Below are positions 1 through 64,000 of a stretch of 64,000 nucleotides of DNA, piece after piece. The notes under the pieces are model-generated. The model was not told the origin of the DNA and did not search any database. It worked only from the letters and a program-made list of their open reading frames with translations. The position numbers were made by a program, and so were the translations under genes. The DNA is from an uncultured Bacteroidales bacterium (lineage in GTDB: Bacteria; Bacteroidota; Bacteroidia; Bacteroidales; P3): NCBI GenBank assembly GCA_947168665.1, contig CAMVMX010000001.1:62001-126000 (forward strand), in the 5' to 3' direction. The first letter of the stretch is position 1. The number at the start of each line of letters is the position of its first letter.

Positions 1-858
1 CTTATCCTTTAGCTTTAACCATAAACTATTATTCCCTTTGAATGTTTCGCAGGCTGCTGAATACACTATACTATTTTGAGGGAACTTTTTTGTGATAAAT
101 AAATCCAGAAAAGTTTCACTTATCACTATCTTAGCTTCTTCTTCTTTTGAAAACACAACTAATCTATTCAAATCTTCCCCCCATAATTCAATTAACTTAG
201 GAAAATGAACCCTTACATCATTATAAAATTGACCTGTCAACAACCAATGCTGACCATCAGAATAGAGACCGTGGGTAACAAGAATTGTCACACCATTATC
301 TGGCAAATAATTCAGTATGATATCAGGGGTTACTTGTTCACCCTTTCTTATACAAGTATCCCAATCCAACATTTTCTTACATTTTGTTACGACTTCTTCA
401 TATCCGTTTTCCCCAGGTCTATTTATTACATTCAAAAGGCAAATGCTCTTTTTCTCACACAATGAGCCTCCCTTGCCAGAAGCCTTGTTGTTACTAATAT
501 TTTTAAACAATTCTTCTATATCTACAGCCTTCTCTTCTTCCTCCTCTTCTGGATAATAGCACCACATAATCACACCGCCATCCTTAATCTTTACGCAGAT
601 GGCTATATCGTCTTGATAAGCATTCTCCACATTCGGCATTGCCTTGATTTCATCCAGATGTTGTGCCATTTCTTCCACCGTCGCTGATGATTCGTAGATT
701 CGGGAGACATTATTCATCACCACCTCGGCATTGGCAAGCACTACCCGTGCCTCTTCTTCGGTGATTTCGTCCTTGTCCTTGTTGCAGCCCACTGCAAACA
801 GGCTGAGCAGCACACATGCCGCCAGTCCGAACAGCTTCGTTTTAATGTTCTTTTTCAT
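1..858 (-). CDS. Partial lipoprotein with clan CD (caspase/gingipain-like) His/Cys signature
   Basis: This is an open reading frame on the minus strand that runs off the left edge, so it is absent from the ORF track. It starts MKKNIKTKLFGLAACVLLSL and has a lipoprotein-type cysteine at residue 25 (FAVGC). At least 286 residues are in frame with no stop. An acidic segment (EEEEEEK) follows at about residue 105. The strands VTILVTHG (His196) and SIVYSAAC (Cys270) resemble the HG and AC motifs that close two core beta-strands in clan CD cysteine peptidases such as caspases, clostripain and gingipains. The peptidase reading is inference from these two motifs only; the C-terminus lies outside the window. 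The protein would be anchored in the envelope. The ATG is fixed by the signal peptide; the nearest promoter box lies about 350 nt upstream. Confidence 0.7.
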   Translation of the reverse strand, partial: MKKNIKTKLFGLAACVLLSLFAVGCNKDKDEITEEEARVVLANAEVVMNNVSRIYESSATVEEMAQHLDEIKAMPNVENAYQDDIAICVKIKDGGVIMWCYYPEEEEEEKAVDIEELFKNISNNKASGKGGSLCEKKSICLLNVINRPGENGYEEVVTKCKKMLDWDTCIRKGEQVTPDIILNYLPDNGVTILVTHGLYSDGQHWLLTGQFYNDVRVHFPKLIELWGEDLNRLVVFSKEEEAKIVISETFLDLFITKKFPQNSIVYSAACETFKGNNSLWLKLKDK

Positions 859-1205
859 TTTCAGTTGCATTTATACACAAGAAGGGGTTATGTCTTCCTT
901 CGTTGTGCTGGGTTCGACTTTTTCTCACGGCCCGGTGAATACCAATACAATACAAGAAAGTGGAGCCATCCATTTGACCCTATTTTTATCGGTAGGGCTT
1001 CGACTCCCTTAAAGTACAAAATACGGTTCAGTGAATTGCTCCACTGAAGGATGTATCATGAGGATAATACAATCCAACAGGGGCATTCATCTTCCCTGTA
1101 TTCCAAGTACTTTTTTGTGAAGTGTCGAAGTTCACCGATATTGGAATAGAGCGAAAATGCGCTTTCTCAATCACATACAGACATATCCTTTTTATGTCTG
1201 CGGGT

Positions 1206-1214
1206 GCAAATATA
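1206..1214 (-). promoter_or_regulatory. Promoter -7 box for the clan CD-like lipoprotein gene
   Basis: The minus strand reads TATATTTGC, an exact match to the Bacteroidota -7 consensus TAnnTTTG. It faces the partial lipoprotein gene with about 345 nt of leader between. Confidence 0.6.
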
Positions 1215-1305
1215 CAAATTTATTTTAATATAGCGGCATTATTTCTGTATTCCACCTTTTAAATGCCTGAAGGCTCGAACATTGTGCGATACCAAAGAGC
1301 ACCCG

Positions 1306-1346
1306 CCCCGCTCCTTCTTCGCTAAATTAGCGAAGAAGGAGCGGGG
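1306..1346. repeat. 41-nt near-perfect palindrome
   Basis: Two perfect 20-nt arms (CCCCGCTCCTTCTTCGCTAA and its reverse complement) are separated by one base. It is followed by two smaller hairpins, around CATGCT/AGCATG and GTGTCG/CGACAC. It lies between divergently transcribed genes, so it is not an ordinary terminator, and no T-run follows either arm directly. Confidence 0.85.
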
Positions 1347-1525
1347 AAGGTGGGGTTGGCGACCATGCTTCTAACGAGCATGCAGTGTCGCTGCGACACA
1401 ATAAAAAAACGGTTATCCCGTTAATACAAATGACGAAATAAGTCCCCAAACATAAACACTTGTCGACCCCGAGTAGGACGACGCCCTTTTTGAAAACAAC
1501 AATTCAACAATAATAACATAACGCT

Positions 1526-3088
1526 ATGATTGACAACACTGGTACACCTTTCAACGCCGTGAGCGGCGAGAAACATTTAGGAATCATCCCCTCCATGGCC
1601 AACCGCCACGGCCTCATTGCCGGGGCCACGGGCACGGGCAAGACCTGCACGCTGCAGAATCTGGCCGAGACTTTCAGCGCCATGGGTGTGCCGGTGTTCG
1701 CCACTGACATCAAAGGCGACCTCTCGGGAGTGGCCAAGGCCGGCGGCGGCAACGTGCATTTCGAGAAGAGCATCGAGGACAACGGGCTGAAGGCCTGCGG
1801 CTTCGAGTACAGGGAGTTTCCCGTGTGCTTCTGGGATGTATTTGGCGAGCAGGGCCACCCGCTGCGCACCACCGTCAGCGAGATGGGGCCGATGCTGCTG
1901 AGCCGCATTCTGGATTTGAACGACACGCAGAGCGACGTGCTGAGCATGGTGTTCCGCATTGCCGACGACCAGCAGTTGCTGCTCCTCGACCTCAAGGACC
2001 TCCGCAAGATGCTGGAGGAGGTGGGCAACAACCGCGCCCAGTATACGACCAGCTACGGCACCGTGGCCCCCGCCACAATCGGGGCCATCCAGCGCAGCCT
2101 CCTGACATTAGAGAGCCAGGGGGGCGACAAGTTCTTCGCCGAGCCGGCCATCGATATTTTCGACTTTATGCAGACCCGCGGCGGTCGCGGCGTGATCAAC
2201 ATCATGGCGTCGGACAAGATTATCAACTCGCCCAAGGTCTACACCTCCTTCCTGCTCTATCTGCTCAGCGAGCTGTATGAGCAGCTGCCCGAGGTGGGCG
2301 ACCTGGACAAACCCAAGCTGGTGTTTTTCTTCGACGAGGCCCACATGCTCTTCAATGGCATCAACAAGGCCCTGTTGGAGAAGATTGAGCAGATGGTACG
2401 CCTTATCCGCTCCAAGGGGGTGGGCATCTATTTCTGCACCCAGAACCCCGATGATATTCCCGACAATGTGCTGGGGCAGCTGGGCAACCGTGTGCAGCAC
2501 GCACTGAGGGCCTACACCCCGCGCGACCAGAAGGCTGTGCGGACGGCGGCAGAGACCTTCCGCGCCAATCCGGCTTTCGACACCACGACGGCCATCACCG
2601 AGATGGGGGTGGGCGAGGCACTGGTGTCTTTCCTCGACGCCAAGGGTGTGCCCACCATGGTGGAGCGCGCCCGCATCCTGCCCCCGCAGGGACAGGCCGG
2701 CGCACTGACTCCGGACGAGCGGCAGCGCATCATAAGTACGTCGATGGTTTATGGCAAATACGACCGCGTGAACGACCGCGAGTCGGCCTACGAGATACTG
2801 AGCGAGCGCATGCAGCAAGCCCTCGAGGCCAAAGAGCAGGCACAGCAGCAGAAGGAGGAGGAGAAACGCCTGAAGGAGGAGGCACGCCAGCAGCGCGAAG
2901 AGGAGCGCCAGGCAGCCGCCGAGGAGCGCAAACGCAAGGCCGAGGAACGCGAGCGGCAGCGCGCCAAGGAGAAGAGCCTGGGCGGCAGCCTGCAGAAGAT
3001 GGTGGTGACCAAGGCCAAACGCGAGCTGGTGAACCAAGCCTTCAAGCTGGGCCGCGGCCTGCTGGGCTCGCTGCTGAAAGGGAAATAG
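1526..3088 (+). CDS. HerA-type ATPase, YjgR/DUF853 family
   Basis: This 520-residue protein has Walker A GATGTGKT at residues 33-40 and a Walker B strand LVFFFDEAH with Asp270-Glu271. These, with the N-terminal context (NRHGLIAGATGTGKT), are typical of DUF853/YjgR proteins of the HerA/FtsK-like ATPase superfamily. The family is predicted to act on DNA, but its role is not established. From about residue 425 there is a strongly charged Glu/Arg/Gln-rich helix, probably coiled coil, ending in a basic tail. The ATG at 1526 gives the normal short N-terminus. It is a single-gene unit preceded by the hairpin cluster and followed by a repeat array. It stops at TAG, so TAG works as a stop in this genome. 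Confidence 0.88.
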   Translation: MIDNTGTPFNAVSGEKHLGIIPSMANRHGLIAGATGTGKTCTLQNLAETFSAMGVPVFATDIKGDLSGVAKAGGGNVHFEKSIEDNGLKACGFEYREFPVCFWDVFGEQGHPLRTTVSEMGPMLLSRILDLNDTQSDVLSMVFRIADDQQLLLLDLKDLRKMLEEVGNNRAQYTTSYGTVAPATIGAIQRSLLTLESQGGDKFFAEPAIDIFDFMQTRGGRGVINIMASDKIINSPKVYTSFLLYLLSELYEQLPEVGDLDKPKLVFFFDEAHMLFNGINKALLEKIEQMVRLIRSKGVGIYFCTQNPDDIPDNVLGQLGNRVQHALRAYTPRDQKAVRTAAETFRANPAFDTTTAITEMGVGEALVSFLDAKGVPTMVERARILPPQGQAGALTPDERQRIISTSMVYGKYDRVNDRESAYEILSERMQQALEAKEQAQQQKEEEKRLKEEARQQREEERQAAAEERKRKAEERERQRAKEKSLGGSLQKMVVTKAKRELVNQAFKLGRGLLGSLLKGK

Positions 3089-3141
3089 TCCCGGAGAAGT
3101 TCCCCCTACTCACCGTCTGAGTGAGGCCGGAACGGGGCCGG

Positions 3142-4732
3142 ATTCCCCGTTAGGGGATAGCGCTTAATAGAAAAGAGTGTGAACGAGAGAAAGATTCCCC
3201 GTTAGGGGATGACGCTTAATAGAAAAGAGCGTGAACGGGAGAAAGATTCCCCGTAGGGGATGGCGCTTAATAGAAGATGTGATTGAGAGAAAACCCCTAC
3301 GGGGTATTTGAATGATGGATTATGGGGACGCTATTAAGAGATAAGCCCTACGGGCTATCTTGTTGAAGTTGGAAGAGGGAAAGATTCCCCGTAGGGGATG
3401 GCGCTTAATAGAAAAGAGCGTGAACGGGAGTAAGATTCCCCGTTAGGGGATGACGCTTAATAGAAAAGAGTGTGAACGGGAGAAAGATTCCCCGTTAGGG
3501 GATGGCGCTTAATAGAAAAGAGTGTGAACGAGAGAAAGATTCCCCGTAGGGGATGGCGCTTAATAGAAAAGAGCATACAGGGAGAAAGATTCCCCGTAGG
3601 GGATGACGATTAATAGAAAAGAGCATACAGGGAGGAAGATTCCCCGTAGGGGATGACGCTTAATAGAAAAGCGTGTGAACGAGAGAAAGATTCCCCGTAG
3701 GGGATGGCGATTAATAGAAGATAAGATTGAGAGAAAACCCCTACGGGGTATCGCGAGGACGGAGAAGGGGGAGCTGCTATTAAGAGGAAAGCCCTACGGG
3801 CTATCTTGTTGATGATGGAAGGGAGAAAGATTCCCCGTAGGGGATGGCGCTTAATAGAAAAGAGCATACAGGGAGAAAGATTCCCCGTTAGGGGATGACG
3901 CTTAATAGAAGATGAGATTGAGAGAAAACCCCTACGGGGTATCGCGAGGACGGAGAAGGGGGAGCTGCTATTAAGAGGAAAGCCCTACGGGCTATCTTGT
4001 TGATGATGGAAGGGAGAAAGATTCCCCGTAGGGGATGGCGCTTAATAGAAAAGAGCATACAGGGAGAAAGATTCCCCGTTAGGGGATGACGCTTAATAGA
4101 AGATGAGATTGAGAGAAAACCCCTACGGGGTATCGCGAGGACGGAGAAGGGGAAGTTGCTATTAAGAGATAAGCCCTACGGGCTATCTTGTTGATGATGG
4201 AAGGGAGTAAGATTCCCCGTTAGGGGATGACGATTAATAGAAAAGAGCGTGAACGGGAGAAAGATTCCCCGTGGGGATGGCGCTTAATAGAAAAGAGTGT
4301 AAACGGGAGAAAGATTCCCCGTTAGGGGATAGCGCTTAATAGAAAAGAGTGTGAACGGGGCAGGATTCCCCGTTAGGGGATGGCTATTAAAAGAAAAGAG
4401 CATACAGGGAGGAAGATTCCCCGTTAGGGGATGACGCTTAATAGAAAAAAGCATATAGGAAGAAAGATTCCCCGTTAGGGGATGGCGCTTAATAGAAGAT
4501 GGAATTGAGAGAAAACCCCTACGGGGTATTTGAATGATGGAAAAGGGGGACGCTATTAAGAGATAAGCCCTACGGGCTATCTTGTCGAAGCTGGAAGGGA
4601 GAAAGATTCCCCGTTAGGGGATAACGCTTAATAGAAAAAAGCATACAGAGAGAAAGATTCCCCGTTAGGGGATGACGCTTAATAGAAAAAAGCATACAGG
4701 GAGGAAGATTCCCCGTTAGGGGATGGCGATTA
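3142..4732. repeat. Composite palindromic repeat array, about 23 units
   Basis: This is an uninterrupted array of about 50-52-nt A units, each beginning ATTCCCCGT(TA)GGGGAT and continuing with GCTTAATAGAA and a variable purine-rich part. I count about 23 A units. After five of them a B-C insert is added: B carries ACCCCTACGGGGT and C carries GCTATTAAG followed by GCCCTACGGGC. CTATTAAG is the reverse complement of CTTAATAG in A, at the same 6-nt spacing from the GC palindrome, so C looks like an inverted A. One A-A-B-C block recurs almost exactly with a 191-nt period (3830 and 4021). No variable spacers as in CRISPR are present. The track ORFs here arise from the repeat and are probably not genes. 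Confidence 0.9.
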
Positions 4733-4810
4733 TGGAGAGTCGCAATCTCTGCTTGGCGGGCTATGCCGTTGGGTGTTTTCGATGGGTTGTTTCGTGTATC
4801 CATAAACGGA

Positions 4811-4843
4811 GCCGGTGAGGCGACTACCATTCGCCACACCGGC
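4811..4843 (-). terminator. Hairpin downstream of the outer membrane barrel gene
   Basis: Arms GCCGGTGAGGCG and CGCCACACCGGC pair with one mismatch, about 55 nt after the stop of the minus-strand barrel gene. There is no clear T-run, so this is a weak terminator call. Confidence 0.35.
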
Positions 4844-4899
4844 TGCGGGGGGGGTATTGCTGCGGAGGGTGACATTATCTCACCACTCCGATTCAAGGC

Positions 4900-5661
4900 T
4901 TAGAAGTGGTAGTTGAAGCCGAGGCGGAAGAGGCCGAGATGGTCTTCCAGTGTCTCGGCGTTGAGGTTGGCAACACAGCGGAAAGAATTGGAGGTTCTTT
5001 TGCTTTCGCGGATGTCGCCATCGTCGGTGGAACGATAGTGTGCAGTGGAGGTGGTGAAGGCAAGGCCCAGAAGGTCGACATAGAGGTCGGCCGAGAAGCG
5101 GTTGCTGATGCGGTAGTTGACACCCGGGACAATGGAGAGGGAGAAGTTGGAGGTGGTGGTATTGCCGGTGCTTGTCTCGTCGCGAGCGCTGATAACGCCA
5201 TCGATGGCGGTGCGGAAGGTGTGTGTCTTGACGGCTGGGATGAAGCCATAAGCGGCCTGTGCCTCGGCGAAGAAGGTGAAGCGGTTGGCGGTCAGGAATG
5301 AATAGCGGAAGTAGGGCGCGATATAGAATCCTGTTGAGGTGGTCTTTACCCAGCCCTCGAAATCTGGACTGGTATAGTAAGAATCATAGACACTATAATC
5401 CTTAATGGTGCTGGATGTGAATCCGAGGACGATGCCTACGTGCATCTGCGGGTTGATGTTGTAGCCGAACTTGGGGGCAATGGCGAGGTCGGTGTGGACG
5501 TCGGCGGGCAGGGTGAACTCGGTGGTTGTGGTGCCAATGGAATTGGAGTACCATCCATTACCACCGCTGGTGTTGAAGCCGATTTGGCCTCCGATTACGA
5601 ACTGAGCATTGGCAGCGAAAGCAAAGGCTGCGAGTGCGATGGTCAATACGATTTTCTTCAT
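4900..5661 (-). CDS. Outer membrane beta-barrel protein
   Basis: This 253-residue protein starts MKKIVLTIALAAFAFAANAQ, a clear signal peptide with cleavage after ANA. The rest alternates short amphipathic strands (FVIGGQIGFNTSGG, YNINPQMHVGIVLGF, APYFRYSF), as in small PorT/OmpW-like or PF13568-type barrels. It ends in LFRLGFNYHF, whose terminal Phe is the usual outer-membrane insertion signal. Substrate and role cannot be told from the sequence. A promoter box lies 40-50 nt upstream, so it is probably a single-gene unit. The plus-strand ORF opposite it is a shadow. Confidence 0.8.
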   Translation of the reverse strand: MKKIVLTIALAAFAFAANAQFVIGGQIGFNTSGGNGWYSNSIGTTTTEFTLPADVHTDLAIAPKFGYNINPQMHVGIVLGFTSSTIKDYSVYDSYYTSPDFEGWVKTTSTGFYIAPYFRYSFLTANRFTFFAEAQAAYGFIPAVKTHTFRTAIDGVISARDETSTGNTTTSNFSLSIVPGVNYRISNRFSADLYVDLLGLAFTTSTAHYRSTDDGDIRESKRTSNSFRCVANLNAETLEDHLGLFRLGFNYHF

Positions 5662-5702
5662 GGTGTGAAAATTTTAGGGTTAATATATTGTGATTTGACT
5701 TT

Positions 5703-5711
5703 GCAAAGATA
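5703..5711 (-). promoter_or_regulatory. Promoter -7 box for the outer membrane barrel gene
   Basis: The minus strand reads TATCTTTGC, matching TAnnTTTG. It is about 42 nt upstream of the ATG at 5661. Confidence 0.65.
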
Positions 5712-5789
5712 CACATTTTTTCGGAAACGGAGAGTGTTTTAGGCGAAGGCCCGCCAGCCATCTTTTCCCCTGCCCGTGGGGGGCAAGGG

Positions 5790-6491
5790 TTAGTTCTGAC
5801 GCACAGCACGGACAGCGATGCCAGTGTTGCGGACGCCGTCGTACATGTCCTGGTAGCCCGAGCGGAAGCCGAAGACCCACGCGTAGACCGGGCGGCCCGT
5901 GTCGAGCGAACTCGACCAGTAGAGGCCGTCGCTGCCGTCGCCGTAGAGCGAACTGTCCGAGCGGGCGCCGGCGGCGGGAAGAAAGAGACTGTTACCATTG
6001 GAGCCGGTGAAGCGGAGACCGTACACTCCATTCTGCGTTGTCCACTGGCTGGTGGTGTGGTCCATCAGCTCCTGCCACTCATCCCTTGTTGGGGTACGAC
6101 CGCCGTAGTTGGCGGAGGCGGCATCGTCGCCAGGCTGTAGGGTGGTCAGGTTGTCGGTGAAGCCATTGTAGCCATAACTCGATTTATTGCAGTATTTGGT
6201 GAGAAGGTAATCGTCCCCGTTGCAGTAACGGTAGGTACTCCAGTTGTAGACGCTTTTGGGGCTGGTCTCGCCCCAGGCAAAGTAGTCGCCATAGTCCTCC
6301 GGCGAGTCGGCACCCACGTTGCGCGTAGCCCACAGCAGACCGCTGGGCAGGCCAAGGTCAACCCAGTCGCTGATAGGTTCCGGCCGGTTGTTGCCGGGGT
6401 CTATAGGTTCTATTTTCTCTCCGCATCCGTCGAGTAGAGCGGTGGTTACCAGCATCATGATGGCCATAAACAATGTTGTCAAGTATTTCAT
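5790..6491 (-). CDS. FISUMP-domain lipoprotein
   Basis: This is a 233-residue lipoprotein (lipobox LLDGC, Cys23). The segment WVDLGLPSGLLWATRNVGA, then YFAWGET, the central R-TPTRDEWQEL and a closing Y-WSSS / AVRAVRQN are the signature of the Fibrobacter succinogenes major paralogous domain (FISUMP, TIGR02145). These have a formylglycine-enzyme/C-type-lectin-like fold and are common as multi-copy surface proteins in gut Bacteroidota. The role is unknown; adhesion or ligand binding is usually assumed. The domain fills the whole mature protein. It has its own promoter and sits between the barrel gene and hydG on the same strand. Confidence 0.85.
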   Translation of the reverse strand: MKYLTTLFMAIMMLVTTALLDGCGEKIEPIDPGNNRPEPISDWVDLGLPSGLLWATRNVGADSPEDYGDYFAWGETSPKSVYNWSTYRYCNGDDYLLTKYCNKSSYGYNGFTDNLTTLQPGDDAASANYGGRTPTRDEWQELMDHTTSQWTTQNGVYGLRFTGSNGNSLFLPAAGARSDSSLYGDGSDGLYWSSSLDTGRPVYAWVFGFRSGYQDMYDGVRNTGIAVRAVRQN

Positions 6492-6545
6492 AATGTAATT
6501 TTTAAAGGTGAATAATGTTTAATTTTGCAGTATTGTGTTCAATTT

Positions 6546-6554
6546 GCAAATATA
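6546..6554 (-). promoter_or_regulatory. Promoter -7 box for the FISUMP lipoprotein
   Basis: The minus strand reads TATATTTGC about 55 nt before the ATG at 6491, in the gap after hydG. Confidence 0.6.
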
Positions 6555-6600
6555 CACATATTTACCGATATGTATAACTTTTTTTGCTTAAAAGTAAAAA

Positions 6601-6627
6601 GGGAGGCACCGACGGGCGGTGTCTCCC
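6601..6627 (-). terminator. Terminator after hydG
   Basis: Arms GGGAGGCACCG and CGGTGTCTCCC pair with one mismatch and are followed on the minus strand by five T residues. It lies about 27 nt past the hydG stop. Confidence 0.65.
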
Positions 6628-6653
6628 CTGTTTGTGTATGGATGTTTGGGGAA

Positions 6654-8075
6654 TTAGAAGTAGAGGTCGCGTTCGCCTTCGCCTATCTTGCAGAGGTTGC
6701 CTTCGACACGCTTTTTGAGTTCCTCTTTGCTGAAGGTCTGGGTGAGCTGTTTGAGCAGCTCGAGGCCTTTGGCCTTGGTCTCGGGGGTAGCATAGTCCTC
6801 GAGGTATTCGCGGAAGGTGAACATGGCGTTGGGCTTGCAGTACTCCTTGATGAGGCCGGGTTTGGCGAGGTCCATGAAGTCGGCACCCACGCGACCTTTG
6901 CGGTAGCAGCCGGTGCAGAAGGAGGGGATGTAGCCGCCGTCGATCATCATGCTGATGACCTCGTCGAGGGAGCGGTGGTCGCCGAGGGTGAACTGGGCGC
7001 CGGTCTTCTGATGGTCGGACTGGTCGGTGCTGCCTTCGCCGGCATCGTAGCCGCCGGGGTTGGTCTCGGAGGCGGCACTGATCTGGCTTACGCCGTATTT
7101 GACCAGCTGGTCGCGCATTTCGGGCCGCTCGCGGGTGGAGATGATGATGCCGGTGTAGGGCATGGCGATGCGGATGATGGATACGATTTTCATGAAGTCC
7201 TTGTCGCTGACGGGGTGCGGCAGGTTTTCGGGCAGTGAGAAGGGGGTGCCTTCGGCAGGCTCGATGCGGGGGAAGCTGACGGTGTGGGGGCCGCAGCCGT
7301 AGTCCTCCTCAAGGTGGCGGGCATGCTCCATGATGGCGAGGATTTCGAAGCGGTAGTCGGTGAGGCCGAAGAGGACACCGAGGCCTACGTCGTCGATGCC
7401 GCCCTCCATGGCGCGGTCCATGCAGGTGAGGCGGTAGAGATAGTCGCCTTTGGGGGTGCCGGCGGGATGGAACTTGGCGTATTCGACGGGGTCGTAGGTC
7501 TCCTGGAAGCAGACGTAGGTGCCAATCTTCTCGGCTTTGAGCTTGGCAAAGTCTTCGACGCTCATGGGTGCGAGCTCGATGTTGATGCGGCGGATGGTGG
7601 AGCCTTTCTCGTCCTTGGCGGCATAGCAGCGACGGATGGCCTCGACCATGTAGTTGGCGTCGTTGCGGGGACTCTCGCCACAGATGAGGAGGGCGCGTTT
7701 GTGGCCCATGCGCAGCAGGTGGAGGGTCTCTTGCTCAATCTCGTCCATGGTGAGGACTTTGCGGAGGAGCTGTTTGTTGTCGCGGCGGAATCCGCAGTAG
7801 ACACAGTTGTTGACACAGGCGTTGCCGGTGTAGATAGGGGCAAAAAGGACGAGGCGTTTGCCGTAGATTTCCTCCTTGCAGTAGTGGGCGGTGTCCAGAA
7901 TCTTCTGGATGTCGGCCTCGTCCTCGACGCAGAGGAGTTTGGCCACGTCCTCGAGGTTGAGGCCTTTGAGCTTGCGGGCCTTGTTGAGGATGTCGTTCAG
8001 TTCGGACTGGGTCGGAACATTATTGTCGAGCAAGCCATAGAGCTTGTCGCGGTCGATGAAATTTTGATTTCTCAT
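6654..8075 (-). CDS. hydG: [FeFe]-hydrogenase H-cluster maturase HydG
   Basis: This 473-residue radical SAM enzyme cleaves tyrosine to supply the CO and CN ligands of the [FeFe]-hydrogenase H-cluster. The radical SAM cluster motif CX3CX2C is at Cys87, Cys91 and Cys94 (NACVNNCVYCGF). The C-terminal auxiliary cluster motif CX2CX22C of HydG is exactly present (CTGCYRKGR...EYC), which separates it from the related ThiH. Length is normal for HydG. Thirteen bases upstream is the TM1266-type gene, a usual neighbour of hydrogenase maturation genes. hydE, hydF and the hydrogenase itself are not in the window, so they must be elsewhere for this gene to be useful. Confidence 0.95.
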   Translation of the reverse strand: MRNQNFIDRDKLYGLLDNNVPTQSELNDILNKARKLKGLNLEDVAKLLCVEDEADIQKILDTAHYCKEEIYGKRLVLFAPIYTGNACVNNCVYCGFRRDNKQLLRKVLTMDEIEQETLHLLRMGHKRALLICGESPRNDANYMVEAIRRCYAAKDEKGSTIRRINIELAPMSVEDFAKLKAEKIGTYVCFQETYDPVEYAKFHPAGTPKGDYLYRLTCMDRAMEGGIDDVGLGVLFGLTDYRFEILAIMEHARHLEEDYGCGPHTVSFPRIEPAEGTPFSLPENLPHPVSDKDFMKIVSIIRIAMPYTGIIISTRERPEMRDQLVKYGVSQISAASETNPGGYDAGEGSTDQSDHQKTGAQFTLGDHRSLDEVISMMIDGGYIPSFCTGCYRKGRVGADFMDLAKPGLIKEYCKPNAMFTFREYLEDYATPETKAKGLELLKQLTQTFSKEELKKRVEGNLCKIGEGERDLYF

Positions 8076-8087
8076 GATATTTAGGAT

Positions 8088-8333
8088 TTACTGTTTTGTC
8101 AATACGGCTTTGGATTCGACGTCTTGCAGACGGCCCAGGCGGCCGGTGAGGGCGTTGATGCGGTCGGGCAAGCCTTCGACGATGAGGGAGATGACGGCCA
8201 CGGGACGCTGGTGGAAGGGCAACCCCTGCCGGCAGAGGACAATATCGGAAAATTCAGAAATGATGAGATTGATTTCTGCGGACCGTGAGCGGTCGAGTAC
8301 GAGTATGGTGATTGTTCCTATTCTCTTCTCCAT
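8088..8333 (-). CDS. TM1266-type putative iron-only hydrogenase system regulator
   Basis: This 81-residue protein (MEKRIGTITILVLDRSRSAE...) matches the small ACT-like/NikR-C-like family annotated as iron-only hydrogenase system putative regulator (TM1266). The family is found beside hydrogenase maturation genes. No DNA-binding domain is visible, so regulation, if any, would be by ligand binding or protein contact. It is the first gene of a two-gene unit with hydG (12-nt gap) behind its own promoter. The assignment rests on sequence feel plus context. Confidence 0.75.
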   Translation of the reverse strand: MEKRIGTITILVLDRSRSAEINLIISEFSDIVLCRQGLPFHQRPVAVISLIVEGLPDRINALTGRLGRLQDVESKAVLTKQ

Positions 8334-8382
8334 CAGGTATTAGGCTTTTGGGTTAGACGAATATTACGTGTTGTTTTCGGCT

Positions 8383-8391
8383 GCAAAGATA
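8383..8391 (-). promoter_or_regulatory. Promoter -7 box for the TM1266-hydG operon
   Basis: The minus strand reads TATCTTTGC about 50 nt upstream of the TM1266-type start. It is divergent from the crt promoter at 8456. Confidence 0.65.
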
Positions 8392-8455
8392 CGAAGATTT
8401 TTGGGATTGCCAATAATGTCGAAGAAAAAAAACTCAATTATCAATAAAAAAATCG

Positions 8456-8464
8456 TATATTTGC
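8456..8464 (+). promoter_or_regulatory. Promoter -7 box for crt-hbd
   Basis: TATATTTGC lies 30 nt before the crotonase ATG at 8495. Confidence 0.7.
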
Positions 8465-8494
8465 AGTCCGAAAAAGAAACAAACAAAGTATACT

Positions 8495-9268
8495 ATGTAT
8501 AACTATATTAAGATAGAACAGAAAGAGGCCGTGACGGTGTTGACCATCTCGGCACCGAAAACGCTGAATGCACTGAACAGTGCCGTGCTGCGCGAAATGG
8601 ACGACGCGTTGACCCATCTGCCCGAGGGCACCCGTGTGCTGGTGGTAACGGGCGATGGGGAGAAATCGTTTGTGGCGGGAGCCGACATCAGCGAGATGGC
8701 CAACCTGAATGTGCCGCAGGGACAGACCTTCGGCAACCGCGGCGCGATGGTGTTCCGCCGGATTGAGACGCTGCCCATCCCCGTCATTGCCGCCGTCAAC
8801 GGCTTTGCGCTGGGTGGCGGATGCGAGCTGGCTATGGCTTGCGACATCCGCATCTGCTCGGAGAATGCCAAGTTCGGACAGCCCGAGGTGGGGCTGGGAA
8901 TCATTCCCGGCTTCAGCGGCACGGTGCGCCTGTCGCGCTTAGTGGGCATGGGCATGGCCAAGCAGCTTATCTATACCGGCAAGGCCATCAAGGCCGACGA
9001 AGCCCTGCGCATAGGGCTGGTGAACGCGGTGGTGCCCCAGGCCGAGCTGATGGACAAGGCGCTGGAGATGGCCAACCAGATGGCCGCCAACGCTCCGCTG
9101 GCAGTGGCCGCCGCCAAGCAGTGCATCAACGCCACATACGACATGGACATGGACTCCGCCATCCTGTATGAGAATGGGGCCTTCGGCCAGTGCTTCGGCA
9201 CCGAGGACCAGAAAAACGGCATGAAGGCTTTCCTGAACAAGGAGAAGCCCGCCTTCAAGGGGAAATAA
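8495..9268 (+). CDS. crt: Enoyl-CoA hydratase (crotonase), probably short-chain
   Basis: This 257-residue crotonase-fold enzyme would hydrate crotonyl-CoA and similar short enoyl-CoAs to 3-hydroxyacyl-CoA. Visible motifs are the oxyanion-hole loop [12 protein letters not shown], the second oxyanion segment [20 protein letters not shown], and [20 protein letters not shown] with the two catalytic glutamates (E in GGCELAMA and in QPEVGLG). Length is standard. The next gene is hbd, 35 nt downstream, so the pair covers the two middle steps of the butyryl-CoA pathway run in either direction. No butyryl-CoA dehydrogenase or thiolase is in the window. The symbol crt is inferred from this pairing. Confidence 0.9.
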
Positions 9269-9303
9269 TCGGAACAAAACAATATTTTAAAACACTCAAT
9301 ACT

Positions 9304-10140
9304 ATGAAAATTTGCGTAATAGGTACTGGTACCATGGCAAAGGGCATTGTGAAAGCCTTTGCCGCCAAAATGCCTGTAGTAATGAAGAGCAGAACCCAGG
9401 GCAGCATTGACAAGGCTATGGGTTCGATCGCCAAATCGTATGCCAAACTGGTGGAGAAAGGCAAGATGACCCAGGAGGCTGTCGACGCCCTGCTGGCCAA
9501 CATCACCACCACCACTGACTATGCCACCTTCGCCGATGCCGACCTCGTGATTGAGGCCGCCGTCGAGGAGATGCAGCTGAAGAAGGATGTGTTCACCGAG
9601 CTGGACAAGATTTGCAAGCCCGAGACCATCTTTGCCACCAACAGCTCATCGCTGAGCATCACCGAGATTGCCGCCTGCACGCAGCGTCCCGCCCAGTTTA
9701 TCGGCATGCACTTCTTCAACCCCGCCGACCGTATGGCTCTGGTGGAGGTAATCCGCGGTCAGCTGACCAGCGACGAGGTGTGCAAATGCGTCATCGACCT
9801 GGCCACCGAGATTGGCAAACAGCCCGTCGAGGTGAAAGAGGCTCCCGGTTTCGTAGTGAACCGCATCCTTATCCCCATGATTAACGAGGCTGTCGGCATC
9901 CTGGCCGACGGCATTGCCAGCGCCGAGGACATCGACAAGTGCATGATGCTTGGTGCCAACCACCCCATGGGTCCCCTGGCCCTGGCCGACCTCATCGGCA
10001 ACGATGTGAACCTGGCCATCATGGAGGTGCTGTACAAAGAGTTTGGCGATCCCAAATACCGTCCTCACCCCCTGCTGCGCAAGATGGTGCGTGCCGGTCT
10101 GCTGGGCCGCAAGACTGGCGAAGGCTTCTACAAATATTGA
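9304..10140 (+). CDS. hbd: 3-hydroxybutyryl-CoA dehydrogenase
   Basis: This is a 278-residue NAD(P)-dependent 3-hydroxyacyl-CoA dehydrogenase, linking acetoacetyl-CoA and 3-hydroxybutyryl-CoA. The Rossmann motif is [16 protein letters not shown]. The catalytic region is [11 protein letters not shown]...[19 protein letters not shown], with the His of GMHFFNP, followed by [17 protein letters not shown] and [16 protein letters not shown]. The ORF track begins at 9190, but the first 38 residues overlap crt in another frame; the ATG at 9304 gives the normal MKICVIGTG start. It is cotranscribed with crt and followed by a strong terminator. Confidence 0.93.
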
Positions 10141-10160
10141 TTGCCCAACCCTGATTTCGA

Positions 10161-10196
10161 AGACAGGAGGAAAGCCGATGGGTTTTCCTCCTGTCT
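10161..10196 (+). terminator. Terminator after crt-hbd
   Basis: A perfect 13-bp stem (AGACAGGAGGAAA / TTTCCTCCTGTCT) with a 10-nt loop, followed by TTGTTTTG. It lies 20 nt past the hbd stop. Confidence 0.85.
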
Positions 10197-10777
10197 TTGT
10201 TTTGCCTGCAGGGGCCGGCTACTGCGAGACAGCAGTCCTAATCTTATGCAGTCGGCGGGTGGTGAGTGAAAAGTAATGTTTTGCGACAAAGAACAATGAT
10301 TTTTAATATAAAACTGTCCGCTGTGGGTGTTTTCGGCGTTAGAGAGACACCTGTTCGGAATCCAAATCCAAAGCCTTGCTCGCTCCGGCCCGGACAGGCA
10401 GGTCATTTTGTTGTGATTTGACATGAGTTTATCCGTAAGTTGTTTCCATATATTTTATGGATAAGAAACAATGAAGAATAAATAGAGAAAGGAAACAGAA
10501 ATAAAATAATGGCCGCACGCATTCTTCAGCAAAAACAGCGGAGGGAGGAAAACGGAGCCACTGATTGGCGACAACCCCGACAAGCGCATGACGGCGATGG
10601 AAAAACCGACAACTCACAATAACCAATGCCCGACAACAGGGACGGCATTCAACTGCACGACTGCTATGATAGGGACAGTTTAGCATGCACGGCCGGGGCA
10701 ATGACAGCACTGGATTGACCGCCCCGGTTGGCACACCTACCGACCGACGACAGAACCGGCGGCTGCAATACATAAAA
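10197..10777. other. Intergenic region without a supported gene
   Basis: About 580 bases lie between the convergent hbd and ilvE genes. Two minus-strand ORFs and a 37-codon plus-strand ORF (about 10509) are present, but they have poor composition and no recognisable family. I see no tRNA or other structured RNA here. Confidence 0.5.
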
Positions 10778-10806
10778 AACTCCCGCAACCGAGGGCTGCG
10801 GGAGTT
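10778..10806 (-). terminator. Terminator after ilvE
   Basis: A perfect 10-bp stem (AACTCCCGCA / TGCGGGAGTT) just past the ilvE stop, with a T-run following on the minus strand. Confidence 0.85.
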
Positions 10807-10826
10807 AGAGATTATCGTGATCTCAA

Positions 10827-11852
10827 TTAGTCTATGACAGTGTTCCAGTGGTGGACATCCTCGGCCTCGCCAAGCTGGATGGCACGCAGGGCGTGGTACA
10901 GTTTGGTGCTCCAGGGACCCGGTTCTTTACCGAAGACATAGCTCTTGCCAGTCTCAGGATCGTCCAGACGCTCGATGGGGCTGATGACAGCAGCGGTACC
11001 GCAAGCACCAGCCTCCTGGAACTCGGAGAGTTCGTCAACATCAATGGGGCGACGCTCCACCTTCATGCCCATGTCCTCAGCCAGCTGCATGAGGCTCTTG
11101 TTGGTGATGGAGGGCAGGATGGAAGTGCTCTTAGGAGTGATGTAGGCGCCGTCCTTGATGCCGAAGAAGTTGGCTGCGCCAGCCTCGTCAACATATTTCT
11201 TCTCCTTGGCATCGAGGTAGAACTCGCATGCATACTGACCGCCGTGGCAAGCCTCGACGTGGGCACGGAGCGAAGCAGCGTAGTTGCCGCCCACCTTATA
11301 GATACCAGTTCCGAGAGGAGCGGAACGGTCATACTTGCGGGTGATGACATAGGGGTTGGCCTTGAAGCCGCCTTTGAAATAAGGTCCGACGGGGGTGACG
11401 AAGATGACGAACAGATACTCATCGGCAGGTTTCACACCCACGGTGATGCCGGTGCCAATCAGCAGCGGACGGAGGTAGAGGCTTGCGCCGGTGCCGTAGG
11501 GAGGAATGAAACGCTCGTTGAGTTTGATGACCTTCTTGCACATCTCCACAAATTTCTCGGTGGAAAGCTCAGGCATCATGATGCCGCGGCAGGTGCTCTG
11601 CAGACGCTCGGCATTGGCTTCGGGGCGGAAGATACGGATCTTGCCGTCTTTGCAACGATAGGCCTTCAGACCTTCGAAAGCCTCCTGGCCATAGTGCAAG
11701 CTCGATGCAGCCATGTGCATCTCGATATGTTCGGAGGAGGAGACCTCAATCTCGCCCCATTTGCCGTCGCGATAGTAGCAACGGACATTATAGTCGGTCT
11801 TTACATAACCGAAAGGAAGGTTTTCCCAATCAATATTCATGCTGTTTGCCAT
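10827..11852 (-). CDS. ilvE: Branched-chain amino acid aminotransferase
   Basis: This 341-residue fold-type IV PLP enzyme transaminates valine, leucine and isoleucine with their 2-oxoacids. Visible are the N-terminal MNIDWENLPFGYVKTDYNV typical of Bacteroidota IlvE, the substrate segment SSLHYGQEAFEGLKAYR, the PLP-lysine region TGIYKVGGNYAASL, and EAGACGTAAVISPI. The ORF track starts at 11900, inside the tRNA; the ATG at 11852 (MANSMNIDW) is chosen because it follows the tRNA by 24 nt. It probably shares a primary transcript with that tRNA. A hairpin terminator follows. Confidence 0.93.
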   Translation of the reverse strand: MANSMNIDWENLPFGYVKTDYNVRCYYRDGKWGEIEVSSSEHIEMHMAASSLHYGQEAFEGLKAYRCKDGKIRIFRPEANAERLQSTCRGIMMPELSTEKFVEMCKKVIKLNERFIPPYGTGASLYLRPLLIGTGITVGVKPADEYLFVIFVTPVGPYFKGGFKANPYVITRKYDRSAPLGTGIYKVGGNYAASLRAHVEACHGGQYACEFYLDAKEKKYVDEAGAANFFGIKDGAYITPKSTSILPSITNKSLMQLAEDMGMKVERRPIDVDELSEFQEAGACGTAAVISPIERLDDPETGKSYVFGKEPGPWSTKLYHALRAIQLGEAEDVHHWNTVID

Positions 11853-11876
11853 AATACTTGTGTGTTTAAAAAAAAG

Positions 11877-11950
11877 TGGTCCCACTTGGGCTCGAACCAA
11901 GGACCCACTGATTATGAGTCAGTTGCTCTAACCGACTGAGCTATGGGACC
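11877..11950 (-). tRNA. tRNA with CAU anticodon (Met or Ile2)
   Basis: This is a 74-nt cloverleaf. The acceptor pairs GGTCCCA with TGGGACC; the D arm is GCTC...GAGC; the anticodon stem ACTGA/TCAGT closes loop CTCATAA with anticodon CAT; the T arm is CTTGG-TTCGAGC-CCAAG; the discriminator is A. CCA is not encoded. Elongator tRNA-Met and lysidine-modified tRNA-Ile2 share this loop, so identity is unsettled; Met is the default. A promoter box lies 25 nt upstream and ilvE starts 24 nt downstream. Confidence 0.93.
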
Positions 11951-11975
11951 AACTTTTCGTCTCTCGAAATCGGGT

Positions 11976-11984
11976 GCAAAGATA
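11976..11984 (-). promoter_or_regulatory. Promoter -7 box for tRNA(CAU)-ilvE
   Basis: The minus strand reads TATCTTTGC, about 25 nt from the tRNA 5' end. This gives a very short leader before the tRNA, with ilvE behind it. Confidence 0.7.
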
Positions 11985-12274
11985 CAACTTTTTTTCCATT
12001 CAGCAAGAAAAATTTTCAACTCCCCTTCTTCATGGCTATGAAACAAGCTCTTGCCCAACACTGACGACAGCTCTGCCACCCCGCAGTCACCCCTCACGCC
12101 ATCTTCCACAAAGGCAAAACTCACCTTTCCCCATCCCGCAGGTCCTCCGCCGACAGCCCTCGGTGTCGCCAACAGCCTCACGACTACCGATTCTCACCCC
12201 CCTTTTTGACCCCTTCGCGCCACTGCCGGCAACAGCTGCCACACATTTTTTTCTGCCAAATCAAGAAAAAAGTG
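11985..12274. other. Intergenic region between divergent promoters
   Basis: About 290 bases, with no supported gene, lie between the tRNA-ilvE promoter and the ruvX promoter. Short ORFs across it overlap the tRNA or lack features. Confidence 0.5.
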
Positions 12275-12283
12275 TAATTTTGC
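12275..12283 (+). promoter_or_regulatory. Promoter -7 box for the ruvX-def-mutL operon
   Basis: TAATTTTGC lies 24 nt before the ruvX ATG at 12308. Confidence 0.65.
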
Positions 12284-12307
12284 AAGTTTAAAAAACAGCA
12301 CCTGCTA

Positions 12308-12718
12308 ATGGGAAGAATCCTTGCAATCGACTATGGCATAAAGCGTACAGGAATCGCCGTGACCGACCCGGAGCGTATCATCGCCACCGGATTGACCACC
12401 GTGGCCACCCCCACCCTCATGCAATTCCTGCGCGACTACTGCCAAAAAGAACCCGTCGACCTTTTTGTTGTCGGCCAACCCAAGCACATGGACAACACCC
12501 CTTCGCAGTCCGCCGCCATCATCGAACCCTTCGTCCGCCAGCTGGCCCAAGCCTTCCCCGACAAGCCCGTGGCCCGAATCGACGAGCGATTCACCTCCAA
12601 GCTGGCCTTCCAAGCCATGATTGACGGCGGCCTGAAGAAAAAGCAGCGGCAGGACAAAGGAATGATTGACCAAGTCAGCGCCACCATCATGCTGCAAGAC
12701 TATATGCGAACCCTATAA
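12308..12718 (+). CDS. ruvX: RuvX/YqgF family RNase H-like nuclease
   Basis: This 136-residue protein of the YqgF/RuvX family has an RNase H fold and is implicated in pre-16S rRNA processing and predicted as a Holliday junction resolvase. The first strand carries the catalytic Asp (RILAIDYGIKRTGIAVTD), with a further conserved FVVGQPKHMDN and ARIDERFTSKLA; the last acidic position is in KGMIDQVSATIMLQDY. Length is normal. It is the first gene of a compact operon; def begins 12 nt downstream. Confidence 0.92.
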   Translation: MGRILAIDYGIKRTGIAVTDPERIIATGLTTVATPTLMQFLRDYCQKEPVDLFVVGQPKHMDNTPSQSAAIIEPFVRQLAQAFPDKPVARIDERFTSKLAFQAMIDGGLKKKQRQDKGMIDQVSATIMLQDYMRTL

Positions 12719-12730
12719 AAAGAAAAATAA

Positions 12731-13294
12731 ATGCTCTATCCCATCATTGGCTACGGCCACCCCACCCTGCGCAAAGTAGCGCAACCAGTCGACAAAGACT
12801 ATCCCGGCCTCGACCAACTCATAGCCGACATGTACGAAACCATGTACAATGCCGACGGCGTAGGCCTCGCAGCCCCGCAGATTGACCTCAGCATCCGCCT
12901 GGTCGTCATCGGCTTCCGCCCCTACGACGAGAAGACCGACACCTTTGGCGACCCCGCCGAGGAGCACACACTCATCAACCCCGAAATACTTGAATTCCTC
13001 GGCGAGAAGCAATACTTCAACGAAGGCTGCCTCAGCATCCCCGACATCCACGAAGATGTCCTCCGCCCCGAAGGCCTCCGCCTACGGTGGTACGACGCCC
13101 AGTGGCAACTCCACGAAGAGGAAATCCACGGCATGTTTGCCCGCGTGGCGCAGCACGAAATCGACCACCTCGAAGGCAAAGTCTTCACCGACCGGCTCAG
13201 CCCCATCCGCAAGACCATGATCAAGCGCAAACTCAACGACGTCATCTCCGGCCGGATCCGGACAGCCTACCGCATGAAACCCAACAAAAAATAA
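12731..13294 (+). CDS. def: Peptide deformylase
   Basis: This 187-residue metallo-enzyme removes the N-formyl group from nascent proteins. All three family motifs are intact: GVGLAAPQ (43-50), EGCLSIPD with metal ligand Cys100, and QHEIDHLEG with His142, catalytic Glu143 and His146. It lies 12 nt from ruvX and 12 nt from the following lipoprotein gene, so it is cotranscribed. Confidence 0.96.
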   Translation: MLYPIIGYGHPTLRKVAQPVDKDYPGLDQLIADMYETMYNADGVGLAAPQIDLSIRLVVIGFRPYDEKTDTFGDPAEEHTLINPEILEFLGEKQYFNEGCLSIPDIHEDVLRPEGLRLRWYDAQWQLHEEEIHGMFARVAQHEIDHLEGKVFTDRLSPIRKTMIKRKLNDVISGRIRTAYRMKPNKK

Positions 13295-13306
13295 CACACA
13301 TACACA

Positions 13307-13828
13307 ATGAAACGCACAGCACTCATACTCATCCTTGCCGCCCTTGTGGCAGCCTGCGGCCCCAGCAAAGAGGAACGCATAGACCAGATTGAAAACTTCG
13401 AAGACTCCATCTTCGAATCCGCCATCGCCGCCGACGAGGCCACAGCCGACCAACTCACAGCACTCTACACCGACTTTGCCGACCGCTACCCCTCCGACAG
13501 CCTCACCCCCCAGTACCTCCTCAAAGCCGCCGAAGTGCAGAGCAACGTCATGCACACCGACCGCGCCATCGAACTCTTCGACCGCATCATAGCCGACTAT
13601 CCCGACTTCGAGGACGTCCCCATCTGCTACTTCCTCAAAGGCAGTGCCTACGAAGACAACTCACAGTTCGACCTGGCCAAACAAGCCTACCAGACCTTTG
13701 TCGACAAATATCCCGACCACTTCATGGCCGCCACCACGCGCACCATGATTCCCAACGTAGGCCTGAGCCCCGAGGAAATGCTCGACAAAATCCTCGACCA
13801 AGCCAACGACACCCTCATAGCACAGTAA
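13307..13828 (+). CDS. TPR-type lipoprotein
   Basis: This 173-residue lipoprotein (lipobox LVAACG, Cys17) has helical repeats resembling TPRs: QYLLKAAEVQSNVMHTDRAIELFDRIIADYPD and YFLKGSAYEDNSQFDLAKQAYQTFVDKYPDHF. Tandem YP-D ends of this kind occur in BamD/YbgF-like envelope scaffold proteins, but the protein is shorter than BamD. Function is not known; a periplasmic protein-interaction role is inferred. It sits between def and mutL with gaps of 12 and 16 nt. Confidence 0.8.
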   Translation: MKRTALILILAALVAACGPSKEERIDQIENFEDSIFESAIAADEATADQLTALYTDFADRYPSDSLTPQYLLKAAEVQSNVMHTDRAIELFDRIIADYPDFEDVPICYFLKGSAYEDNSQFDLAKQAYQTFVDKYPDHFMAATTRTMIPNVGLSPEEMLDKILDQANDTLIAQ

Positions 13829-13844
13829 AACAACCCGACAGCGT

Positions 13845-15686
13845 TTGAGCGACATCATCAACATACTGCCCGACAGCGTCGCCAACCAGATAGCCGCCGG
13901 CGAAGTGGTCGACCGTCCCGCCTCGGCAGTCAAAGAGCTGCTCGAGAACGCCCTTGATGCCGGTGCCACCAAAATCCAGCTCATCCTCAAAGACGCCGGC
14001 CGCACACTCATCCAAGTCATCGACAACGGCAGCGGCATGAGCGACAGCGACGCCCGCGTCTGCTTCGAGCGCCACGCCACATCCAAAATCCACAAAGCCG
14101 ACGACCTCTTCGCCATCCGCACCATGGGCTTCCGCGGCGAGGCCCTCGCCTCCATCGCGGCCATCGCCCAAGTGGAACTGAAAACCAAACTCCGCGACCG
14201 CGAACTCGGCACCCTCATCCTCATCGAGGGCAGCCACATCAAAGAGCAGACCCCCTGCGCCTGTCCCGACGGCACCTCCATCGCCGTCAAAAACCTCTTC
14301 TTCAATGTCCCCGCACGCCGCAACTTCCTCAAACGCGACAGCATCGAACTCAGCCACATCGAGGAAATCTTCAAACGAGTGGCCCTCATCAACTACCGCA
14401 CCGACTACTCCCTCAACGCCAACGGCCGCCTGCTCTACGACCTCCGCGCCGGCAACTTCGCCGAGCGCATCAGCCAGATTTTCGGCAACAGCTACCGCCA
14501 ACGCCTCTGCCCCGTCAACGAGCAGACCGACATCGTCACCATCGAAGGCTACGTGTCCAAACCCGAATTTGCCCGCAAAAGCCGTGGCGAGCAATACCTC
14601 TTCGTCAACCACCGCTTCATCAAGCACCCCGCACTCAACGCCGCCATCGAGAAAGCCTACGCCGACATCATCCCCGACCACCACTACCCCTCCTACTTCA
14701 TCCACCTCCAAGTCGACCCCTCCCGCATCGACGTCAACATCCACCCCACCAAAACCGAAGTCAAATTCATCGACGAAAACGCCCTCTTCGCCATCCTCCG
14801 CGCCGCCACCAAGAAAGCCATCGGCCAGTTCAGCCTCGCCACCGAACTGCAATTCAACCCCATCGAAGAGGTCGACTTTCCCCCGGCCCCCAAAGGCTAC
14901 ATCCCCACCCCACCGCAGGTGCACTACAACCCCGACTACAACCCCTTCCAGAGCCACCGCTCCCCCTCATCCTCCCCCTCGCGCCCCTCGCAGCCCGACA
15001 GCCGCCGCGACCCCGACTCCAAATGGACCTCCTTCTTCGACCTCGACACCACCCCCACCGACACCCCTCACCAAACTCGCATCGACCTCACCCCAACGCC
15101 CGCTGATTCCCCCGCGCCCGCGGCGCCCCCAGTCCCGACCGACACCCCCTGCCTCCAGCTCATGGGCACCCACATCGTCAGCGTCATGCCCTCCGGCCTC
15201 CTGGTCATCGACCAGCACGCCGCCTCCGAGCGCATCCTCTTCGAGCGGCTCCTCAGCCACTCCGCCACACCCCATCCCCAGCAGCTCCTCTTCCCCGTCA
15301 ACTGCCAGTTCACCCCAGCCGACGCCGACATCTTCAACGAACTCCTGCCCGAACTGCGCCGCTACGGCTTCGAGATAGGCACCCTCGGCCAGACCACCTT
15401 CGTCGTGTCCGCCACCCCTCCCGATGTCAAAGAAAGCGAATTGCAAACCCTCTTCGACCAAATCATCGTCGAGTACAAAGGGACCATGATCCAGAAATTC
15501 GCCGACCGCACCCAGAGCCTCTGCCGCTCCATGGCGCGCCAACTGGCCCTCAAGCCCGGCACCCCCCTCCAGCAAACTGAGATGCAGCAACTCGTGGCCG
15601 ACCTCTTCTGCTGCCAGATGCCCACCCTCAGCCCCTCCGGCCGCAAAACCATGGCCATCCTTACCCCCGACCAACTCATAGTTTGA
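13845..15686 (+). CDS. mutL: DNA mismatch repair protein MutL with endonuclease motif
   Basis: This 613-residue MutL couples MutS mismatch recognition to strand incision. The N-terminal GHKL ATPase shows LLENALDAGA (32-41), DNGSGM (60-65) and GFRGEAL (95-101). A Pro/Ser-rich linker spans about residues 345-430. The C-terminal domain carries DQHAASERILFE from Asp456, an exact match to the metal-binding nuclease motif DQHA(X)2E(X)4E found in MutL of bacteria without MutH. The start is a TTG at 13845, chosen because MSDIINILPDSVANQIAAGE is the conserved N-terminus and the next ATG would cut into the ATPase. It is in operon with ruvX, def and a rhomboid gene. Confidence 0.96.
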   Translation: MSDIINILPDSVANQIAAGEVVDRPASAVKELLENALDAGATKIQLILKDAGRTLIQVIDNGSGMSDSDARVCFERHATSKIHKADDLFAIRTMGFRGEALASIAAIAQVELKTKLRDRELGTLILIEGSHIKEQTPCACPDGTSIAVKNLFFNVPARRNFLKRDSIELSHIEEIFKRVALINYRTDYSLNANGRLLYDLRAGNFAERISQIFGNSYRQRLCPVNEQTDIVTIEGYVSKPEFARKSRGEQYLFVNHRFIKHPALNAAIEKAYADIIPDHHYPSYFIHLQVDPSRIDVNIHPTKTEVKFIDENALFAILRAATKKAIGQFSLATELQFNPIEEVDFPPAPKGYIPTPPQVHYNPDYNPFQSHRSPSSSPSRPSQPDSRRDPDSKWTSFFDLDTTPTDTPHQTRIDLTPTPADSPAPAAPPVPTDTPCLQLMGTHIVSVMPSGLLVIDQHAASERILFERLLSHSATPHPQQLLFPVNCQFTPADADIFNELLPELRRYGFEIGTLGQTTFVVSATPPDVKESELQTLFDQIIVEYKGTMIQKFADRTQSLCRSMARQLALKPGTPLQQTEMQQLVADLFCCQMPTLSPSGRKTMAILTPDQLIV

Positions 15687-15723
15687 AAACCCAGTTACCA
15701 ACAAAAACAAACACCCCCACACC

Positions 15724-16332
15724 ATGTCCGACTATTCACCCCAAGGCTTCCGCGTGCTCCCGCCCGTGGTCAAAAACCTCCTCATCATCAACCTCATCGT
15801 GTTCCTCGCCACCATGGTGCTTGAACGCTATGGTTACACCCACATCACCTCCATGCTGGCCCTCAACGCCCTCCCCACGGGGCGCTTCCGTCTCTGGCAA
15901 CTCTTCACCTACATGTTCATGCACTCCGGCTGGAGCCACATCATCTTCAACATGTTCGCCCTCTGGATGTTCGGCTACGTGCTTGAAAACTATTGGGGAT
16001 CACGCCGCTTTCTGGTCTACTATCTCGTCTGCGGCATAGGCGCCGGGCTGTGCAACCTCCTCGTGCCCGGCTGGGGCATCACCGTGGGGGCCTCGGGCGC
16101 CGTCTACGGCATCCTGCTGGCCTTCGGCATGATGTTCCCCGAAGAGCGCATCTACCTCTACTTCCTCATGCCCATTAAGGCCAAGTGGTTCGTCATCGGC
16201 TATGCCGCCATCGAACTGCTTGAAGGCATCTTCGCCACCGACGGCATCGCCCATTTCGCCCACCTCGGCGGCATGCTCTTCGGCCTGCTGCTCATCCTCT
16301 ATTGGCGCAAACACCCCTTCTCGCGCTTCTGA
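15724..16332 (+). CDS. Rhomboid family intramembrane serine protease
   Basis: This 202-residue multi-pass membrane protein has the rhomboid catalytic motif GASGAVYG with Ser124 and a late helix with HFAHLGGMLFG (His180 as the likely partner). The early MHSGWSHIIFNMFALWMFG segment is the conserved L1/TM2 region with the HxxxN motif. It is predicted to have six transmembrane segments and to cleave membrane-anchored substrates, which cannot be named. It is last in the ruvX-def-mutL unit, 37 nt after mutL, and is followed by a hairpin. Confidence 0.92.
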   Translation: MSDYSPQGFRVLPPVVKNLLIINLIVFLATMVLERYGYTHITSMLALNALPTGRFRLWQLFTYMFMHSGWSHIIFNMFALWMFGYVLENYWGSRRFLVYYLVCGIGAGLCNLLVPGWGITVGASGAVYGILLAFGMMFPEERIYLYFLMPIKAKWFVIGYAAIELLEGIFATDGIAHFAHLGGMLFGLLLILYWRKHPFSRF

Positions 16333-16359
16333 CCCCCCATCCCGACAGCTACATACTGC

Positions 16360-16395
16360 AAAGGTCCCCCAGACAGACACTGCCGGGGGACCTTT
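16360..16395 (+). terminator. Terminator after the rhomboid gene
   Basis: A perfect 11-bp stem (AAAGGTCCCCC / GGGGGACCTTT) with a 14-nt loop, 27 nt past the stop. T-richness after it is weak (GTTTG). Confidence 0.65.
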
Positions 16396-16691
16396 GTTTG
16401 CAACTCTCTGCCAGCCCTGTCGTCCCCTATCGCGCACCCCACACACCAATATCCCTTTGCACCCCAAAAGCCTTGCCGACCTTGCTTTACACACAAAGGG
16501 AAAGAGGTTGCAAGCCCAATCGTTTCGCATTCCCTGTGCGGCAAATGGAGAGAATATTACAGGTTCGCCGTGAAGGAAATGGCGTTTGTTTGGAATAAAT
16601 ATGGCTTAGAAGAAGCGACCCGAGAGCTTGCCGCACACTGGGTGGAGGGGCAAGGGGTCCGGCCCGGCAGGAGTGTGACAAAATTACGAAA
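16396..16691. other. Intergenic region between convergent genes
   Basis: I see no gene here. The track ORF 16570-17877 on the plus strand is a shadow of aguA, and the shorter ORFs have no family features. Confidence 0.5.
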
Positions 16692-16720
16692 GCGGCCCGC
16701 CAACGCTGTTGGCGGGCCGC
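16692..16720 (-). terminator. Terminator after aguA
   Basis: A perfect 13-bp GC-rich stem (GCGGCCCGCCAAC / GTTGGCGGGCCGC) with a 3-nt loop. On the minus strand it is followed by TTTCGTAATTTTG. Confidence 0.8.
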
Positions 16721-16752
16721 GGATGGGTCTTTTCCGCTTGCGGGCTGCAGGG

Positions 16753-17802
16753 TCAGTAGGCGGGCATCTGCTGCGAGAGGCAGTGGAAGGAGCCGAGCCC
16801 CCAGACGATGTCGGTGCTGTCGATGCCCACTATCTCGCGGTCGGGGAAGCAGGCTTCGAGGGTGTAGGCGGCTTGGTTGTCGGCCAGGCAGCGGTAGGTG
16901 GGGAAGATGACTTTGCCGTTGGCGATATAGAAGTTAGCATAGCTGGCGGGGAGGCGCTGGTTATCGTAGAACACCATGTCAGGCATGGGGAGTTCGACGA
17001 CGGTGGGCTGCTTGCCGTTGGCCAGGCGGCAGGAGTTGAGGGTTTTGAGGTTGCGCTGCAGGGCCTGGTAGTTCTCGTCCCAGATGTCCTCCTCGACGGC
17101 GGTGATGATGGTGTCGGGGGCGATGAAGCGGCTGAGGTCGTCGACGTGGCCGTCGGTGTCGTCGCCCACTATGCCGTCGGCAAGCCAGATGATGTTGTCG
17201 ACACCGTAGTAGGCGCGCAGGTTGTCCTCAATCTGGTCGCGGGTGAGGCCGGGGTTGCGGTTGGGGTTGAGGAGGCAGGAGGTGGTGGTGAGGAGGTCGC
17301 CTTGGCCGTTGACGTCGATGCTGCCCCCTTCCATGACGATGCCGGGTTCGAAGAACTGCAGGTGGGGGTCGGCGGCGGCGAGGTGGCGGTAGATGTGGAG
17401 GGGTATCTGGGTGTCGAGGTCGTAGGGGTATTTGCCGCCCCAGGCGTTGTGGTTCCAGTTGACGATGGCGTGGCGCGAGGGGTCCTGCCGGTTGAGGAGG
17501 AAGGCGGGGCCGTGGTCGCGGCACCAGGCGTCGTTGGTGGGGAACTGGTGGAAGTGGATGCGGCTCATGTCGGTCCCGGCTTTGCGGAGCTGGGTCTCGA
17601 CGTGGTCCTGCATGCGCTGGTCGTCGACGTTGATGTGGACGTCCTCGTCCTCGGCCAGGGTTTTGACGAAGATGTGGTAGGAGGGGAAGATGGTTTCTAT
17701 CTTACCGGGCCAGGAGTCCTCGTTGTGGGGATAGCTGAGCCAGGTGGCCTGGTGGGGTGCCCATTCGGCGGGCATGTAGTAGCCTTGTTCTTTGGGTGTC
17801 AT
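16753..17802 (-). CDS. aguA: Agmatine deiminase
   Basis: This 349-residue guanidino-modifying enzyme (peptidyl-arginine deiminase fold) converts agmatine to N-carbamoylputrescine. Family motifs are AEWAPHQATWLSYP near the start, TNDAWCRDHGP, WGGKYPYDLD, MEGGSIDVNG, the histidine segment GDDTDGHVDD, and GLGSFHCLSQQ with catalytic Cys341. Length fits AguA. It follows aguB by 64 nt on the same strand, giving the arginine-agmatine-putrescine route. A peptidyl-arginine deiminase role is unlikely because no signal peptide or extra domains are seen. Confidence 0.93.
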   Translation of the reverse strand: MTPKEQGYYMPAEWAPHQATWLSYPHNEDSWPGKIETIFPSYHIFVKTLAEDEDVHINVDDQRMQDHVETQLRKAGTDMSRIHFHQFPTNDAWCRDHGPAFLLNRQDPSRHAIVNWNHNAWGGKYPYDLDTQIPLHIYRHLAAADPHLQFFEPGIVMEGGSIDVNGQGDLLTTTSCLLNPNRNPGLTRDQIEDNLRAYYGVDNIIWLADGIVGDDTDGHVDDLSRFIAPDTIITAVEEDIWDENYQALQRNLKTLNSCRLANGKQPTVVELPMPDMVFYDNQRLPASYANFYIANGKVIFPTYRCLADNQAAYTLEACFPDREIVGIDSTDIVWGLGSFHCLSQQMPAY

Positions 17803-17866
17803 GATTGTGTTATTTTCAGTTTAATCGGGGCTTTCGGAACATCTGGATGCCACAGCAGGGGAAGGG

Positions 17867-18730
17867 TCAGTCGATGAAGCGGTTGAGAATGGGGCTGTAG
17901 GAGTCGATGCGGCGGTCGCGGAGGTAGGGCCAGTGGCGGCGGTAGTGGTCGGTCTGGTCGAGGTCGAGTTCTTGGACGTGGAGGGCTTCTTCGAGGTGTG
18001 GTGCCTGGTAGAGGAGGCGGCCGAAGGCGTTGGTGATGAAGCTTCCGCCCCAGAATTGCATGCCGCCTTCGCGGCCGGTGCGGTTGACGCTGATGACGGG
18101 CACGCCGTTGGCCACGGCGTGGCTGCGCTGGATGGTTTGCCAGGCTTGGTATTGCTCGGTGTTGTCGTCTTCGTTTTGGCGGACGTCCCAGCCGATGGCG
18201 GTGGGGAAGAAGAGGAGTTGGGCGCCCATGAGGCTGGTGATGCGGGCGGCCTCGGGGTACCACTGGTCCCAGCAGATGAGGACTCCGAGGGTGGCGAAAC
18301 GGGTGTGGAAGACGCGGTAGCCGAGGTCGCCGGGGGTGAAGTAGAATTTCTCGTAGTAGCCGGGGTCGTCGGGGATGTGCATCTTGCGGTATTTGCCAAG
18401 GTAGGAGCCGTCGGCGTCGATGACGGCGGTGGTGTTGTGGTAGAGGCCTTCGGCGCGTTTTTCGAAGAGGGAGCATATAAGCACTACCCCCAGCTCGCCG
18501 GCCAGGCGCATGAAGTGCTGGCAGGTGGGGCCGTCGGGCACGGGCTCGGCCAGGGAGAAATTTTGGTAGCGCTCCTCGTCGCAGAAGTAGAGGGAGGCGA
18601 AGAGCTCTTGCAGACAGATGATTTGCGCCCCTTGCGCGGCCAGGCGGCGCACGGCGTCGGTGTAGCGGAGGATGTTGGCCTGTTTGTCGGCCCCGCAGGC
18701 CATTTGGGCTATTCCTACTTTGACTTTCAT
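17867..18730 (-). CDS. aguB: N-carbamoylputrescine amidase
   Basis: This 287-residue nitrilase-superfamily hydrolase converts N-carbamoylputrescine to putrescine, CO2 and ammonia. The Glu-Lys-Cys triad is visible: Glu42 in CLQELFAS, Lys116 in GKYRKMHIPDDPGYYEKFYF, and Cys153 in LICWDQWYPEAAR. The long match around PDDPGYYEKFYFTPGD is characteristic of AguB rather than other nitrilases. It is first in the aguB-aguA unit behind a clear promoter box. Confidence 0.94.
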   Translation of the reverse strand: MKVKVGIAQMACGADKQANILRYTDAVRRLAAQGAQIICLQELFASLYFCDEERYQNFSLAEPVPDGPTCQHFMRLAGELGVVLICSLFEKRAEGLYHNTTAVIDADGSYLGKYRKMHIPDDPGYYEKFYFTPGDLGYRVFHTRFATLGVLICWDQWYPEAARITSLMGAQLLFFPTAIGWDVRQNEDDNTEQYQAWQTIQRSHAVANGVPVISVNRTGREGGMQFWGGSFITNAFGRLLYQAPHLEEALHVQELDLDQTDHYRRHWPYLRDRRIDSYSPILNRFID

Positions 18731-18764
18731 AGAGATAATAGTTTTTTACGTTGCTTTTCGGTTT

Positions 18765-18773
18765 GCAAATATA
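18765..18773 (-). promoter_or_regulatory. Promoter -7 box for aguB-aguA
   Basis: The minus strand reads TATATTTGC, 34 nt before the aguB ATG. Confidence 0.7.
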
Positions 18774-18846
18774 CGCATTTTTTTTCAAATGGCGTTATAT
18801 TGTCGCACATTATTTCAGAAAAAAACTCATTACTTAAAAAAAAACG

Positions 18847-18855
18847 TATCTTTGT
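18847..18855 (+). promoter_or_regulatory. Promoter -7 box for the 29-codon ORF / interrupted surface protein gene
   Basis: TATCTTTGT lies 12 nt before the short ORF at 18868 and 224 nt before the interrupted gene at 19080. It may drive both. Confidence 0.55.
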
Positions 18856-18867
18856 AAAAAAATAATC

Positions 18868-18957
18868 ATGAAAAAAGGCATTATAATCTTTGGGGTTCTG
18901 GCCCTGTCATCTCTCAACAGCACTTGGGGACTAATACGTGTCATTACACAAGTTTGA
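18868..18957 (+). CDS. 29-residue signal-peptide-like ORF, possibly a gene relic
   Basis: The ORF reads MKKGIIIFGVLALSSLNSTW and stops after 29 codons; it is too short for the ORF track. It looks like a bare signal peptide behind a good promoter. The 120 bases after it have no continuing reading frame that I can recognise. It could be the 5' relic of a deleted secreted-protein gene or a small membrane peptide. It lies just upstream of a second signal-peptide start that is itself interrupted. Confidence 0.4.
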   Translation: MKKGIIIFGVLALSSLNSTWGLIRVITQV

Positions 18958-19079
18958 CCCACAAAACCAATTAATCAGCCCTCCCTCGCCCCCGGCAACC
19001 GCTTGGCACAGAAACAATACATATCCCGCGTTGTTCCGTCACCCACCTATTATAGAAAAACTTACAATAATATAGAGAC

Positions 19080-20528
19080 ATGAAAAACATTGCTACAATC
19101 GCCTTAGTCCTGCTCGCCTCGTAGATCCCCACCAGAGCACAGTCCTACGACACTGTCACTGGCCCGAACGGTAGACTGCCCGGTTACCATTACACCGAGT
19201 GGTACGACACGTGCGACGCGTATTTCGATACCAGTCATTCACCTTACAGTTATCCTACTCACCCGTGGCACGGGAGAATATATGAAATTTTTTACTGTCC
19301 CTCTGCGAGTGAATGGAAACTACGACCCGAATACGTTGACCACCCCGCTGCCATTACCGGCGTCGGAGTTTGGCAAACCGACACATGGCTTAGCCCGGCC
19401 TTTCATCCTCCTTTTCCCTATTTCAACAATCCTCGCGTACCCGAATATGTAAATATTTTTAAATCCTTCAACGACACAATTCTATTGTTTGATTCCATCC
19501 GATGGGACACCGCCACCCCTAAAATATATAAGATTCCCTATCATTTCGACACCGCCACCTATGGATTCAAATACTGCCTCCTTTACGAAGTTCACCTTAA
19601 AACACCAATCCTTGTTGACTCTCAATTCTATCTTGCTGGCACCACAAACAATAATAATATACCTCTTAACGACTTCATGTACCGTTCGAAACCGACATGC
19701 TACCATAGTCTGCAGGTGAACTATGGTTGTGGTGGGCCTATGCGCATAAGGTATTTTATGACAAGAGATTCAATATGGGGTGTTTTTACGCACCATAACA
19801 GATCATACGGCTATGTCCAGCCCATGATTGACTACGCCATGGTGCACACCCTCTCGGCCGACAGCTCCATGGGCGCAGCCTACCCCGACTGCAAGCTGTC
19901 CAAACATGTCAACCAGACAATCTACGCCATCCCCAAAAGTGCATACAGATTCACCTGGTGGAACGATGGCGACACCAACAACCCCCGCACCGTCTTCATC
20001 ACACAGGACACCACCTTTACCGCCTACTTCTCCGACAGAGACTACTACCACGTCACCGCAAAGCCAGACTACCCTGTCCGCGGACATGTCGACGGCAGCG
20101 GCATCTACTTCGAGGGCGACACTGTCACCCTCACCGCCATACCCAACAACACCTACCAATTCCTCCGCTGGAACGACGGGAACACCTCCAACCCACGGAA
20201 ATTTATCATCACGCAAGACTCCTCATTCACTGCCCGCTTCACCTGGCCGACCGAAGGCATCTCTTCCCCCGACAGCCTGAACGCCCTTTTCACCCTTACC
20301 CCCAACCCTGCACACCGCACTGTGACTATTACAATCAACTCCCAACTCTCAATCCCCAACTCTCAATTCTCGTTCACCCTCGCCAATGCCTCCGGCCAGG
20401 AACTCCTCTCACTCAAAGTCAACCAACCGACAATCTCCGTACCTCTCGACAAATACCCCGCAGGCACCTATTTCGTCACAATCCACTCTCCGGAGGGCTC
20501 CTCGACCCAGAAACTTACCATCCAATAA
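19080..20528 (+). pseudogene. T9SS-type surface protein with in-frame TAG in its signal peptide
   Basis: Reading from ATG 19080 gives MKNIATIALVLLAS, then TAG (19122-19124), then IPTRAQSYD and an open frame to 20528; the frame is the same as the track ORF starting at 19485. Without the TAG this is a normal signal peptide with a cleavage site near RAQ, and a protein of about 482 codons. The C-terminal half has two InlB-like repeat segments (FTWWNDGDTNNPRTVFITQDTTFTAYF-like and FLRWNDGNTSNPRKF-like). The end, LFTLTPNPAHRTVTI...YPAGTYFVTIHS, is a type A T9SS sorting domain. It could be a recent pseudogene, low-level readthrough or a sequencing error. The N-terminal region is not recognised. Confidence 0.8.
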
Positions 20529-20544
20529 CCCTTATCCAGACAAG

Positions 20545-20583
20545 CAAACGACCCTGCAATGCCATTCATTACAGGGTCGTTTG
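20545..20583. terminator. Bidirectional terminator between convergent genes
   Basis: A 17-bp stem (CAAACGACCCTGCAATG / CATTACAGGGTCGTTTG, one G-T wobble) with a 5-nt loop. It lies between the interrupted T9SS gene and the htrA-like gene; the plus side is followed by TTTGTC. Confidence 0.8.
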
Positions 20584-20679
20584 TTTGTCATTCAAAATAG
20601 ACGAGGAATATATTCAACGTCAATTAGTAATCATTGTATGAAAGTTTGTGTTGAAAAACCATTTTGACTTCCACACTTT

Positions 20680-21798
20680 TTATCGGCGGATCACAGCAGT
20701 GGTGCCTTGGGCATTTTGGAGGGTTACGGTGGTGGAACGGGTCTTGCCGTCGCGGTAATAGGTGACGTCGACCAGGTCGCCGGGTGCGTGGCGGCCGATT
20801 TCTTCCATCATCTCGGCGAAACTGTTGACAGGCGCGCCGGCCACAGTGAGCAGGAGGTCGCCCTGACGAAGGCCGGCCTTGTCGGCGGCGCAGTCGGGCA
20901 CCACACGGGCCAGCAGCACGCCTTTGACTTCCTGCAGCCCCATCTGGCTGGCAAGTGAGGAGGTCATCTCGACCACATTGACGCCGAGGTAGGCACGCTG
21001 GGCGTGGCCATAGCGGCGCAGGTCGTCGGCCACTTTGCGGGCCAGATTGGCAGGAATGGCGAAACTGTAGCCGGTATAGTAGCCGTCGGCCGAGGCGATG
21101 GCGGTGACGATGCCGATGAGCCGGCCGCTGGCATCGACAAGGGCTCCGCCGGAGTTGCCGGGATTGACGGCGGCGTCGGTCTGGATAAAGGACTCAATGG
21201 GACTCTCCATGCCGCGGCTGTTCTCGATGATGCCCACATTGCGCGCCTTGGCGCTGATGATGCCGGCGGTGACGGTGGAGGTGAGGTTGAAGGGGTTGCC
21301 GATGGCCAAGACGGGCTGGCCGACACGGGCGCTGTCGGAATTGCCGAAGGGGAGGGCCTTCAGTCCGGCGGCATCGACCTTGATGAGGGCGAGGTCGGTG
21401 GCGGGGTCGGTGCCGATGAGGGTGGCGGGGAGCACTTTCTTGTCGTTGAGGGTCACTTGTATGCTTTCGGCGTCCTGCACTACGTGGTTGTTGGTGACGA
21501 TGTAGCCGTCGGGGCTGATGATGACTCCGGATCCGTAGGCGGAGTATTCTTTACGCTGCACCCCTTGGTTAATGATGAATCCGAAAAAGGACTGGTAGAG
21601 CGGGGTAAGGCGGGTCTGGGTGGTGCGGATGTGCACCACGCCGTCGATAGTCTGGGCAGCCACGTCGCTGAAGTCGGCATAGCGCATCACTCCCTGCGTC
21701 GAGACGGGGACGGGGTTGTTCACTTCTGCATTCTGCTGGGTCTGGCCCGAATGGCAGCCCAGCAATGCCACTGTCATTACTAAAAAGAGTTTCTTCAT
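20680..21798 (-). CDS. HtrA/Deg-type serine protease, putative lipoprotein
   Basis: This is a 372-residue trypsin-like envelope protease. The catalytic triad is His105 (VTNNHVV), Asp135 (TDLALIKV) and Ser216 (NPGNSGGAL). One C-terminal PDZ domain starts near YLGVNVVEMTSSL and carries GDLLLTVAGAPV. DegP-type proteins of Bacteroidota usually have two PDZ domains, so this is a DegS-like single-PDZ form. The N-terminus MKKLFLVMTVALLGCHSG has a lipoprotein cysteine at residue 15. The track start at 22164 is too far upstream and overlaps the divergent glycosyltransferase; ATG 21798 is used. Confidence 0.92.
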   Translation of the reverse strand: MKKLFLVMTVALLGCHSGQTQQNAEVNNPVPVSTQGVMRYADFSDVAAQTIDGVVHIRTTQTRLTPLYQSFFGFIINQGVQRKEYSAYGSGVIISPDGYIVTNNHVVQDAESIQVTLNDKKVLPATLIGTDPATDLALIKVDAAGLKALPFGNSDSARVGQPVLAIGNPFNLTSTVTAGIISAKARNVGIIENSRGMESPIESFIQTDAAVNPGNSGGALVDASGRLIGIVTAIASADGYYTGYSFAIPANLARKVADDLRRYGHAQRAYLGVNVVEMTSSLASQMGLQEVKGVLLARVVPDCAADKAGLRQGDLLLTVAGAPVNSFAEMMEEIGRHAPGDLVDVTYYRDGKTRSTTVTLQNAQGTTAVIRR

Positions 21799-21864
21799 AG
21801 GGCTATTGAATTTTTGTGGGCAAAACAAAAAGGGGAAAAAATATTGTATGTTTAATATTTTTTG

Positions 21865-21873
21865 TATTTTTGC
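21865..21873 (+). promoter_or_regulatory. Promoter -7 box for the glycosyltransferase
   Basis: TATTTTTGC lies 64 nt before ATG 21938. It rules out the upstream start proposed by the ORF track. Confidence 0.65.
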
Positions 21874-21937
21874 AGTTTGCATGGAGGTGCAAAGCACGCC
21901 TCCCCCACCCTTGTTCAACAAACAAACTACCACAGTT

Positions 21938-23080
21938 ATGCACATCATCATCGTAGGCACAGCACACCCATACCGCGGCGGTCTCGCCGCTTTCAACGAG
22001 CGCCTGGCGGCCCAGTTCCAGCAGGAGGGCCACGAGGTGGAGATGTACACTTTCACCCTCCAGTACCCCTCGTTTCTCTTCCCCGGCAAGAGCCAGTTTA
22101 CCGACTCGCCCGCCCCGGCACACCTCAACATCAAACGCCGCATCAACTCGTGCAATCCCTTCAACTGGTTTTCCGTGGGCAGGGAAATCAGAAAGAAACA
22201 GCCGGACCTGGTGGTCTTTGCCTACTGGATGTCGTTCATGGCGCCCTGCTTCGGTGCCATCGCCCGGCAGATAAAGCGCGACCGGCACATCCGCTGTATT
22301 GGACTGGTGCACAACATGCTGCCCCACGACCACAAAGCCATCGACCGCCACCTGCCTTTCTATTTTGTCAAAGCGATGGACGGGTTCACCACCCTGTCGG
22401 AGGCGGTGATAGCCGACATCAACCACTTCGACCACGCGGGCAAGCCCAAAACCTGGGCCCCGCACCCCATCTACGACCATTATGGCACCCGTGTAGACAA
22501 GATGGTGGCACGCCGCGAGCTGGGACTTGACCAGAATGGGCGTTACGTGCTGTTCTTCGGCTTCATACGCGATTATAAGGGTCTGGACCTGCTGATTGAT
22601 GCCTTCGGCGACCCCCGTCTGCAGGACCTGGGGGCGAAGCTAATTGTGGCCGGCGAATTCTACGGCAGCCCCCAACCCTATCTGGACCGCATCCGCTCGT
22701 TGGACATCAGCGACATCGTAGTGCTGCACAACGACTATATCCCCGACTCGCGGGTAAACCTCTATTTCGGTGCCGCCGACATTGTGGCCCAGCCCTACAA
22801 GAACGCCACCCAGAGCGGTGTGACCCAAGTGGCCTTCCACTTTGAGAAACCCATGCTGGTAACCAATGTGGGGGGACTGGCCGAGATAGTGCCGCACGGC
22901 AAGATAGGCTATGTGGTGGAACCCAACGCGCAAGAAATCACTGACGCACTGATCGACTACTACAAAGAGAATCGAGAGACCCCCTTCACCGAAGCCCTGC
23001 GCGAAGAGAAGAAGAAGTACACCTGGGACCGCATGACAGCCGCCGTGCTTCAAGCCGCCAAGGCCACTCCCGCCCGCTGA
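21938..23080 (+). CDS. GT4-family glycosyltransferase
   Basis: This 380-residue GT-B fold protein begins MHIIIVGTAHPYRGGLAAFNERLA, with the N-terminal glycine-rich loop. The C-terminal Rossmann half has YVLFFGFIRDYKGLDLLIDAF, the usual start of the Glycos_transf_1 domain, and AQPYKNATQSGVTQVAFHFEKPMLVTNVGGLAE, where the donor-binding E-x7-E region appears with Gln-Ser-Gly in place of the usual Glu-Ser-Gly. Acceptor and donor cannot be told. No other polysaccharide genes are adjacent, so this may act in lipid or protein glycosylation. The start at 21938 is set by the promoter box and the N-terminal motif. Confidence 0.88.
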   Translation: MHIIIVGTAHPYRGGLAAFNERLAAQFQQEGHEVEMYTFTLQYPSFLFPGKSQFTDSPAPAHLNIKRRINSCNPFNWFSVGREIRKKQPDLVVFAYWMSFMAPCFGAIARQIKRDRHIRCIGLVHNMLPHDHKAIDRHLPFYFVKAMDGFTTLSEAVIADINHFDHAGKPKTWAPHPIYDHYGTRVDKMVARRELGLDQNGRYVLFFGFIRDYKGLDLLIDAFGDPRLQDLGAKLIVAGEFYGSPQPYLDRIRSLDISDIVVLHNDYIPDSRVNLYFGAADIVAQPYKNATQSGVTQVAFHFEKPMLVTNVGGLAEIVPHGKIGYVVEPNAQEITDALIDYYKENRETPFTEALREEKKKYTWDRMTAAVLQAAKATPAR

Positions 23081-23217
23081 AAGGCATACCTGTTTCATCC
23101 CTCGCCCTTCCCCAAGGCCAAACTGCGGCCACAAGGGAGGGGCATTGTTGCGCCCCTTGGCCCGGATGCCATGGCCTATGTTGAAAAATATTTTTTGACT
23201 ACAACGATTTTTTTTCA

Positions 23218-23226
23218 TAACTTTGT
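23218..23226 (+). promoter_or_regulatory. Promoter -7 box just before dnaB
   Basis: TAACTTTGT ends 3 nt before the first in-frame ATG (23230). If it is used, transcription would begin at or after that codon, favouring ATG 23239 or 23272 as the dnaB start. Confidence 0.5.
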
Positions 23227-23229
23227 ATC

Positions 23230-24798
23230 ATGGAAATTATGTCCCAATCGAACACAAGACGCAAAGACAGAATGTCTTACGAGCAAGTGTTCAGCATCAA
23301 CGGTGGCAACAGGCCGCCACAGGCCCCCGAATTGGAGGAAAATGTGCTGGGTGCGCTGATGCTGGATGCCAACGCGCTCAACACTGCCATTGAACTGCTG
23401 CACGAGGAATATTTCTATAGACCCGAACACCAAGTCATCTTCCGCGCCATCCATAAGCTGTTCGAGATGAACCAGCCTGTGGATATGCTGACCGTCACCA
23501 ACCAGCTGCGCCAAACTGGCGAACTGGAGGCCGCCGGCGGCGCTTTCCATATCAGCGAGCTGACCAGCCATATCGTCAGCGCGGCTCATATTGAGTACTA
23601 TGCCCGTGTGCTGAGCGAGAAATACATCTCGCGCGAACTTATCCGTGTCTCGACCGAGACCATCACCAGTGCCTACGACGAGACCACCGACGTGGTAGAC
23701 CTCCTCGACAAGACCGAGGGGCACCTGATGGACATTAACGACAAGAATTTCCGTTCAGACTTCCACCCCGTGGGCGACCTTGTCCAGGCCGCCACGGCCC
23801 AGATTGACGAAGCCTCAAACAGCGAGGGAGGTGTGGCGGGCATCCCATCGGGGTTTGTCGACCTCGACCGCCTCACCGCCGGTTTCCACCCCGGCACCCT
23901 CATCATCCTTGCCGCCCGTCCGGCCATGGGTAAGACGGCCTTCGCCCTCTCCATAGCCCGCAACATGGCCATCGACCACAAGAAGCCCGTGGCCTTCTTC
24001 TCGCTCGAGATGACAGGGGTCGAACTGGCCATGCGCCTCATATCGGGCGAGGCCCAGATAGCGGGCGACAAACTCAAAAAAGGCGAACTCCAAGCCTTCG
24101 AGCGGAAGCAGCTGGAGGTGCGTACCCAAGCCCTCAACGATGCCAAGCTTTTCATCGACGACACCCCGCAGCTGACCATCTACGAGCTACGGGCCAAATG
24201 CCGCCGTCTGAAGCAGCACCACGACATCCAGATGGTCTTCATCGACTACCTTCAGCTCATGAGTGCCGGCAGCGATGCCCTGACACGCGGCGGCAACCGC
24301 GAGCAGGAAATCAGCACCATCAGCCGCCAGCTGAAAGCACTCTCCAAGGAACTCAACATCCCGGTGCTGGCCATGTCGCAGCTGAGCCGTGCCGTGGAGA
24401 CCCGTGGCGGCACCAAAGAACCCATGCTGAGCGACCTGCGCGAGTCCGGCGCCATCGAGCAGGACGCCGACATCGTCATGTTCATCTACCGTCCCGAATA
24501 CTATGGCATCATGGAGGACAACGCTGGCTCCACCGTCGGCATGGCCGACATCATCCTGGCCAAGCACCGTAGCGGCGGCGTAGGGCGCGTGCGTCTGCGG
24601 TTCCAAGGCAAATACGCCCGGTTCGAGAACCCCGAATTCCTCACCAACGACCAGCTAGCCAACAGCGCACTCCCGCAAAACGCCAGTTTCGACTCCGACG
24701 GGGCCCCCACCATCCTCATCGACTCCAAGATCAACCGTAAGGACGACGGCCCGCAATTCGCCACCGGCCTCCCCGCCGACGACGAACCCCCATTCTAA
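23230..24798 (+). CDS. dnaB: Replicative DNA helicase DnaB
   Basis: This up-to-522-residue ring helicase opens the fork and recruits primase. The N-terminal domain starts at [18 protein letters not shown]. The RecA-like C-terminal domain has Walker [24 protein letters not shown], Walker B [10 protein letters not shown] and the DnaB-specific [29 protein letters not shown]. No intein is present. The start is uncertain: a promoter box overlaps the first ATG, so 23239 or 23272 (MSYEQVF) may be the true start. It precedes the DHS-like gene by 32 nt. Confidence 0.95.
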   Translation: [522 protein letters not shown]

Positions 24799-24830
24799 TC
24801 TACGCATAATAATCATCAAAAATATTCACA

Positions 24831-25886
24831 ATGGAAAACATCGAAAATCTGACCAAGCAGGATCTCCTGAAAGAGACCATCAAACACATCGACATTAAGA
24901 AATACGACTCCACCGAGCTCATCGACGCCATGCGCAGCATGTCGTTCACCAGCCGCGACACCGCCCGTGCCGCCGATATCCTCACCATGATGTGCAAAGA
25001 GAAAGACTGCACCAACATCCTCACCATTGCCGGTTCCACCAGTGCCGCCGGGTGCATGCAGGTGTATGTCGACATGGTTCGCAACAAGATGGTTGACGTG
25101 GTGGTCTCCACCGGCGCCTCCATCATCGACATGGACCTCTTCGAGGCCCTCGGCTTCAAACACTATGTCGGAACCAAGGAGAACGTCATCCCCGACACCA
25201 AGCTCCGCGAACTCTACATCGACCGCATTTACGACACCTTCATCGACGAGGAAGAGCTCCAGGCCTGCGACAACGCCACCTACGAACTGGCCAACATGCT
25301 CGAAGCCCGTCCCTACAGCTCGCGCGAATTCATCTACGAACTGGGCAAATGGCTCCACAACGGCCGCGCCGTGAAGAAAGACAGCCTCATCCAGACTTGC
25401 TATGAGTGCGGCGTACCCATCTTCTGCCCCGCTTTCAGCGACTGCTCAGCCGGTTTCGGCATCGGCAAGCACCAGTGGGAACGTGCACAGAAAGGCGAGA
25501 AATACCTCAGCATCGACTCCGTGTGCGACTTTGTCGAACTCACCAAAATCAAGATGGCATGCCCCCAGAGCGGCCTCTTCATGGTGGGCGGCGGCACCCC
25601 CAAGAACTTCGCACAGGACACCGTTGTCTGCGCCGAGATTCTGGGCCACGAAGTACCCATGCACAAATACGCCATCCAAATCACCGTGGCCGACGTGCGC
25701 GACGGCGCCTGCAGCTCCTCCACCCTTCTCGAAGCCGGCAGCTGGGGCAAAGTGAGCGAAGAATTGCAACAGATGGTCTATGCCGAAGGCACCACCGTCA
25801 TCCCCGCCATCGTTTCCTACGCCTACCACAACGGCTGCTGGAAAGACCGCGAATACAAAAACTGGCAGAAACTGTTCGAAAAATAA
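24831..25886 (+). CDS. Deoxyhypusine synthase-like protein
   Basis: This 351-residue protein belongs to the deoxyhypusine synthase (DHS) family. Signature segments are NILTIAGSTSAAG, VVSTGASIIDMD, PIFCPAFSDCSAGFGIGKHQW and MVGGGTPKNFAQD, whose Lys258 sits where the active-site lysine of DHS lies, though eukaryotic enzymes have a different motif there (GGGVVKHH-like). Bacteria lack eIF5A, so related proteins are thought to make homospermidine or an unknown aminobutyl transfer product from polyamines. The aguB-aguA putrescine genes lie 6 kb away. It is followed by a UPF0597 gene after 12 nt. Confidence 0.88.
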   Translation: MENIENLTKQDLLKETIKHIDIKKYDSTELIDAMRSMSFTSRDTARAADILTMMCKEKDCTNILTIAGSTSAAGCMQVYVDMVRNKMVDVVVSTGASIIDMDLFEALGFKHYVGTKENVIPDTKLRELYIDRIYDTFIDEEELQACDNATYELANMLEARPYSSREFIYELGKWLHNGRAVKKDSLIQTCYECGVPIFCPAFSDCSAGFGIGKHQWERAQKGEKYLSIDSVCDFVELTKIKMACPQSGLFMVGGGTPKNFAQDTVVCAEILGHEVPMHKYAIQITVADVRDGACSSSTLLEAGSWGKVSEELQQMVYAEGTTVIPAIVSYAYHNGCWKDREYKNWQKLFEK

Positions 25887-25898
25887 TCCCACCACATT

Positions 25899-27185
25899 AT
25901 GGAAGAAAGCATCCGCAAGCAGCTGAATGCCCTTCTGCGTCAAGAGGTCGTCCTGGCCACGGGCTGTACCGAGCCCGGGGCCGTGGCCCTCTGCGTCAGC
26001 AAGGCATGCGAAACCCTGGGACACCAACCTGAGCGCATCGAACTCCGGCTCAGCAAAAACGTCTTCAAAAACGCCATGGGCGTCGGCATCCCCGGCACCG
26101 GCATGATCGGGCTGCCCATTGCCGTAGCCATGGCCGTTGTGGCCGGCGACTCCAGTCGCGGCCTCGAAGTACTCACACTCCCCTCCCAGCAGGTGGAGCA
26201 AGCCAAAGCCTGGCTGGCCAACAACGCTTCGCGGATCTCCATCGGGGTCAAGGACAACTGTGAGAAACTCTACATCGAGTGCCTCTGCACCGCCGGCAGC
26301 GACAGCGCCACTGCCGTCATCAGCCACCGCCACACCCACTTCATCCTCGTCGCCCGCAACGGCCAAGTGCTATACGACGGCACCGCCACCGCCCCCAACA
26401 GCGACCCCGCTGCCGACGACGACTGCTGCGCCGACGGCCTCTGCCTCTCGGCACGCATGGTCTTCGACTATGCCACCACCGCCCCGCTCCACGAGCTCGA
26501 ATTCATCAAAGAAACCGTTAAATACAACGATGCCGCAGCCGCCGAAGGACTCAAAGGCTACGGCCTCCAGACGGGCAAGATACTGATGGAAAACGCCGGC
26601 GGCGACATCGTCCACACCGTTGTGGCCCGTACCGTGGCCGCCTCCGACGCCCGCATGGACGGCTGCACCCTCTCCGTCTACAGCAACAGCGGCAGCGGCA
26701 ACCAAGGCATCGCCTGCACCCTTCCCGTCTACAACTACGGCAAAGCCAAAGGCTGCACCGACGAGCAGATAGTCCGCGCCCTGGTGCTCAACCACCTCAT
26801 GTCCATCTACATCAAGCGGGGCATCGGCCGCCTTAGCGCCCTCTGCGGCATCGTCAATGCCAGCATTGGCGCCGCCTGCGGCATCGTCTACCTCCACGGC
26901 GGGAGCTTCGAGCAAATCTGCTACGCCATCAAGAACATGATCAACACCATCGCCGGCATGGTCTGCGACGGCGCAAAACCCAGCTGCGCCCTCAAAATGA
27001 GCACCGGCCTCTACAGCGCCTTCGTCAGTGCCGAACTGGCCCACCACAACTGCGTGGTCGACGCCACCGACGGCCTCAGCGAACGCGACGTCGACTGCTC
27101 CATCCGCAACCTCGGCCGCCTCGGCCACGACGGCATGGACCAAGTCGACGACACCGTCCTCGACATCATGACACACAAACAATAA
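25899..27185 (+). CDS. UPF0597 family, serine dehydratase/cysteine desulfidase-like
   Basis: This 428-residue protein has ATGCTEPGAVALCVSKA near the start, which with GVGIPGTGMIGLPIA marks the UPF0597/YhaM family. It is related to the alpha subunit of iron-sulfur L-serine ammonia-lyase and to L-cysteine desulfidase. Cysteines that could hold a 4Fe-4S cluster are visible (Cys in ATGCTEP and late GAACGIVYL and GMVCDGAKPSCALK segments). Deamination or desulfuration of a small amino acid is inferred; the substrate is unknown. It is cotranscribed with the DHS-like gene. Confidence 0.85.
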   Translation: MEESIRKQLNALLRQEVVLATGCTEPGAVALCVSKACETLGHQPERIELRLSKNVFKNAMGVGIPGTGMIGLPIAVAMAVVAGDSSRGLEVLTLPSQQVEQAKAWLANNASRISIGVKDNCEKLYIECLCTAGSDSATAVISHRHTHFILVARNGQVLYDGTATAPNSDPAADDDCCADGLCLSARMVFDYATTAPLHELEFIKETVKYNDAAAAEGLKGYGLQTGKILMENAGGDIVHTVVARTVAASDARMDGCTLSVYSNSGSGNQGIACTLPVYNYGKAKGCTDEQIVRALVLNHLMSIYIKRGIGRLSALCGIVNASIGAACGIVYLHGGSFEQICYAIKNMINTIAGMVCDGAKPSCALKMSTGLYSAFVSAELAHHNCVVDATDGLSERDVDCSIRNLGRLGHDGMDQVDDTVLDIMTHKQ

Positions 27186-27342
27186 GCCTCGCGACCCCGC
27201 ACAAGCCCACCGGCACGGAGCGCCCAAAGCCACTTATCCTCACACCGATAACCCTTGGCCACGCCGTCCGGCAACAAACCCTGTAACAACGCCTTGTTGA
27301 TAACTTTCGCCCAGTCGCACCTGCTTATCCAAAATTAATTCA

Positions 27343-27351
27343 TATTTTTGC
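27343..27351 (+). promoter_or_regulatory. Promoter -7 box for the DUF3276-parA unit
   Basis: TATTTTTGC lies 25 nt before the DUF3276 ATG at 27377. Confidence 0.65.
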
Positions 27352-27376
27352 ATCGGATTTTATAACGTATTACATC

Positions 27377-27748
27377 ATGGAACACAGAAAAGAAGAATTG
27401 TATTCGCAAGCCATTCCCGCCGGAAAACGCCGTTACTTTTTCGACGTAAAAGAGACCCGTGGAGGTGACAAATTCATTACCATCGCCGAAAGCCGCCGCA
27501 TTTTCGACAACAATACTGGTGAATTCTACATCGACAAAAACAAAATCTTCCTCTACAAAGAAGACTTCGAAAAATTCAAAAAAGGCCTCGCCAACGCCAT
27601 CTCCTTCATCGAGACCGGCATCGAACCCGAACCCGTAGTGGCCGAGAACGACTTCCACAACAGCGACGACGACCGCGACAACGGCTTCTTTGACAAAGAC
27701 GAAGAGAAACCCTCCTACACCATCGACGACATCGACTTCAAATACTGA
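27377..27748 (+). CDS. DUF3276 (PUR-alpha-like) protein
   Basis: This 123-residue protein shows the DUF3276 core KRRYFFDVKETRGGDKFITIAESRR...GEFYIDKNKIFLYKEDFEKFKKGLANAISFI. This is a bacterial version of the PUR nucleic-acid-binding domain, related to BpuR of Borrelia, and binds single-stranded DNA or RNA. The acidic tail (EDFHNSDDDRDNGFFDKDEEK) is typical. It lies 8 nt upstream of parA, so it may act in chromosome or mRNA handling in the same unit; that link is inference. Confidence 0.88.
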   Translation: MEHRKEELYSQAIPAGKRRYFFDVKETRGGDKFITIAESRRIFDNNTGEFYIDKNKIFLYKEDFEKFKKGLANAISFIETGIEPEPVVAENDFHNSDDDRDNGFFDKDEEKPSYTIDDIDFKY

Positions 27749-27756
27749 CCTTGGCC

Positions 27757-28542
27757 ATGGGTAAAATCATCTCGGTCGCCAATCAGAAAGGCGGTGTTGG
27801 CAAAACCACCACCGCCGTCAACCTCAGTGCCGCCCTGGCGGTGATGGAGTACAAGGTACTGCTTGTCGACGCCGACCCCCAGGCCAACGCCTCCTCCGGA
27901 CTCGGCATCAACACCGACGAACTCGACAAAAGCGCCTACGAATGTTTCCTCGGCCAAGCCGACATCAACGACTGCCTGGTGCAGACCGACACCCCAAACC
28001 TCACCGTCCTCCCCACACGCATCGACCTCGTCGGAGCCGAAGTGGAACTCGTCAACGAAAAAAACCGCGAGTACTTCATCAAACGCGCCCTCGACCCCGT
28101 CAAGGACAACTACGACTTCATCATCATTGATTGCAGCCCCTCCCTCGGCCTCATCACCGTCAATGCCCTCACCGCCTCCGACTCCGTCATCATCCCCATC
28201 CAGAGCGAATATTTCGCCCTCGAAGGCCTGGGCAAACTTCTCAACACCGTCCGCATCGTCCAGACGCGCCTCAACCCCCAGCTCTCCATCGAAGGGCTTC
28301 TCATCACCATGTACGACTCCCGCCTGCGTCTCGCGCGGCAAGTGGTCGAGGATGTCCGCGCACACTTCAAAAAACTCGTCTTCGACACCCTCATCTACCG
28401 TAACACCAAACTCGCCGAAGCCCCCAGCTACGGCAAGTCAGTCATCATGTACGACGCCACCTGCGCCGGTGCCGTCAACTACCTCAACCTCGCCACCGAG
28501 ATGCTCAAGCGCAACAAGATGAAGCCCCCGTCGCAAAGCTGA
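27757..28542 (+). CDS. parA: Chromosome partitioning ATPase ParA (Soj)
   Basis: This 261-residue deviant Walker ATPase has KGGVGKTTTAVNLSAAL near residue 11, VLLVDADPQANASSGLG (Walker A') and DFIIIDCSPSLGLITVNAL (Walker B). It lacks an N-terminal HTH, as in chromosomal Soj-type proteins. The track places the start at a TTG 6 nt earlier; ATG 27757 (MGKIISVANQ) is the standard N-terminus. parB follows after 104 nt, so this is the chromosome-type segregation locus. Confidence 0.95.
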   Translation: MGKIISVANQKGGVGKTTTAVNLSAALAVMEYKVLLVDADPQANASSGLGINTDELDKSAYECFLGQADINDCLVQTDTPNLTVLPTRIDLVGAEVELVNEKNREYFIKRALDPVKDNYDFIIIDCSPSLGLITVNALTASDSVIIPIQSEYFALEGLGKLLNTVRIVQTRLNPQLSIEGLLITMYDSRLRLARQVVEDVRAHFKKLVFDTLIYRNTKLAEAPSYGKSVIMYDATCAGAVNYLNLATEMLKRNKMKPPSQS

Positions 28543-28646
28543 CCCGCCTGCGCCACCCACACTCCCCTCACCAACAGCCGACACAAGGCCCGCAACAACA
28601 AGTATCACTAACACCAAACACAACACACCAAAGCACTAAACACCCA

Positions 28647-29534
28647 ATGGCAAGTAAGAAACCCCTTATCCCCGGTCGTGGACTGGATGCCATTCTCGGC
28701 AACATCGATGTCGAGAACCTCAACGGCACCGCCTCCGATGTCACCGCCGCCATCAGTATGGTGCCTATTGACGACATCGAGACCAACCCCTTCCAGCCTC
28801 GCAAAGAGTTCGACGACACCGCGCTCCAAGAGCTGGCTCAGTCCATCCGTGAACAAGGCATCATCACTCCCATTACCGTAAGGCGCATGCCCGACGGCAA
28901 ATACCAACTCATCGCCGGCGAGCGCCGCTTCCGCGCCTCCCAACTGGCAGGCCTCACCGAACTCCCCGCCTACATCCGTGTAGCCACCGACGGCCAGATG
29001 ATGGAAATGGCACTCGTCGAGAACATCCAGCGCGAAAACCTCAACGCCATGGAGATAGCCCTCTCCTACAACGCCCTCATCGAAGAGTGCCAGCTCACCC
29101 ACGAGCAACTCAGCCAGCGTGTCGGCAAAGACCGCTCCACCATTACCAACTACCTCCGCCTCCTCAACCTCCCCGCCGAGACCCAGCTCGCACTCAGCTC
29201 CGGCCAAATCAGCATGGCCCACGCCCGCGCACTCATCAACGTCGACGACCCCGAGCGCCACCTCGCCATCCTCCACGACATCGTCAACCGCCACCTCTCC
29301 GTCCACCAGACCGAACAACTCGTCAAAGCCAACAAACAGCCCGCGCGGCAGCCCCTCACCACCAAACCCGAACTGCCCACCACCCACAGCGCCGCCCAGT
29401 CGCAGCTGCGCCAAACCCTCCAGTCCGATGTCGAAATCAAACGCTCCCGCCGTGGCAAAGGCACCCTCACCATCCACTTCAACAACGACGAGGACTTCGA
29501 CCGAATCATGAAACTCCTCGACCCCCATGTCTGA
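28647..29534 (+). CDS. parB: Chromosome partitioning protein ParB
   Basis: This 295-residue CTP-dependent clamp binds parS and cooperates with ParA. Visible are the leader KKPLIPGRGLDAILGNI, the ParB/Srx nucleotide pocket IETNPFQPRKEFDD and ITVRRMPDGKYQLIAGERRFRAS, then the HTH region LSQRVGKDRSTITNYLRLLNLP. The dimerisation tail ends LTIHFNNDEDFDRIMKLLD. I saw no obvious parS palindrome close by. Its last 8 bases overlap the DUF5683 gene. Confidence 0.95.
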   Translation: MASKKPLIPGRGLDAILGNIDVENLNGTASDVTAAISMVPIDDIETNPFQPRKEFDDTALQELAQSIREQGIITPITVRRMPDGKYQLIAGERRFRASQLAGLTELPAYIRVATDGQMMEMALVENIQRENLNAMEIALSYNALIEECQLTHEQLSQRVGKDRSTITNYLRLLNLPAETQLALSSGQISMAHARALINVDDPERHLAILHDIVNRHLSVHQTEQLVKANKQPARQPLTTKPELPTTHSAAQSQLRQTLQSDVEIKRSRRGKGTLTIHFNNDEDFDRIMKLLDPHV

Positions 29535-30147
29535 ACCGCAGACCGATAACATCCACCCTGCCCCCTCCGCACCCCACACCCTGCGGTCCCTTGTCGCCGT
29601 GGTGCTGCTCCTGGCCTCCACCGCCGCCGCATCTCCTGTCCGCGCCCAGCAAGTGCTCGAAGCCCCCACCGTCGTCCAAGCACCCCTCCCGCCCAAACCT
29701 CACAACCCCACCAAAGCCCTCCTCCTCTCCCTCATACCCGGAGGCGGACAAATCTACAACGGCCAGGCTTGGAAAATCCCCATCATCTACGGTGCTCTCG
29801 GCGGCGTAGGCTACTTCGCCTACACCAACTACACCAACATGGCAGCCTTCAAGAAGGAATACCTCCATCGCGTCAACGGCGGCACCCCCCAACTCGAAGG
29901 CTACACCACCTACCCCAACTCCAGTATCTACAATCTCTACCAGTCCAACAATAAAAACTTCCAACTCTTCGTTATCATCACAGCCGCAGTCTACGGGCTC
30001 AACCTCATCGACGCCTACGTCTTCGGCCACCTCTACGACTTCCAGATCAACGACGACCTCTCCCTCCACCTCTCCCCCTCGCTGGCGCCCACTCCCCTCG
30101 CCCCGCAGCCCCTCGCGCCCACATTCCAACTCACCCTCAAATTCTGA
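29527..30147 (+). CDS. DUF5683 membrane protein
   Basis: This 206-residue protein has a signal or anchor segment (TLRSLVAVVLLLASTAAASPVRAQ), then NPTKALLLSLIPGGGQIYNGQAWKIPIIYGALGGVGYF, a hydrophobic pair seen in DUF5683 proteins that follow parB in Bacteroidota. A second hydrophobic segment is near NFQLFVIITAAVYGLNLIDAYVFGHL. The tail is rich in Pro and Leu. Function is unknown. It overlaps parB by 8 nt, so the two are translationally linked. Confidence 0.8.
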   Translation: MSEPQTDNIHPAPSAPHTLRSLVAVVLLLASTAAASPVRAQQVLEAPTVVQAPLPPKPHNPTKALLLSLIPGGGQIYNGQAWKIPIIYGALGGVGYFAYTNYTNMAAFKKEYLHRVNGGTPQLEGYTTYPNSSIYNLYQSNNKNFQLFVIITAAVYGLNLIDAYVFGHLYDFQINDDLSLHLSPSLAPTPLAPQPLAPTFQLTLKF

Positions 30148-30183
30148 AAACAAACAACATCAAACGATAAAACAACCCAATCC

Positions 30184-30891
30184 ATGAACCCCATCCTAAT
30201 GATTCAAGCCGACCAGGCCGATGTGCAGACAGCCCTCGACACCATGGCTGCCGTAGCTTCACCCGAACGTATAACCCTCTGGGACATGACCCTCAAAGGC
30301 GGTTGGATAATGCTCGTCCTCGCCTGCCTTCTGGCTCTCGCCATCTACATCGCCGTCGAGCGCTACCTCGCGCTGCGCCAAGCCCTCAAAACCGAGAACG
30401 ACGACCTCTTCATGAACAGCATCCGCGAGTACATCCACAAAGGCGACGTCGACGCCGCCCGCAACCTCTCCAAAAGCACCAACTCACCCCTCGCCCGCAT
30501 GGTCGACAAAGGCCTATCACGTCTGGGCCGTCCCCTCTCCGACATCCAAGCCGCCATCGAGAACGAAGGCAAACTCGAAGTGGCGCGCCTCGAAAAGCGC
30601 GTATCCCTCGTCGCCACCGTCGCCTCCCTCGGCCCCATGATCGGCTTCCTCGGCACCGTCACCGGCATGGTCACCTGCTTCCAAGACATGGCCTTCGCCG
30701 GCAACAACATCGACATCTCCGTCCTCGCCACCGGCATGTACGAAGCCATGGTCACCACCATCGGCGGCCTCATCGTCGGCATCGTCTGCTACTTCCTCTA
30801 CAACGTCCTCGTCACCCGCATCAACAAAGTGGTCCTCGACATCGAAGTCCGCGCCACCGAATTCATGGACCTCCTCCACGAACCCGCCTAA
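30184..30891 (+). CDS. exbB: ExbB/TolQ-type proton channel protein
   Basis: This 235-residue inner membrane protein has three hydrophobic segments: GGWIMLVLACLLALAIYIAVERYLAL, VATVASLGPMIGFLGTVTGMV and TTIGGLIVGIVCYFLYNVLV. The motif LGPMIGFLGTVTGMVTCFQDMA is the MotA/TolQ/ExbB signature. With ExbD it forms a proton-motive-force motor that energises TonB-dependent outer membrane transport. exbD starts 29 nt downstream. TolQ is possible, but the following TonB-like gene favours ExbB. Confidence 0.9.
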   Translation: MNPILMIQADQADVQTALDTMAAVASPERITLWDMTLKGGWIMLVLACLLALAIYIAVERYLALRQALKTENDDLFMNSIREYIHKGDVDAARNLSKSTNSPLARMVDKGLSRLGRPLSDIQAAIENEGKLEVARLEKRVSLVATVASLGPMIGFLGTVTGMVTCFQDMAFAGNNIDISVLATGMYEAMVTTIGGLIVGIVCYFLYNVLVTRINKVVLDIEVRATEFMDLLHEPA

Positions 30892-30920
30892 TCACCCCAC
30901 CCCAAAAAACAGCAGCCGTT

Positions 30921-31334
30921 ATGATTGAGACAAGAAACAAACTCACCATCGAAAACAACAACTCCACCATGTCCGACCTGGTGTTCCTGCTGTTGGTCTT
31001 CTTCATGATGACCTCCACCCTCATCAGCCCCAACGCCGTCAAGCTCCTCCTGCCCGAAAGCGGCAGCAAGACCATGGCCAAGCAGAACGTCACCGTCTAC
31101 ATCGACGAAAACCACAACTTCCAAGTCGGCAACACCCCAACCGACGTCGACGGCCTCCAGCCCCTCATCGCCTCGGGCATCGAAGCCGGAGTTACCGACG
31201 CCTGTGTCGTGCTCCGCTCCGACAAGACCGTCCCCGTCCAATACGTCGTCAACGTCATCGACGCCGTCAACGCCATCAACGAGCAGACCGGCTCCAAACA
31301 CAAAGTCATCCTCGCCACCTCCCCCAAAAAGTAA
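30921..31334 (+). CDS. exbD: ExbD/TolR-type biopolymer transport protein
   Basis: This 137-residue protein has a single N-terminal transmembrane helix, MSDLVFLLLVFFMMTSTLI, whose Asp18 corresponds to the proton-carrying residue of ExbD/TolR. The periplasmic part VKLLLPESGSKT...CVVLRSDKTVPVQYVVNVIDAVNAI is typical of ExbD. ATG 30921 is used; the track start at 30303 is an out-of-frame extension over exbB. Confidence 0.9.
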   Translation: MIETRNKLTIENNNSTMSDLVFLLLVFFMMTSTLISPNAVKLLLPESGSKTMAKQNVTVYIDENHNFQVGNTPTDVDGLQPLIASGIEAGVTDACVVLRSDKTVPVQYVVNVIDAVNAINEQTGSKHKVILATSPKK

Positions 31335-31368
31335 CACACCCACTACCCAAACCAACCGTCACAGCAAT

Positions 31369-32157
31369 ATGACAAACTCAACAGACAACGACAAAAAAAA
31401 CCGGGTAATCTCCGGGGCCGTCACCTTCCTCTGCATGGCCCTGGCCCTCATCGTCTGCCTCTCCTTCGGCTACGACCCGCCCGACCCTCCCATACCCGAA
31501 GAAGGAGTCGAAGTCAATCTCGGCAACAGCGACTTCGGACTGGGCGACAACCCCATGCCTGAAGCCTCCGAAGCCAGCAGCGCACCCCGTCCGCGCGCCG
31601 CCACCGAGCAAGTCTCCACCCAAAGCACCGAAGCATCCGCCCCCATCTACTCATCGCCCAAACCCTCCACCGCCAAGACCGACAACCCCACTCCCACCAC
31701 CACCCAGCCCGAACCCCCAAAAGAGCCCGAAATCAACAAAAACGCACTCTTCAACGGCAACCGCGGCAACAAAAACAAGAACACCAACAGCGGCAGCGAA
31801 GGCAACACCTACGGCAAAGGCAACATGGGCAAAGAAGGCGGCGACCCCAACTCCAACCGCTACGACGGCACCCCCGGCCGCGGCGGCGCAGGCTTCAGCC
31901 TTGCTGGCCGCAGCGCACGCGCACTCCCCGAACCCAAAAACTCCACCAACAAAGAAGGCAAGGTAGTGGTGAAAATATGGGTCGACCGCACCGGCAACGT
32001 CACGCGGACCGACGCACCCGTAAAAGGCTCCACCCTCACCGATAAAGGCCTTGTGCGCCAGGCCCAATCCGCTGCCATGAAAGCCAAATTCAGCCCCAAG
32101 GACGACGCCCCCGAAGTCCAGACCGGCACCATCACCTACGAATTCCGCAACAACTGA
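31369..32157 (+). CDS. TonB-like periplasm-spanning protein
   Basis: This 262-residue protein has one N-terminal transmembrane segment (VISGAVTFLCMALALIVCLSFGY), then a long Pro/Thr/Ser- and Gly/Asn-rich stretch that would span the periplasm. The C-terminal domain reads GKVVVKIWVDRTGNVTRTDAPVKGSTLTDKGLVRQAQSAAMKAKFSPK, resembling the TonB C-terminal fold although the usual YP motif is not clear. It follows exbB-exbD, which supports a TonB function. ATG 31369 replaces the track start at 31204. Confidence 0.82.
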   Translation: MTNSTDNDKKNRVISGAVTFLCMALALIVCLSFGYDPPDPPIPEEGVEVNLGNSDFGLGDNPMPEASEASSAPRPRAATEQVSTQSTEASAPIYSSPKPSTAKTDNPTPTTTQPEPPKEPEINKNALFNGNRGNKNKNTNSGSEGNTYGKGNMGKEGGDPNSNRYDGTPGRGGAGFSLAGRSARALPEPKNSTNKEGKVVVKIWVDRTGNVTRTDAPVKGSTLTDKGLVRQAQSAAMKAKFSPKDDAPEVQTGTITYEFRNN

Positions 32158-32160
32158 CCC

Positions 32161-32538
32161 ATGGACGAACCCATACGCATCGACAAATACCTCTGGGCTG
32201 TGCGCCTCTACAAGACGCGCAGCCTCGCCACCGATGCCTGCCGCTGCGGCCACGTCCGCCTCGGCGGACAGCCCGTCAAACCCTCACACGAAATCAAAGC
32301 CGGCGAAACCTACGAAATCTCCATCGAGCAGCTCCATCGCGTCATCCAAGTGCGCCAGCCCTTGGCCAACCGCGTCGGGGCCAAACTCGTCGAAAACTAC
32401 ATGACCGACCTCACCCCCCAGGAAGAATACGAGCGCATACAACTCATCCGCCAATACGCCTTCGAAAAACGCGACCGCGGCGCCGGCCGCCCCACCAAAC
32501 GCGAGCGCCGCGACATCGAAGAGTTTAAATACAAATGA
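32161..32538 (+). CDS. S4-domain RNA-binding protein (Hsp15/RqcP-like)
   Basis: This 125-residue protein opens with an S4 domain, MDEPIRIDKYLWAVRLYKTRSLATDACRCGHVRLGGQPVKPSHEI, and has a basic C-terminus (GAGRPTKRERRDIEEFKYK). Proteins of this type (Hsp15/HslR) bind 50S subunits carrying stalled nascent chains. It starts 3 nt after the tonB-like stop and so is part of the same transcript. Confidence 0.9.
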   Translation: MDEPIRIDKYLWAVRLYKTRSLATDACRCGHVRLGGQPVKPSHEIKAGETYEISIEQLHRVIQVRQPLANRVGAKLVENYMTDLTPQEEYERIQLIRQYAFEKRDRGAGRPTKRERRDIEEFKYK

Positions 32539-32639
32539 CCTCACCCCGCCCTCAACGCCACGCCAGCAACCCGCAACAAAAAAATCGCACCCCCCTGCAA
32601 TAAATCCGACATCAAAAATACATAATAACAGATTCGACC

Positions 32640-33173
32640 ATGGACGAAGAAGAGGTAATCCGCGACATCCTGTCAGGCAACGTCAACCGCTATGCCGAAA
32701 TCGTCAAAGCCTACCAGACCATCGTGGCCAACCTCTGCTACAAAATGGGAGGCCTCAAACTCGACATCCCCGAAATGACCCAACAAGTCTTCGTCGAGCT
32801 CTACCTCGCCCTCCCACGCTTCCAGTTCAAGTCGAAACTGAGTACATTCATCTACCGCATCACCGTCAACGTCGTCTGCAAAGAACTCAAACACCAAAAG
32901 CGCACCATCGTCCCCACCGACGAATACCCCATGCCCGACCGCCCCGCCGACGAACCCAACATCGAGCAATCCATCATCCGCAACGAACAACTCCGCCAAC
33001 TGCGCATAGCCATGGGACACCTCAACCCCGAACAGCGCACCGCCCTCGTCCTCTACACCTACAGCGACTTCTCCTACAACGACATTGCCGACGTAATGCA
33101 GTGCACCACCGCCAAAGTCGAATCACTCATCTTCCGGGCACGCAAAAACCTCAAAAAAATGCTCACCCCCTGA
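32640..33173 (+). CDS. ECF-type RNA polymerase sigma factor
   Basis: This 177-residue sigma-70 family protein of the ECF group has region 2 near YAEIVKAYQTIVANLCYKMGG...MTQQVFVELYLALPRFQ and FKSKLSTFIYRITVNVVCKELK, and region 4 at LNPEQRTALVLYTYSDFSYNDIADVMQCTTAKVESLIFRARKNLKKML. It is followed by a one-helix membrane protein and a Spy-like periplasmic protein, a typical sigma/anti-sigma/stress-sensor arrangement. The stimulus is unknown; envelope stress is the likely inference. Confidence 0.92.
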   Translation: MDEEEVIRDILSGNVNRYAEIVKAYQTIVANLCYKMGGLKLDIPEMTQQVFVELYLALPRFQFKSKLSTFIYRITVNVVCKELKHQKRTIVPTDEYPMPDRPADEPNIEQSIIRNEQLRQLRIAMGHLNPEQRTALVLYTYSDFSYNDIADVMQCTTAKVESLIFRARKNLKKMLTP

Positions 33174-33232
33174 CACCCCCCGCGCCCCAACTCCCGCCCA
33201 CTGCCACCACCCAACCCCAACAAACAACAGCC

Positions 33233-33571
33233 ATGAAAGAAACAACACATACCACTGACGACCCCACCCTGCAGCAGCTCCGCGCCCTGTGCTACACCGA
33301 GCCTATCGACGTCACCGACGCCGTCATGGCCCGCATAAGCACCATGCCCCTGCTCTCTCCCCACGCCCTACGCCGCCAACGGCTGCAGCGGTGGACCACA
33401 GCCGTGGCCGCCTGTGCCGTCATCGCCGTGGCCATCAACATCACCCTCCTCTTCACCCGCAACTACAACGAAACCCAAATCAGCAACGTCATCGCCTCAG
33501 TCTACGACTACAACCTCGACTACCAAAACTCATCCCCCATCAACCAATCCGTAGCACTCGAATACCTCTAA
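33233..33571 (+). CDS. Putative anti-sigma factor, single membrane helix
   Basis: This 112-residue protein has a soluble N-terminus of about 50 residues (MKETTHTTDDPTLQQLRALCYTEPIDVTDAVMARI) and one transmembrane helix, WTTAVAACAVIAVAINITLLF, followed by a short periplasmic tail. The order sigma factor then small bitopic protein is usual for anti-sigma factors. No zinc-binding ASD motif is seen, so the role is inferred from context. The ATG at 33233 is used rather than the track start inside the sigma gene. Confidence 0.65.
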   Translation: MKETTHTTDDPTLQQLRALCYTEPIDVTDAVMARISTMPLLSPHALRRQRLQRWTTAVAACAVIAVAINITLLFTRNYNETQISNVIASVYDYNLDYQNSSPINQSVALEYL

Positions 33572-33600
33572 CCCCGAACACCCACCAATAATCATATATT

Positions 33601-34089
33601 ATGAAACGTACAACCCTCTTCCTCACCGCAATACTCATCGGGCTCACCCTCACAGCACAGCCCCCCGACGGAGGCCCCCACAAGCGCCACCGCCGCCCCG
33701 AACCGCCCAAAGTCGAGCAGATGGTCAGCAACCTCTCGGCCATCCAGAAAAAACGGCTTGAAACCATCACCGCCGACTGCCAGCAACAAGTCGACAAACT
33801 CGAAACGGAACTCAACACCGTCCGCCAGAAAATCCGCACACTCATGGACCAGCCCGGCGACCAGTCCGACAAACTCTTCCCGCTCATCGACCGCGAAAGC
33901 CAACTCCAGGCCCAGATAGCCAAAACCATGTACACCGTCCGCCAGCAAATCGACCGCGTCCTCACCGACGAGCAGCTGGCCGAATTCCGCTCACGCCTCA
34001 AGGCCGACCACAAACAGCGGATGTCCAAACAGCGTCCTGCCAAAAGGCTGGACGGCACCCAAAAACAGTCGCGCAAACCGCGAAGCTAA
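33601..34089 (+). CDS. Spy/CpxP-like periplasmic protein
   Basis: This 162-residue protein has a signal peptide MKRTTLFLTAILIGLTLTAQ, then a basic Pro-rich stretch and a long helical region (KVEQMVSNLSAIQKKRLETITADCQQQVDKLETELNTVRQKIRTL) ending in VLTDEQLAEFRSRLKAD, close to the LTxEQ motif of Spy/CpxP. This family is linked to periplasmic chaperoning or metal stress. It follows the sigma/anti-sigma pair by 29 nt and precedes a strong terminator, so it is likely the effector or feedback part of this cassette. Confidence 0.78.
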   Translation: MKRTTLFLTAILIGLTLTAQPPDGGPHKRHRRPEPPKVEQMVSNLSAIQKKRLETITADCQQQVDKLETELNTVRQKIRTLMDQPGDQSDKLFPLIDRESQLQAQIAKTMYTVRQQIDRVLTDEQLAEFRSRLKADHKQRMSKQRPAKRLDGTQKQSRKPRS

Positions 34090-34123
34090 CACAGGATTTT
34101 TGTTTCATCAGATAATGTGGTTG

Positions 34124-34146
34124 CGCTACCCCTCCGTGGGGTAGCG
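34124..34146 (+). terminator. Terminator after the sigma/anti-sigma/Spy unit
   Basis: A perfect 9-bp stem (CGCTACCCC / GGGGTAGCG) with a 5-nt loop, then seven T residues. Confidence 0.9.
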
Positions 34147-34350
34147 TTTTTTTCTCGCCGGGTCGCGCATCAAACCTCACAATCAGCCCCGCGCATCGCA
34201 AATACAACAGCCAGGGGTCGACCTTCCTCCGCTCGCCCTGCGCCATTTTAAACCCATTTCAAACCCATTTCATCGTGCCCCGAGGGACAAATGGGTGCCG
34301 CTCGAAGCTTGGAACAGTAAATGTCGGGCGAAGTCAGAGCCTCTGGCCTG

Positions 34351-34899
34351 TCAGTCCGCCGCGACCCTGTCACGCTCCATCCGCAGCAGTCGTTGCTTGC
34401 GTTCCTGTCCGCCGGCATAGCCCGACAGCCGCCCTCCGGCTCCCACCACCCTGTGGCAGGGGACTATCAGCAAGACCGGATTGCATGCCACCGCGTGGCC
34501 GACGGCTTGCGCCGACATGCGGTCATGGCCAAAGGTCCGGGCCAGCTCCGCGGCCAACGCGCCGTAAGTGGTAGTCTGCCCGTAGGGGATGGACTGCAAA
34601 AGCCGCCAGACGGCCCGTTGGAAAGGGGTGCCACTCAGGGCTATCGGCGGTGTCGACGGGAGTTTGGCTCCGCCGAAATAGGCTTCCAGCCACTCGGAAG
34701 CCTGACGCAGCGCAGAGTCCGCAACGTCGGCCCTGTCCGCGACCGGGATGGCGGGAAAGTGGCTGCCAAGCCATCGAGGCGGCGACGGTTGCCCGTCGAA
34801 ACAAAGTCCCACAAGCGATGCGCCGTCCGAGCCCAGCACAATGTTCCCCAACGGAGAGGGATAACAACCAAGATGCAACATAGATTGGGCCATCCGCAC
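34351..34899 (-). CDS. ogt: Methylated-DNA-protein cysteine methyltransferase
   Basis: This 182-residue O6-alkylguanine-DNA repair protein transfers the alkyl group to Cys148 in the motif VPCHRVVGAGGRLSGYAGG. The preceding FQRAVWRLLQSIPYGQTTTYGALA is the conserved DNA-binding helix-turn-helix. There is no Ada N-terminal regulatory domain, so it is the Ogt type. It stands alone on the minus strand, at the left border of the accessory region. Confidence 0.94.
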   Translation of the reverse strand: MRMAQSMLHLGCYPSPLGNIVLGSDGASLVGLCFDGQPSPPRWLGSHFPAIPVADRADVADSALRQASEWLEAYFGGAKLPSTPPIALSGTPFQRAVWRLLQSIPYGQTTTYGALAAELARTFGHDRMSAQAVGHAVACNPVLLIVPCHRVVGAGGRLSGYAGGQERKQRLLRMERDRVAAD

Positions 34900-34958
34900 G
34901 GGAACACAGTTAGGGTAACATCCGGGTCATCAATGACATAATGATTGCCCGAGGGCAA

Positions 34959-35780
34959 TTAATCATAATAACTGAAGGTGCGGACCACGGTGATGGAGTA
35001 CAGTTCCTTGCCTTCTATCACATCGATTGTGGCCTTGGTCCAGTTGCCGTGGTCGTCGTATTCGGTGTAGGTGTATTTATTGTGGGGCTGGACGGAGGGG
35101 CGGCCGCCGAGGTCTTGCTCCCAGTCGGAGAACCACGTCTCGGCAGTGTCGCCACGCTCGTCATAGCGGATGTGGAAATCGAGATAGCGTCCTTCGCCGG
35201 AGCGGGCACGATCCAGCCGGCCGTTGGCATCGTAGCGGTAACGCTCCACCCCGCCGGGGATGGACTTGAAGACTGGACGTCCCAACGAGTCGTAGCGGTA
35301 GACGGTGCTGTCGCCCCACGCATTCACCTGCACCAGCGGACGGCAGTGGTCGTCGCAGGTGATGAGGTTGTCCGTCACGCTGTTGCCGTCCTCGGTCTTG
35401 TTGATAAGGTATTCCGAGAATCCGGCGAGGCAACCAAGGCTGTCGTAGAAATACACCACGCTGTCCACACAGCAGCTGTTGGTCGACACGAAAAGGAGCA
35501 GCTTCCCGTCCGGGCCATAAGCATAACGCTCGTCGGTCTGGCCCTGCATGGCGGCAGTGGACATGGCGGTGCGCATTCCGGTCTCGTTGTAGGCCTCGGC
35601 GGTGGTGACGAATAGCTTGTGCTCGGCATCCATGCAGAAATCGGTGCGCTGCACGGTCTGCACCCGGCCCCGATAGCCCATCTGTCCAGTGCTGTAAAGA
35701 TGGGTGAACTCGCTCTGCCCCTGCGCGACAATGGGCAGCAGCAACAGGCAAATAGAAATGGTAGATCTTACATTCTTCAT
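34959..35780 (-). CDS. Secreted RHS/YD-repeat-like protein
   Basis: This 273-residue protein has a signal peptide (MKNVRSTISICLLLLPIVAQGQ) followed by repeated strands such as YAYGPDGKLLLF, VVYFYDSLGCLAGF, TVYRYDSLGRPVFK, ERYRYDANGRLDRA and IRYDERGDTAETW. The Y-YD-GR pattern is that of RHS/YD repeats, but in a short, single-domain form with no toxin tail. Such small proteins are common in Bacteroidota and their function is unknown. It is located just downstream of the decayed hipA, on the same strand. Confidence 0.75.
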   Translation of the reverse strand: MKNVRSTISICLLLLPIVAQGQSEFTHLYSTGQMGYRGRVQTVQRTDFCMDAEHKLFVTTAEAYNETGMRTAMSTAAMQGQTDERYAYGPDGKLLLFVSTNSCCVDSVVYFYDSLGCLAGFSEYLINKTEDGNSVTDNLITCDDHCRPLVQVNAWGDSTVYRYDSLGRPVFKSIPGGVERYRYDANGRLDRARSGEGRYLDFHIRYDERGDTAETWFSDWEQDLGGRPSVQPHNKYTYTEYDDHGNWTKATIDVIEGKELYSITVVRTFSYYD

Positions 35781-35787
35781 TTTTGAA

Positions 35788-36131
35788 TCATTGTAATGTA
35801 AAACAGCGATATTGAAATGATAACCTATAGTTTCTCTTCAACTCATCCGACAGGAATGAGCGTTCTATCAATTCAAGTGCAAGCGTGGATTCTTTGGCAA
35901 AGGCATCAATCTCACGTCTGACCAATCTGTCCGGCAAGCCAATCCTACCGCCAAATTCCACGAGAACGGAAACAGGTAGTCGGACTTGTATTCCTCATTC
36001 CTCAACGGCATAGTGAGACATACGGGCGCTCCCGTATAATCATCTTTATAGGAGAATGTGAAACGCCTGCTGTCATCCTCCCGAAGGATGCCCGCCTCCA
36101 TGCCGTTTACATACACCTTACCTTGTCTCAT
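35788..36131 (-). pseudogene. hipA toxin relic with a large internal deletion
   Basis: The 5' part reads MRQGKVYVNGMEAGILREDD...NEEYKSDYLFPF, the HipA N-terminal subdomain. Directly after it, in a different frame, the DNA encodes EFGGRIGLPDRLVRREIDAFAKESTLALELIERSFLSDELKRNYR..., which looks like the C-terminal helix region of HipA and ends at 35788. The kinase core, several hundred residues long in intact HipA, is missing. The 87-residue track ORF (35868-36131) is therefore an N-terminal fragment with an out-of-frame tail. The start overlaps the hipB stop, as in normal hipBA operons. Confidence 0.8.
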
Positions 36132-36339
36132 ATTCCATCACTTTAGGTTTCACATCTAATTGTAGTCCTATGGTGTCAAGAATGGCCAGCAATGTGGCAA
36201 TTTGTGGGTTTCCTTCGCCCCGTTCAATTGCAACAAGGGTGTTGACAGCAACCCCCGAAAGCTCAGAAACCGTGCGCTGGTTTACCCCCAGCACGGCACG
36301 CCGCTCTTTAATAATCTGCCCGATTTCATTCAAGTCCAT
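36118..36339 (-). CDS. hipB: HipB-like XRE family antitoxin
   Basis: This 73-residue HTH_3 protein, MDLNEIGQIIKERRAVLGVNQRTVSELSGVAVNTLVAIERGEGNPQIATLLAILDTIGL, is a full-length HipB-type regulator. It would bind its own promoter and neutralise HipA. The track starts at 36369, but a promoter box covers that codon, so ATG 36339 is chosen. The partner toxin is broken by deletion, so the gene may survive only as a repressor. Confidence 0.85.
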   Translation of the reverse strand: MDLNEIGQIIKERRAVLGVNQRTVSELSGVAVNTLVAIERGEGNPQIATLLAILDTIGLQLDVKPKVMEYETR

Positions 36340-36365
36340 AATACCATTATATTGCGATTTCCGCT

Positions 36366-36374
36366 GCAAAAGTA
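36366..36374 (-). promoter_or_regulatory. Promoter -7 box for hipB
   Basis: The minus strand reads TACTTTTGC, 26 nt upstream of the chosen hipB ATG and overlapping the alternative start at 36369. Confidence 0.6.
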
Positions 36375-36470
36375 CATCTATTATTTCATTCAGCCAAATA
36401 AAATCGCAGTATGTTGATATTTTTCCATCAGAATGCTCCTTTTATAATAACATCGAATTATACTAAACCA

Positions 36471-36506
36471 CACGAATCATACGTGTCATTCGTGCAATTC
36501 GTGTTC
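36471..36506. repeat. ATTCGTG-type short repeats
   Basis: CACGAAT, then CATTCGTG and AATTCGTG, occur within 36 bases. The sequence is AT-rich and lies between hipB and the TIR gene. It resembles short intergenic repeats often seen in Bacteroidales. No gene is seen. Confidence 0.45.
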
Positions 36507-36562
36507 TTTTATTAAATCAACCCCCTCTTCCGCATTTCAAAGAAGCACATTGAATCACTATT

Positions 36563-37423
36563 TTATATGACACTATTTAGAAATTCATCACGTTTACGCT
36601 CCCATGTTGTTTCTTTAGGTTGCTTTAGTCCAAACATATCTGTAAGTTTGTCCTTTAATAGATTCATATGAGCATATGCTTTCTTTGCATTCACTTTAAC
36701 AGAAAGTACACTTTGCCCTACAACACCTTTCATATCTTCAAATTCCATATCTTTTGTAAGGAAAGAACAACCATCAGACTTTAGCACCCACGCAGCTCCC
36801 ATCTCGTTCAAAGAAACAGGACTTTTAAAATAACGTGGCGACTGGATAAATATTACAAAAAGTTCATGAGTCTCAAATAACTTACGCAAACCTTCAAATA
36901 TGTCCTGTCCCAACTTGATGCCATATTCTGGGATAGAACTACAAAATAGATTTGTTCCATTAAATCCAAGGCTTTCAAGAAGAGACACAAGTGCCGTTAC
37001 AAAGTCCTCGTCATCATGAGAATGACTAATAAAAATCATTGGGGACTTGGATGAAAGTCCGTTATCCTCAGATTTGTTCAGCTGCCTTTTCATATTTTCA
37101 CCCTTTACTAATGCATTTAAGTAAGAAATATCCCGTTGGAGTTCAGATTTTAAATCTTCCCGGAAATCTCGATAGAAAAGTCTATTTATTCCTCGGCTTG
37201 GAAGGTTATTGACCTCTTGAGAGTCTTTACCATAAAGAATAGCTAACAATTGCTCTATTTCCATCTCCAAATCATCTGCCTTTCTTGATAAAGTCCTTAT
37301 TAGAGATTCATCATACTTTATTCCAAATGGACTATGCTTTCCATCAGGCATTTTTCCAACTTCAACGATTAAATCCTTCGCAAGTTCTATCTGATTATTC
37401 AAAAATTCCTCAGTTTGTATCAT
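36563..37423 (-). CDS. TIR-domain protein
   Basis: This 286-residue protein has a helical N-terminus of about 125 residues and a TIR domain at about residues 128-225. The domain shows PMIFISHSHDDEDFVTALVSLLESLG, the loop NLFCSSIPEYGIKLGQDIFEGL and SPVSLNEMGAAWVL, where Glu207 sits at the position of the NAD-hydrolase glutamate of enzymatic TIRs. Bacterial TIR proteins deplete NAD+ or make cyclic ADP-ribose signals in phage defence (Thoeris, SPARTA and others). The gene is visibly AT-rich. It lies downstream of a Sel1 gene on the same strand, with a probable promoter of its own. Confidence 0.85.
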   Translation of the reverse strand: MIQTEEFLNNQIELAKDLIVEVGKMPDGKHSPFGIKYDESLIRTLSRKADDLEMEIEQLLAILYGKDSQEVNNLPSRGINRLFYRDFREDLKSELQRDISYLNALVKGENMKRQLNKSEDNGLSSKSPMIFISHSHDDEDFVTALVSLLESLGFNGTNLFCSSIPEYGIKLGQDIFEGLRKLFETHELFVIFIQSPRYFKSPVSLNEMGAAWVLKSDGCSFLTKDMEFEDMKGVVGQSVLSVKVNAKKAYAHMNLLKDKLTDMFGLKQPKETTWERKRDEFLNSVI

Positions 37424-37485
37424 TTTAGATTTATGTATTATTTATTTATTTTTTTAACTATTTGGATAATAATATTTCTTCACAT

Positions 37486-37493
37486 CAAAAGTA
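37486..37493 (-). promoter_or_regulatory. Possible promoter -7 box for the TIR gene
   Basis: The minus strand reads TACTTTTG, 62 nt upstream of the TIR ATG, with a TTG about 17 nt further upstream. This suggests that the TIR gene can be transcribed independently. Confidence 0.45.
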
Positions 37494-37558
37494 TTTATAT
37501 ATTTAATTATCAAGCATAAAATTCAAACTTAATCGTAGTCGGAGATGTAAAGTTTTTT

Positions 37559-38857
37559 TCATCTTTTCTTATAATAAACACGCATCCAACCGTCCCATGC
37601 ATCGCCTTTCATACCAAAATGATGCTTTGTTGATTTCATATACCAAGTTAGAGCCTCATCATAATCTTCACGTCTTTCATAATACCAACCAAGATTGTAT
37701 TGTGCATCGGCATGCCCTTGTTCTGCAGCCCTATGAAACCACTCAACTGCATCTTTATTACCATCCATCCAATAGAAACAACCCCCAAGATAATTTTGAG
37801 CATCTGTATGTCCCTGTTCAGCAGCCAAACGAAACCACTTTTTTGCCTCCTCCCAATCATGCTTCATACCAATACCTCTCATACAACATAATCCAAGTGA
37901 ACATTGCGCATTAGCATGTCCCTGCTCAGCAGCCTTTTGATACCACTCTGTCGCCTCTTTCATTTTTTTTAATAGTACACAAATACTTTTTTGATAATTA
38001 TTGACATCTGGAACAAACACTCTGTGGGATGGTAGATGATACTTTGCTACTTCAAATTCTGTCATATCAGATTTTTGTCCCACAGTCTGGTACCATTCTA
38101 TTACTTCTTTTATGTCACGTTTTACTCCTTTGTAATCAACCTTGTAGATCAAACATCCAAGATTGTATTGAGCATCGGCATATCCTTGCGCTGCTGCCTT
38201 TCTAAATAGCTCTGCAGCCTTTTCTTCGTTATTCTTATTACCATAATCTACACCAGTGTCTCCATCCAAGAAAGGGCTACTTTTAAAATAACACAAACCA
38301 AGACTGTTTTGGGCATCAACGTGGTCTTGCTTCGCTGCCTTACTATACAATCTTACTGCCCTTCTCCTGTTCTTCTTTACAAGATCGCCATTATAATAAC
38401 ATACACCTAGATTATACTGAGCATCAGCATACTTCTGTCTCGCCGACTTGCGATACCATTTAACAGCCTCCTTTGGATTCTGTTTCACACCAATTCCATA
38501 ATGGTATCTTTTTGCTAATAAAAAACGAGATTCAGAATTTTTCCGTTCAGCTAATAGCATATCTCTCAGCAGTTCTGATGAATCATTATTTAAGCCAAAA
38601 AGTATCTTCTCTAACTTTATCCAATATTCTTTATCACAATAAGTATTATACTCCACTTGATAAAGTAACTGACATTGCTTATTCATGTTCTTAATACCAA
38701 TGAAATGTAAGGAGATCTCTTCCTTTTCGTAGACGCTTACGTCTTTATGCATTTTGAGGTTGAAATAGGTGCCGGGCTTGGCAATGCCTTTTTCCTCGTC
38801 GAAGAGGTAGACGCGGCATTCTACCTCGGTTTTGATATGTAGTACTGATGTTCCCAT
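37559..38857 (-). CDS. Sel1-repeat (SLR) protein
   Basis: This 432-residue protein has an N-terminal region of about 100 residues (MGTSVLHIKTEVECRVYLFDEEKGIAKPGTYFNL...) of unknown type, then about seven Sel1-like repeats such as EAVKWYRKSARQKYADAQYNLGVCYYNG, KAAELFRKAAAQGYADAQYNLGCLIY and EAKKWFRLAAEQGHTDAQNYLGGCFY. SLR proteins are scaffolds and no catalytic motif is visible. It starts 11 nt after the YhcG-like nuclease stop, so the two are cotranscribed, and precedes the TIR gene by 135 nt. It may act as sensor or adaptor for one of them; this is inference. Confidence 0.88.
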   Translation of the reverse strand: MGTSVLHIKTEVECRVYLFDEEKGIAKPGTYFNLKMHKDVSVYEKEEISLHFIGIKNMNKQCQLLYQVEYNTYCDKEYWIKLEKILFGLNNDSSELLRDMLLAERKNSESRFLLAKRYHYGIGVKQNPKEAVKWYRKSARQKYADAQYNLGVCYYNGDLVKKNRRRAVRLYSKAAKQDHVDAQNSLGLCYFKSSPFLDGDTGVDYGNKNNEEKAAELFRKAAAQGYADAQYNLGCLIYKVDYKGVKRDIKEVIEWYQTVGQKSDMTEFEVAKYHLPSHRVFVPDVNNYQKSICVLLKKMKEATEWYQKAAEQGHANAQCSLGLCCMRGIGMKHDWEEAKKWFRLAAEQGHTDAQNYLGGCFYWMDGNKDAVEWFHRAAEQGHADAQYNLGWYYERREDYDEALTWYMKSTKHHFGMKGDAWDGWMRVYYKKR

Positions 38858-38868
38858 TTTCTTACAAT

Positions 38869-39903
38869 TTATTCATTTTCTACTTTTGTTTCATTCGCTC
38901 TTGCCAGACGTTTCACCTCTTCCACTTCGGCTTGTAGCTGCTCGGTGGTAGGAAGATAGAGTTGGTATTGGCTGGCAAGAATGGTGTTGTTGTCCTCGGG
39001 TAAAGCCATTCGTACCATTGTATCATTTTTGCGAGTGCAGAGAAGGATGCCTATGGTAGGATTCTCTCCTGCGACACGCTCCGTGCGGTCATAGTAGTTC
39101 ACATACATCTGCAACTGGCCAAGGTCTTGGTGTGTCAGTTCCCCTGTCTTCAACTCCACCACGACAAAGCATCGTAATAGGCGATTGTAGAATACCAAAT
39201 CGATGAAAAACTCATCGTCTTCCAGCAGGATTCGTTTCTGTCTTGCCACAAAAGAGAACCCCTTCCCCATTTCGAGCATAAACTCAGCAATATGGGATAT
39301 GATGGCTTGTTCCAAATCACGCTCATAATAAGATGCTTGTGGTTTAAGCCCGAGAAACTCTAACACCATGGGGTCTTTAACAATCTCTGTTGGGGATTCG
39401 GGGATACGCTCCTTGCGAGCCACGGACAACACCGACTCTTTATCGTTGCTCATGAGTAGTCGTTCGTACAATAGGGAGTCTATCTGTCGCTTCAGCTCTC
39501 GCCCAGTCCATGCGTTGTTTACCGCTTCTAACTCATAGTACTCACGTTTGTCGGGGTCGGATATTTGCATAAGTAGTCGATACTGAGCCCAATTCAATTG
39601 CGACCGCACTGCGGACGCAATTGGATATTCTCTATAAAACTGACGTGCACGCTCCAACTGACGATGACCAAATCCGCTACCATATTCTGGTTCCAAACGC
39701 AGGGCAAGGTTCTTGATAAGGTATGAGCCATAGTCAGCTCGTTCCTTCCCTTGTTGCTCCTCCTCAAAGATGCGCTTGCCTAATTGCCAATACATCTGCA
39801 CACGACAGAAATCCACATTGCGAACAGCAGTGGCACGGGCATTGTTAATAATGGAGCGTATGTCGGACACAAATGTCTCTTGCATGGTTGTAAGTGTATT
39901 CAT
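38869..39903 (-). CDS. YhcG/DUF1016 family PD-(D/E)XK nuclease
   Basis: This 344-residue protein has the DUF1016 N-terminal half (YWQLGKRIFEEEQQGKERADYGSYLIKNLALRLEPEYGSGFGHRQLERARQFY) and a PD-(D/E)XK nuclease core: FFIDLVFYNRLLRCFVVVELKTG with Asp235, Glu250 and Lys252. The family is widespread in mobile and defence-associated gene clusters and often sits near restriction-modification loci, although none is seen here. It is 27 nt downstream of the AAA/DUF4143 gene and 11 nt upstream of the Sel1 gene. Confidence 0.9.
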   Translation of the reverse strand: MNTLTTMQETFVSDIRSIINNARATAVRNVDFCRVQMYWQLGKRIFEEEQQGKERADYGSYLIKNLALRLEPEYGSGFGHRQLERARQFYREYPIASAVRSQLNWAQYRLLMQISDPDKREYYELEAVNNAWTGRELKRQIDSLLYERLLMSNDKESVLSVARKERIPESPTEIVKDPMVLEFLGLKPQASYYERDLEQAIISHIAEFMLEMGKGFSFVARQKRILLEDDEFFIDLVFYNRLLRCFVVVELKTGELTHQDLGQLQMYVNYYDRTERVAGENPTIGILLCTRKNDTMVRMALPEDNNTILASQYQLYLPTTEQLQAEVEEVKRLARANETKVENE

Positions 39904-39930
39904 AATAGTAGGTATGATGTTCCCATGGTA

Positions 39931-41232
39931 TTATTGGTTATTGTCTTTGATTAGTTTTTCTACATTGTAGAGTGGCACGTTCTCCATCCAGTCTTGGTCT
40001 TTGTAGGGCAATGTGGAGAATCGCACGCCTTTGAGGTCGGGGTTTTTCTCTATGAAGGTGCGGAGCGACTTGGAATGGACATTCGCCTCAGCCTTTACCT
40101 CGATAGGCAGTATACGATGTTCTGCCTGCACGATGAAGTCTACCTCCATCTGCGAATCATTAGTTGCGTAATAGTGGATGGGGAGAGCAGAAGGCACCAT
40201 CTGCGACAGCACATATTGCTCCGAAAAGGATCCTTTGTATTCTGAAAAGGCGTTGTCGCCCAACAACACATCCTTTGCCGGCGCATCCATCTGTGCTCCG
40301 AGCAGTCCCACATCGTTCATATACAGCTTGAATACCGAAGGCTCTTCATAGAAACGCAACGGCATCTTGGGCGTACTGACGCGCGTGACCTTATACACCA
40401 GTCCTGCATCTAACAGCCATTGAATGGCAAGCAGGTAGTCGCTGGCTCGACTTCCCGGTTTCACATCTGAGTATTTGAACTTCTTGTTCTCTTTTGCCAG
40501 CTGCTGCGGGACGGCATCCCACACCATAGCGATGCGCTCTGCCTCGCTCCGCGACACATGCTTGGAGAAGTCTTTGCGGTAGTCTGCCAGTATCTGTTTC
40601 TGAATCTTGCGTACCTCGTGGGGGTTGCCCTCTTCTGCAAAGGACTTCACCGCTGCCGGCATTCCTCCCACATAATAGTACTGCCGCAGCAGTTCGATGA
40701 AGAAACTGTTGAGTGAACTGGTGGAGGAGGAATCACCATTCTGCAACATCTCGGCCGCCTGTTCCTTTCCCATGGCCATCACAAACTCGGTGAACGACAT
40801 GGGATAGAGGTTCATCATATCCACCTTCCCCACAGGGAAAGAAACACCCTGATGCAGCGATATGCCCAACAGGGAGCCAGCCACTATTACATGGTATTCT
40901 GGAGCATTCTCACAAAAATATTTCAATGCCGTCAGGGCACGCGGATATTCTTGTATCTCATCAAGGACAATCAAAGTAGAACCCGCTGCAATGGATTCAC
41001 CCGAGACTGCCGACAGGGCAGTCACCATACGACGGGTATCAAAGTCCTTAAAGACCTCCTCAATCTGTGGGGTGCTCTCACAGTTGATGTACGCCGTGTT
41101 GGAATATTCCTTTCTCCCAAATTCCCGGATAATCCAAGTTTTTCCCACTTGACGCGCCCCATTTAAGATAAGAGGCTTTCTTCCGCTCCTACACTTCCAT
41201 TTAAGCAAATCATTATATATCAGTCGTTCCAT
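39931..41232 (-). CDS. AAA_14/DUF4143 ATP-binding protein
   Basis: This 433-residue protein has Walker A LNGARQVGKTWII (GARQVGKT at 25-32), the Walker B-like LIVLDEIQEYPRALTALKYFCENAPEYHVIVAGSLLG, and a C-terminal DUF4143 domain that ends with VDFIVQAEHRILPIEVKAE. This part is nuclease-like (D-x-n-(D/E)-x-K) in many family members. Such proteins are abundant in Bacteroidales; their function is unsettled and some are proposed to belong to DNA-related or competition systems. It is first in the co-oriented accessory cluster and is preceded by a promoter set in a 33-bp repeat. Confidence 0.92.
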   Translation of the reverse strand: MERLIYNDLLKWKCRSGRKPLILNGARQVGKTWIIREFGRKEYSNTAYINCESTPQIEEVFKDFDTRRMVTALSAVSGESIAAGSTLIVLDEIQEYPRALTALKYFCENAPEYHVIVAGSLLGISLHQGVSFPVGKVDMMNLYPMSFTEFVMAMGKEQAAEMLQNGDSSSTSSLNSFFIELLRQYYYVGGMPAAVKSFAEEGNPHEVRKIQKQILADYRKDFSKHVSRSEAERIAMVWDAVPQQLAKENKKFKYSDVKPGSRASDYLLAIQWLLDAGLVYKVTRVSTPKMPLRFYEEPSVFKLYMNDVGLLGAQMDAPAKDVLLGDNAFSEYKGSFSEQYVLSQMVPSALPIHYYATNDSQMEVDFIVQAEHRILPIEVKAEANVHSKSLRTFIEKNPDLKGVRFSTLPYKDQDWMENVPLYNVEKLIKDNNQ

Positions 41233-41242
41233 AACATTAATC

Positions 41243-41374
41243 TACATTTTTTCAGACGTATTCACGATGCAAAGATACATTTTTTTGGACGAATAATGGA
41301 AGAAAAACTACATTTTTTCAGACGACCAACGGGGCAGAAACTACATTTTTTCGGACGAACGCCTGTCGTTGTTA
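41243..41374. repeat. Four copies of a 33-bp period repeat over the AAA/DUF4143 promoter
   Basis: The core TACATTTTTTcaGACGaa begins at 41243, 41276, 41309 and 41342, exactly 33 bp apart. Cores are about 18 nt and well conserved; the rest of each period varies. On the minus strand each copy ends in AAAAAATGTA, and the second carries the actual promoter box TATCTTTGC, so the other three look like decayed or alternative promoter units or operators. Confidence 0.8.
41269..41277 (-). promoter_or_regulatory. Promoter -7 box for the accessory operon
   Basis: The minus strand reads TATCTTTGC, 36 nt before the AAA/DUF4143 ATG at 41232, inside the 33-bp repeat. Confidence 0.65.
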
Positions 41375-41431
41375 ACAGAAAGAGGGCTTGCCCAACCATC
41401 GGCAAACCCTCTTTATTCATAAGAGACAGCA

Positions 41432-44104
41432 TCAACCCAAGGCCTCAATCTGGGCCTTGATGGCGGCTATCTTGCTTTCGGCGTCGGCTTTCTTCTGGCG
41501 CTCGACGGCGACAACTTTCTCGGGGGCTCCGTTGACGAATTTCTCGTTGGAGAGTTTCTTCATGACGGAGGCGAGGAAGCCTTCGGCGTATTTGAGCTCG
41601 TCGTTGAGTTTCTGGAGTTCAGCCTCTTTGTCGATGTTGAGGCTGACGGAGACGAAGCACTCGGTGGTACCGACCATGAAGCTGAGGGCGCCCTCGACTT
41701 TGTCGGAGACGGTCTCAATCTTGGAGACGCTGGCCAGTTTGCAGATAATGCCGTTGAACATGGCCGGGCACTGGCCTTTGATATAGAGGTCGAGCTGTTC
41801 CTTGGGTGAGAGGCCTTTGCTGTTGCGGAGGTTGCGGACACCGGCAATGATGTCGCGGGCCAGGGAGAAGTCGTCGAGCATACGCTGGTCGAAGAAGACG
41901 CTGTGGGGCATGTGCTGCACCATGATGCTGGCGCCTTCGGGACGGTCGGAGAGGGCGTGCCATATCTCCTCGGTGACGAAGGGCATGAAGGGATGCAGGA
42001 TGCGCATGAGGCGGTCGAAGACGGCGATGGTGGAGTCGTAGGTCTCGCGGTCGATGGGTGTGCCGTAAGCGGGTTTGATCATTTCGAGGTACCAGGAGCA
42101 GAAGTCGTCCCAGACGAGTTTGTAGCTCTTCATGAGGGCTTCGCTGAGGCGGAAGTCGTCGAAATCGCGTTCGATTTCTTCCAGCACCTGCGCCATACGC
42201 ATCTCCATCCACTGGACACTGACGGCGTTGTCGTAGCTCTGCTTGAGGTCGTCGCTCACTTCCCAGCCCTTGACCAGACGAAGGGCGTTCCAAATCTTGT
42301 TGGAGAAATTGCGGCCTTGCTCGCAAATGCTCTCGTCAAAGGGGATGTCGTTGCCCGCTGGAGCGGTGAGGAGCATGCCCATACGCACGCCGTCGGCACC
42401 GTATTTGTTGATAAGTTCGATGGGGTCGGGGCTGTTGCCAAGACTCTTGGACATCTTGCGACCCAGTTTGTCGCGGACAATACCGGTGAAGTAGACGTGG
42501 TGGAAAGGCACCTCGTGGCGGTATTCCTCACCGGCCATAATCATCCGGGCCACCCAGAAGAAGATGATGTCGGGGGCGGTGATGAGGGTGTCGGTGGGAT
42601 AGTAATATTTAATCTCGTCGTTGTCGGGATTGCGGATGCCGTCAAAGAGGCTGATGGGCCAAAGCCAGCTGCTGAACCAGGTATCGAGAACGTCCTCGTC
42701 CTGACGGAGCTGGTCGGGGGTGGAGAGGGCACCGGGGTGCTTGGCATTGGCCAGGGTGTAGGCCTCGTCGCGAGTGGTGGCCACGACGACTTCGGTCTTG
42801 CCGTCGACATCATAATAATAAGCCGGGATGCGGTGACCCCACCAGAGCTGACGGCTGATGCACCAGTCTTTGATGTTCTCTAACCAGTGGCGGTAGGTGT
42901 TTTTGAATTTGGCGGGGTGGAACTGGATGGTGTCATCCTCCACCACTTCGAGGGCCTTCTTGGCCACATCGGACATGCGCATGAACCACTGCGTGGAGAG
43001 TTTGGGCTCGATGACGGCGTCAGTACGCTCGGAGTGACCCACCTTGTTGGTGTAGTCTTCAATCTTCTCGATAAGGCCTGCCTCCTCGAGGTCTTTGACA
43101 ATCTGTTTGCGGCAGGCGAAGCGATCCATACCGGCATACTGCATTCCTTTGTCGTTGAGAGTGCCGTTGTCGTTGAAGATGTCGATGGTGTCGAGGTTGT
43201 ATTTGAGGCCGAGATTGTAGTCGTTGATATCGTGGGCAGGTGTGATTTTCAGCGCACCGGTGCCGAACTCACGGTCGACATACTCATCCATGATAATCTG
43301 CACACTGCGCCCCACGCCAGGGACGACGACACGCTGGCCTTTGAGGGCTGCGTAGCGGGGGTCGTCGGGATGGACACAGACGGCTGTATCGCCGAGGATG
43401 GTCTCGGGACGAGTGGTGGCCACAACGATATACTGCCCTTTCTCATTCTGCTTGATGCCGCTTTCCTCGCCTGTGGGGAGTGCGGGGCCATCAATATAAT
43501 AGCGCAGGTAGAAGAGCTTGCCGTGGCTCTCCTTGTAGATTACCTCCTCGTCGCTGACGGCGGTGAGGGCTTTGGGGTCCCAGTTGACCATGCGCACACC
43601 GCGATAGATAAGCCCCTTGTTGTAGAGGTCGACAAAAACACGGATGACGCTCTCGTAACGGATGTCGTCCATGGTGAAGGCGGTGCGGTCCCAGTCGCAG
43701 GAGGCTCCCAGTTTGCGGAGCTGCTTGAGGATGATGCCGCCATATTTCTCTTTCCACTCCCATGCATACTTCATATACTCGTCGCGGGAGAGGTCGCGCT
43801 TGTCGATGCCGCGCTCTTTGAGCATGGCCACCACCTTGGCCTCGGTGGAGATGGAGGCGTGGTCCGTGCCGGGCACCCAGCAGGCATTCAACCCAAGCAT
43901 ACGTGCACGGCGGATGAGGACATCCTGGATGGTGTTGTTGAGCATGTGGCCCATGTGCAGCACACCCGTCACATTGGGCGGGGGGATGACAATGGTGTAC
44001 GACTTGCGGTGGTCGGGTTCGGAATGAAAGAATTTCTTTTCCAGCCAGAAGGAGTACCATTTCTCCTCTACGATGCTGGGGTCGTATTTCGGTGCAAGAC
44101 TCAT
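41432..44104 (-). CDS. valS: Valine-tRNA ligase
   Basis: This 890-residue class I aminoacyl-tRNA synthetase has HMGH at 50-53 in [16 protein letters not shown] (the HIGH motif), the editing domain ([14 protein letters not shown]) and KMSKS in [15 protein letters not shown]. The C-terminal coiled-coil arm ([39 protein letters not shown]) is typical of ValRS. Length is normal. It ends about 60 nt from the first 33-bp repeat unit and is preceded by the korB terminator, so it is probably a single-gene unit. Confidence 0.97.
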
Positions 44105-44132
44105 TGATAAATTATATGTTTAAAGAAAACGG

Positions 44133-44187
44133 AAAAGTGTAGAATGTCGTGGGTGAACACACCCATGTAATGGCATTCTACACTTTT
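44133..44187 (-). terminator. Terminator after korB
   Basis: A 14-bp perfect outer stem (AAAAGTGTAGAATG / CATTCTACACTTTT) encloses a further inner hairpin (GTGGGTG/CACCCAT). It lies right after the korB stop on the minus strand. Confidence 0.85.
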
Positions 44188-44198
44188 TCAATCAGATA

Positions 44199-45227
44199 TT
44201 ACACTTCCCAAGTGTCGCCAGAGTTGAGCAGGTCATCGACGCAAGTATATTTGCAGCTGGCCTTGCACTCGTCCATCTGGTGTTCGTAGAGCTGTGTATA
44301 GGAGGGTTTCTTGACGTTGCGGATTACACCAAGAGCCACGGGGAGGTCGCCACCCATGTGGGCCAGCATCATGTGGATGCCGGTGTCCTCGGTGGTCTCA
44401 TCGTGGACCATGATGTCGTCGATTGTGATGCCGTTCTCGCCGATGGTGACAGCTTCGAGCTGACGGCCATTGAAACGCAGACCCTTGTTCTTCTCTTTGC
44501 CGAAAATCATGGGTTTGCCATGTTCGAGAACGATGGTACGGTCGTCGCGCACGGCGCGGTCGGTGATGGCGGCATGGGTTTTGTCGTTAAATATCATGCA
44601 GTTTTGCAGCACCTCAATGACTGATGTGCCATCGTGTTCGGCAGCACGCACCATGATATCGGTGGTCAGTGCGGGCACACAGTCAAGCGTACGGGCAAAG
44701 AATGTGCCTTGCGCACCCATCACCAACTCGCCCGGGTTGAAGGGGTAGTCAATGGTGCCGAAGGGTGAAGTCTTGGTCACCTGTCCGAATTTGGTGGTAG
44801 GGCTGTACTGGCCTTTGGTCAATCCGTAGATTTCGTTGTTGAAGATGGTGATGTCGAGGTCCTGGTTGCGGCGCACGGCATGAATCAGGTGGTTGCCACC
44901 GATAGCCATACTGTCACCGTCGCCCATGTTCACCCAAACGCTCAGTTCAGGGTTGGCCAGTTTGACACCGGTAGCAATGGCACAGGCACGACCATGAATG
45001 CCATGGAATCCATAAGTGTCAACATAATATGGGATACGCGATGAGCATCCGATACCAGACACCATGCAGATGTTCTCCTTCTTGTCGTGCAGTTTAGGGA
45101 ATGCAGCCAAAAGGGAGGCGAGAATGGCATGGTCTCCACAGCCGGGACACCATTTTACCATCTGGTCGCTGGTAAAATCAATCTTTGTATATTCAGCGTC
45201 TGTCTTTGGAACGAAATGTCTTTCCAT
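44199..45227 (-). CDS. korB: 2-oxoacid:ferredoxin oxidoreductase, beta subunit
   Basis: This 342-residue TPP-binding subunit oxidatively decarboxylates a 2-oxoacid (most likely 2-oxoglutarate) and reduces ferredoxin. Motifs are KWCPGCGDHAIL with Cys27 and Cys30 of the 4Fe-4S cluster, SGIGCSSRIPYYVDTYGFHGIHGRA, and the TPP segment WVNMGDGDSMAIGGNHLIHAVRRN. It follows the alpha subunit by 53 nt on the same strand. Specificity (2-oxoglutarate versus others) is assigned from overall similarity. Confidence 0.93.
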   Translation of the reverse strand: MERHFVPKTDAEYTKIDFTSDQMVKWCPGCGDHAILASLLAAFPKLHDKKENICMVSGIGCSSRIPYYVDTYGFHGIHGRACAIATGVKLANPELSVWVNMGDGDSMAIGGNHLIHAVRRNQDLDITIFNNEIYGLTKGQYSPTTKFGQVTKTSPFGTIDYPFNPGELVMGAQGTFFARTLDCVPALTTDIMVRAAEHDGTSVIEVLQNCMIFNDKTHAAITDRAVRDDRTIVLEHGKPMIFGKEKNKGLRFNGRQLEAVTIGENGITIDDIMVHDETTEDTGIHMMLAHMGGDLPVALGVIRNVKKPSYTQLYEHQMDECKASCKYTCVDDLLNSGDTWEV

Positions 45228-45280
45228 AATTATATCTTTTTAAAGGTCTTAATTAAAGAGCTTGATGGTCTATGTTTATA

Positions 45281-47119
45281 TTACATCTCAAGCAGTCTTT
45301 CGAACTCGGCTTTCAATTCTCCAACCTCGAAGGGGAGTCCCATGACTTTGTTGTACTGATGCATGGGGCATTCGGGGTACTGGGTGCGCAGATAACCGGC
45401 GAACTGACCGTTGTTCAACTCGCAGACCACAATCTTTTTGTACTTCCGTAGAATATCGCCGGTGTTTTTGGGCAGCGGGCAGATATAGTTGAAGTGGGTG
45501 TAGGCGACTTTCTTGCCTTCATTGTTCAGCTCTTCGACTGCGAGGGTAAGGGCGCCAGCGGTGCCACCCCAACCAACAACCAGCAGGTCGGCATCGGGGT
45601 TGCCCTTCACTTCCTGTTCGGGAATATAGTTGGCAACACGGTTCACCTTCTCCTGACGGTTATAAACCATCAAGGCATGGTTTTCGGGGTCGGTGCTGAG
45701 AGGGCCGTCGGGGCATTTCTCCAATCCGCCTACACGGTGGCGCAGACCTTCCATGCCGGGCAGAGCCCATTCGCGGGCAAAGGTCTCGGGGTCGCGGCGG
45801 AAAGGACGATAGTCCGGGTCGTTGGGTTTGGCCAGACGGGGGGTGATGCTCGGCAGGTCGGCCACTTTGGGAATGCGGAACAGTTGCGATCCGTTGCCCA
45901 AATAGCCATCGGTAAGCAGAATAACGGGGGTCATGTGTTCCAGGGCCAGCTTGGCGGCAGTGTAAGCCCAGTAGAAGCAGTTGGCGCTACTGGAAGCTGC
46001 AACCACGATAAGGGGAGCCTCGCCGTTACGGCCATAAAGAGCCTGGTTCAAGTCGCTCTGCTCGGTTTTGGTGGGAAGGCCAGTAGAGGGGCCGCCACGC
46101 TGCACGTCAACAACCACAAGGGGCAATTCCGTCATCACGGCCAGACCGAGTGCCTCACTCTTCAGCGACAGTCCGGGACCAGAGGTACTGGTGCAGGCCA
46201 GAGCACCAGCATAGCTGGCTCCGATGGCAGAGCAGATGCCTGCTATCTCGTCTTCGGCTTGAAAGACTCGGGCACCAAGACCTTTGTGTTTGGAAAGTTC
46301 GACCATCACATCGGTGGCGGGGGTGATGGGATAGCTGCCTAAGAAAAGACGGCGGCCGCTACGCTCGGAAGCAGCCAACAATCCCCATGCCGTAGCCACG
46401 TTGCCAGTGATATTACGGTAGCGACCTTTAGGCATTTGGGCCTGGGCAACCTCAACTATCTTTGAATGAATCAACTCGAGTTTCTCGGCATACTCATAAC
46501 CCTCGGAGAGGACGGCTTTGTTCAATTTCACCACATCGGGCTTCTTGGCGAATTTGCGCTCAAGGTAAGCATTGGTTTTCTCAAGTGTCTTATTGGTGAG
46601 GAAGAAAATCATACCGAGAGCGAACATGTTGCGGCTCTTATCGGCGGTTTTCTTGTCGGCACCCAATTCTTGACCGATGCGCTGAGTAAAAGAAGTGATG
46701 GGGGCGTGTACTATGGTATAAGCGTGTTCGAATTCCTCGGTGAAAGGATTCTCCTTATATCCAGCCTTCTCCATTGCTTCTGTGGTGAAGGTGTCAGCAT
46801 CCACTATGACCGTGGCACCTTTCTTAGCCCATTTCAGCTGCGACTTGAATGAGGCAGGGTTCATGGCCACAAGAATATCGCACTTGTCGCCAGAACTGTA
46901 GATGTGAGAGCCTACGTGCACCTGGTAGCCCGATACACCGGCTATCGTGTTGTGGGGGGCACGAATCTCGGCGGGATAGTCGGGGAAAGTGGCGATGTCG
47001 TTACCCGTCAGGGCCGACGCGTCGGAGAAGAGAGTCCCCGACAGCTGCATACCATCACCGGAGTCACCAGCGAAGCGAACCACGAGGTCATCTCTATTAA
47101 CTATCTGATTGTTTGACAT
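45281..47119 (-). CDS. korA: 2-oxoacid:ferredoxin oxidoreductase, fused gamma-alpha subunit
   Basis: This 612-residue protein has the gamma domain first (DLVVRFAGDSGDGMQLSGTLFSDASALTGNDIATFPDYPAEIRAP) and then the alpha domain from about residue 235 (GNVATAWGLLAASERSGRRLFLGSYPITPATDVMVELSKHK...GIGASYAGALACTSTSGPGLSLKSEALGLAVMTELPLVVVDVQRGGPSTGLPTKTEQSDL). This gamma-alpha fusion is the standard form of the two-subunit KorAB enzyme. It is first in the korA-korB operon behind a promoter at 47163. Confidence 0.93.
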   Translation of the reverse strand: MSNNQIVNRDDLVVRFAGDSGDGMQLSGTLFSDASALTGNDIATFPDYPAEIRAPHNTIAGVSGYQVHVGSHIYSSGDKCDILVAMNPASFKSQLKWAKKGATVIVDADTFTTEAMEKAGYKENPFTEEFEHAYTIVHAPITSFTQRIGQELGADKKTADKSRNMFALGMIFFLTNKTLEKTNAYLERKFAKKPDVVKLNKAVLSEGYEYAEKLELIHSKIVEVAQAQMPKGRYRNITGNVATAWGLLAASERSGRRLFLGSYPITPATDVMVELSKHKGLGARVFQAEDEIAGICSAIGASYAGALACTSTSGPGLSLKSEALGLAVMTELPLVVVDVQRGGPSTGLPTKTEQSDLNQALYGRNGEAPLIVVAASSSANCFYWAYTAAKLALEHMTPVILLTDGYLGNGSQLFRIPKVADLPSITPRLAKPNDPDYRPFRRDPETFAREWALPGMEGLRHRVGGLEKCPDGPLSTDPENHALMVYNRQEKVNRVANYIPEQEVKGNPDADLLVVGWGGTAGALTLAVEELNNEGKKVAYTHFNYICPLPKNTGDILRKYKKIVVCELNNGQFAGYLRTQYPECPMHQYNKVMGLPFEVGELKAEFERLLEM

Positions 47120-47162
47120 TTTAGAAAGATTTTAATAAACAATGCATAATAAAATTTGATTT

Positions 47163-47171
47163 GCAAAAATA
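47163..47171 (-). promoter_or_regulatory. Promoter -7 box for korA-korB
   Basis: The minus strand reads TATTTTTGC, 43 nt before the korA ATG. Confidence 0.65.
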
Positions 47172-47409
47172 CAAAAAATAATCCACTCTGCAACAATCCC
47201 ATGAAAAGAAATAGAACAATTTGTTGTTCATAAACAATAAACATCTAAAAGGGTGCATCTTGCAGAACGAAATCCATGTAGTCACCAAGAACTTCTTTTC
47301 AGAAGGGGAACTTTATTCAATACTCCAGTATCGATTCACAATCTTATGGGCTGACACTTAAAAAAAGGCTTTTTTGAAGAAAAAAAACACCACATCACAT
47401 TTTTTTTTG
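47172..47409. other. Intergenic region between divergent promoters
   Basis: About 240 AT-rich bases lie between the korAB and MORN-S8 promoters. I see no gene or structured RNA in it. Confidence 0.5.
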
Positions 47410-47418
47410 TACCTTTGC
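47410..47418 (+). promoter_or_regulatory. Promoter -7 box for the MORN-S8 peptidase operon
   Basis: TACCTTTGC lies 16 nt before the ATG at 47435. Confidence 0.65.
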
Positions 47419-47434
47419 AAAAAAATATAGGCCA

Positions 47435-48082
47435 ATGAAAACGAGGATTGTACTGATTATTGCGGCATTAATTGCCTTGACATACAGCCATTTTGTTTGG
47501 GCCCAAGTGTCCCGTCCTGTGGTATTCAAGAGCGGCAATGTCTACCATGGTTCCTTCGACGGATTCACACGGCCCCATGGCTACGGCACTATGGAGTTTC
47601 CCAATGGCGACCGATATGACGGCGAATGGCACAAGGGAAAGTACCATGGCAAAGGAGTATATACTTATGCCTCAGGAGGTCGCTGCGAAGGCCAGTGGGA
47701 AGCAGGCAAAATGGTAGGCAAAGGCACCATATACTTCCCTAATGGCGATGTGCTTGAGGCCGACTTCACCGACGGCGAAAAACAGACCGGCCACGGCAAA
47801 TTCACCTATGCCAACGGCAGCGTGTATGAGGGATACTTTGCTGAGGGAGTGCCCGAAGGTCAAGGCAAGAAGGTGTGGCCCAATGGAGCCTCATACGAAG
47901 GACAATGGCACAACGGATCCATGAGCGGAGAAGGTACATACCGTTTCGAAAACGGCGCCACATACACCGGGTCATGGGTCAATGGCCGATACAACGGCGA
48001 AGGCACTTATACCAACAGCCGGGGCGAAGTGACCCATGCCATCTACAAGGACGGAAAAATTGAAAAGATTATCGAAGACTAA
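47435..48082 (+). CDS. Secreted MORN-repeat protein
   Basis: This 215-residue protein has a signal peptide (MKTRIVLIIAALIALTYSHFVWAQ) and about seven MORN repeats, for example HGYGTMEFPNGDRYDGEWHKGKYHGKGVYTYASGG, GKGTIYFPNGDVLEA and GEGTYRFENGATYTGSW. MORN hairpins usually mediate membrane or protein contacts. No enzymatic domain is present. It starts an operon with an S8 peptidase 18 nt downstream; a shared role at the cell surface is inference. Confidence 0.9.
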   Translation: MKTRIVLIIAALIALTYSHFVWAQVSRPVVFKSGNVYHGSFDGFTRPHGYGTMEFPNGDRYDGEWHKGKYHGKGVYTYASGGRCEGQWEAGKMVGKGTIYFPNGDVLEADFTDGEKQTGHGKFTYANGSVYEGYFAEGVPEGQGKKVWPNGASYEGQWHNGSMSGEGTYRFENGATYTGSWVNGRYNGEGTYTNSRGEVTHAIYKDGKIEKIIED

Positions 48083-48100
48083 ACATAAACAATTCACATT

Positions 48101-50266
48101 ATGCGCAAAACATTTATTCTCTTAGCCATACTCCTGGTTTCCTCTCAGGTTTTCGGGCAGCAGGTGAACCTCAACAGCAACGGAAAATGCGACGGGGTGA
48201 CGCAGGTCAAGCTGCAACACCTCCGCCAATCCAAATCCGCTAACAATGAGGTAAGACTGCTTGCCAAGGTGGGGAACGGTTTCGATGCCCGACACCTGGC
48301 ATCTAAAGGAATTATTGTTGGCACCCAAGCGGGCGACATTGTCACCTTAAGGTTGCCTTTGGACAAATTCAACATCTTGGATAACGAATCCTCCATACTG
48401 CAATACAGCCTCTCGGAGAGAGTGTTCCCCACTATGGACCGCACCCGCTTCGACACCCACACCGACAGTGTCCAGGCCGGAGCCGGACTTCCCCAAGCCT
48501 TCACAGGCAAAGATGTTCTGATCGGCATCACTGACTGGGGCTTCGACTACCGCCACCCTAACTATAACAACAACGGCACCGACAACCGCCGTCTGCTACG
48601 AGCCTGGGACCAGTTCAGGCTGAAGGGCCCCGCACCTGCAGGATATGATTATGGCACAGAGATAGTAGGCCGCCACGACTTGCTACAGGCCCAGGGCGAC
48701 ACTTCGGGCCTCTATGGCTATGCCACTCATGGCACCCACGTGGCTGGCATCTGCGCCGGTCGTGGCATTGACGGCAAATACACTGGTCAAGCGCCCTACG
48801 CCCAACTCCTTTTCGCCTCCTTCCATCTTGACCTCGCCTCCTGGATTGATGCCGTAGGCTGGATGAAAAACGTGGCCAAGGAAGAAGGAAAACGCCTTGT
48901 TGTAAATAATAGTTGGGGAATGTATACCCTCGGGCCTATCGATGGCACATCGTTGGCGAGCCAGGCTATAAACAATCTCTCGGACAGCGGCATAGTGTTT
49001 GTCACCAGCGGCGGCAACTGCGGCGATGACCTTTTCCACATCTCACGCACTTTCACCGCCTCCACACCCGACACGCTACGCACCATCGCAACCTACTATG
49101 ACTATCAAGAAATTGGTGAGGCCATCACCCTCTGGGGCGAACCGGGCAATCACTTTGACATGTCATTCGCCATGGTAAAAGGGGATGATTCGATATGCAT
49201 GCCCTGGGTCACAACTTTCGACGGCCAGGCTTACCCGTACATGACATTTGTCGATGGCAAATACTATCTCGACAGCACGATGGTGGCTCCCAATGGCGAC
49301 CGCCTCCATTTCGAGTTGATAGTGGAGTCTGCCAACATCTTCAATGGCCGTCCGCACGTGGTACTGAATGTAGACAAGGTGCCGGGCTATGCAATTCATT
49401 TGGCAGTGACGGCTCAGGAGGGAACCGTCCATGCATGGAATGTCTGTATACTTGCGAATGGCGCAGGCAACATGGGAGCAGCCTTCTCCCGAGGCTCTCA
49501 TCTACACTATACTGCAGGCGATAACTTTTACGGCATCGGCGAGCCCGCGTGTGCCGAAAGTTGCATCGCCGTTGCTGCCCATAGCGCCGACCACCTCAAC
49601 ATCCACAATGAGGTAGAACTGGGCTACCTTACCAGCTTTTCGAGCAAAGGACCCACCATCGACGGCCGTCGCAAACCCGAAGTTTCCGCTCCCGGCGCCA
49701 ACGTGGTTTCCTCCATCAGCTCCCTCACCACCGAGGCCTACAACGCAGTCATGACATTCTCGCATGGCGGCACCAATTATATTTGGAGCCGCATGTCGGG
49801 CACCTCAATGTCCGGTCCTGCGGTGACGGGCATTGTGGCCCTGCTGCTGGAGGCTAACAGCCAGTTGACCCCCGCCGAAGTAAAAGAGATTCTCTGCATA
49901 ACTGCCCGCAACGACGAGGTCACGGGTCCGCTGCATGAGCGCGACAGTATGAGCGACGCATGGGGATGGGGCAAGGTCGACGCACTTCGGGCTGTAAACG
50001 AAGCCCTGGCGAGAGTTGACATCAATCAAGCCGATGCCGAGTGGTTCGGGAAGTCGCTCCAGGTGTTCCCCAATCCTGCATCGGGCAAGATAAATATCCT
50101 CACCGGACGTCACACACCTGAACAAGTGTCGATTTACTCCATAAGCGGAGTACCCGTGCTGACCCAATCAATCACGATGGAGGGCAGCATTGACTGCTCC
50201 GCTCTGCCCCGCGGAGTGTATGTACTCAGATGCGGCGCGCGCACAGCCCGAATTGTCCTTCAATAA
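48101..50266 (+). CDS. S8 family (subtilisin-like) peptidase with T9SS sorting domain
   Basis: This 721-residue secreted serine peptidase has a signal peptide MRKTFILLAILLVSSQVFGQ. The triad is Asp145 (LIGITDWGFDYRHPNY), His210 (YATHGTHVAGICAG) and Ser569 (SGTSMSGPAVTGIVALL). The oxyanion Asn probably lies in the FVTSGGNCGDD segment. An insert of about 200 residues separates the His and Ser motifs. The C-terminus LQVFPNPASGKINILTGRHTPEQVSIYSISGVPVLTQ...LPRGVYVLRCGARTARIVLQ is a T9SS type A sorting signal, so the protein is exported to the surface. It is cotranscribed with the MORN gene. Confidence 0.93.
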   Translation: MRKTFILLAILLVSSQVFGQQVNLNSNGKCDGVTQVKLQHLRQSKSANNEVRLLAKVGNGFDARHLASKGIIVGTQAGDIVTLRLPLDKFNILDNESSILQYSLSERVFPTMDRTRFDTHTDSVQAGAGLPQAFTGKDVLIGITDWGFDYRHPNYNNNGTDNRRLLRAWDQFRLKGPAPAGYDYGTEIVGRHDLLQAQGDTSGLYGYATHGTHVAGICAGRGIDGKYTGQAPYAQLLFASFHLDLASWIDAVGWMKNVAKEEGKRLVVNNSWGMYTLGPIDGTSLASQAINNLSDSGIVFVTSGGNCGDDLFHISRTFTASTPDTLRTIATYYDYQEIGEAITLWGEPGNHFDMSFAMVKGDDSICMPWVTTFDGQAYPYMTFVDGKYYLDSTMVAPNGDRLHFELIVESANIFNGRPHVVLNVDKVPGYAIHLAVTAQEGTVHAWNVCILANGAGNMGAAFSRGSHLHYTAGDNFYGIGEPACAESCIAVAAHSADHLNIHNEVELGYLTSFSSKGPTIDGRRKPEVSAPGANVVSSISSLTTEAYNAVMTFSHGGTNYIWSRMSGTSMSGPAVTGIVALLLEANSQLTPAEVKEILCITARNDEVTGPLHERDSMSDAWGWGKVDALRAVNEALARVDINQADAEWFGKSLQVFPNPASGKINILTGRHTPEQVSIYSISGVPVLTQSITMEGSIDCSALPRGVYVLRCGARTARIVLQ

Positions 50267-50326
50267 AATAGCCATCTTCCACTACCCCCAACTCTTGTAT
50301 ATTCCAACTGCAATCACACACCAGAG

Positions 50327-51322
50327 ATGCTGAAATATTTCAAAAGCAACAATATCATCGTCCAGACAATAGTCGTGCTGGCCATTACTGGATTGATGTG
50401 GGCCCCCAGCTTTGCCCACCCGCGCACCTCGCCCGTCGCCGGTGGCGGCAGTCTCTTTTACTGGCTTACGGGGGCTTTGAGTCCTACCTTGTCCAATGTG
50501 ATTGCTATTGTCCTCATGCTTGCGGAGGGTGTCCTCCTGACGAGCATCCTCTACCGCCATAAATTGATTGGGCAGGGTTCGCTGCTCCCCCTGCTTTTCT
50601 ATGTTATAGCCATGAGTGCGGGCCGTCCGGCTCTGACACCGGTGCTATTGGGTTCGCTTTTCTTGCTGTTGGCCACCCGGCAGTTGCTCCTCACCTCAAC
50701 CCTTCTCTCTATAGGACTTGACAAGACTTTCGGCGCCGCCGCCTGCGTGGGTCTGGCCACTATAATATGTCCCACACTGATGGTTTTCCTCATCCCGTTA
50801 GTCATCAGCATGTTCAACTACAGCCTATATAGCTGGCGCGACTGGGCGATGCTGGTTCTCGGTTTCCTCGCACCATGGATTCCCATCGAGACCTACTACT
50901 GGATAGTCGATGAACTGTTCTACCGCAACTACCTATTGCTCTATACGCTGACCGACTTCCATCTGAATGTGGGCGGAACAGCCATGCAGTGGGCAGTCAG
51001 TGTTGTATTTCTGCTATTGCTGCTGTGCGGAATACTCCGCGTCATCGGGATGAGCCGCAACCGCAGCATTAATTTCAACAAAAACATCGCCACGCTGCTG
51101 CTTTTCACCATTGGCAGTGTGGCGCTGGCTGGATACAACGGCCTTTTCCCCGTAGCCACTGCCGACTATGCCATCCCGCTTGCCGGCTGCATCACCTATC
51201 TTTTCATTGAAGTCGGTTCTTCCGGTCTGGGCAGACAGTCCAGCAACCTATGGTACAATATATTGTTCATTGTCCTTATCCTCTTCTTTGCCTTATCTAA
51301 CTGGTACATGCCCCTTGCATAA
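50327..51322 (+). CDS. DUF6427 polytopic membrane protein
   Basis: This 331-residue protein has about nine to ten hydrophobic segments, starting with IIVQTIVVLAITGLMWAPSFA and ending with LWYNILFIVLILFFALSNWY. MLKYFKSNN at the N-terminus and the overall pattern resemble DUF6427 proteins of Bacteroidota. No catalytic motif is seen. It begins a run of closely spaced genes that continues with rnhB 24 nt later. Function is unknown. Confidence 0.75.
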   Translation: MLKYFKSNNIIVQTIVVLAITGLMWAPSFAHPRTSPVAGGGSLFYWLTGALSPTLSNVIAIVLMLAEGVLLTSILYRHKLIGQGSLLPLLFYVIAMSAGRPALTPVLLGSLFLLLATRQLLLTSTLLSIGLDKTFGAAACVGLATIICPTLMVFLIPLVISMFNYSLYSWRDWAMLVLGFLAPWIPIETYYWIVDELFYRNYLLLYTLTDFHLNVGGTAMQWAVSVVFLLLLLCGILRVIGMSRNRSINFNKNIATLLLFTIGSVALAGYNGLFPVATADYAIPLAGCITYLFIEVGSSGLGRQSSNLWYNILFIVLILFFALSNWYMPLA

Positions 51323-51346
51323 AACTTCAAAATTCCCACCATCGCG

Positions 51347-52012
51347 ATGCTTTATAGTCAATACACACCCGACCTGATTGAATGCGGCCTCGACGAAGCT
51401 GGAAGAGGCTGTCTGGCCGGTGCTGTTTTTGCCGCTGCTGTAGTGCTGCCCAAAGGCTACCGCAACGATACCTTGAATGACTCGAAACAACTGACTGAAC
51501 GGCAACGCTACGCCTTACGCGATCAGATTCAGCACGACGCTCTCGGCTGGGCCGTGGCCAGCGTCGATGCCGACGAAATCGACCGCACAAATATCCTCCG
51601 TGCAGCCATCCACGCAATGAATCTGGCCGTGAAAAAACTGTCCCTTACCCCTGAATTGCTCCTGGTCGACGGCAATCGATTCTACAACGAAAGCCTCATC
51701 CCATACTACACCATCGTCAAAGGCGACGGCAAATACCTCTCCATTGCCGCAGCATCCATTCTTGCCAAAACCTACCGCGACGACTACATGAACCAACTCC
51801 ACCAGCAATATCCCCAATACGGATGGGACCGCAATAAAGGCTACCCGACCGCAGCCCACTACAATGCCTTGGCTCAATTCGGCCCCACACCCCTCCACCG
51901 CCAGTCGTTCAAACTCTCCAAACCATCAGAAACCACAAGCAACAAAGCGGTAGCGACCCCATCCAAGTCCGAACTGACATCTCCGAACCGTCTCAAACAA
52001 CGTCCCAAATGA
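51347..52012 (+). CDS. rnhB: Ribonuclease HII
   Basis: This 221-residue enzyme cleaves RNA in RNA-DNA hybrids and removes single ribonucleotides. Motifs are IECGLDEAGRGCLAGAVFAAAVVLP (Asp16, Glu17), LNDSKQL and the later LLVDGN, then YLSIAAASILAKTYRDDYM with GWDRNKGYPTAAHYNALAQFGPTPLHRQSF. The last 25-30 residues are a Ser/Lys/Pro-rich tail beyond the usual end. It overlaps the next gene by 4 nt. Confidence 0.95.
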   Translation: MLYSQYTPDLIECGLDEAGRGCLAGAVFAAAVVLPKGYRNDTLNDSKQLTERQRYALRDQIQHDALGWAVASVDADEIDRTNILRAAIHAMNLAVKKLSLTPELLLVDGNRFYNESLIPYYTIVKGDGKYLSIAAASILAKTYRDDYMNQLHQQYPQYGWDRNKGYPTAAHYNALAQFGPTPLHRQSFKLSKPSETTSNKAVATPSKSELTSPNRLKQRPK

Positions 52013-52563
52013 GTGTAGTCGAAAAAATAAGAGAGCAATACAAAGCCAACTTGATGCAGGAACTGGCAGCAAAACCCCACCACCGCCGCATCATGCATCT
52101 CGACGATGTGCGAAGCATCGGAGTCATAGCCCGAAACCTGACCGACACCCAACAGATTACGCTGAGCCAATTCACCCACCACATGACCAACCGGGGAAGC
52201 ATGGTCCGCAAACTCGAACTACCTCACAATGCCGAAGACCTTCTGGACAAATACGGTCTCCCCAAGCCCGAATTCATGCAGTTCTTCACCAGCTACCACT
52301 ACGACCTCCTTATCGACACCACCACGGGCAGCGACCTTTTCGGACCCTACGTCACGCTCAACACCTCCTCGAACCTCCGTGTCGCCTACGGCGGCACACC
52401 TCCCCTACCCCAGACTGCCGACCCCCAAAAAACAGACACCGACTCGCAGCCCAAATGCCACCTTGGCATCTACGACCTGATTATCATCGGCAAACCGACT
52501 TTCGACATGTCGCGCTACCTTACAAACATTCTCGAATACCTCGTCCAAATCCGCAAAACATAA
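52009..52563 (+). CDS. DUF6913-type protein
   Basis: This 184-residue soluble protein has the pattern VRSIGVIARNLTDTQQITLSQFTHHMTNRGSMVRKLELP followed by KYGLPKPEFMQFFTSYHYDLLIDTTTGSDLFGPYVTLNTSSNLRVAY and a C-terminal YDLIIIGK. It matches the DUF6913 family of Bacteroidota in my reading; its function is not known. It starts inside the rnhB stop (ATGA overlap). Confidence 0.7.
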   Translation: MSVVEKIREQYKANLMQELAAKPHHRRIMHLDDVRSIGVIARNLTDTQQITLSQFTHHMTNRGSMVRKLELPHNAEDLLDKYGLPKPEFMQFFTSYHYDLLIDTTTGSDLFGPYVTLNTSSNLRVAYGGTPPLPQTADPQKTDTDSQPKCHLGIYDLIIIGKPTFDMSRYLTNILEYLVQIRKT

Positions 52564-52639
52564 CATAAAAACTTAAAGAATAGTGAATAGAAAAAGAGCG
52601 ATTCAAATCACTCATCACAAATAAAAAAAACACATCATA

Positions 52640-53524
52640 ATGAAGAATCCATTTGTTGGCACAGGGGTAGCACTCGTCACCCCTTTCCGAAAACAAGAAA
52701 CCATAGATTTCAGCCGTCTGGAGAAACTTATTGACGACATCATTGGCGGCGGTGTAGACTATATTGTTGCCTTAGGCACCACCAGCGAGGCTGCCACCAT
52801 GACCGAAACCGAGCGCCACGCACTCCAGGACTTCATCGTCGAGTGTGTGGGAGGCCGCTGCCCCATCATGCTGGGCCTGGGCGGCAACAACACTCTGGCA
52901 GTACGCGACGCAATTGCCAACACCAATTTCGAGGGCATCAGCGGCATCCTCTCCGTGGCACCCTACTACAACAAACCCAACCAACGGGGGTTAGCCCAAC
53001 ATTTCAGACAGGTGGCCGAAGCCTCACCCGTGCCGGTAGTCATCTACAACGTTCCGGGACGCACCGGTGTCAACATCACTGCCGACACGACCCTGCTGCT
53101 GGCACGTGAATGTCCCAATATCATCGGAATCAAAGAGGCCTCCGGCAATATGGCTCAAGTGATGCAGATTCTGCATGGCAAACCCGAAGGCTTTATGGTG
53201 ATTTCGGGCGACGACAGCCTGACCCTCCCAATGATTCTGATGGGTGCACAAGGAGTAATATCCGTTATTGCCAACGCCCTTCCCTCCGAGATGAGCGCCA
53301 TGGTCAAATATGGACTCAAAGGCGATGTAAAAAAAGCCCTGCCTCTCCATTACCGCATGATGCCCTTGATGAACGCCATCTTCGAAGAGGGCAACCCTGC
53401 CGGCATCAAAGCTTTGATGGAGCAACAGGGCCGAATCGGCAACACGCTGAGACTTCCCTTGGTAAAAGTGAGCAAACCCCTTTACAATAAAATCGCTTCA
53501 CTCTATGACGAATTTAACGCTTAA
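52640..53524 (+). CDS. dapA: 4-hydroxy-tetrahydrodipicolinate synthase
   Basis: This 294-residue TIM-barrel aldolase condenses pyruvate and aspartate semialdehyde in lysine and diaminopimelate synthesis. Lys165 (IIGIKEASGN) forms the Schiff base and Tyr136 (VVIYNVPGRTGVN) is the catalytic tyrosine; GTTSEAATMTETER is the substrate loop. Length is normal. The thioesterase gene starts 20 nt before the dapA stop. Confidence 0.95.
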   Translation: MKNPFVGTGVALVTPFRKQETIDFSRLEKLIDDIIGGGVDYIVALGTTSEAATMTETERHALQDFIVECVGGRCPIMLGLGGNNTLAVRDAIANTNFEGISGILSVAPYYNKPNQRGLAQHFRQVAEASPVPVVIYNVPGRTGVNITADTTLLLARECPNIIGIKEASGNMAQVMQILHGKPEGFMVISGDDSLTLPMILMGAQGVISVIANALPSEMSAMVKYGLKGDVKKALPLHYRMMPLMNAIFEEGNPAGIKALMEQQGRIGNTLRLPLVKVSKPLYNKIASLYDEFNA

Positions 53525-53924
53525 GGCTTGCGCTGTATTCCGTCACGACCGCTATGCCACCGAGGCCACTGGGGTAGTTATTGACGAAGCAAGCCAGCAC
53601 TATGCGCGATGCAGTGTCCACATCACCCCCACCCTCCGCAATGCCAAGGGGGCTGTGATGGGAGGCGTATTGTTCACCCTTGCCGACTTAGCCTTTGCCA
53701 CTGCCGCCAACAGCGAATGTCTGGAAGCCGACTCCCCGCTGGAGTGGGTAACTTCAAGCAGCAGCATAGAGTTTCTGAGCCAGCCCAAAGACAACCTCCT
53801 GATTGCAGAGACGGAGTGCCTGAAACAAGGCCGGACCACCTGTCTCTACCTCATCCATATAACCGACGGTCTGCAACGCAAAGTGGCTGTCGTGTCGGCC
53901 AGGGGAGCTAAAATTTCGCAATAA
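53505..53924 (+). CDS. PaaI-type hotdog thioesterase
   Basis: This 139-residue hotdog-fold protein has RNAKGAVMGGVLFTLADLAFATAANS, the PaaI/YdiI motif with the catalytic Asp in LADLAF, and ending KVAVVSARG. It would hydrolyse an acyl-CoA; substrate unknown. The 20-nt overlap with dapA indicates translational coupling. Confidence 0.88.
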   Translation: MTNLTLKACAVFRHDRYATEATGVVIDEASQHYARCSVHITPTLRNAKGAVMGGVLFTLADLAFATAANSECLEADSPLEWVTSSSSIEFLSQPKDNLLIAETECLKQGRTTCLYLIHITDGLQRKVAVVSARGAKISQ

Positions 53925-53987
53925 CGCCACGACAGACCACAACAACATCATCCCTCAACACTAATTGAATGAACTAACCTCCCGAAT

Positions 53988-54803
53988 ATGACCATAGACG
54001 AAATACGCAACACCGTACACGACGAGTACCTGGCCTTTACCGAGGAATACGACCGCTATACCCTATCCAAAGACCAGCAGAACAAAACACCTTTCCTTGA
54101 CGAGGTCGAAGAATACCTGAGCCTCCACAAAGGCAAAAGGCTGCGGCCTTTGTTGGTATTGCTGGCAGCCAAAGCCTGTGGACACATCGATCACAGCCAC
54201 GTGCTTATGGCCACCGCCATGGAGATGCTCCACAACGCAACCCTGATGCATGATGACGTGGTGGACGAGTCTGATTGGCGGCGCGGCGGCGAGTCTATCC
54301 GCAGACGTTGGGGCAACCAAGTGGCCGTGCTGTGTGGCGATTTCTACCTAGCTCAAGTGATGAACATCCTACAGACTGTCGGAAACCGCGAAGCCACCAA
54401 ACTGATTGCCCAAGTGGTGTCCACCATGTGCCGGGGCGAACTGTCTCAACTGTACTGGACCTCAAAGAAAGAAGTGACGCAAAATGTATACCTTGACATA
54501 ATCGGCGACAAAACCGCCTCTCTGATGGGCGTATGCTGCGAACTGGGAGCCCTGCCTCCTGCAACCGGCTCCCCTGCCCCATCCCGCCAAGCGCTGCATG
54601 ATTTTGGCTACCACTATGGACTCGTCTTCCAAATGCGTGACGACCTGGCCGACGGAGTCACCGCACACGACATCCACATGCCAAGCACCTCAGTCGCATC
54701 TGAACTTATCGCGCGCCAATGCCAACTGGCAACCGACGCCCTCCACTCCTTACCTCCCAATCCCGCGCGCGATGCCATGGAAGCTCTGCTTTTCATGGAT
54801 TGA
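53988..54803 (+). CDS. Polyprenyl synthetase family protein, short C-terminus
   Basis: This 271-residue trans-isoprenyl diphosphate synthase extends allylic diphosphates with isopentenyl diphosphate. The first Asp-rich motif is DDVVD (89-93) in LMHDDVVDES and the second is DDLAD (218-222) in GLVFQMRDDLADG. Family members of about 320 residues follow the second motif with a GKP-DL-GK-TLP segment; here it is replaced by TAHDIHMPSTSVASEL, so the C-terminal part is shortened by about 50 residues. Activity may be altered. It ends the DUF6427-rnhB-dapA run. Confidence 0.85.
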   Translation: MTIDEIRNTVHDEYLAFTEEYDRYTLSKDQQNKTPFLDEVEEYLSLHKGKRLRPLLVLLAAKACGHIDHSHVLMATAMEMLHNATLMHDDVVDESDWRRGGESIRRRWGNQVAVLCGDFYLAQVMNILQTVGNREATKLIAQVVSTMCRGELSQLYWTSKKEVTQNVYLDIIGDKTASLMGVCCELGALPPATGSPAPSRQALHDFGYHYGLVFQMRDDLADGVTAHDIHMPSTSVASELIARQCQLATDALHSLPPNPARDAMEALLFMD

Positions 54804-54879
54804 GATTTTTTTTATTCACCACACAAGAACTAAAACCCGACAAATACAAAATTAATAAACAAATAAAAACCTAATTATC

Positions 54880-55386
54880 ATGAAAAGATTGATCCTATCC
54901 GCAATTTGTCTTATCATTGGGGGCATAGCACTGGCTCAGAATGCCACCCTGCCCCAGAACATTACCCTTAAGGCTCTCGACGGCTCCTCTGTCCAGACCT
55001 CAGCCATCCAGAACGACGGTAAACCCATCATCATCAACTTCTGGGCCACATGGTGCAAGCCCTGCAACCGCGAGCTGAACACCATCAAAGACCTCTACGA
55101 AGAGTGGCAGGAAGAAACCGGTGTCAAGATTGTAGCCATCTCCATCGACGATGCCCGCAGCGCATCGCGCGTCAAGCCCCATGTTGACGGCAACGGATGG
55201 GAATACGAAGTCTACATCGACCAAAATCAAGACTTCAAGCGCGCCATGAACGTAGTCAACCCTCCTCACACTTTTGTCATCAACGGCAAAGGCGAGATTG
55301 TTTGGCAACATGCCTCCTATGTCGAAGGCGACGAAGAGGAACTGATAGAAGTAGTGAGAAAAGTCGCCGCCGAATCCAAACAATAA
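54880..55386 (+). CDS. TlpA-like periplasmic thioredoxin
   Basis: This 168-residue protein has a signal peptide (MKRLILSAICLIIGGIALAQ) and a thioredoxin domain with NFWATWCKPCNREL (Cys59, Cys62) and the cis-Pro segment VNPPHTFVINGKGEIV. It would reduce or isomerise disulfides in periplasmic proteins. It is the first of a group with DUF6029 and Omp28-type genes, whose CxxC-containing products may be its substrates. Confidence 0.9.
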   Translation: MKRLILSAICLIIGGIALAQNATLPQNITLKALDGSSVQTSAIQNDGKPIIINFWATWCKPCNRELNTIKDLYEEWQEETGVKIVAISIDDARSASRVKPHVDGNGWEYEVYIDQNQDFKRAMNVVNPPHTFVINGKGEIVWQHASYVEGDEEELIEVVRKVAAESKQ

Positions 55387-55410
55387 CCACCCAAAGCCTA
55401 ATTTCATACA

Positions 55411-57084
55411 ATGATGACAAACTTCAGAAAACTCATCGTCCTTCTGGCCCTGGCGGCGATAGCTGCGCCACAACTCAAGGCTCAGGGCATTATGGGCGGC
55501 CACGTGACCGGGAACATACAGATTGACGGTCAGGTTTCGCACGCCGACTCCCTCATCGGTGCTTCCGATGTGCCTGAGAATCTGCTCTCCAACAGCCGTG
55601 CCGACATCCTCTACACCAATGGCAACTTCAGCGCCGGCCTGCGTTTCGAAGCCTACCTGAACCCCATGCTGGGGTTCAACGCCCTCTATCAAGGCATGGG
55701 CGTGCCCAACTTCTTTGCCAGCTATCAGAACGACCTTATCAGCGTCACGGCGGGCAACTTCTACGAGCAGTTCGGCAGCGGCATGATTCTCCGCGCCTAC
55801 GAGGACCGCTATCTCGGCCTTGACAATTCTCTGCGCGGCCTGAACGTTGCCCTGCGCCCCTTCCCCGGTGTCACCATCAAAGCCCTTACCGGCGTGCAGC
55901 GCATCTATTGGGGCTACAACACCCAAGGCCTCGTCCGCGGTGTCGATGGCGAAGTGAACCTCAATAGTATCATTACCCCCATGGCCGAGAGCAAATTCCG
56001 CATGACTCTCGGAGCCGGATTCGTCAGCAAATATGAGCCCGACGAATTCATCAGCAGCCCCGAACCGGGCTACAAACTCAACCTCCCGCTCAATGTCGGA
56101 GCCGGAGCCGTCCGCATGGACATGAACTACGGCAACTGGAGTCTTCAAGCAGAATATGCCCACAAAGGGCAGGACCCCAGCGTCATGAACAACTACATCT
56201 ACCGCGAAGGCGAAGCCCTTATGCTGAACGCCGTCTACTCGATGAAAGGTTTTAGCGCCAACCTCCAGGCCAAGCGCGTAGACAACATGTGCTTCAAATC
56301 CGCCCGCAGCGAAAGTGGCGAGATGCTCTATATCAACTACATCCCCGCCATCACCAAGCAGCACACCTACGCCTTCCTCAACATGTATCCCTACGCCACG
56401 CAGACCACCGGCGAGATGGGCCTGCAGGGCGACGTGATGTACAAAATCAAGAAAGGCACCCTCCTGGGTGGCAAATATGGCACCGACATCCACATCAACG
56501 GCGCCGTCATCACCGGCCTCGACACCACCACCATCGGTGGCGCTGGCACCGACGGCTACACCTCCTCGTGGTTCAAAACCGGCGACCTCTACTACACCGA
56601 CCTCTCGCTCGAAGTGGCCAAGAAACTCAGCTCCGCCCTCAAACTCACCTGCACCTACGGCTATCAAATCTTCAACCCCATCGTCGAGGGACACCACGGC
56701 GACCTCCACCACAACCATGTGGCCGTGGCCGACCTGACTTGGAAAATCAACAAAAAGAACGTTCTCCGTTTCGAAGCCGAATGGATGGGCAGCGATAGCA
56801 AATACGACCCCGATGTCGACGACAAACGCTGTGGCGACTGGATTATGGGGCTTGTCGAATACAACTTCGCCAGCTCATGGTTTATCTCCGTCAGCGACCA
56901 ATACAGCTACCACGACGGCAACAACGCCAACTACTACAACGTCAGCCTGGGCTACAACCACGGTGCCACCCGTCTGCAGCTCGGCTATGGCAAGCAGCGC
57001 GAAGGCCTTCTCTGCATCGGCGGTGTGTGCCGCCAAGTGCCTGCCAGCAATGGTTTGACCTTCAGCCTCACCACCTCTTTCTAA
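55411..57084 (+). CDS. DUF6029 outer membrane-associated protein
   Basis: This 557-residue protein has a signal peptide (LIVLLALAAIAAPQLKAQG) and an all-beta pattern (GGHVTGNIQIDGQ, NGNFSAGLRFEAYLNPMLG, SLQAEYAHKGQD) with a C-terminus ending LTFSLTTSF. This fits DUF6029 of Bacteroidota, probably a beta-barrel. It lies between TlpA-like and Omp28-like genes with gaps of 24 and 53 nt, a conserved neighbourhood in this phylum. Function is not established. Confidence 0.82.
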   Translation: MMTNFRKLIVLLALAAIAAPQLKAQGIMGGHVTGNIQIDGQVSHADSLIGASDVPENLLSNSRADILYTNGNFSAGLRFEAYLNPMLGFNALYQGMGVPNFFASYQNDLISVTAGNFYEQFGSGMILRAYEDRYLGLDNSLRGLNVALRPFPGVTIKALTGVQRIYWGYNTQGLVRGVDGEVNLNSIITPMAESKFRMTLGAGFVSKYEPDEFISSPEPGYKLNLPLNVGAGAVRMDMNYGNWSLQAEYAHKGQDPSVMNNYIYREGEALMLNAVYSMKGFSANLQAKRVDNMCFKSARSESGEMLYINYIPAITKQHTYAFLNMYPYATQTTGEMGLQGDVMYKIKKGTLLGGKYGTDIHINGAVITGLDTTTIGGAGTDGYTSSWFKTGDLYYTDLSLEVAKKLSSALKLTCTYGYQIFNPIVEGHHGDLHHNHVAVADLTWKINKKNVLRFEAEWMGSDSKYDPDVDDKRCGDWIMGLVEYNFASSWFISVSDQYSYHDGNNANYYNVSLGYNHGATRLQLGYGKQREGLLCIGGVCRQVPASNGLTFSLTTSF

Positions 57085-57137
57085 TCACTTTCACATCCAA
57101 CAACTGCGGACCCCTCTCCGCATAATAATAACAGACA

Positions 57138-57965
57138 ATGAAAAAAACAATCTTCACCGCACTCGTTTGTGCACTCGTGTTCCTGACCGCCTCCTGCGAC
57201 AAGATAGAGCAGGACCGCTACACCGTTCCCGCCGGTGCCACCGGACAATGGTTCCCAAGCCACGAGAATATCCCAAACATACAACGCGCCATGATTGAGA
57301 AATACACCGGCGTCCGTTGCGTCAATTGCCCCGATGCCGACGAGGTCATCCACGCCTCGCTCGACCACTATGGCGACAACCTCGTGGCCGTCGCCATCCA
57401 TTCCGGCGCCTTTGGCCGTCCGCTGGGTTCCGACCCCGACCTCCGCACCGAGGGAGGCACCGTATGGTACGAAACCCTTGTCGGCACCAGCACCGGCCTC
57501 CCGGCCGCCATGGTCAACCGCGGCGACCTCTTCAACCCCCTCTCCGGCATCAACGACAAAGTGGATCAAATCCTCGCCTACCAGCCTCCCGTCTCCATGC
57601 TCATGTCCAGCACCTCAAACAACGACCTACTCATAGCCGAAATCCACATCGGATTCCTTCAAACCATCTCCCAACCCCTCAACATCACCCTCCTGCTGAC
57701 CGAGGACAACATCCTCACCACACAGACTCATGTCGGTGGCGACATACACGACTACGCCCAGAACCACGTCCTCCGCACCATCTTCACCGACGCCTGGGGG
57801 GTCCCCATCGATGTTGACAAAACCGAAGGCAGCAAATATTTCATCAATCTCCCCATCAACCTCCCTGACCAATGTGTTGCTGGCAACTGCCATCTTGTGG
57901 CCTTCATCTCCGACCAAGAAAGCCGTCAGATCCTCAACGTTGTCCAGTGCGACCTCATTCCATGA
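57138..57965 (+). CDS. Omp28-related lipoprotein
   Basis: This 275-residue lipoprotein (FLTASC, Cys20) has MIEKYTGVRCVNCPDADEVIH with a CxxC pair (Cys61, Cys64), as in Omp28-type outer membrane proteins of Porphyromonas. The rest is beta-rich and contains GGDIHDYAQNHVLRTIFTDAWG, also typical of that family. It is thought to be surface-associated; a thioredoxin-like redox role is suggested by the CxxC. It overlaps the MATE gene by ATGA. Confidence 0.87.
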   Translation: MKKTIFTALVCALVFLTASCDKIEQDRYTVPAGATGQWFPSHENIPNIQRAMIEKYTGVRCVNCPDADEVIHASLDHYGDNLVAVAIHSGAFGRPLGSDPDLRTEGGTVWYETLVGTSTGLPAAMVNRGDLFNPLSGINDKVDQILAYQPPVSMLMSSTSNNDLLIAEIHIGFLQTISQPLNITLLLTEDNILTTQTHVGGDIHDYAQNHVLRTIFTDAWGVPIDVDKTEGSKYFINLPINLPDQCVAGNCHLVAFISDQESRQILNVVQCDLIP

Positions 57966-59308
57966 ACAAACGCATCCTCTCGCTGGCCCTGCCCAACATC
58001 ATCACCAACATCACCGTACCCCTGCTCGGCATGGTTGATATGGCCATTGTTGGGCGGCTCAGTGCCAGCCATATCGGTGCGATCGCCATCGGCACTCAAA
58101 TCTTCAACCTCATCTACTGGAACTTCGGATTCCTCCGCATGGGCACCAGTGGCTTCACCGCCCAAGCCTACGGCGCCAACAACTTCAACGAAGCCGTCCG
58201 CATCTTCGTCCGCGCCATCGCCATCGCCCTCACCGTAGCCCTGCTGCTCATCCTGCTCCAATGGCCCATAAGCCGTCTCTCGCTGCTGATATTCAAGGGT
58301 GGCCCCGAAGTGCTGCAACTGGCCCTGGCCTATTTCTTTGTCCGCATCTGGGCTGCCCCCGCCACCCTTGGCCTCTACGCCGTCAAAGGGTGGTTCATCG
58401 GCATGCAGAACTCTCGCCTGCCCATGTGGATAGCCATCTTCCTCAACTGCGTCAACATCATCTGTAGTCTCCTCTTCGTACTCGTGCTCCACTGGGGCAT
58501 CGAAGGCGTAGCCCTCGGCACCGTCATTGCGCAATACAGCGGCTTTGCCGTTGGCCTCGGCTTCCTCTTCCGCGAAATGAAACGCCTCAAACCCCGCACC
58601 ACCCTCTCCTTCCGTCTGCTCCCACTGCTCAAAGAGTCCCTGCCCTGGAACAGTCTCAAACCCTTCTTCAAAGTCAACGGCGACATCTTCCTCCGCACCG
58701 TCTGCCTGGCCACAGTCTTCACATTCATCACCGCCGCCAGCAGCCGCATCAGCCCCCAAGTGCTGGCCATCGACGCCCTCCTCATGCAATTCTTCACCCT
58801 CTTCAGCTACATCATGGACGGCTTTGCCTATGCCGGCGAGTCGCTCGTGGGCCGCTACATCGGCGCCCGCGACAGCCGTTCCCTCCGCCTCACCGTCAAA
58901 CTACTCATGCGCTGGGGTCTGGCACTCACCATCCTCTTCACCGCCGCCTATGCCATCGCCGGCGAATGGATTCTGCGCCTTTTCAGCGACCAACCCGACG
59001 TCATCGACGGCACCATGCAATATCTCTTCTGGACCCTCGTCATACCCGTCTGCGGCTTCGCGGCATTCCTTTTCGACGGCATCTATGTCGGCGCCACAGC
59101 CTCGCGCACCATGCTCATCTGCATGATTATCGCCTCCCTCTCCTTCTTCGCAGTCTATTACCTTGGCAAACTCCTCCTGCCCCTCCACCGCGCCGACCCC
59201 TTCGTCTGGAACAACATCCTATGGACCGCCTTCATGGTCTACCTTGCCCTGCGGGGCATCCTCCAAGCCCTTTTCCTGAAAAAATCAATATACAATAAAA
59301 TCCAGTAA
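57962..59308 (+). CDS. MATE family efflux transporter
   Basis: This 448-residue protein has 12 predicted hydrophobic segments and the MATE N-terminal pattern ILSLALPNIITNITVPLLGMVDMAIVGRLSASHIGAIAIGTQIFN, repeated in weaker form in the second half (SPQVLAIDALLMQFFTLFSYIMDGFAYAGESLVGRYIGARD). It exports drugs or metabolites with Na+ or H+ counter-transport. The start MNKRILSL at 57962 is used; the track extension from 57872 overlaps the Omp28 gene. Confidence 0.92.
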   Translation: MNKRILSLALPNIITNITVPLLGMVDMAIVGRLSASHIGAIAIGTQIFNLIYWNFGFLRMGTSGFTAQAYGANNFNEAVRIFVRAIAIALTVALLLILLQWPISRLSLLIFKGGPEVLQLALAYFFVRIWAAPATLGLYAVKGWFIGMQNSRLPMWIAIFLNCVNIICSLLFVLVLHWGIEGVALGTVIAQYSGFAVGLGFLFREMKRLKPRTTLSFRLLPLLKESLPWNSLKPFFKVNGDIFLRTVCLATVFTFITAASSRISPQVLAIDALLMQFFTLFSYIMDGFAYAGESLVGRYIGARDSRSLRLTVKLLMRWGLALTILFTAAYAIAGEWILRLFSDQPDVIDGTMQYLFWTLVIPVCGFAAFLFDGIYVGATASRTMLICMIIASLSFFAVYYLGKLLLPLHRADPFVWNNILWTAFMVYLALRGILQALFLKKSIYNKIQ

Positions 59309-59328
59309 AATACACCAACAGTATCATT

Positions 59329-62175
59329 ATGAAATCACCCATCCGAATTATCCTTATGGCAGCCATGCTACTTGGCTGCTTCAATGCCCATGCCGTCTAC
59401 GTAGAGCAAATGCCCATCTACAAAATCCAACCCAACGGCGACACGGCACATTTCTTTGTCACCGGCGACGAATGCTACCACCGCTTCCACGACGCCAACA
59501 ACTACACCATAGTCCAAGCCATCAGCGGCTGGTGGGTCTACGCCCTCCCCGCCGCCGACAAGGGCATACAGCCCTCCGCCTATCCCGTCGGCACTGTCGA
59601 CCCCGCCACCCTCAACATCACGCCCGGCCTCGACATCACCTACGACCAATGGCTCCAGCGCCGACACTACTGGGACATCCCCGAACAATACCGTGTCGAA
59701 AAGCCCAAAACCAGCGGACGCAACCACGGCGACTTCTGCAACCTCGTCATCTTCATCCGTTTTGCCGACGACACCCCCTACTCCCGCAGCCTCTCCAACG
59801 TCGACCACATGTTCTCCGACTCCTCGTCTGAAAACGCCGTATCCGTCTACAACTACTTCCGCCACGCCTCCTACAACAAAATCTCCATCCGCACCCACTA
59901 CGCCCCCGCCCCCAACGGCGACAGCATCCTCTCCTACCGCTGCCCCCACCCGCGCGACTACTTCATGCCCTACACCGAGGACAACCCCATCGGCTACTAC
60001 GGCAGCGATGAACGCCGCAGCCGCGAATTCGAACTCATCATGGGCGCCGTCAACTACATCAACGACTCCGCACCCATCCCCTCCAACGTCGTGCTCGACT
60101 GCGACAACGACGGCTACATCGACAACGTCAACTTCGTCGTCAAAGGCCCCGCCGCCGACTGGAGCGACCTCCTCTGGCCCCACAAATGGCAACTCTACGA
60201 CCGCGAAGTCTACATCAACGGCAAACGTGTCAGCACCTTCAACCTCGCCCTCGAAGGGTCAGGCGACGAATACTTCGGCACCAGCACCTTCTGCCACGAA
60301 ATGTTCCACTCGCTCGGCGCGCCCGACCTCTACCGCTACAACCGCGGCACCAACATCACGCCCGTCGGTCCCTGGGACCTCATGGCCACCAACTCCCGTC
60401 CCCCCCAGCACATGACCGCCTACCTCAAATACAAATACGGCAACTGGCTCGACAGCATCCCCCTCATCACCACCCCCGGCACCTACTCCATCCGCTCCAT
60501 CGGCGACGGAGTCGACCACAACATTGCCTACCGCTTCCCCAGCGCCCACCCCGACCAATTCTACGTCGTCGAATTCCGCGACATTGAAGAAACCTTCGAG
60601 ACCACCCTGCCCGGCTCCGGCCTCCTCATCTACCGCATCGACACCCGCTACGAAGGCAACGCCGGCTACAACGGCCGCGACTACTTCGACGAAATGTGGA
60701 TCTTCCGCCCCAACTCCAACAGCAACCAAGAAAACGGCAACCTCGGCAACGCCTTCTTCACCCCCCGCCGCTCCCGCAGCCAGTTCACCCCCTCCTCCAC
60801 CTACTACCCCTACCTCACCGAAGGCAACCCAGACGTAACCTTCTCCATCTCCAAAATATCCATGCCCGGCGACTCCATCACCTTCTACTACACCAACCAC
60901 CCCAAGCCCTCACACCTCGAAGTGGAACGCACCACCACCTCCACCATCACCCTCACATGGCTCGGCAACTTCGACGCCTACGCCGTATCCTACCGCCCCT
61001 ACGGCTCATCCGAGGCCTACAGCCGCCGGGTAGTCAGCTCATCGCACATCACCCTCGCCAACCTCCTGTCACAAACCGCCTACGAAATCCGCCTGACCGG
61101 CCTCTACAACCCCGAAGGCGACTCCTTCCGCGACTCCAGCGATTACATCTACACCACCATCACCACCCAGATGTGCAACAACTCCAACGAATTCGAAATA
61201 GCCGCCAACCAGTCGCAACCCCGCGTCGGCATACCCTACTACCAAAACCAAGACTACAACTACTCGCAGCAAATCTACCTCGCCGACGAAATGCAAGGCC
61301 CAATGACCATATCCTCCTTCAACCTCTACTTCGACTACTCCCAAACCCTCACCAAAAAGAACTGCACCATCTACATGGCCAACACCTCACTCGCCAACTT
61401 CAACGACTCCACACCCCTCGTCCCCGTCAGCCAGCTCACCCAAGTGTTTGAAGGCAAAATCCAATACAACCAAGGCTGGAACACCATCCGCCTCCAGACA
61501 CCCTTCTACTACAACGGCACCGACAACCTCCTCATCGCCATCGAAGACAACTCCGGCACCCGCACCTACATCGGCGACAAATTCCACGTCCACACCACCT
61601 CCGACATCATGTCATACATCTACTACGGCACCGACATCAACCCCGACCCCAGCGCCGACACCATCCAAGGCTCACAAAGCCGCAACCGCTTCCGCAACGA
61701 CATCATGTTCAACGGCTGTCCCGACAACGGCTCACAAGTCTACGCCTGCGTCTTCGCCGACAACAGCGAGCGCGGCCGCGCCACCGGTCAAGGACTCTAC
61801 GACCTCAACGAAACCATCACCCTCCACGCCTATCCCCGTCCGGGCTACCGCTTCATGATGTGGCAGGACAACAACACCGACAACCCGCGCACCGTCACCC
61901 TCACCCAAGACACCGTCTTCGTCGCCTACTTCGGCACACCCCTCGGCATCGACGACAGCGACACCACCGCCGGCTGCCTCATTCTCACCCGCCACCTCAG
62001 CGTCACCGTCCAAGGGCTGCAAAACCAGTCGCTGGCCATCTACGACCTCATGGGTCGCGCCATAGCCCGCAGCGACGGCCGCCAAAGCGGCACACTCACC
62101 TTCCAACTGCCCCACACCGGCATCTACCTCCTCCGCATCGGCGACGACAAACCCATCAAAATCTTCATCCATTAG
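59329..62175 (+). CDS. M6-like metallopeptidase with T9SS sorting domain
   Basis: This 948-residue secreted protein has a signal peptide (IILMAAMLLGCFNAHA) and a catalytic domain with the zinc motif HEMFHSLGAPD (His323, Glu324, His327, Asp333), as in M6/immune-inhibitor-A-like peptidases (HExxHxxGxxD). A fibronectin type III-like domain follows near residue 525 (SHLEVERTTTSTITLTWLGNFDAYAVSYRPYG), then an InlB-like repeat (RFMMWQDNNTDNPRTVTLTQDTVFVAYFG). The C-terminus LSVTVQGLQNQSLAIYDLMGRAIARSDG...TGIYLLRIGDDKPIKIFIH is a T9SS sorting domain. It stops with TAG. It is 20 nt from the MATE gene. Confidence 0.9.
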   Translation: MKSPIRIILMAAMLLGCFNAHAVYVEQMPIYKIQPNGDTAHFFVTGDECYHRFHDANNYTIVQAISGWWVYALPAADKGIQPSAYPVGTVDPATLNITPGLDITYDQWLQRRHYWDIPEQYRVEKPKTSGRNHGDFCNLVIFIRFADDTPYSRSLSNVDHMFSDSSSENAVSVYNYFRHASYNKISIRTHYAPAPNGDSILSYRCPHPRDYFMPYTEDNPIGYYGSDERRSREFELIMGAVNYINDSAPIPSNVVLDCDNDGYIDNVNFVVKGPAADWSDLLWPHKWQLYDREVYINGKRVSTFNLALEGSGDEYFGTSTFCHEMFHSLGAPDLYRYNRGTNITPVGPWDLMATNSRPPQHMTAYLKYKYGNWLDSIPLITTPGTYSIRSIGDGVDHNIAYRFPSAHPDQFYVVEFRDIEETFETTLPGSGLLIYRIDTRYEGNAGYNGRDYFDEMWIFRPNSNSNQENGNLGNAFFTPRRSRSQFTPSSTYYPYLTEGNPDVTFSISKISMPGDSITFYYTNHPKPSHLEVERTTTSTITLTWLGNFDAYAVSYRPYGSSEAYSRRVVSSSHITLANLLSQTAYEIRLTGLYNPEGDSFRDSSDYIYTTITTQMCNNSNEFEIAANQSQPRVGIPYYQNQDYNYSQQIYLADEMQGPMTISSFNLYFDYSQTLTKKNCTIYMANTSLANFNDSTPLVPVSQLTQVFEGKIQYNQGWNTIRLQTPFYYNGTDNLLIAIEDNSGTRTYIGDKFHVHTTSDIMSYIYYGTDINPDPSADTIQGSQSRNRFRNDIMFNGCPDNGSQVYACVFADNSERGRATGQGLYDLNETITLHAYPRPGYRFMMWQDNNTDNPRTVTLTQDTVFVAYFGTPLGIDDSDTTAGCLILTRHLSVTVQGLQNQSLAIYDLMGRAIARSDGRQSGTLTFQLPHTGIYLLRIGDDKPIKIFIH

Positions 62176-62200
62176 CCACTGCCACACCCGGCATACCCCC

Positions 62201-62228
62201 AGAGAGACACGCCCGCGCGTGTCTCTCT
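62201..62228 (+). terminator. Terminator after the M6 peptidase gene
   Basis: A perfect 12-bp stem (AGAGAGACACGC / GCGTGTCTCTCT) with a 4-nt loop, then a run of T. Confidence 0.9.
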
Positions 62229-62532
62229 TTTTTTTCACCCCGCAACCCCGGCCACCACGCCCTCGCTCCGCCCGTAGGGCGGCAAAAGCCTTCCCAAGGG
62301 ATCGGACTCAGACGCAGGGGGGCCATTGAAATGGTGGCGAACAACCACAAAAAGGGCATAGGACGAGCGAGCCTGGAGCGAAGCCCGCCACACCCATCCG
62401 GCGCGCGGAAACGGCCTCAAAATGGATCAACCTACATCAAAAACACAGGCCCGGCGCAACGCCGGGCAACAAAAAAAGGGTCCCCGCGACAACCGAAAGA
62501 AAAAAAACTAAGAATTATTCAGAAAAAAACCG
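62229..62532. other. Intergenic region with a second GC hairpin
   Basis: About 300 bases hold no supported gene. A small perfect hairpin GCCCGGCG/CGCCGGGC lies at 62449-62467, followed by an A-rich stretch, and could mark the end of a minus-strand transcript. Confidence 0.5.
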
Positions 62533-62541
62533 TATATTTGT
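62533..62541 (+). promoter_or_regulatory. Promoter -7 box for gcvT
   Basis: TATATTTGT lies 58 nt before the gcvT ATG at 62600. Confidence 0.6.
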
Positions 62542-62599
62542 AAGTTCAACAGAACGGCAATTTAAAGCATAAATAATAATAAATCAAACAATTAATATA

Positions 62600-63706
62600 A
62601 TGAAGACAACCCCTTACACAGACCTCCACATTTCACTTGGAGCCAAGATGGCCGAATTTGCAGGCTATAACATGCCTATCCAGTACACCGGCCTGGTCGA
62701 AGAACACAACAATGTCCGCAACAATGTCGGCGTGTTCGACGTGAGCCACATGGGCGAGTTCCGCGCCAAAGGCCCCGTGGCCAAACATTTCATGCAGTAC
62801 GTCACGGTCAACGACGTCGAAGCCCTCACCGACGGCAAGGTGCAGTACACCTGTCTGCCCAACGGCCAGGGCGGCATCGTGGACGACATGCTGGTCTACC
62901 GCGTCAAGGACGACGAGTATTTCATGGTGCCCAACGCCGCCAACATCGACAAGGACTGGGCCTGGATGAGCCAGATAGCCGACAAGATGGGCATGAAGCT
63001 GGGCGAAGACTTCGTCAACGAGAGCGAACAGTGGGCACAGCTCGCCGTGCAGGGTCCCAACGCCCTTAAGGCTATGCAGAAACTGACCAGCGAGAACATC
63101 GTCGACATGGAGTACTACACCTTCAAAATCCTGACTTTTGCAGGTGTTGAGAACATCATCCTCTCCACCACGGGCTACACCGGCGCCGGCGGATGCGAGA
63201 TTTACATCCCCGCTGCCAAGGCCATCGACGTGTGGAACGCCGTGTTCGAAGCCGGCAAAGAGTATGGCATCATGCCCGCCGGTCTCGGCTGCCGCGACAC
63301 CCTCCGTCTGGAGAAAGGTTTCTGCCTCTATGGCCACGAGATGGACGACACCATCAGCCCCCTCGAGGCTCCGCTGGCATGGATCACCAAGCTGAAAGCC
63401 GAGAACAACTCTTTCATCAACAAGGAGCTTTTCCTGGCCCAGAAGGCCGCCGGCGTGAAGCGCAAAATTGCCGGCTTTGAGATGGTCGACCGCGGCATCG
63501 CCCGCAACGGCTACGAGGTGTGCAATGCCGAGGGCAAGTGCATCGGCGAGGTGCGCAGCGGCAGCCCCAGCCCCAGCACCGGCAAGAACATCGGCACCGC
63601 CCTGCTCTGCGCCGAGTATGCCAAGACCGGCACGGAGATTTACATCAAAATCCGCGAGAAACTGGTGAAAGCCATCACCGTGAAAATGCCTTTCTACGAG
63701 GGCTAA
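62600..63706 (+). CDS. gcvT: Aminomethyltransferase (glycine cleavage T protein)
   Basis: This 368-residue tetrahydrofolate-dependent enzyme releases ammonia from the aminomethyl-lipoyl H protein. Motifs are FAGYNMPIQYTGLVEEHNNVRNNVGVFDVSHMGEF at the start, LPNGQGGIVDDMLVYRV, and the C-terminal GYEVCNAEGKCIGEVRSGSPSPSTGKNIGTALL. Length is standard. No gcvH or gcvP is seen beside it, so the system is dispersed. A long terminator follows. Confidence 0.96.
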   Translation: MKTTPYTDLHISLGAKMAEFAGYNMPIQYTGLVEEHNNVRNNVGVFDVSHMGEFRAKGPVAKHFMQYVTVNDVEALTDGKVQYTCLPNGQGGIVDDMLVYRVKDDEYFMVPNAANIDKDWAWMSQIADKMGMKLGEDFVNESEQWAQLAVQGPNALKAMQKLTSENIVDMEYYTFKILTFAGVENIILSTTGYTGAGGCEIYIPAAKAIDVWNAVFEAGKEYGIMPAGLGCRDTLRLEKGFCLYGHEMDDTISPLEAPLAWITKLKAENNSFINKELFLAQKAAGVKRKIAGFEMVDRGIARNGYEVCNAEGKCIGEVRSGSPSPSTGKNIGTALLCAEYAKTGTEIYIKIREKLVKAITVKMPFYEG

Positions 63707-63733
63707 TCCTCAGCCAGTCTTATAGCTGAAATC

Positions 63734-63769
63734 AACGAGGGTCTGCACCGCATGGTGCAGACCCTCGTT
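63734..63769 (+). terminator. Terminator after gcvT
   Basis: A perfect 16-bp stem (AACGAGGGTCTGCACC / GGTGCAGACCCTCGTT) with a 4-nt loop, then TTTT. Confidence 0.92.
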
Positions 63770-63911
63770 TTTCTGTCAACAACTTTATGGATTGATATTG
63801 ACTAATGGCGTTGTGAGATGCAGAGGACCGGGAATTGCCGCGATACACGGCCGGCATGGCTTGCGCCTGAATCCTTTTTCAGCCCTGCATCAGGTTGCCG
63901 GGTGCGGATGG

Positions 63912-64000
63912 TCAATCGTCGACGTGGGTGACGCGGCCCTGCATGTCGAACTGGATTTCGAGACCATTGGTGAGTTTCACTTCGTACCCTCTGATCATCT
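63912..64000 (-). CDS. Partial PepSY-like (DUF2874) protein, C-terminal end
   Basis: The minus strand enters from the right edge and reads MIRGYEVKLTNGLEIQFDMQGRVTHVDD before a TGA at 63912. The pattern GYEVKL-(G)-EIQFD-GR is the repeat of PepSY-like/BLIP-like proteins (PF11396) that are common secreted proteins of Bacteroidales. Too little is present to name a function, and the start lies outside the window. Confidence 0.65.
   Translation of the reverse strand, partial: MIRGYEVKLTNGLEIQFDMQGRVTHVDD

Follow-up and report, generated by a model that had tools for sequence, protein, structure and literature searches.

Genes and features of the block

The window, that is the whole stretch of DNA analysed, comprises 64,000 nucleotides from an uncultured Bacteroidales bacterium. 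Between valS and a hipBA locus it holds a block of four co-oriented minus-strand genes, and the features of the block and its flanks are as follows.

41432-44104, minus strand: valS, the fixed flank of the island
41239-41357, minus strand: 33-nt-spaced, four-copy repeat array over the AAA promoter
41338-41357, 41305-41324, 41272-41291 and 41239-41258: the GTCYGAAAAAATGTAGTTT copies
39931-41232, minus strand: AAA_14/DUF4143 gene (AAA), 433 aa (ORF call and Pfam)
39915-39926, minus strand: ATGGGAACATCA copy on the upstream side of YhcG
38869-39903, minus strand: YhcG/DUF1016 PD-(D/E)XK nuclease gene, 344 aa (ORF call and Pfam)
38846-38857: second ATGGGAACATCA copy, which is the start of the Sel1-type gene
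37559-38857, minus strand: NTD-Sel1 repeat gene, 432 aa (ORF call and Pfam)
36549-38752, minus strand: foreign segment (Sel1 body and TIR), from homology breakpoints and low G+C
36563-37423, minus strand: SpbK-type TIR gene, 286 aa (ORF call and Pfam)
36512-36548, minus strand: exonuclease remnant, last 12 codons, CFFEMRKRGLI*
36118-36369, minus strand: hipB-like antitoxin gene, the other edge of the island (Pfam)
35868-36131, minus strand: hipA N-terminal remnant (Pfam)

The ORF coordinates bear out the arrangement given in the preliminary description, with gaps of 27, 11 and 135 nt between the four genes, and the residues named there (D235, E250 and K252 of YhcG and E207 of the TIR protein) are all present in the translations. 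The products matched, above the Pfam cut-offs, AAA_14 and DUF4143; DUF1016_N and YhcG_C; eight Sel1 repeats; and TIR_2, respectively. When PADLOC models were used, AAA and YhcG gave full-length matches to the candidate models PDC-S01 (2.1e-177) and PDC-S02 (1.6e-141) and the TIR protein matched spbK (1.4e-56); no PADLOC model matched the Sel1 protein. PDC-S01 and PDC-S02 are listed as single-gene candidates without a mechanism, and a promoter array is not in their description.

The G+C content drops from about 58% to 35-46% across 36-40 kb. The block had been said to be richer in AT than its neighbours, which holds strongly for the Sel1-TIR part only, the AAA gene itself having 51% G+C. The adjoining hipBA locus is decayed, as had been noted, with hipB intact and hipA reduced to an 87-aa start; the full hipA is retained in sister genome G079. 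Three features had been overlooked, namely the 33-nt-spaced array in front of AAA, the ATGGGAACATCA copies on either side of YhcG and what is left of the exonuclease downstream of TIR. A gene for an RHS/YD-repeat-like secreted protein adjoins the island (window positions 34959-35780), and one or two tandem copies are found there in the sisters.

Distribution of the four families and assembly of the block

The same 190 family genomes were searched with each of the four proteins, and 295 genomes of the order served as a further sample. The block had been put forward as a candidate new four-gene system; among the 190 same-family genomes, the four families were found together only here, and that proposal was not upheld. 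TIR and Sel1 genes co-occurred nowhere else, either in the same-family or the same-order genomes or in a genome-contig scan with the Sel1 NTD. Relatives of TIR (E ≤ 1e-10) are present in 5/190 family genomes, the other four with different neighbours, and a full-length Sel1 relative (E ≤ 1e-40) only here among the 190. AAA relatives (59/190 genomes) and YhcG relatives (58/190) mostly lie apart from each other; YhcG adjoins AAA only in G000, G081 and G122 of this sample and in L228 from the genome-contig scan, and its identity of 95-98% across the AAA-adjacent cases points to one lineage. The order-level search returned three further TIR relatives (the best, in G569, 50% identical over the full length), none of them adjoining an NTD-Sel1 gene. 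No SpbK-type neighbour was found for the order-level NTD matches, nor a SpbK-type TIR neighbour at the inspected ones of the 16 loci from the genome-contig scan with the NTD profile.

Co-function of all four genes is not supported by these comparisons; the AAA-YhcG-NTD trio is kept in four genomes, and some co-function may exist there. A single functional system, in which AAA senses, YhcG cuts, Sel1 adapts and TIR kills, would fit the shared orientation and the short gaps, and the position of TIR and Sel1 within one foreign segment would allow for their joint arrival. Such a system is nevertheless very improbable, given the confinement of the foursome to this genome among those searched and the lack of adjacent TIR and Sel1 relatives elsewhere; in addition, the 135-nt gap holds a TAnnTTTG box (37486-37493), a weak sign that could be TIR's own promoter.

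The block is instead probably a mosaic at a valS-linked defence hotspot and not a single machine; synteny and breakpoints in G081, G015, G122, G082 and L228 show that its parts were acquired separately, each with its own history. AAA with its upstream array lies next to valS in G081, G015 and G082, and in G122 the entire block is at another chromosomal location. YhcG is flanked by the two ATGGGAACATCA copies; in G015, which lacks YhcG, AAA runs directly into a single copy. Insertion of YhcG and its deletion between the repeats both fit these sequences, and since G015 is the closer genome by valS (98% identity to the window, as against 88% for G081), a loss in G015 is no less likely than an insertion. 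A DUF4268 protein (Pfam) stands in YhcG's position in G082.

Only the first ~35 codons of the Sel1 gene are conserved with the sisters, and the remainder is foreign. Homology of the window to G081, G122 and L228 ends at 38753, at about codon 35, and restarts at 36548, 15 nt past the TIR stop. The sister counterpart of this gene, an MGTS gene, runs on into Sel1 or LRR repeats and then into an RNase_T exonuclease, which is absent from the window gene; in L228, the order AAA-YhcG-NTD-Sel1-exonuclease is uninterrupted. From the breakpoints and the surviving exonuclease end, it follows that the exonuclease gave way to a 2.2-kb foreign segment made up of the Sel1 body and TIR. The Sel1 gene would then be what remains of a truncated NTD-Sel1-exonuclease effector, possibly without activity. 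The patchwork is recent. The sister genomes amount to a near step-by-step record of its formation, including the change from exonuclease to SpbK-type TIR, and the cluster is a caution that co-oriented defence-like genes may be patchwork.

The same exchange could be read as an effector swap, in which AAA, YhcG and the NTD/repeat-exonuclease form a three-gene unit and here TIR has taken the place of the exonuclease, with NTD-Sel1 kept as an adaptor. The recombination exactly at the exonuclease end is in keeping with this, and the order AAA-YhcG-NTD-(Sel1/LRR)-exonuclease recurs in G081, G122 (split) and L228, but every case of the trio belongs to the one lineage with 95-98% identity, and NTD proteins occur elsewhere without AAA or YhcG. 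The unit is also not constant, G015 having AAA alone of the pair and G082 having DUF4268 in place of YhcG. A match to the NTD between a TIR-like start and repeats within one L220 protein would favour the swap, but it is weak (E 1.7e-6), and the swap is unlikely on the whole. The AlphaFold model of the NTD (pLDDT 59) was too poor for use.

The protein at L220:2680-3843 (a Coprobacter MAG; also L237) appears to combine a TIR-like start, an NTD-like segment (weak match) and WG-like repeats, the domains being named by eye. At L211:4128-8317 (G121), a SIR2-like protein, also named by eye, lies directly 5' of an NTD-Sel1 protein that weakly matches PDDEXK.

The same array-valS site holds McrB- and McrC-like genes in G050 and G079 and a kinase-LRR protein together with DarT in G012, and the place is therefore taken as a defence hotspot; the McrBC restriction system is absent from the window. 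The far edge is hipBA in G079 and G012, and the AAA gene of G119 has an internal deletion. The suggestion that the block lies in a defence island thus stands, with a TIR protein of the SpbK family, AAA and YhcG matching PDC-S01 and PDC-S02, and sisters having McrBC or DarT there.

The TIR protein and SpbK

A phmmer search against solved structures gave one TIR match, SpbK 9phb (E 8.4e-17, residues 91-281). E207 aligns with the catalytic E192 of SpbK, and N206, G209 and W212 correspond to N191, G194 and W197 of its CC-interface (inter-strand); SpbK residue numbering is that of PMC12847820, and the 24-residue offset of the 9phb PDB chain was deduced from residue matches. SpbK of ICEBs1 (Bacillus subtilis) and the window protein also share the C-terminal helix region WERxxxxF and a similar length. 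The window protein has an N-terminal part too, a putative sensor, but no alignment to SpbK was obtained for its residues 1-90. The SpbK N-terminal domain docks on the phage portal YonE; as the N-terminal ~90 residues are unalignable, the phage trigger is probably another one. The surroundings differ as well, SpbK sitting in an ICE and the window TIR in a Bacteroidales island.

The TIR protein is thus a candidate SpbK-type NADase and a new family member, SpbK being a one-gene system. By analogy, it most likely works on its own as an abortive-infection NADase and answers to another trigger: its divergent N-terminal domain would sense a phage protein, and the TIR domains would then cluster and destroy NAD+, so that the cell aborts infection.

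Thoeris was considered and rejected. There is some likeness to its TIR protein, ThsB, but the matches are weak (E 2e-5 or worse), the spbK model is far better, and no ThsA partner lies beside the TIR gene. A genome-contig scan for close TIR relatives returned none, and in plasmid and phage collections only distant matches (~41% identity or less) were found.

The promoter array of AAA_14/DUF4143 genes

The array is made up of four ~20-nt GTCYGAAAAAATGTAGTTT copies at an exact spacing of 33 nt and covers the AAA promoter, the -7 box TATCTTTG (41270-41277) being in the third copy. The motif of the window array is unique within its genome and is retained in the sisters. Upstream regions were collected for 69 AAA relatives (44% identity and more), of which 50 passed a redundancy filter at 85% identity, and an array was scored where significant repeats with a lag of 31-34 nt occurred within 170 nt upstream. 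Such repeats were found for 43/50 non-redundant AAA relatives and 2/241 control genes (Fisher p 1.7e-41), and the mean autocorrelation of the AAA upstream regions has a peak at lag 33 and another at 66. When the paired motif at 32-34 nt was searched, 74 sites were obtained in 35/190 genomes, with 0 for the reversed control; the inspected sites lay mostly just 5' of AAA genes, with some in front of AAA remnants or exchanged cargo. The sequence TAnnTTTGY occurs at ≤120 nt from the start in 63/69 AAA genes (controls, 30/197), and in 37 AAA genes the -7 box shares its TA with the end of the repeat motif. Dinucleotide shuffles, together with the control genes and the search with the reversed motif, ruled out chance repeats in AT-rich DNA.

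The closer two AAA proteins are in sequence, the more alike are the variable 5' parts of their motifs (Mantel r 0.45, p ≤ 0.0005), in part through shared descent. Between paralogues of one genome, the motifs resemble each other no more than between unrelated pairs (six pairs only), which disfavours, within the limits of so few pairs, a host-wide regulator as the only protein reading the arrays. Another type of array, ACAAAAACTCCGACTAAAAAGTGTA, was found in G016, G081, G090, G109, G124, G183 and G184 (e.g. L120, L126, L131), and in one AAA clade it is inverted relative to the gene.

The AAA protein has the Walker A sequence GARQVGKT and a PD-(D/E)XK-like C-terminal part (EVDF...PIEVKA). In its AlphaFold model (pLDDT 91), the foldseek neighbours are AAA+ proteins, including DNA-bound Orc1/Cdc6, with TM-scores ≤0.44, a weak structural similarity on which the predicted DNA binding rests. 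A sequence search of the PDB found no match to YhcG, and its one match to AAA looked like chance. We infer from the arrays and the model that AAA may read its own array and repress its own gene. The ATPase, whose AAA+ fold resembles that of ORC/Cdc6 in the structure comparison, would bind the array as an oligomer and keep a potentially harmful ATPase-nuclease scarce, and invading DNA or another ligand would draw it off the array and lift the repression. Phased repeats over a gene's own promoter are also seen in the operator arrays of self-regulated DNA-binding proteins; the difference here is their attachment to an AAA+ ATPase-nuclease family. A literature search on the AAA_14/DUF4143 family and promoter arrays found nothing relevant. 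The genes are common, yet almost undescribed in the searchable literature, and a gene-specific conserved promoter array offers a direct handle on the AAA ligand and on the timing of the switch-on. These arrays are the part most deserving follow-up.

In 148 genomes of the phylum, half of which have at least one AAA_14/DUF4143 gene, 33-nt arrays are largely absent from the DUF4143 sample. A palindrome or short direct repeat was found just 5' of the ATG in 22/30 DUF4143 genes as against 8/68 controls (p 3e-9), and these elements (L136-L164) are palindromes, e.g. TATGCAATTTAGGAATTAAATTCCTAAATTGCATA, or 22-nt repeats.

The sequence GTCAACC...AGGGAAAGTCA, which is the end of an IS3-like element, lies just upstream of the array in several AAA genes. 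There are 27 copies, often at contig ends, in seven genomes that were selected for having it (G016, G052, G095, G099, G122, G147, G149; L239-L258), and one copy adjoins an rve transposase. When the copies by which the element was noticed were left out, an intact AAA_14 gene lay next to the facing IS end at 7/15 sites, six of the seven with DUF4143; by our own estimate, the chance of this is about 6e-11 if AAA_14 genes are taken as at most 1% of genes. The end always faces the AAA_14/DUF4143 gene, and the genes belong to quite different subfamilies. Either targeted insertion or gene mobilisation could explain this placement.

The fixed orientation of the IS3-like end upstream of several AAA_14/DUF4143 genes also speaks for another explanation of the array, namely that it is a recombination or transposon target marking the edge of the island and not an operator. 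Homology to the moved copies ends at the array (41351-41359), and arrays persist with other cargo. They remain in G050, G079 and G012, where AAA was lost; a pure autorepressor site need not persist without AAA, though the array also carries the promoter. Against this reading, the array is helically phased and in most genes overlaps both the core promoter and the region near the start, the motifs of paralogues differ, and DUF4143 genes elsewhere in the phylum have palindromes or 22-nt repeats in the corresponding position. We regard the target-site explanation as rather unlikely.

Autoregulation and mobility may be combined. As a tentative proposal, which is possible but falls short of probable, AAA_14/DUF4143 proteins (COG1373) could form a large family of self-addressed ATPase-nucleases that bind their own operators at the gene start, the operators serving also as landing sites for an IS3-like element that would help to spread the genes and the adjoining defence cargo. 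The proposed operators would, with the same reserve, be 33-nt-phased arrays in this Bacteroidales family and palindromes or 22-nt repeats elsewhere.
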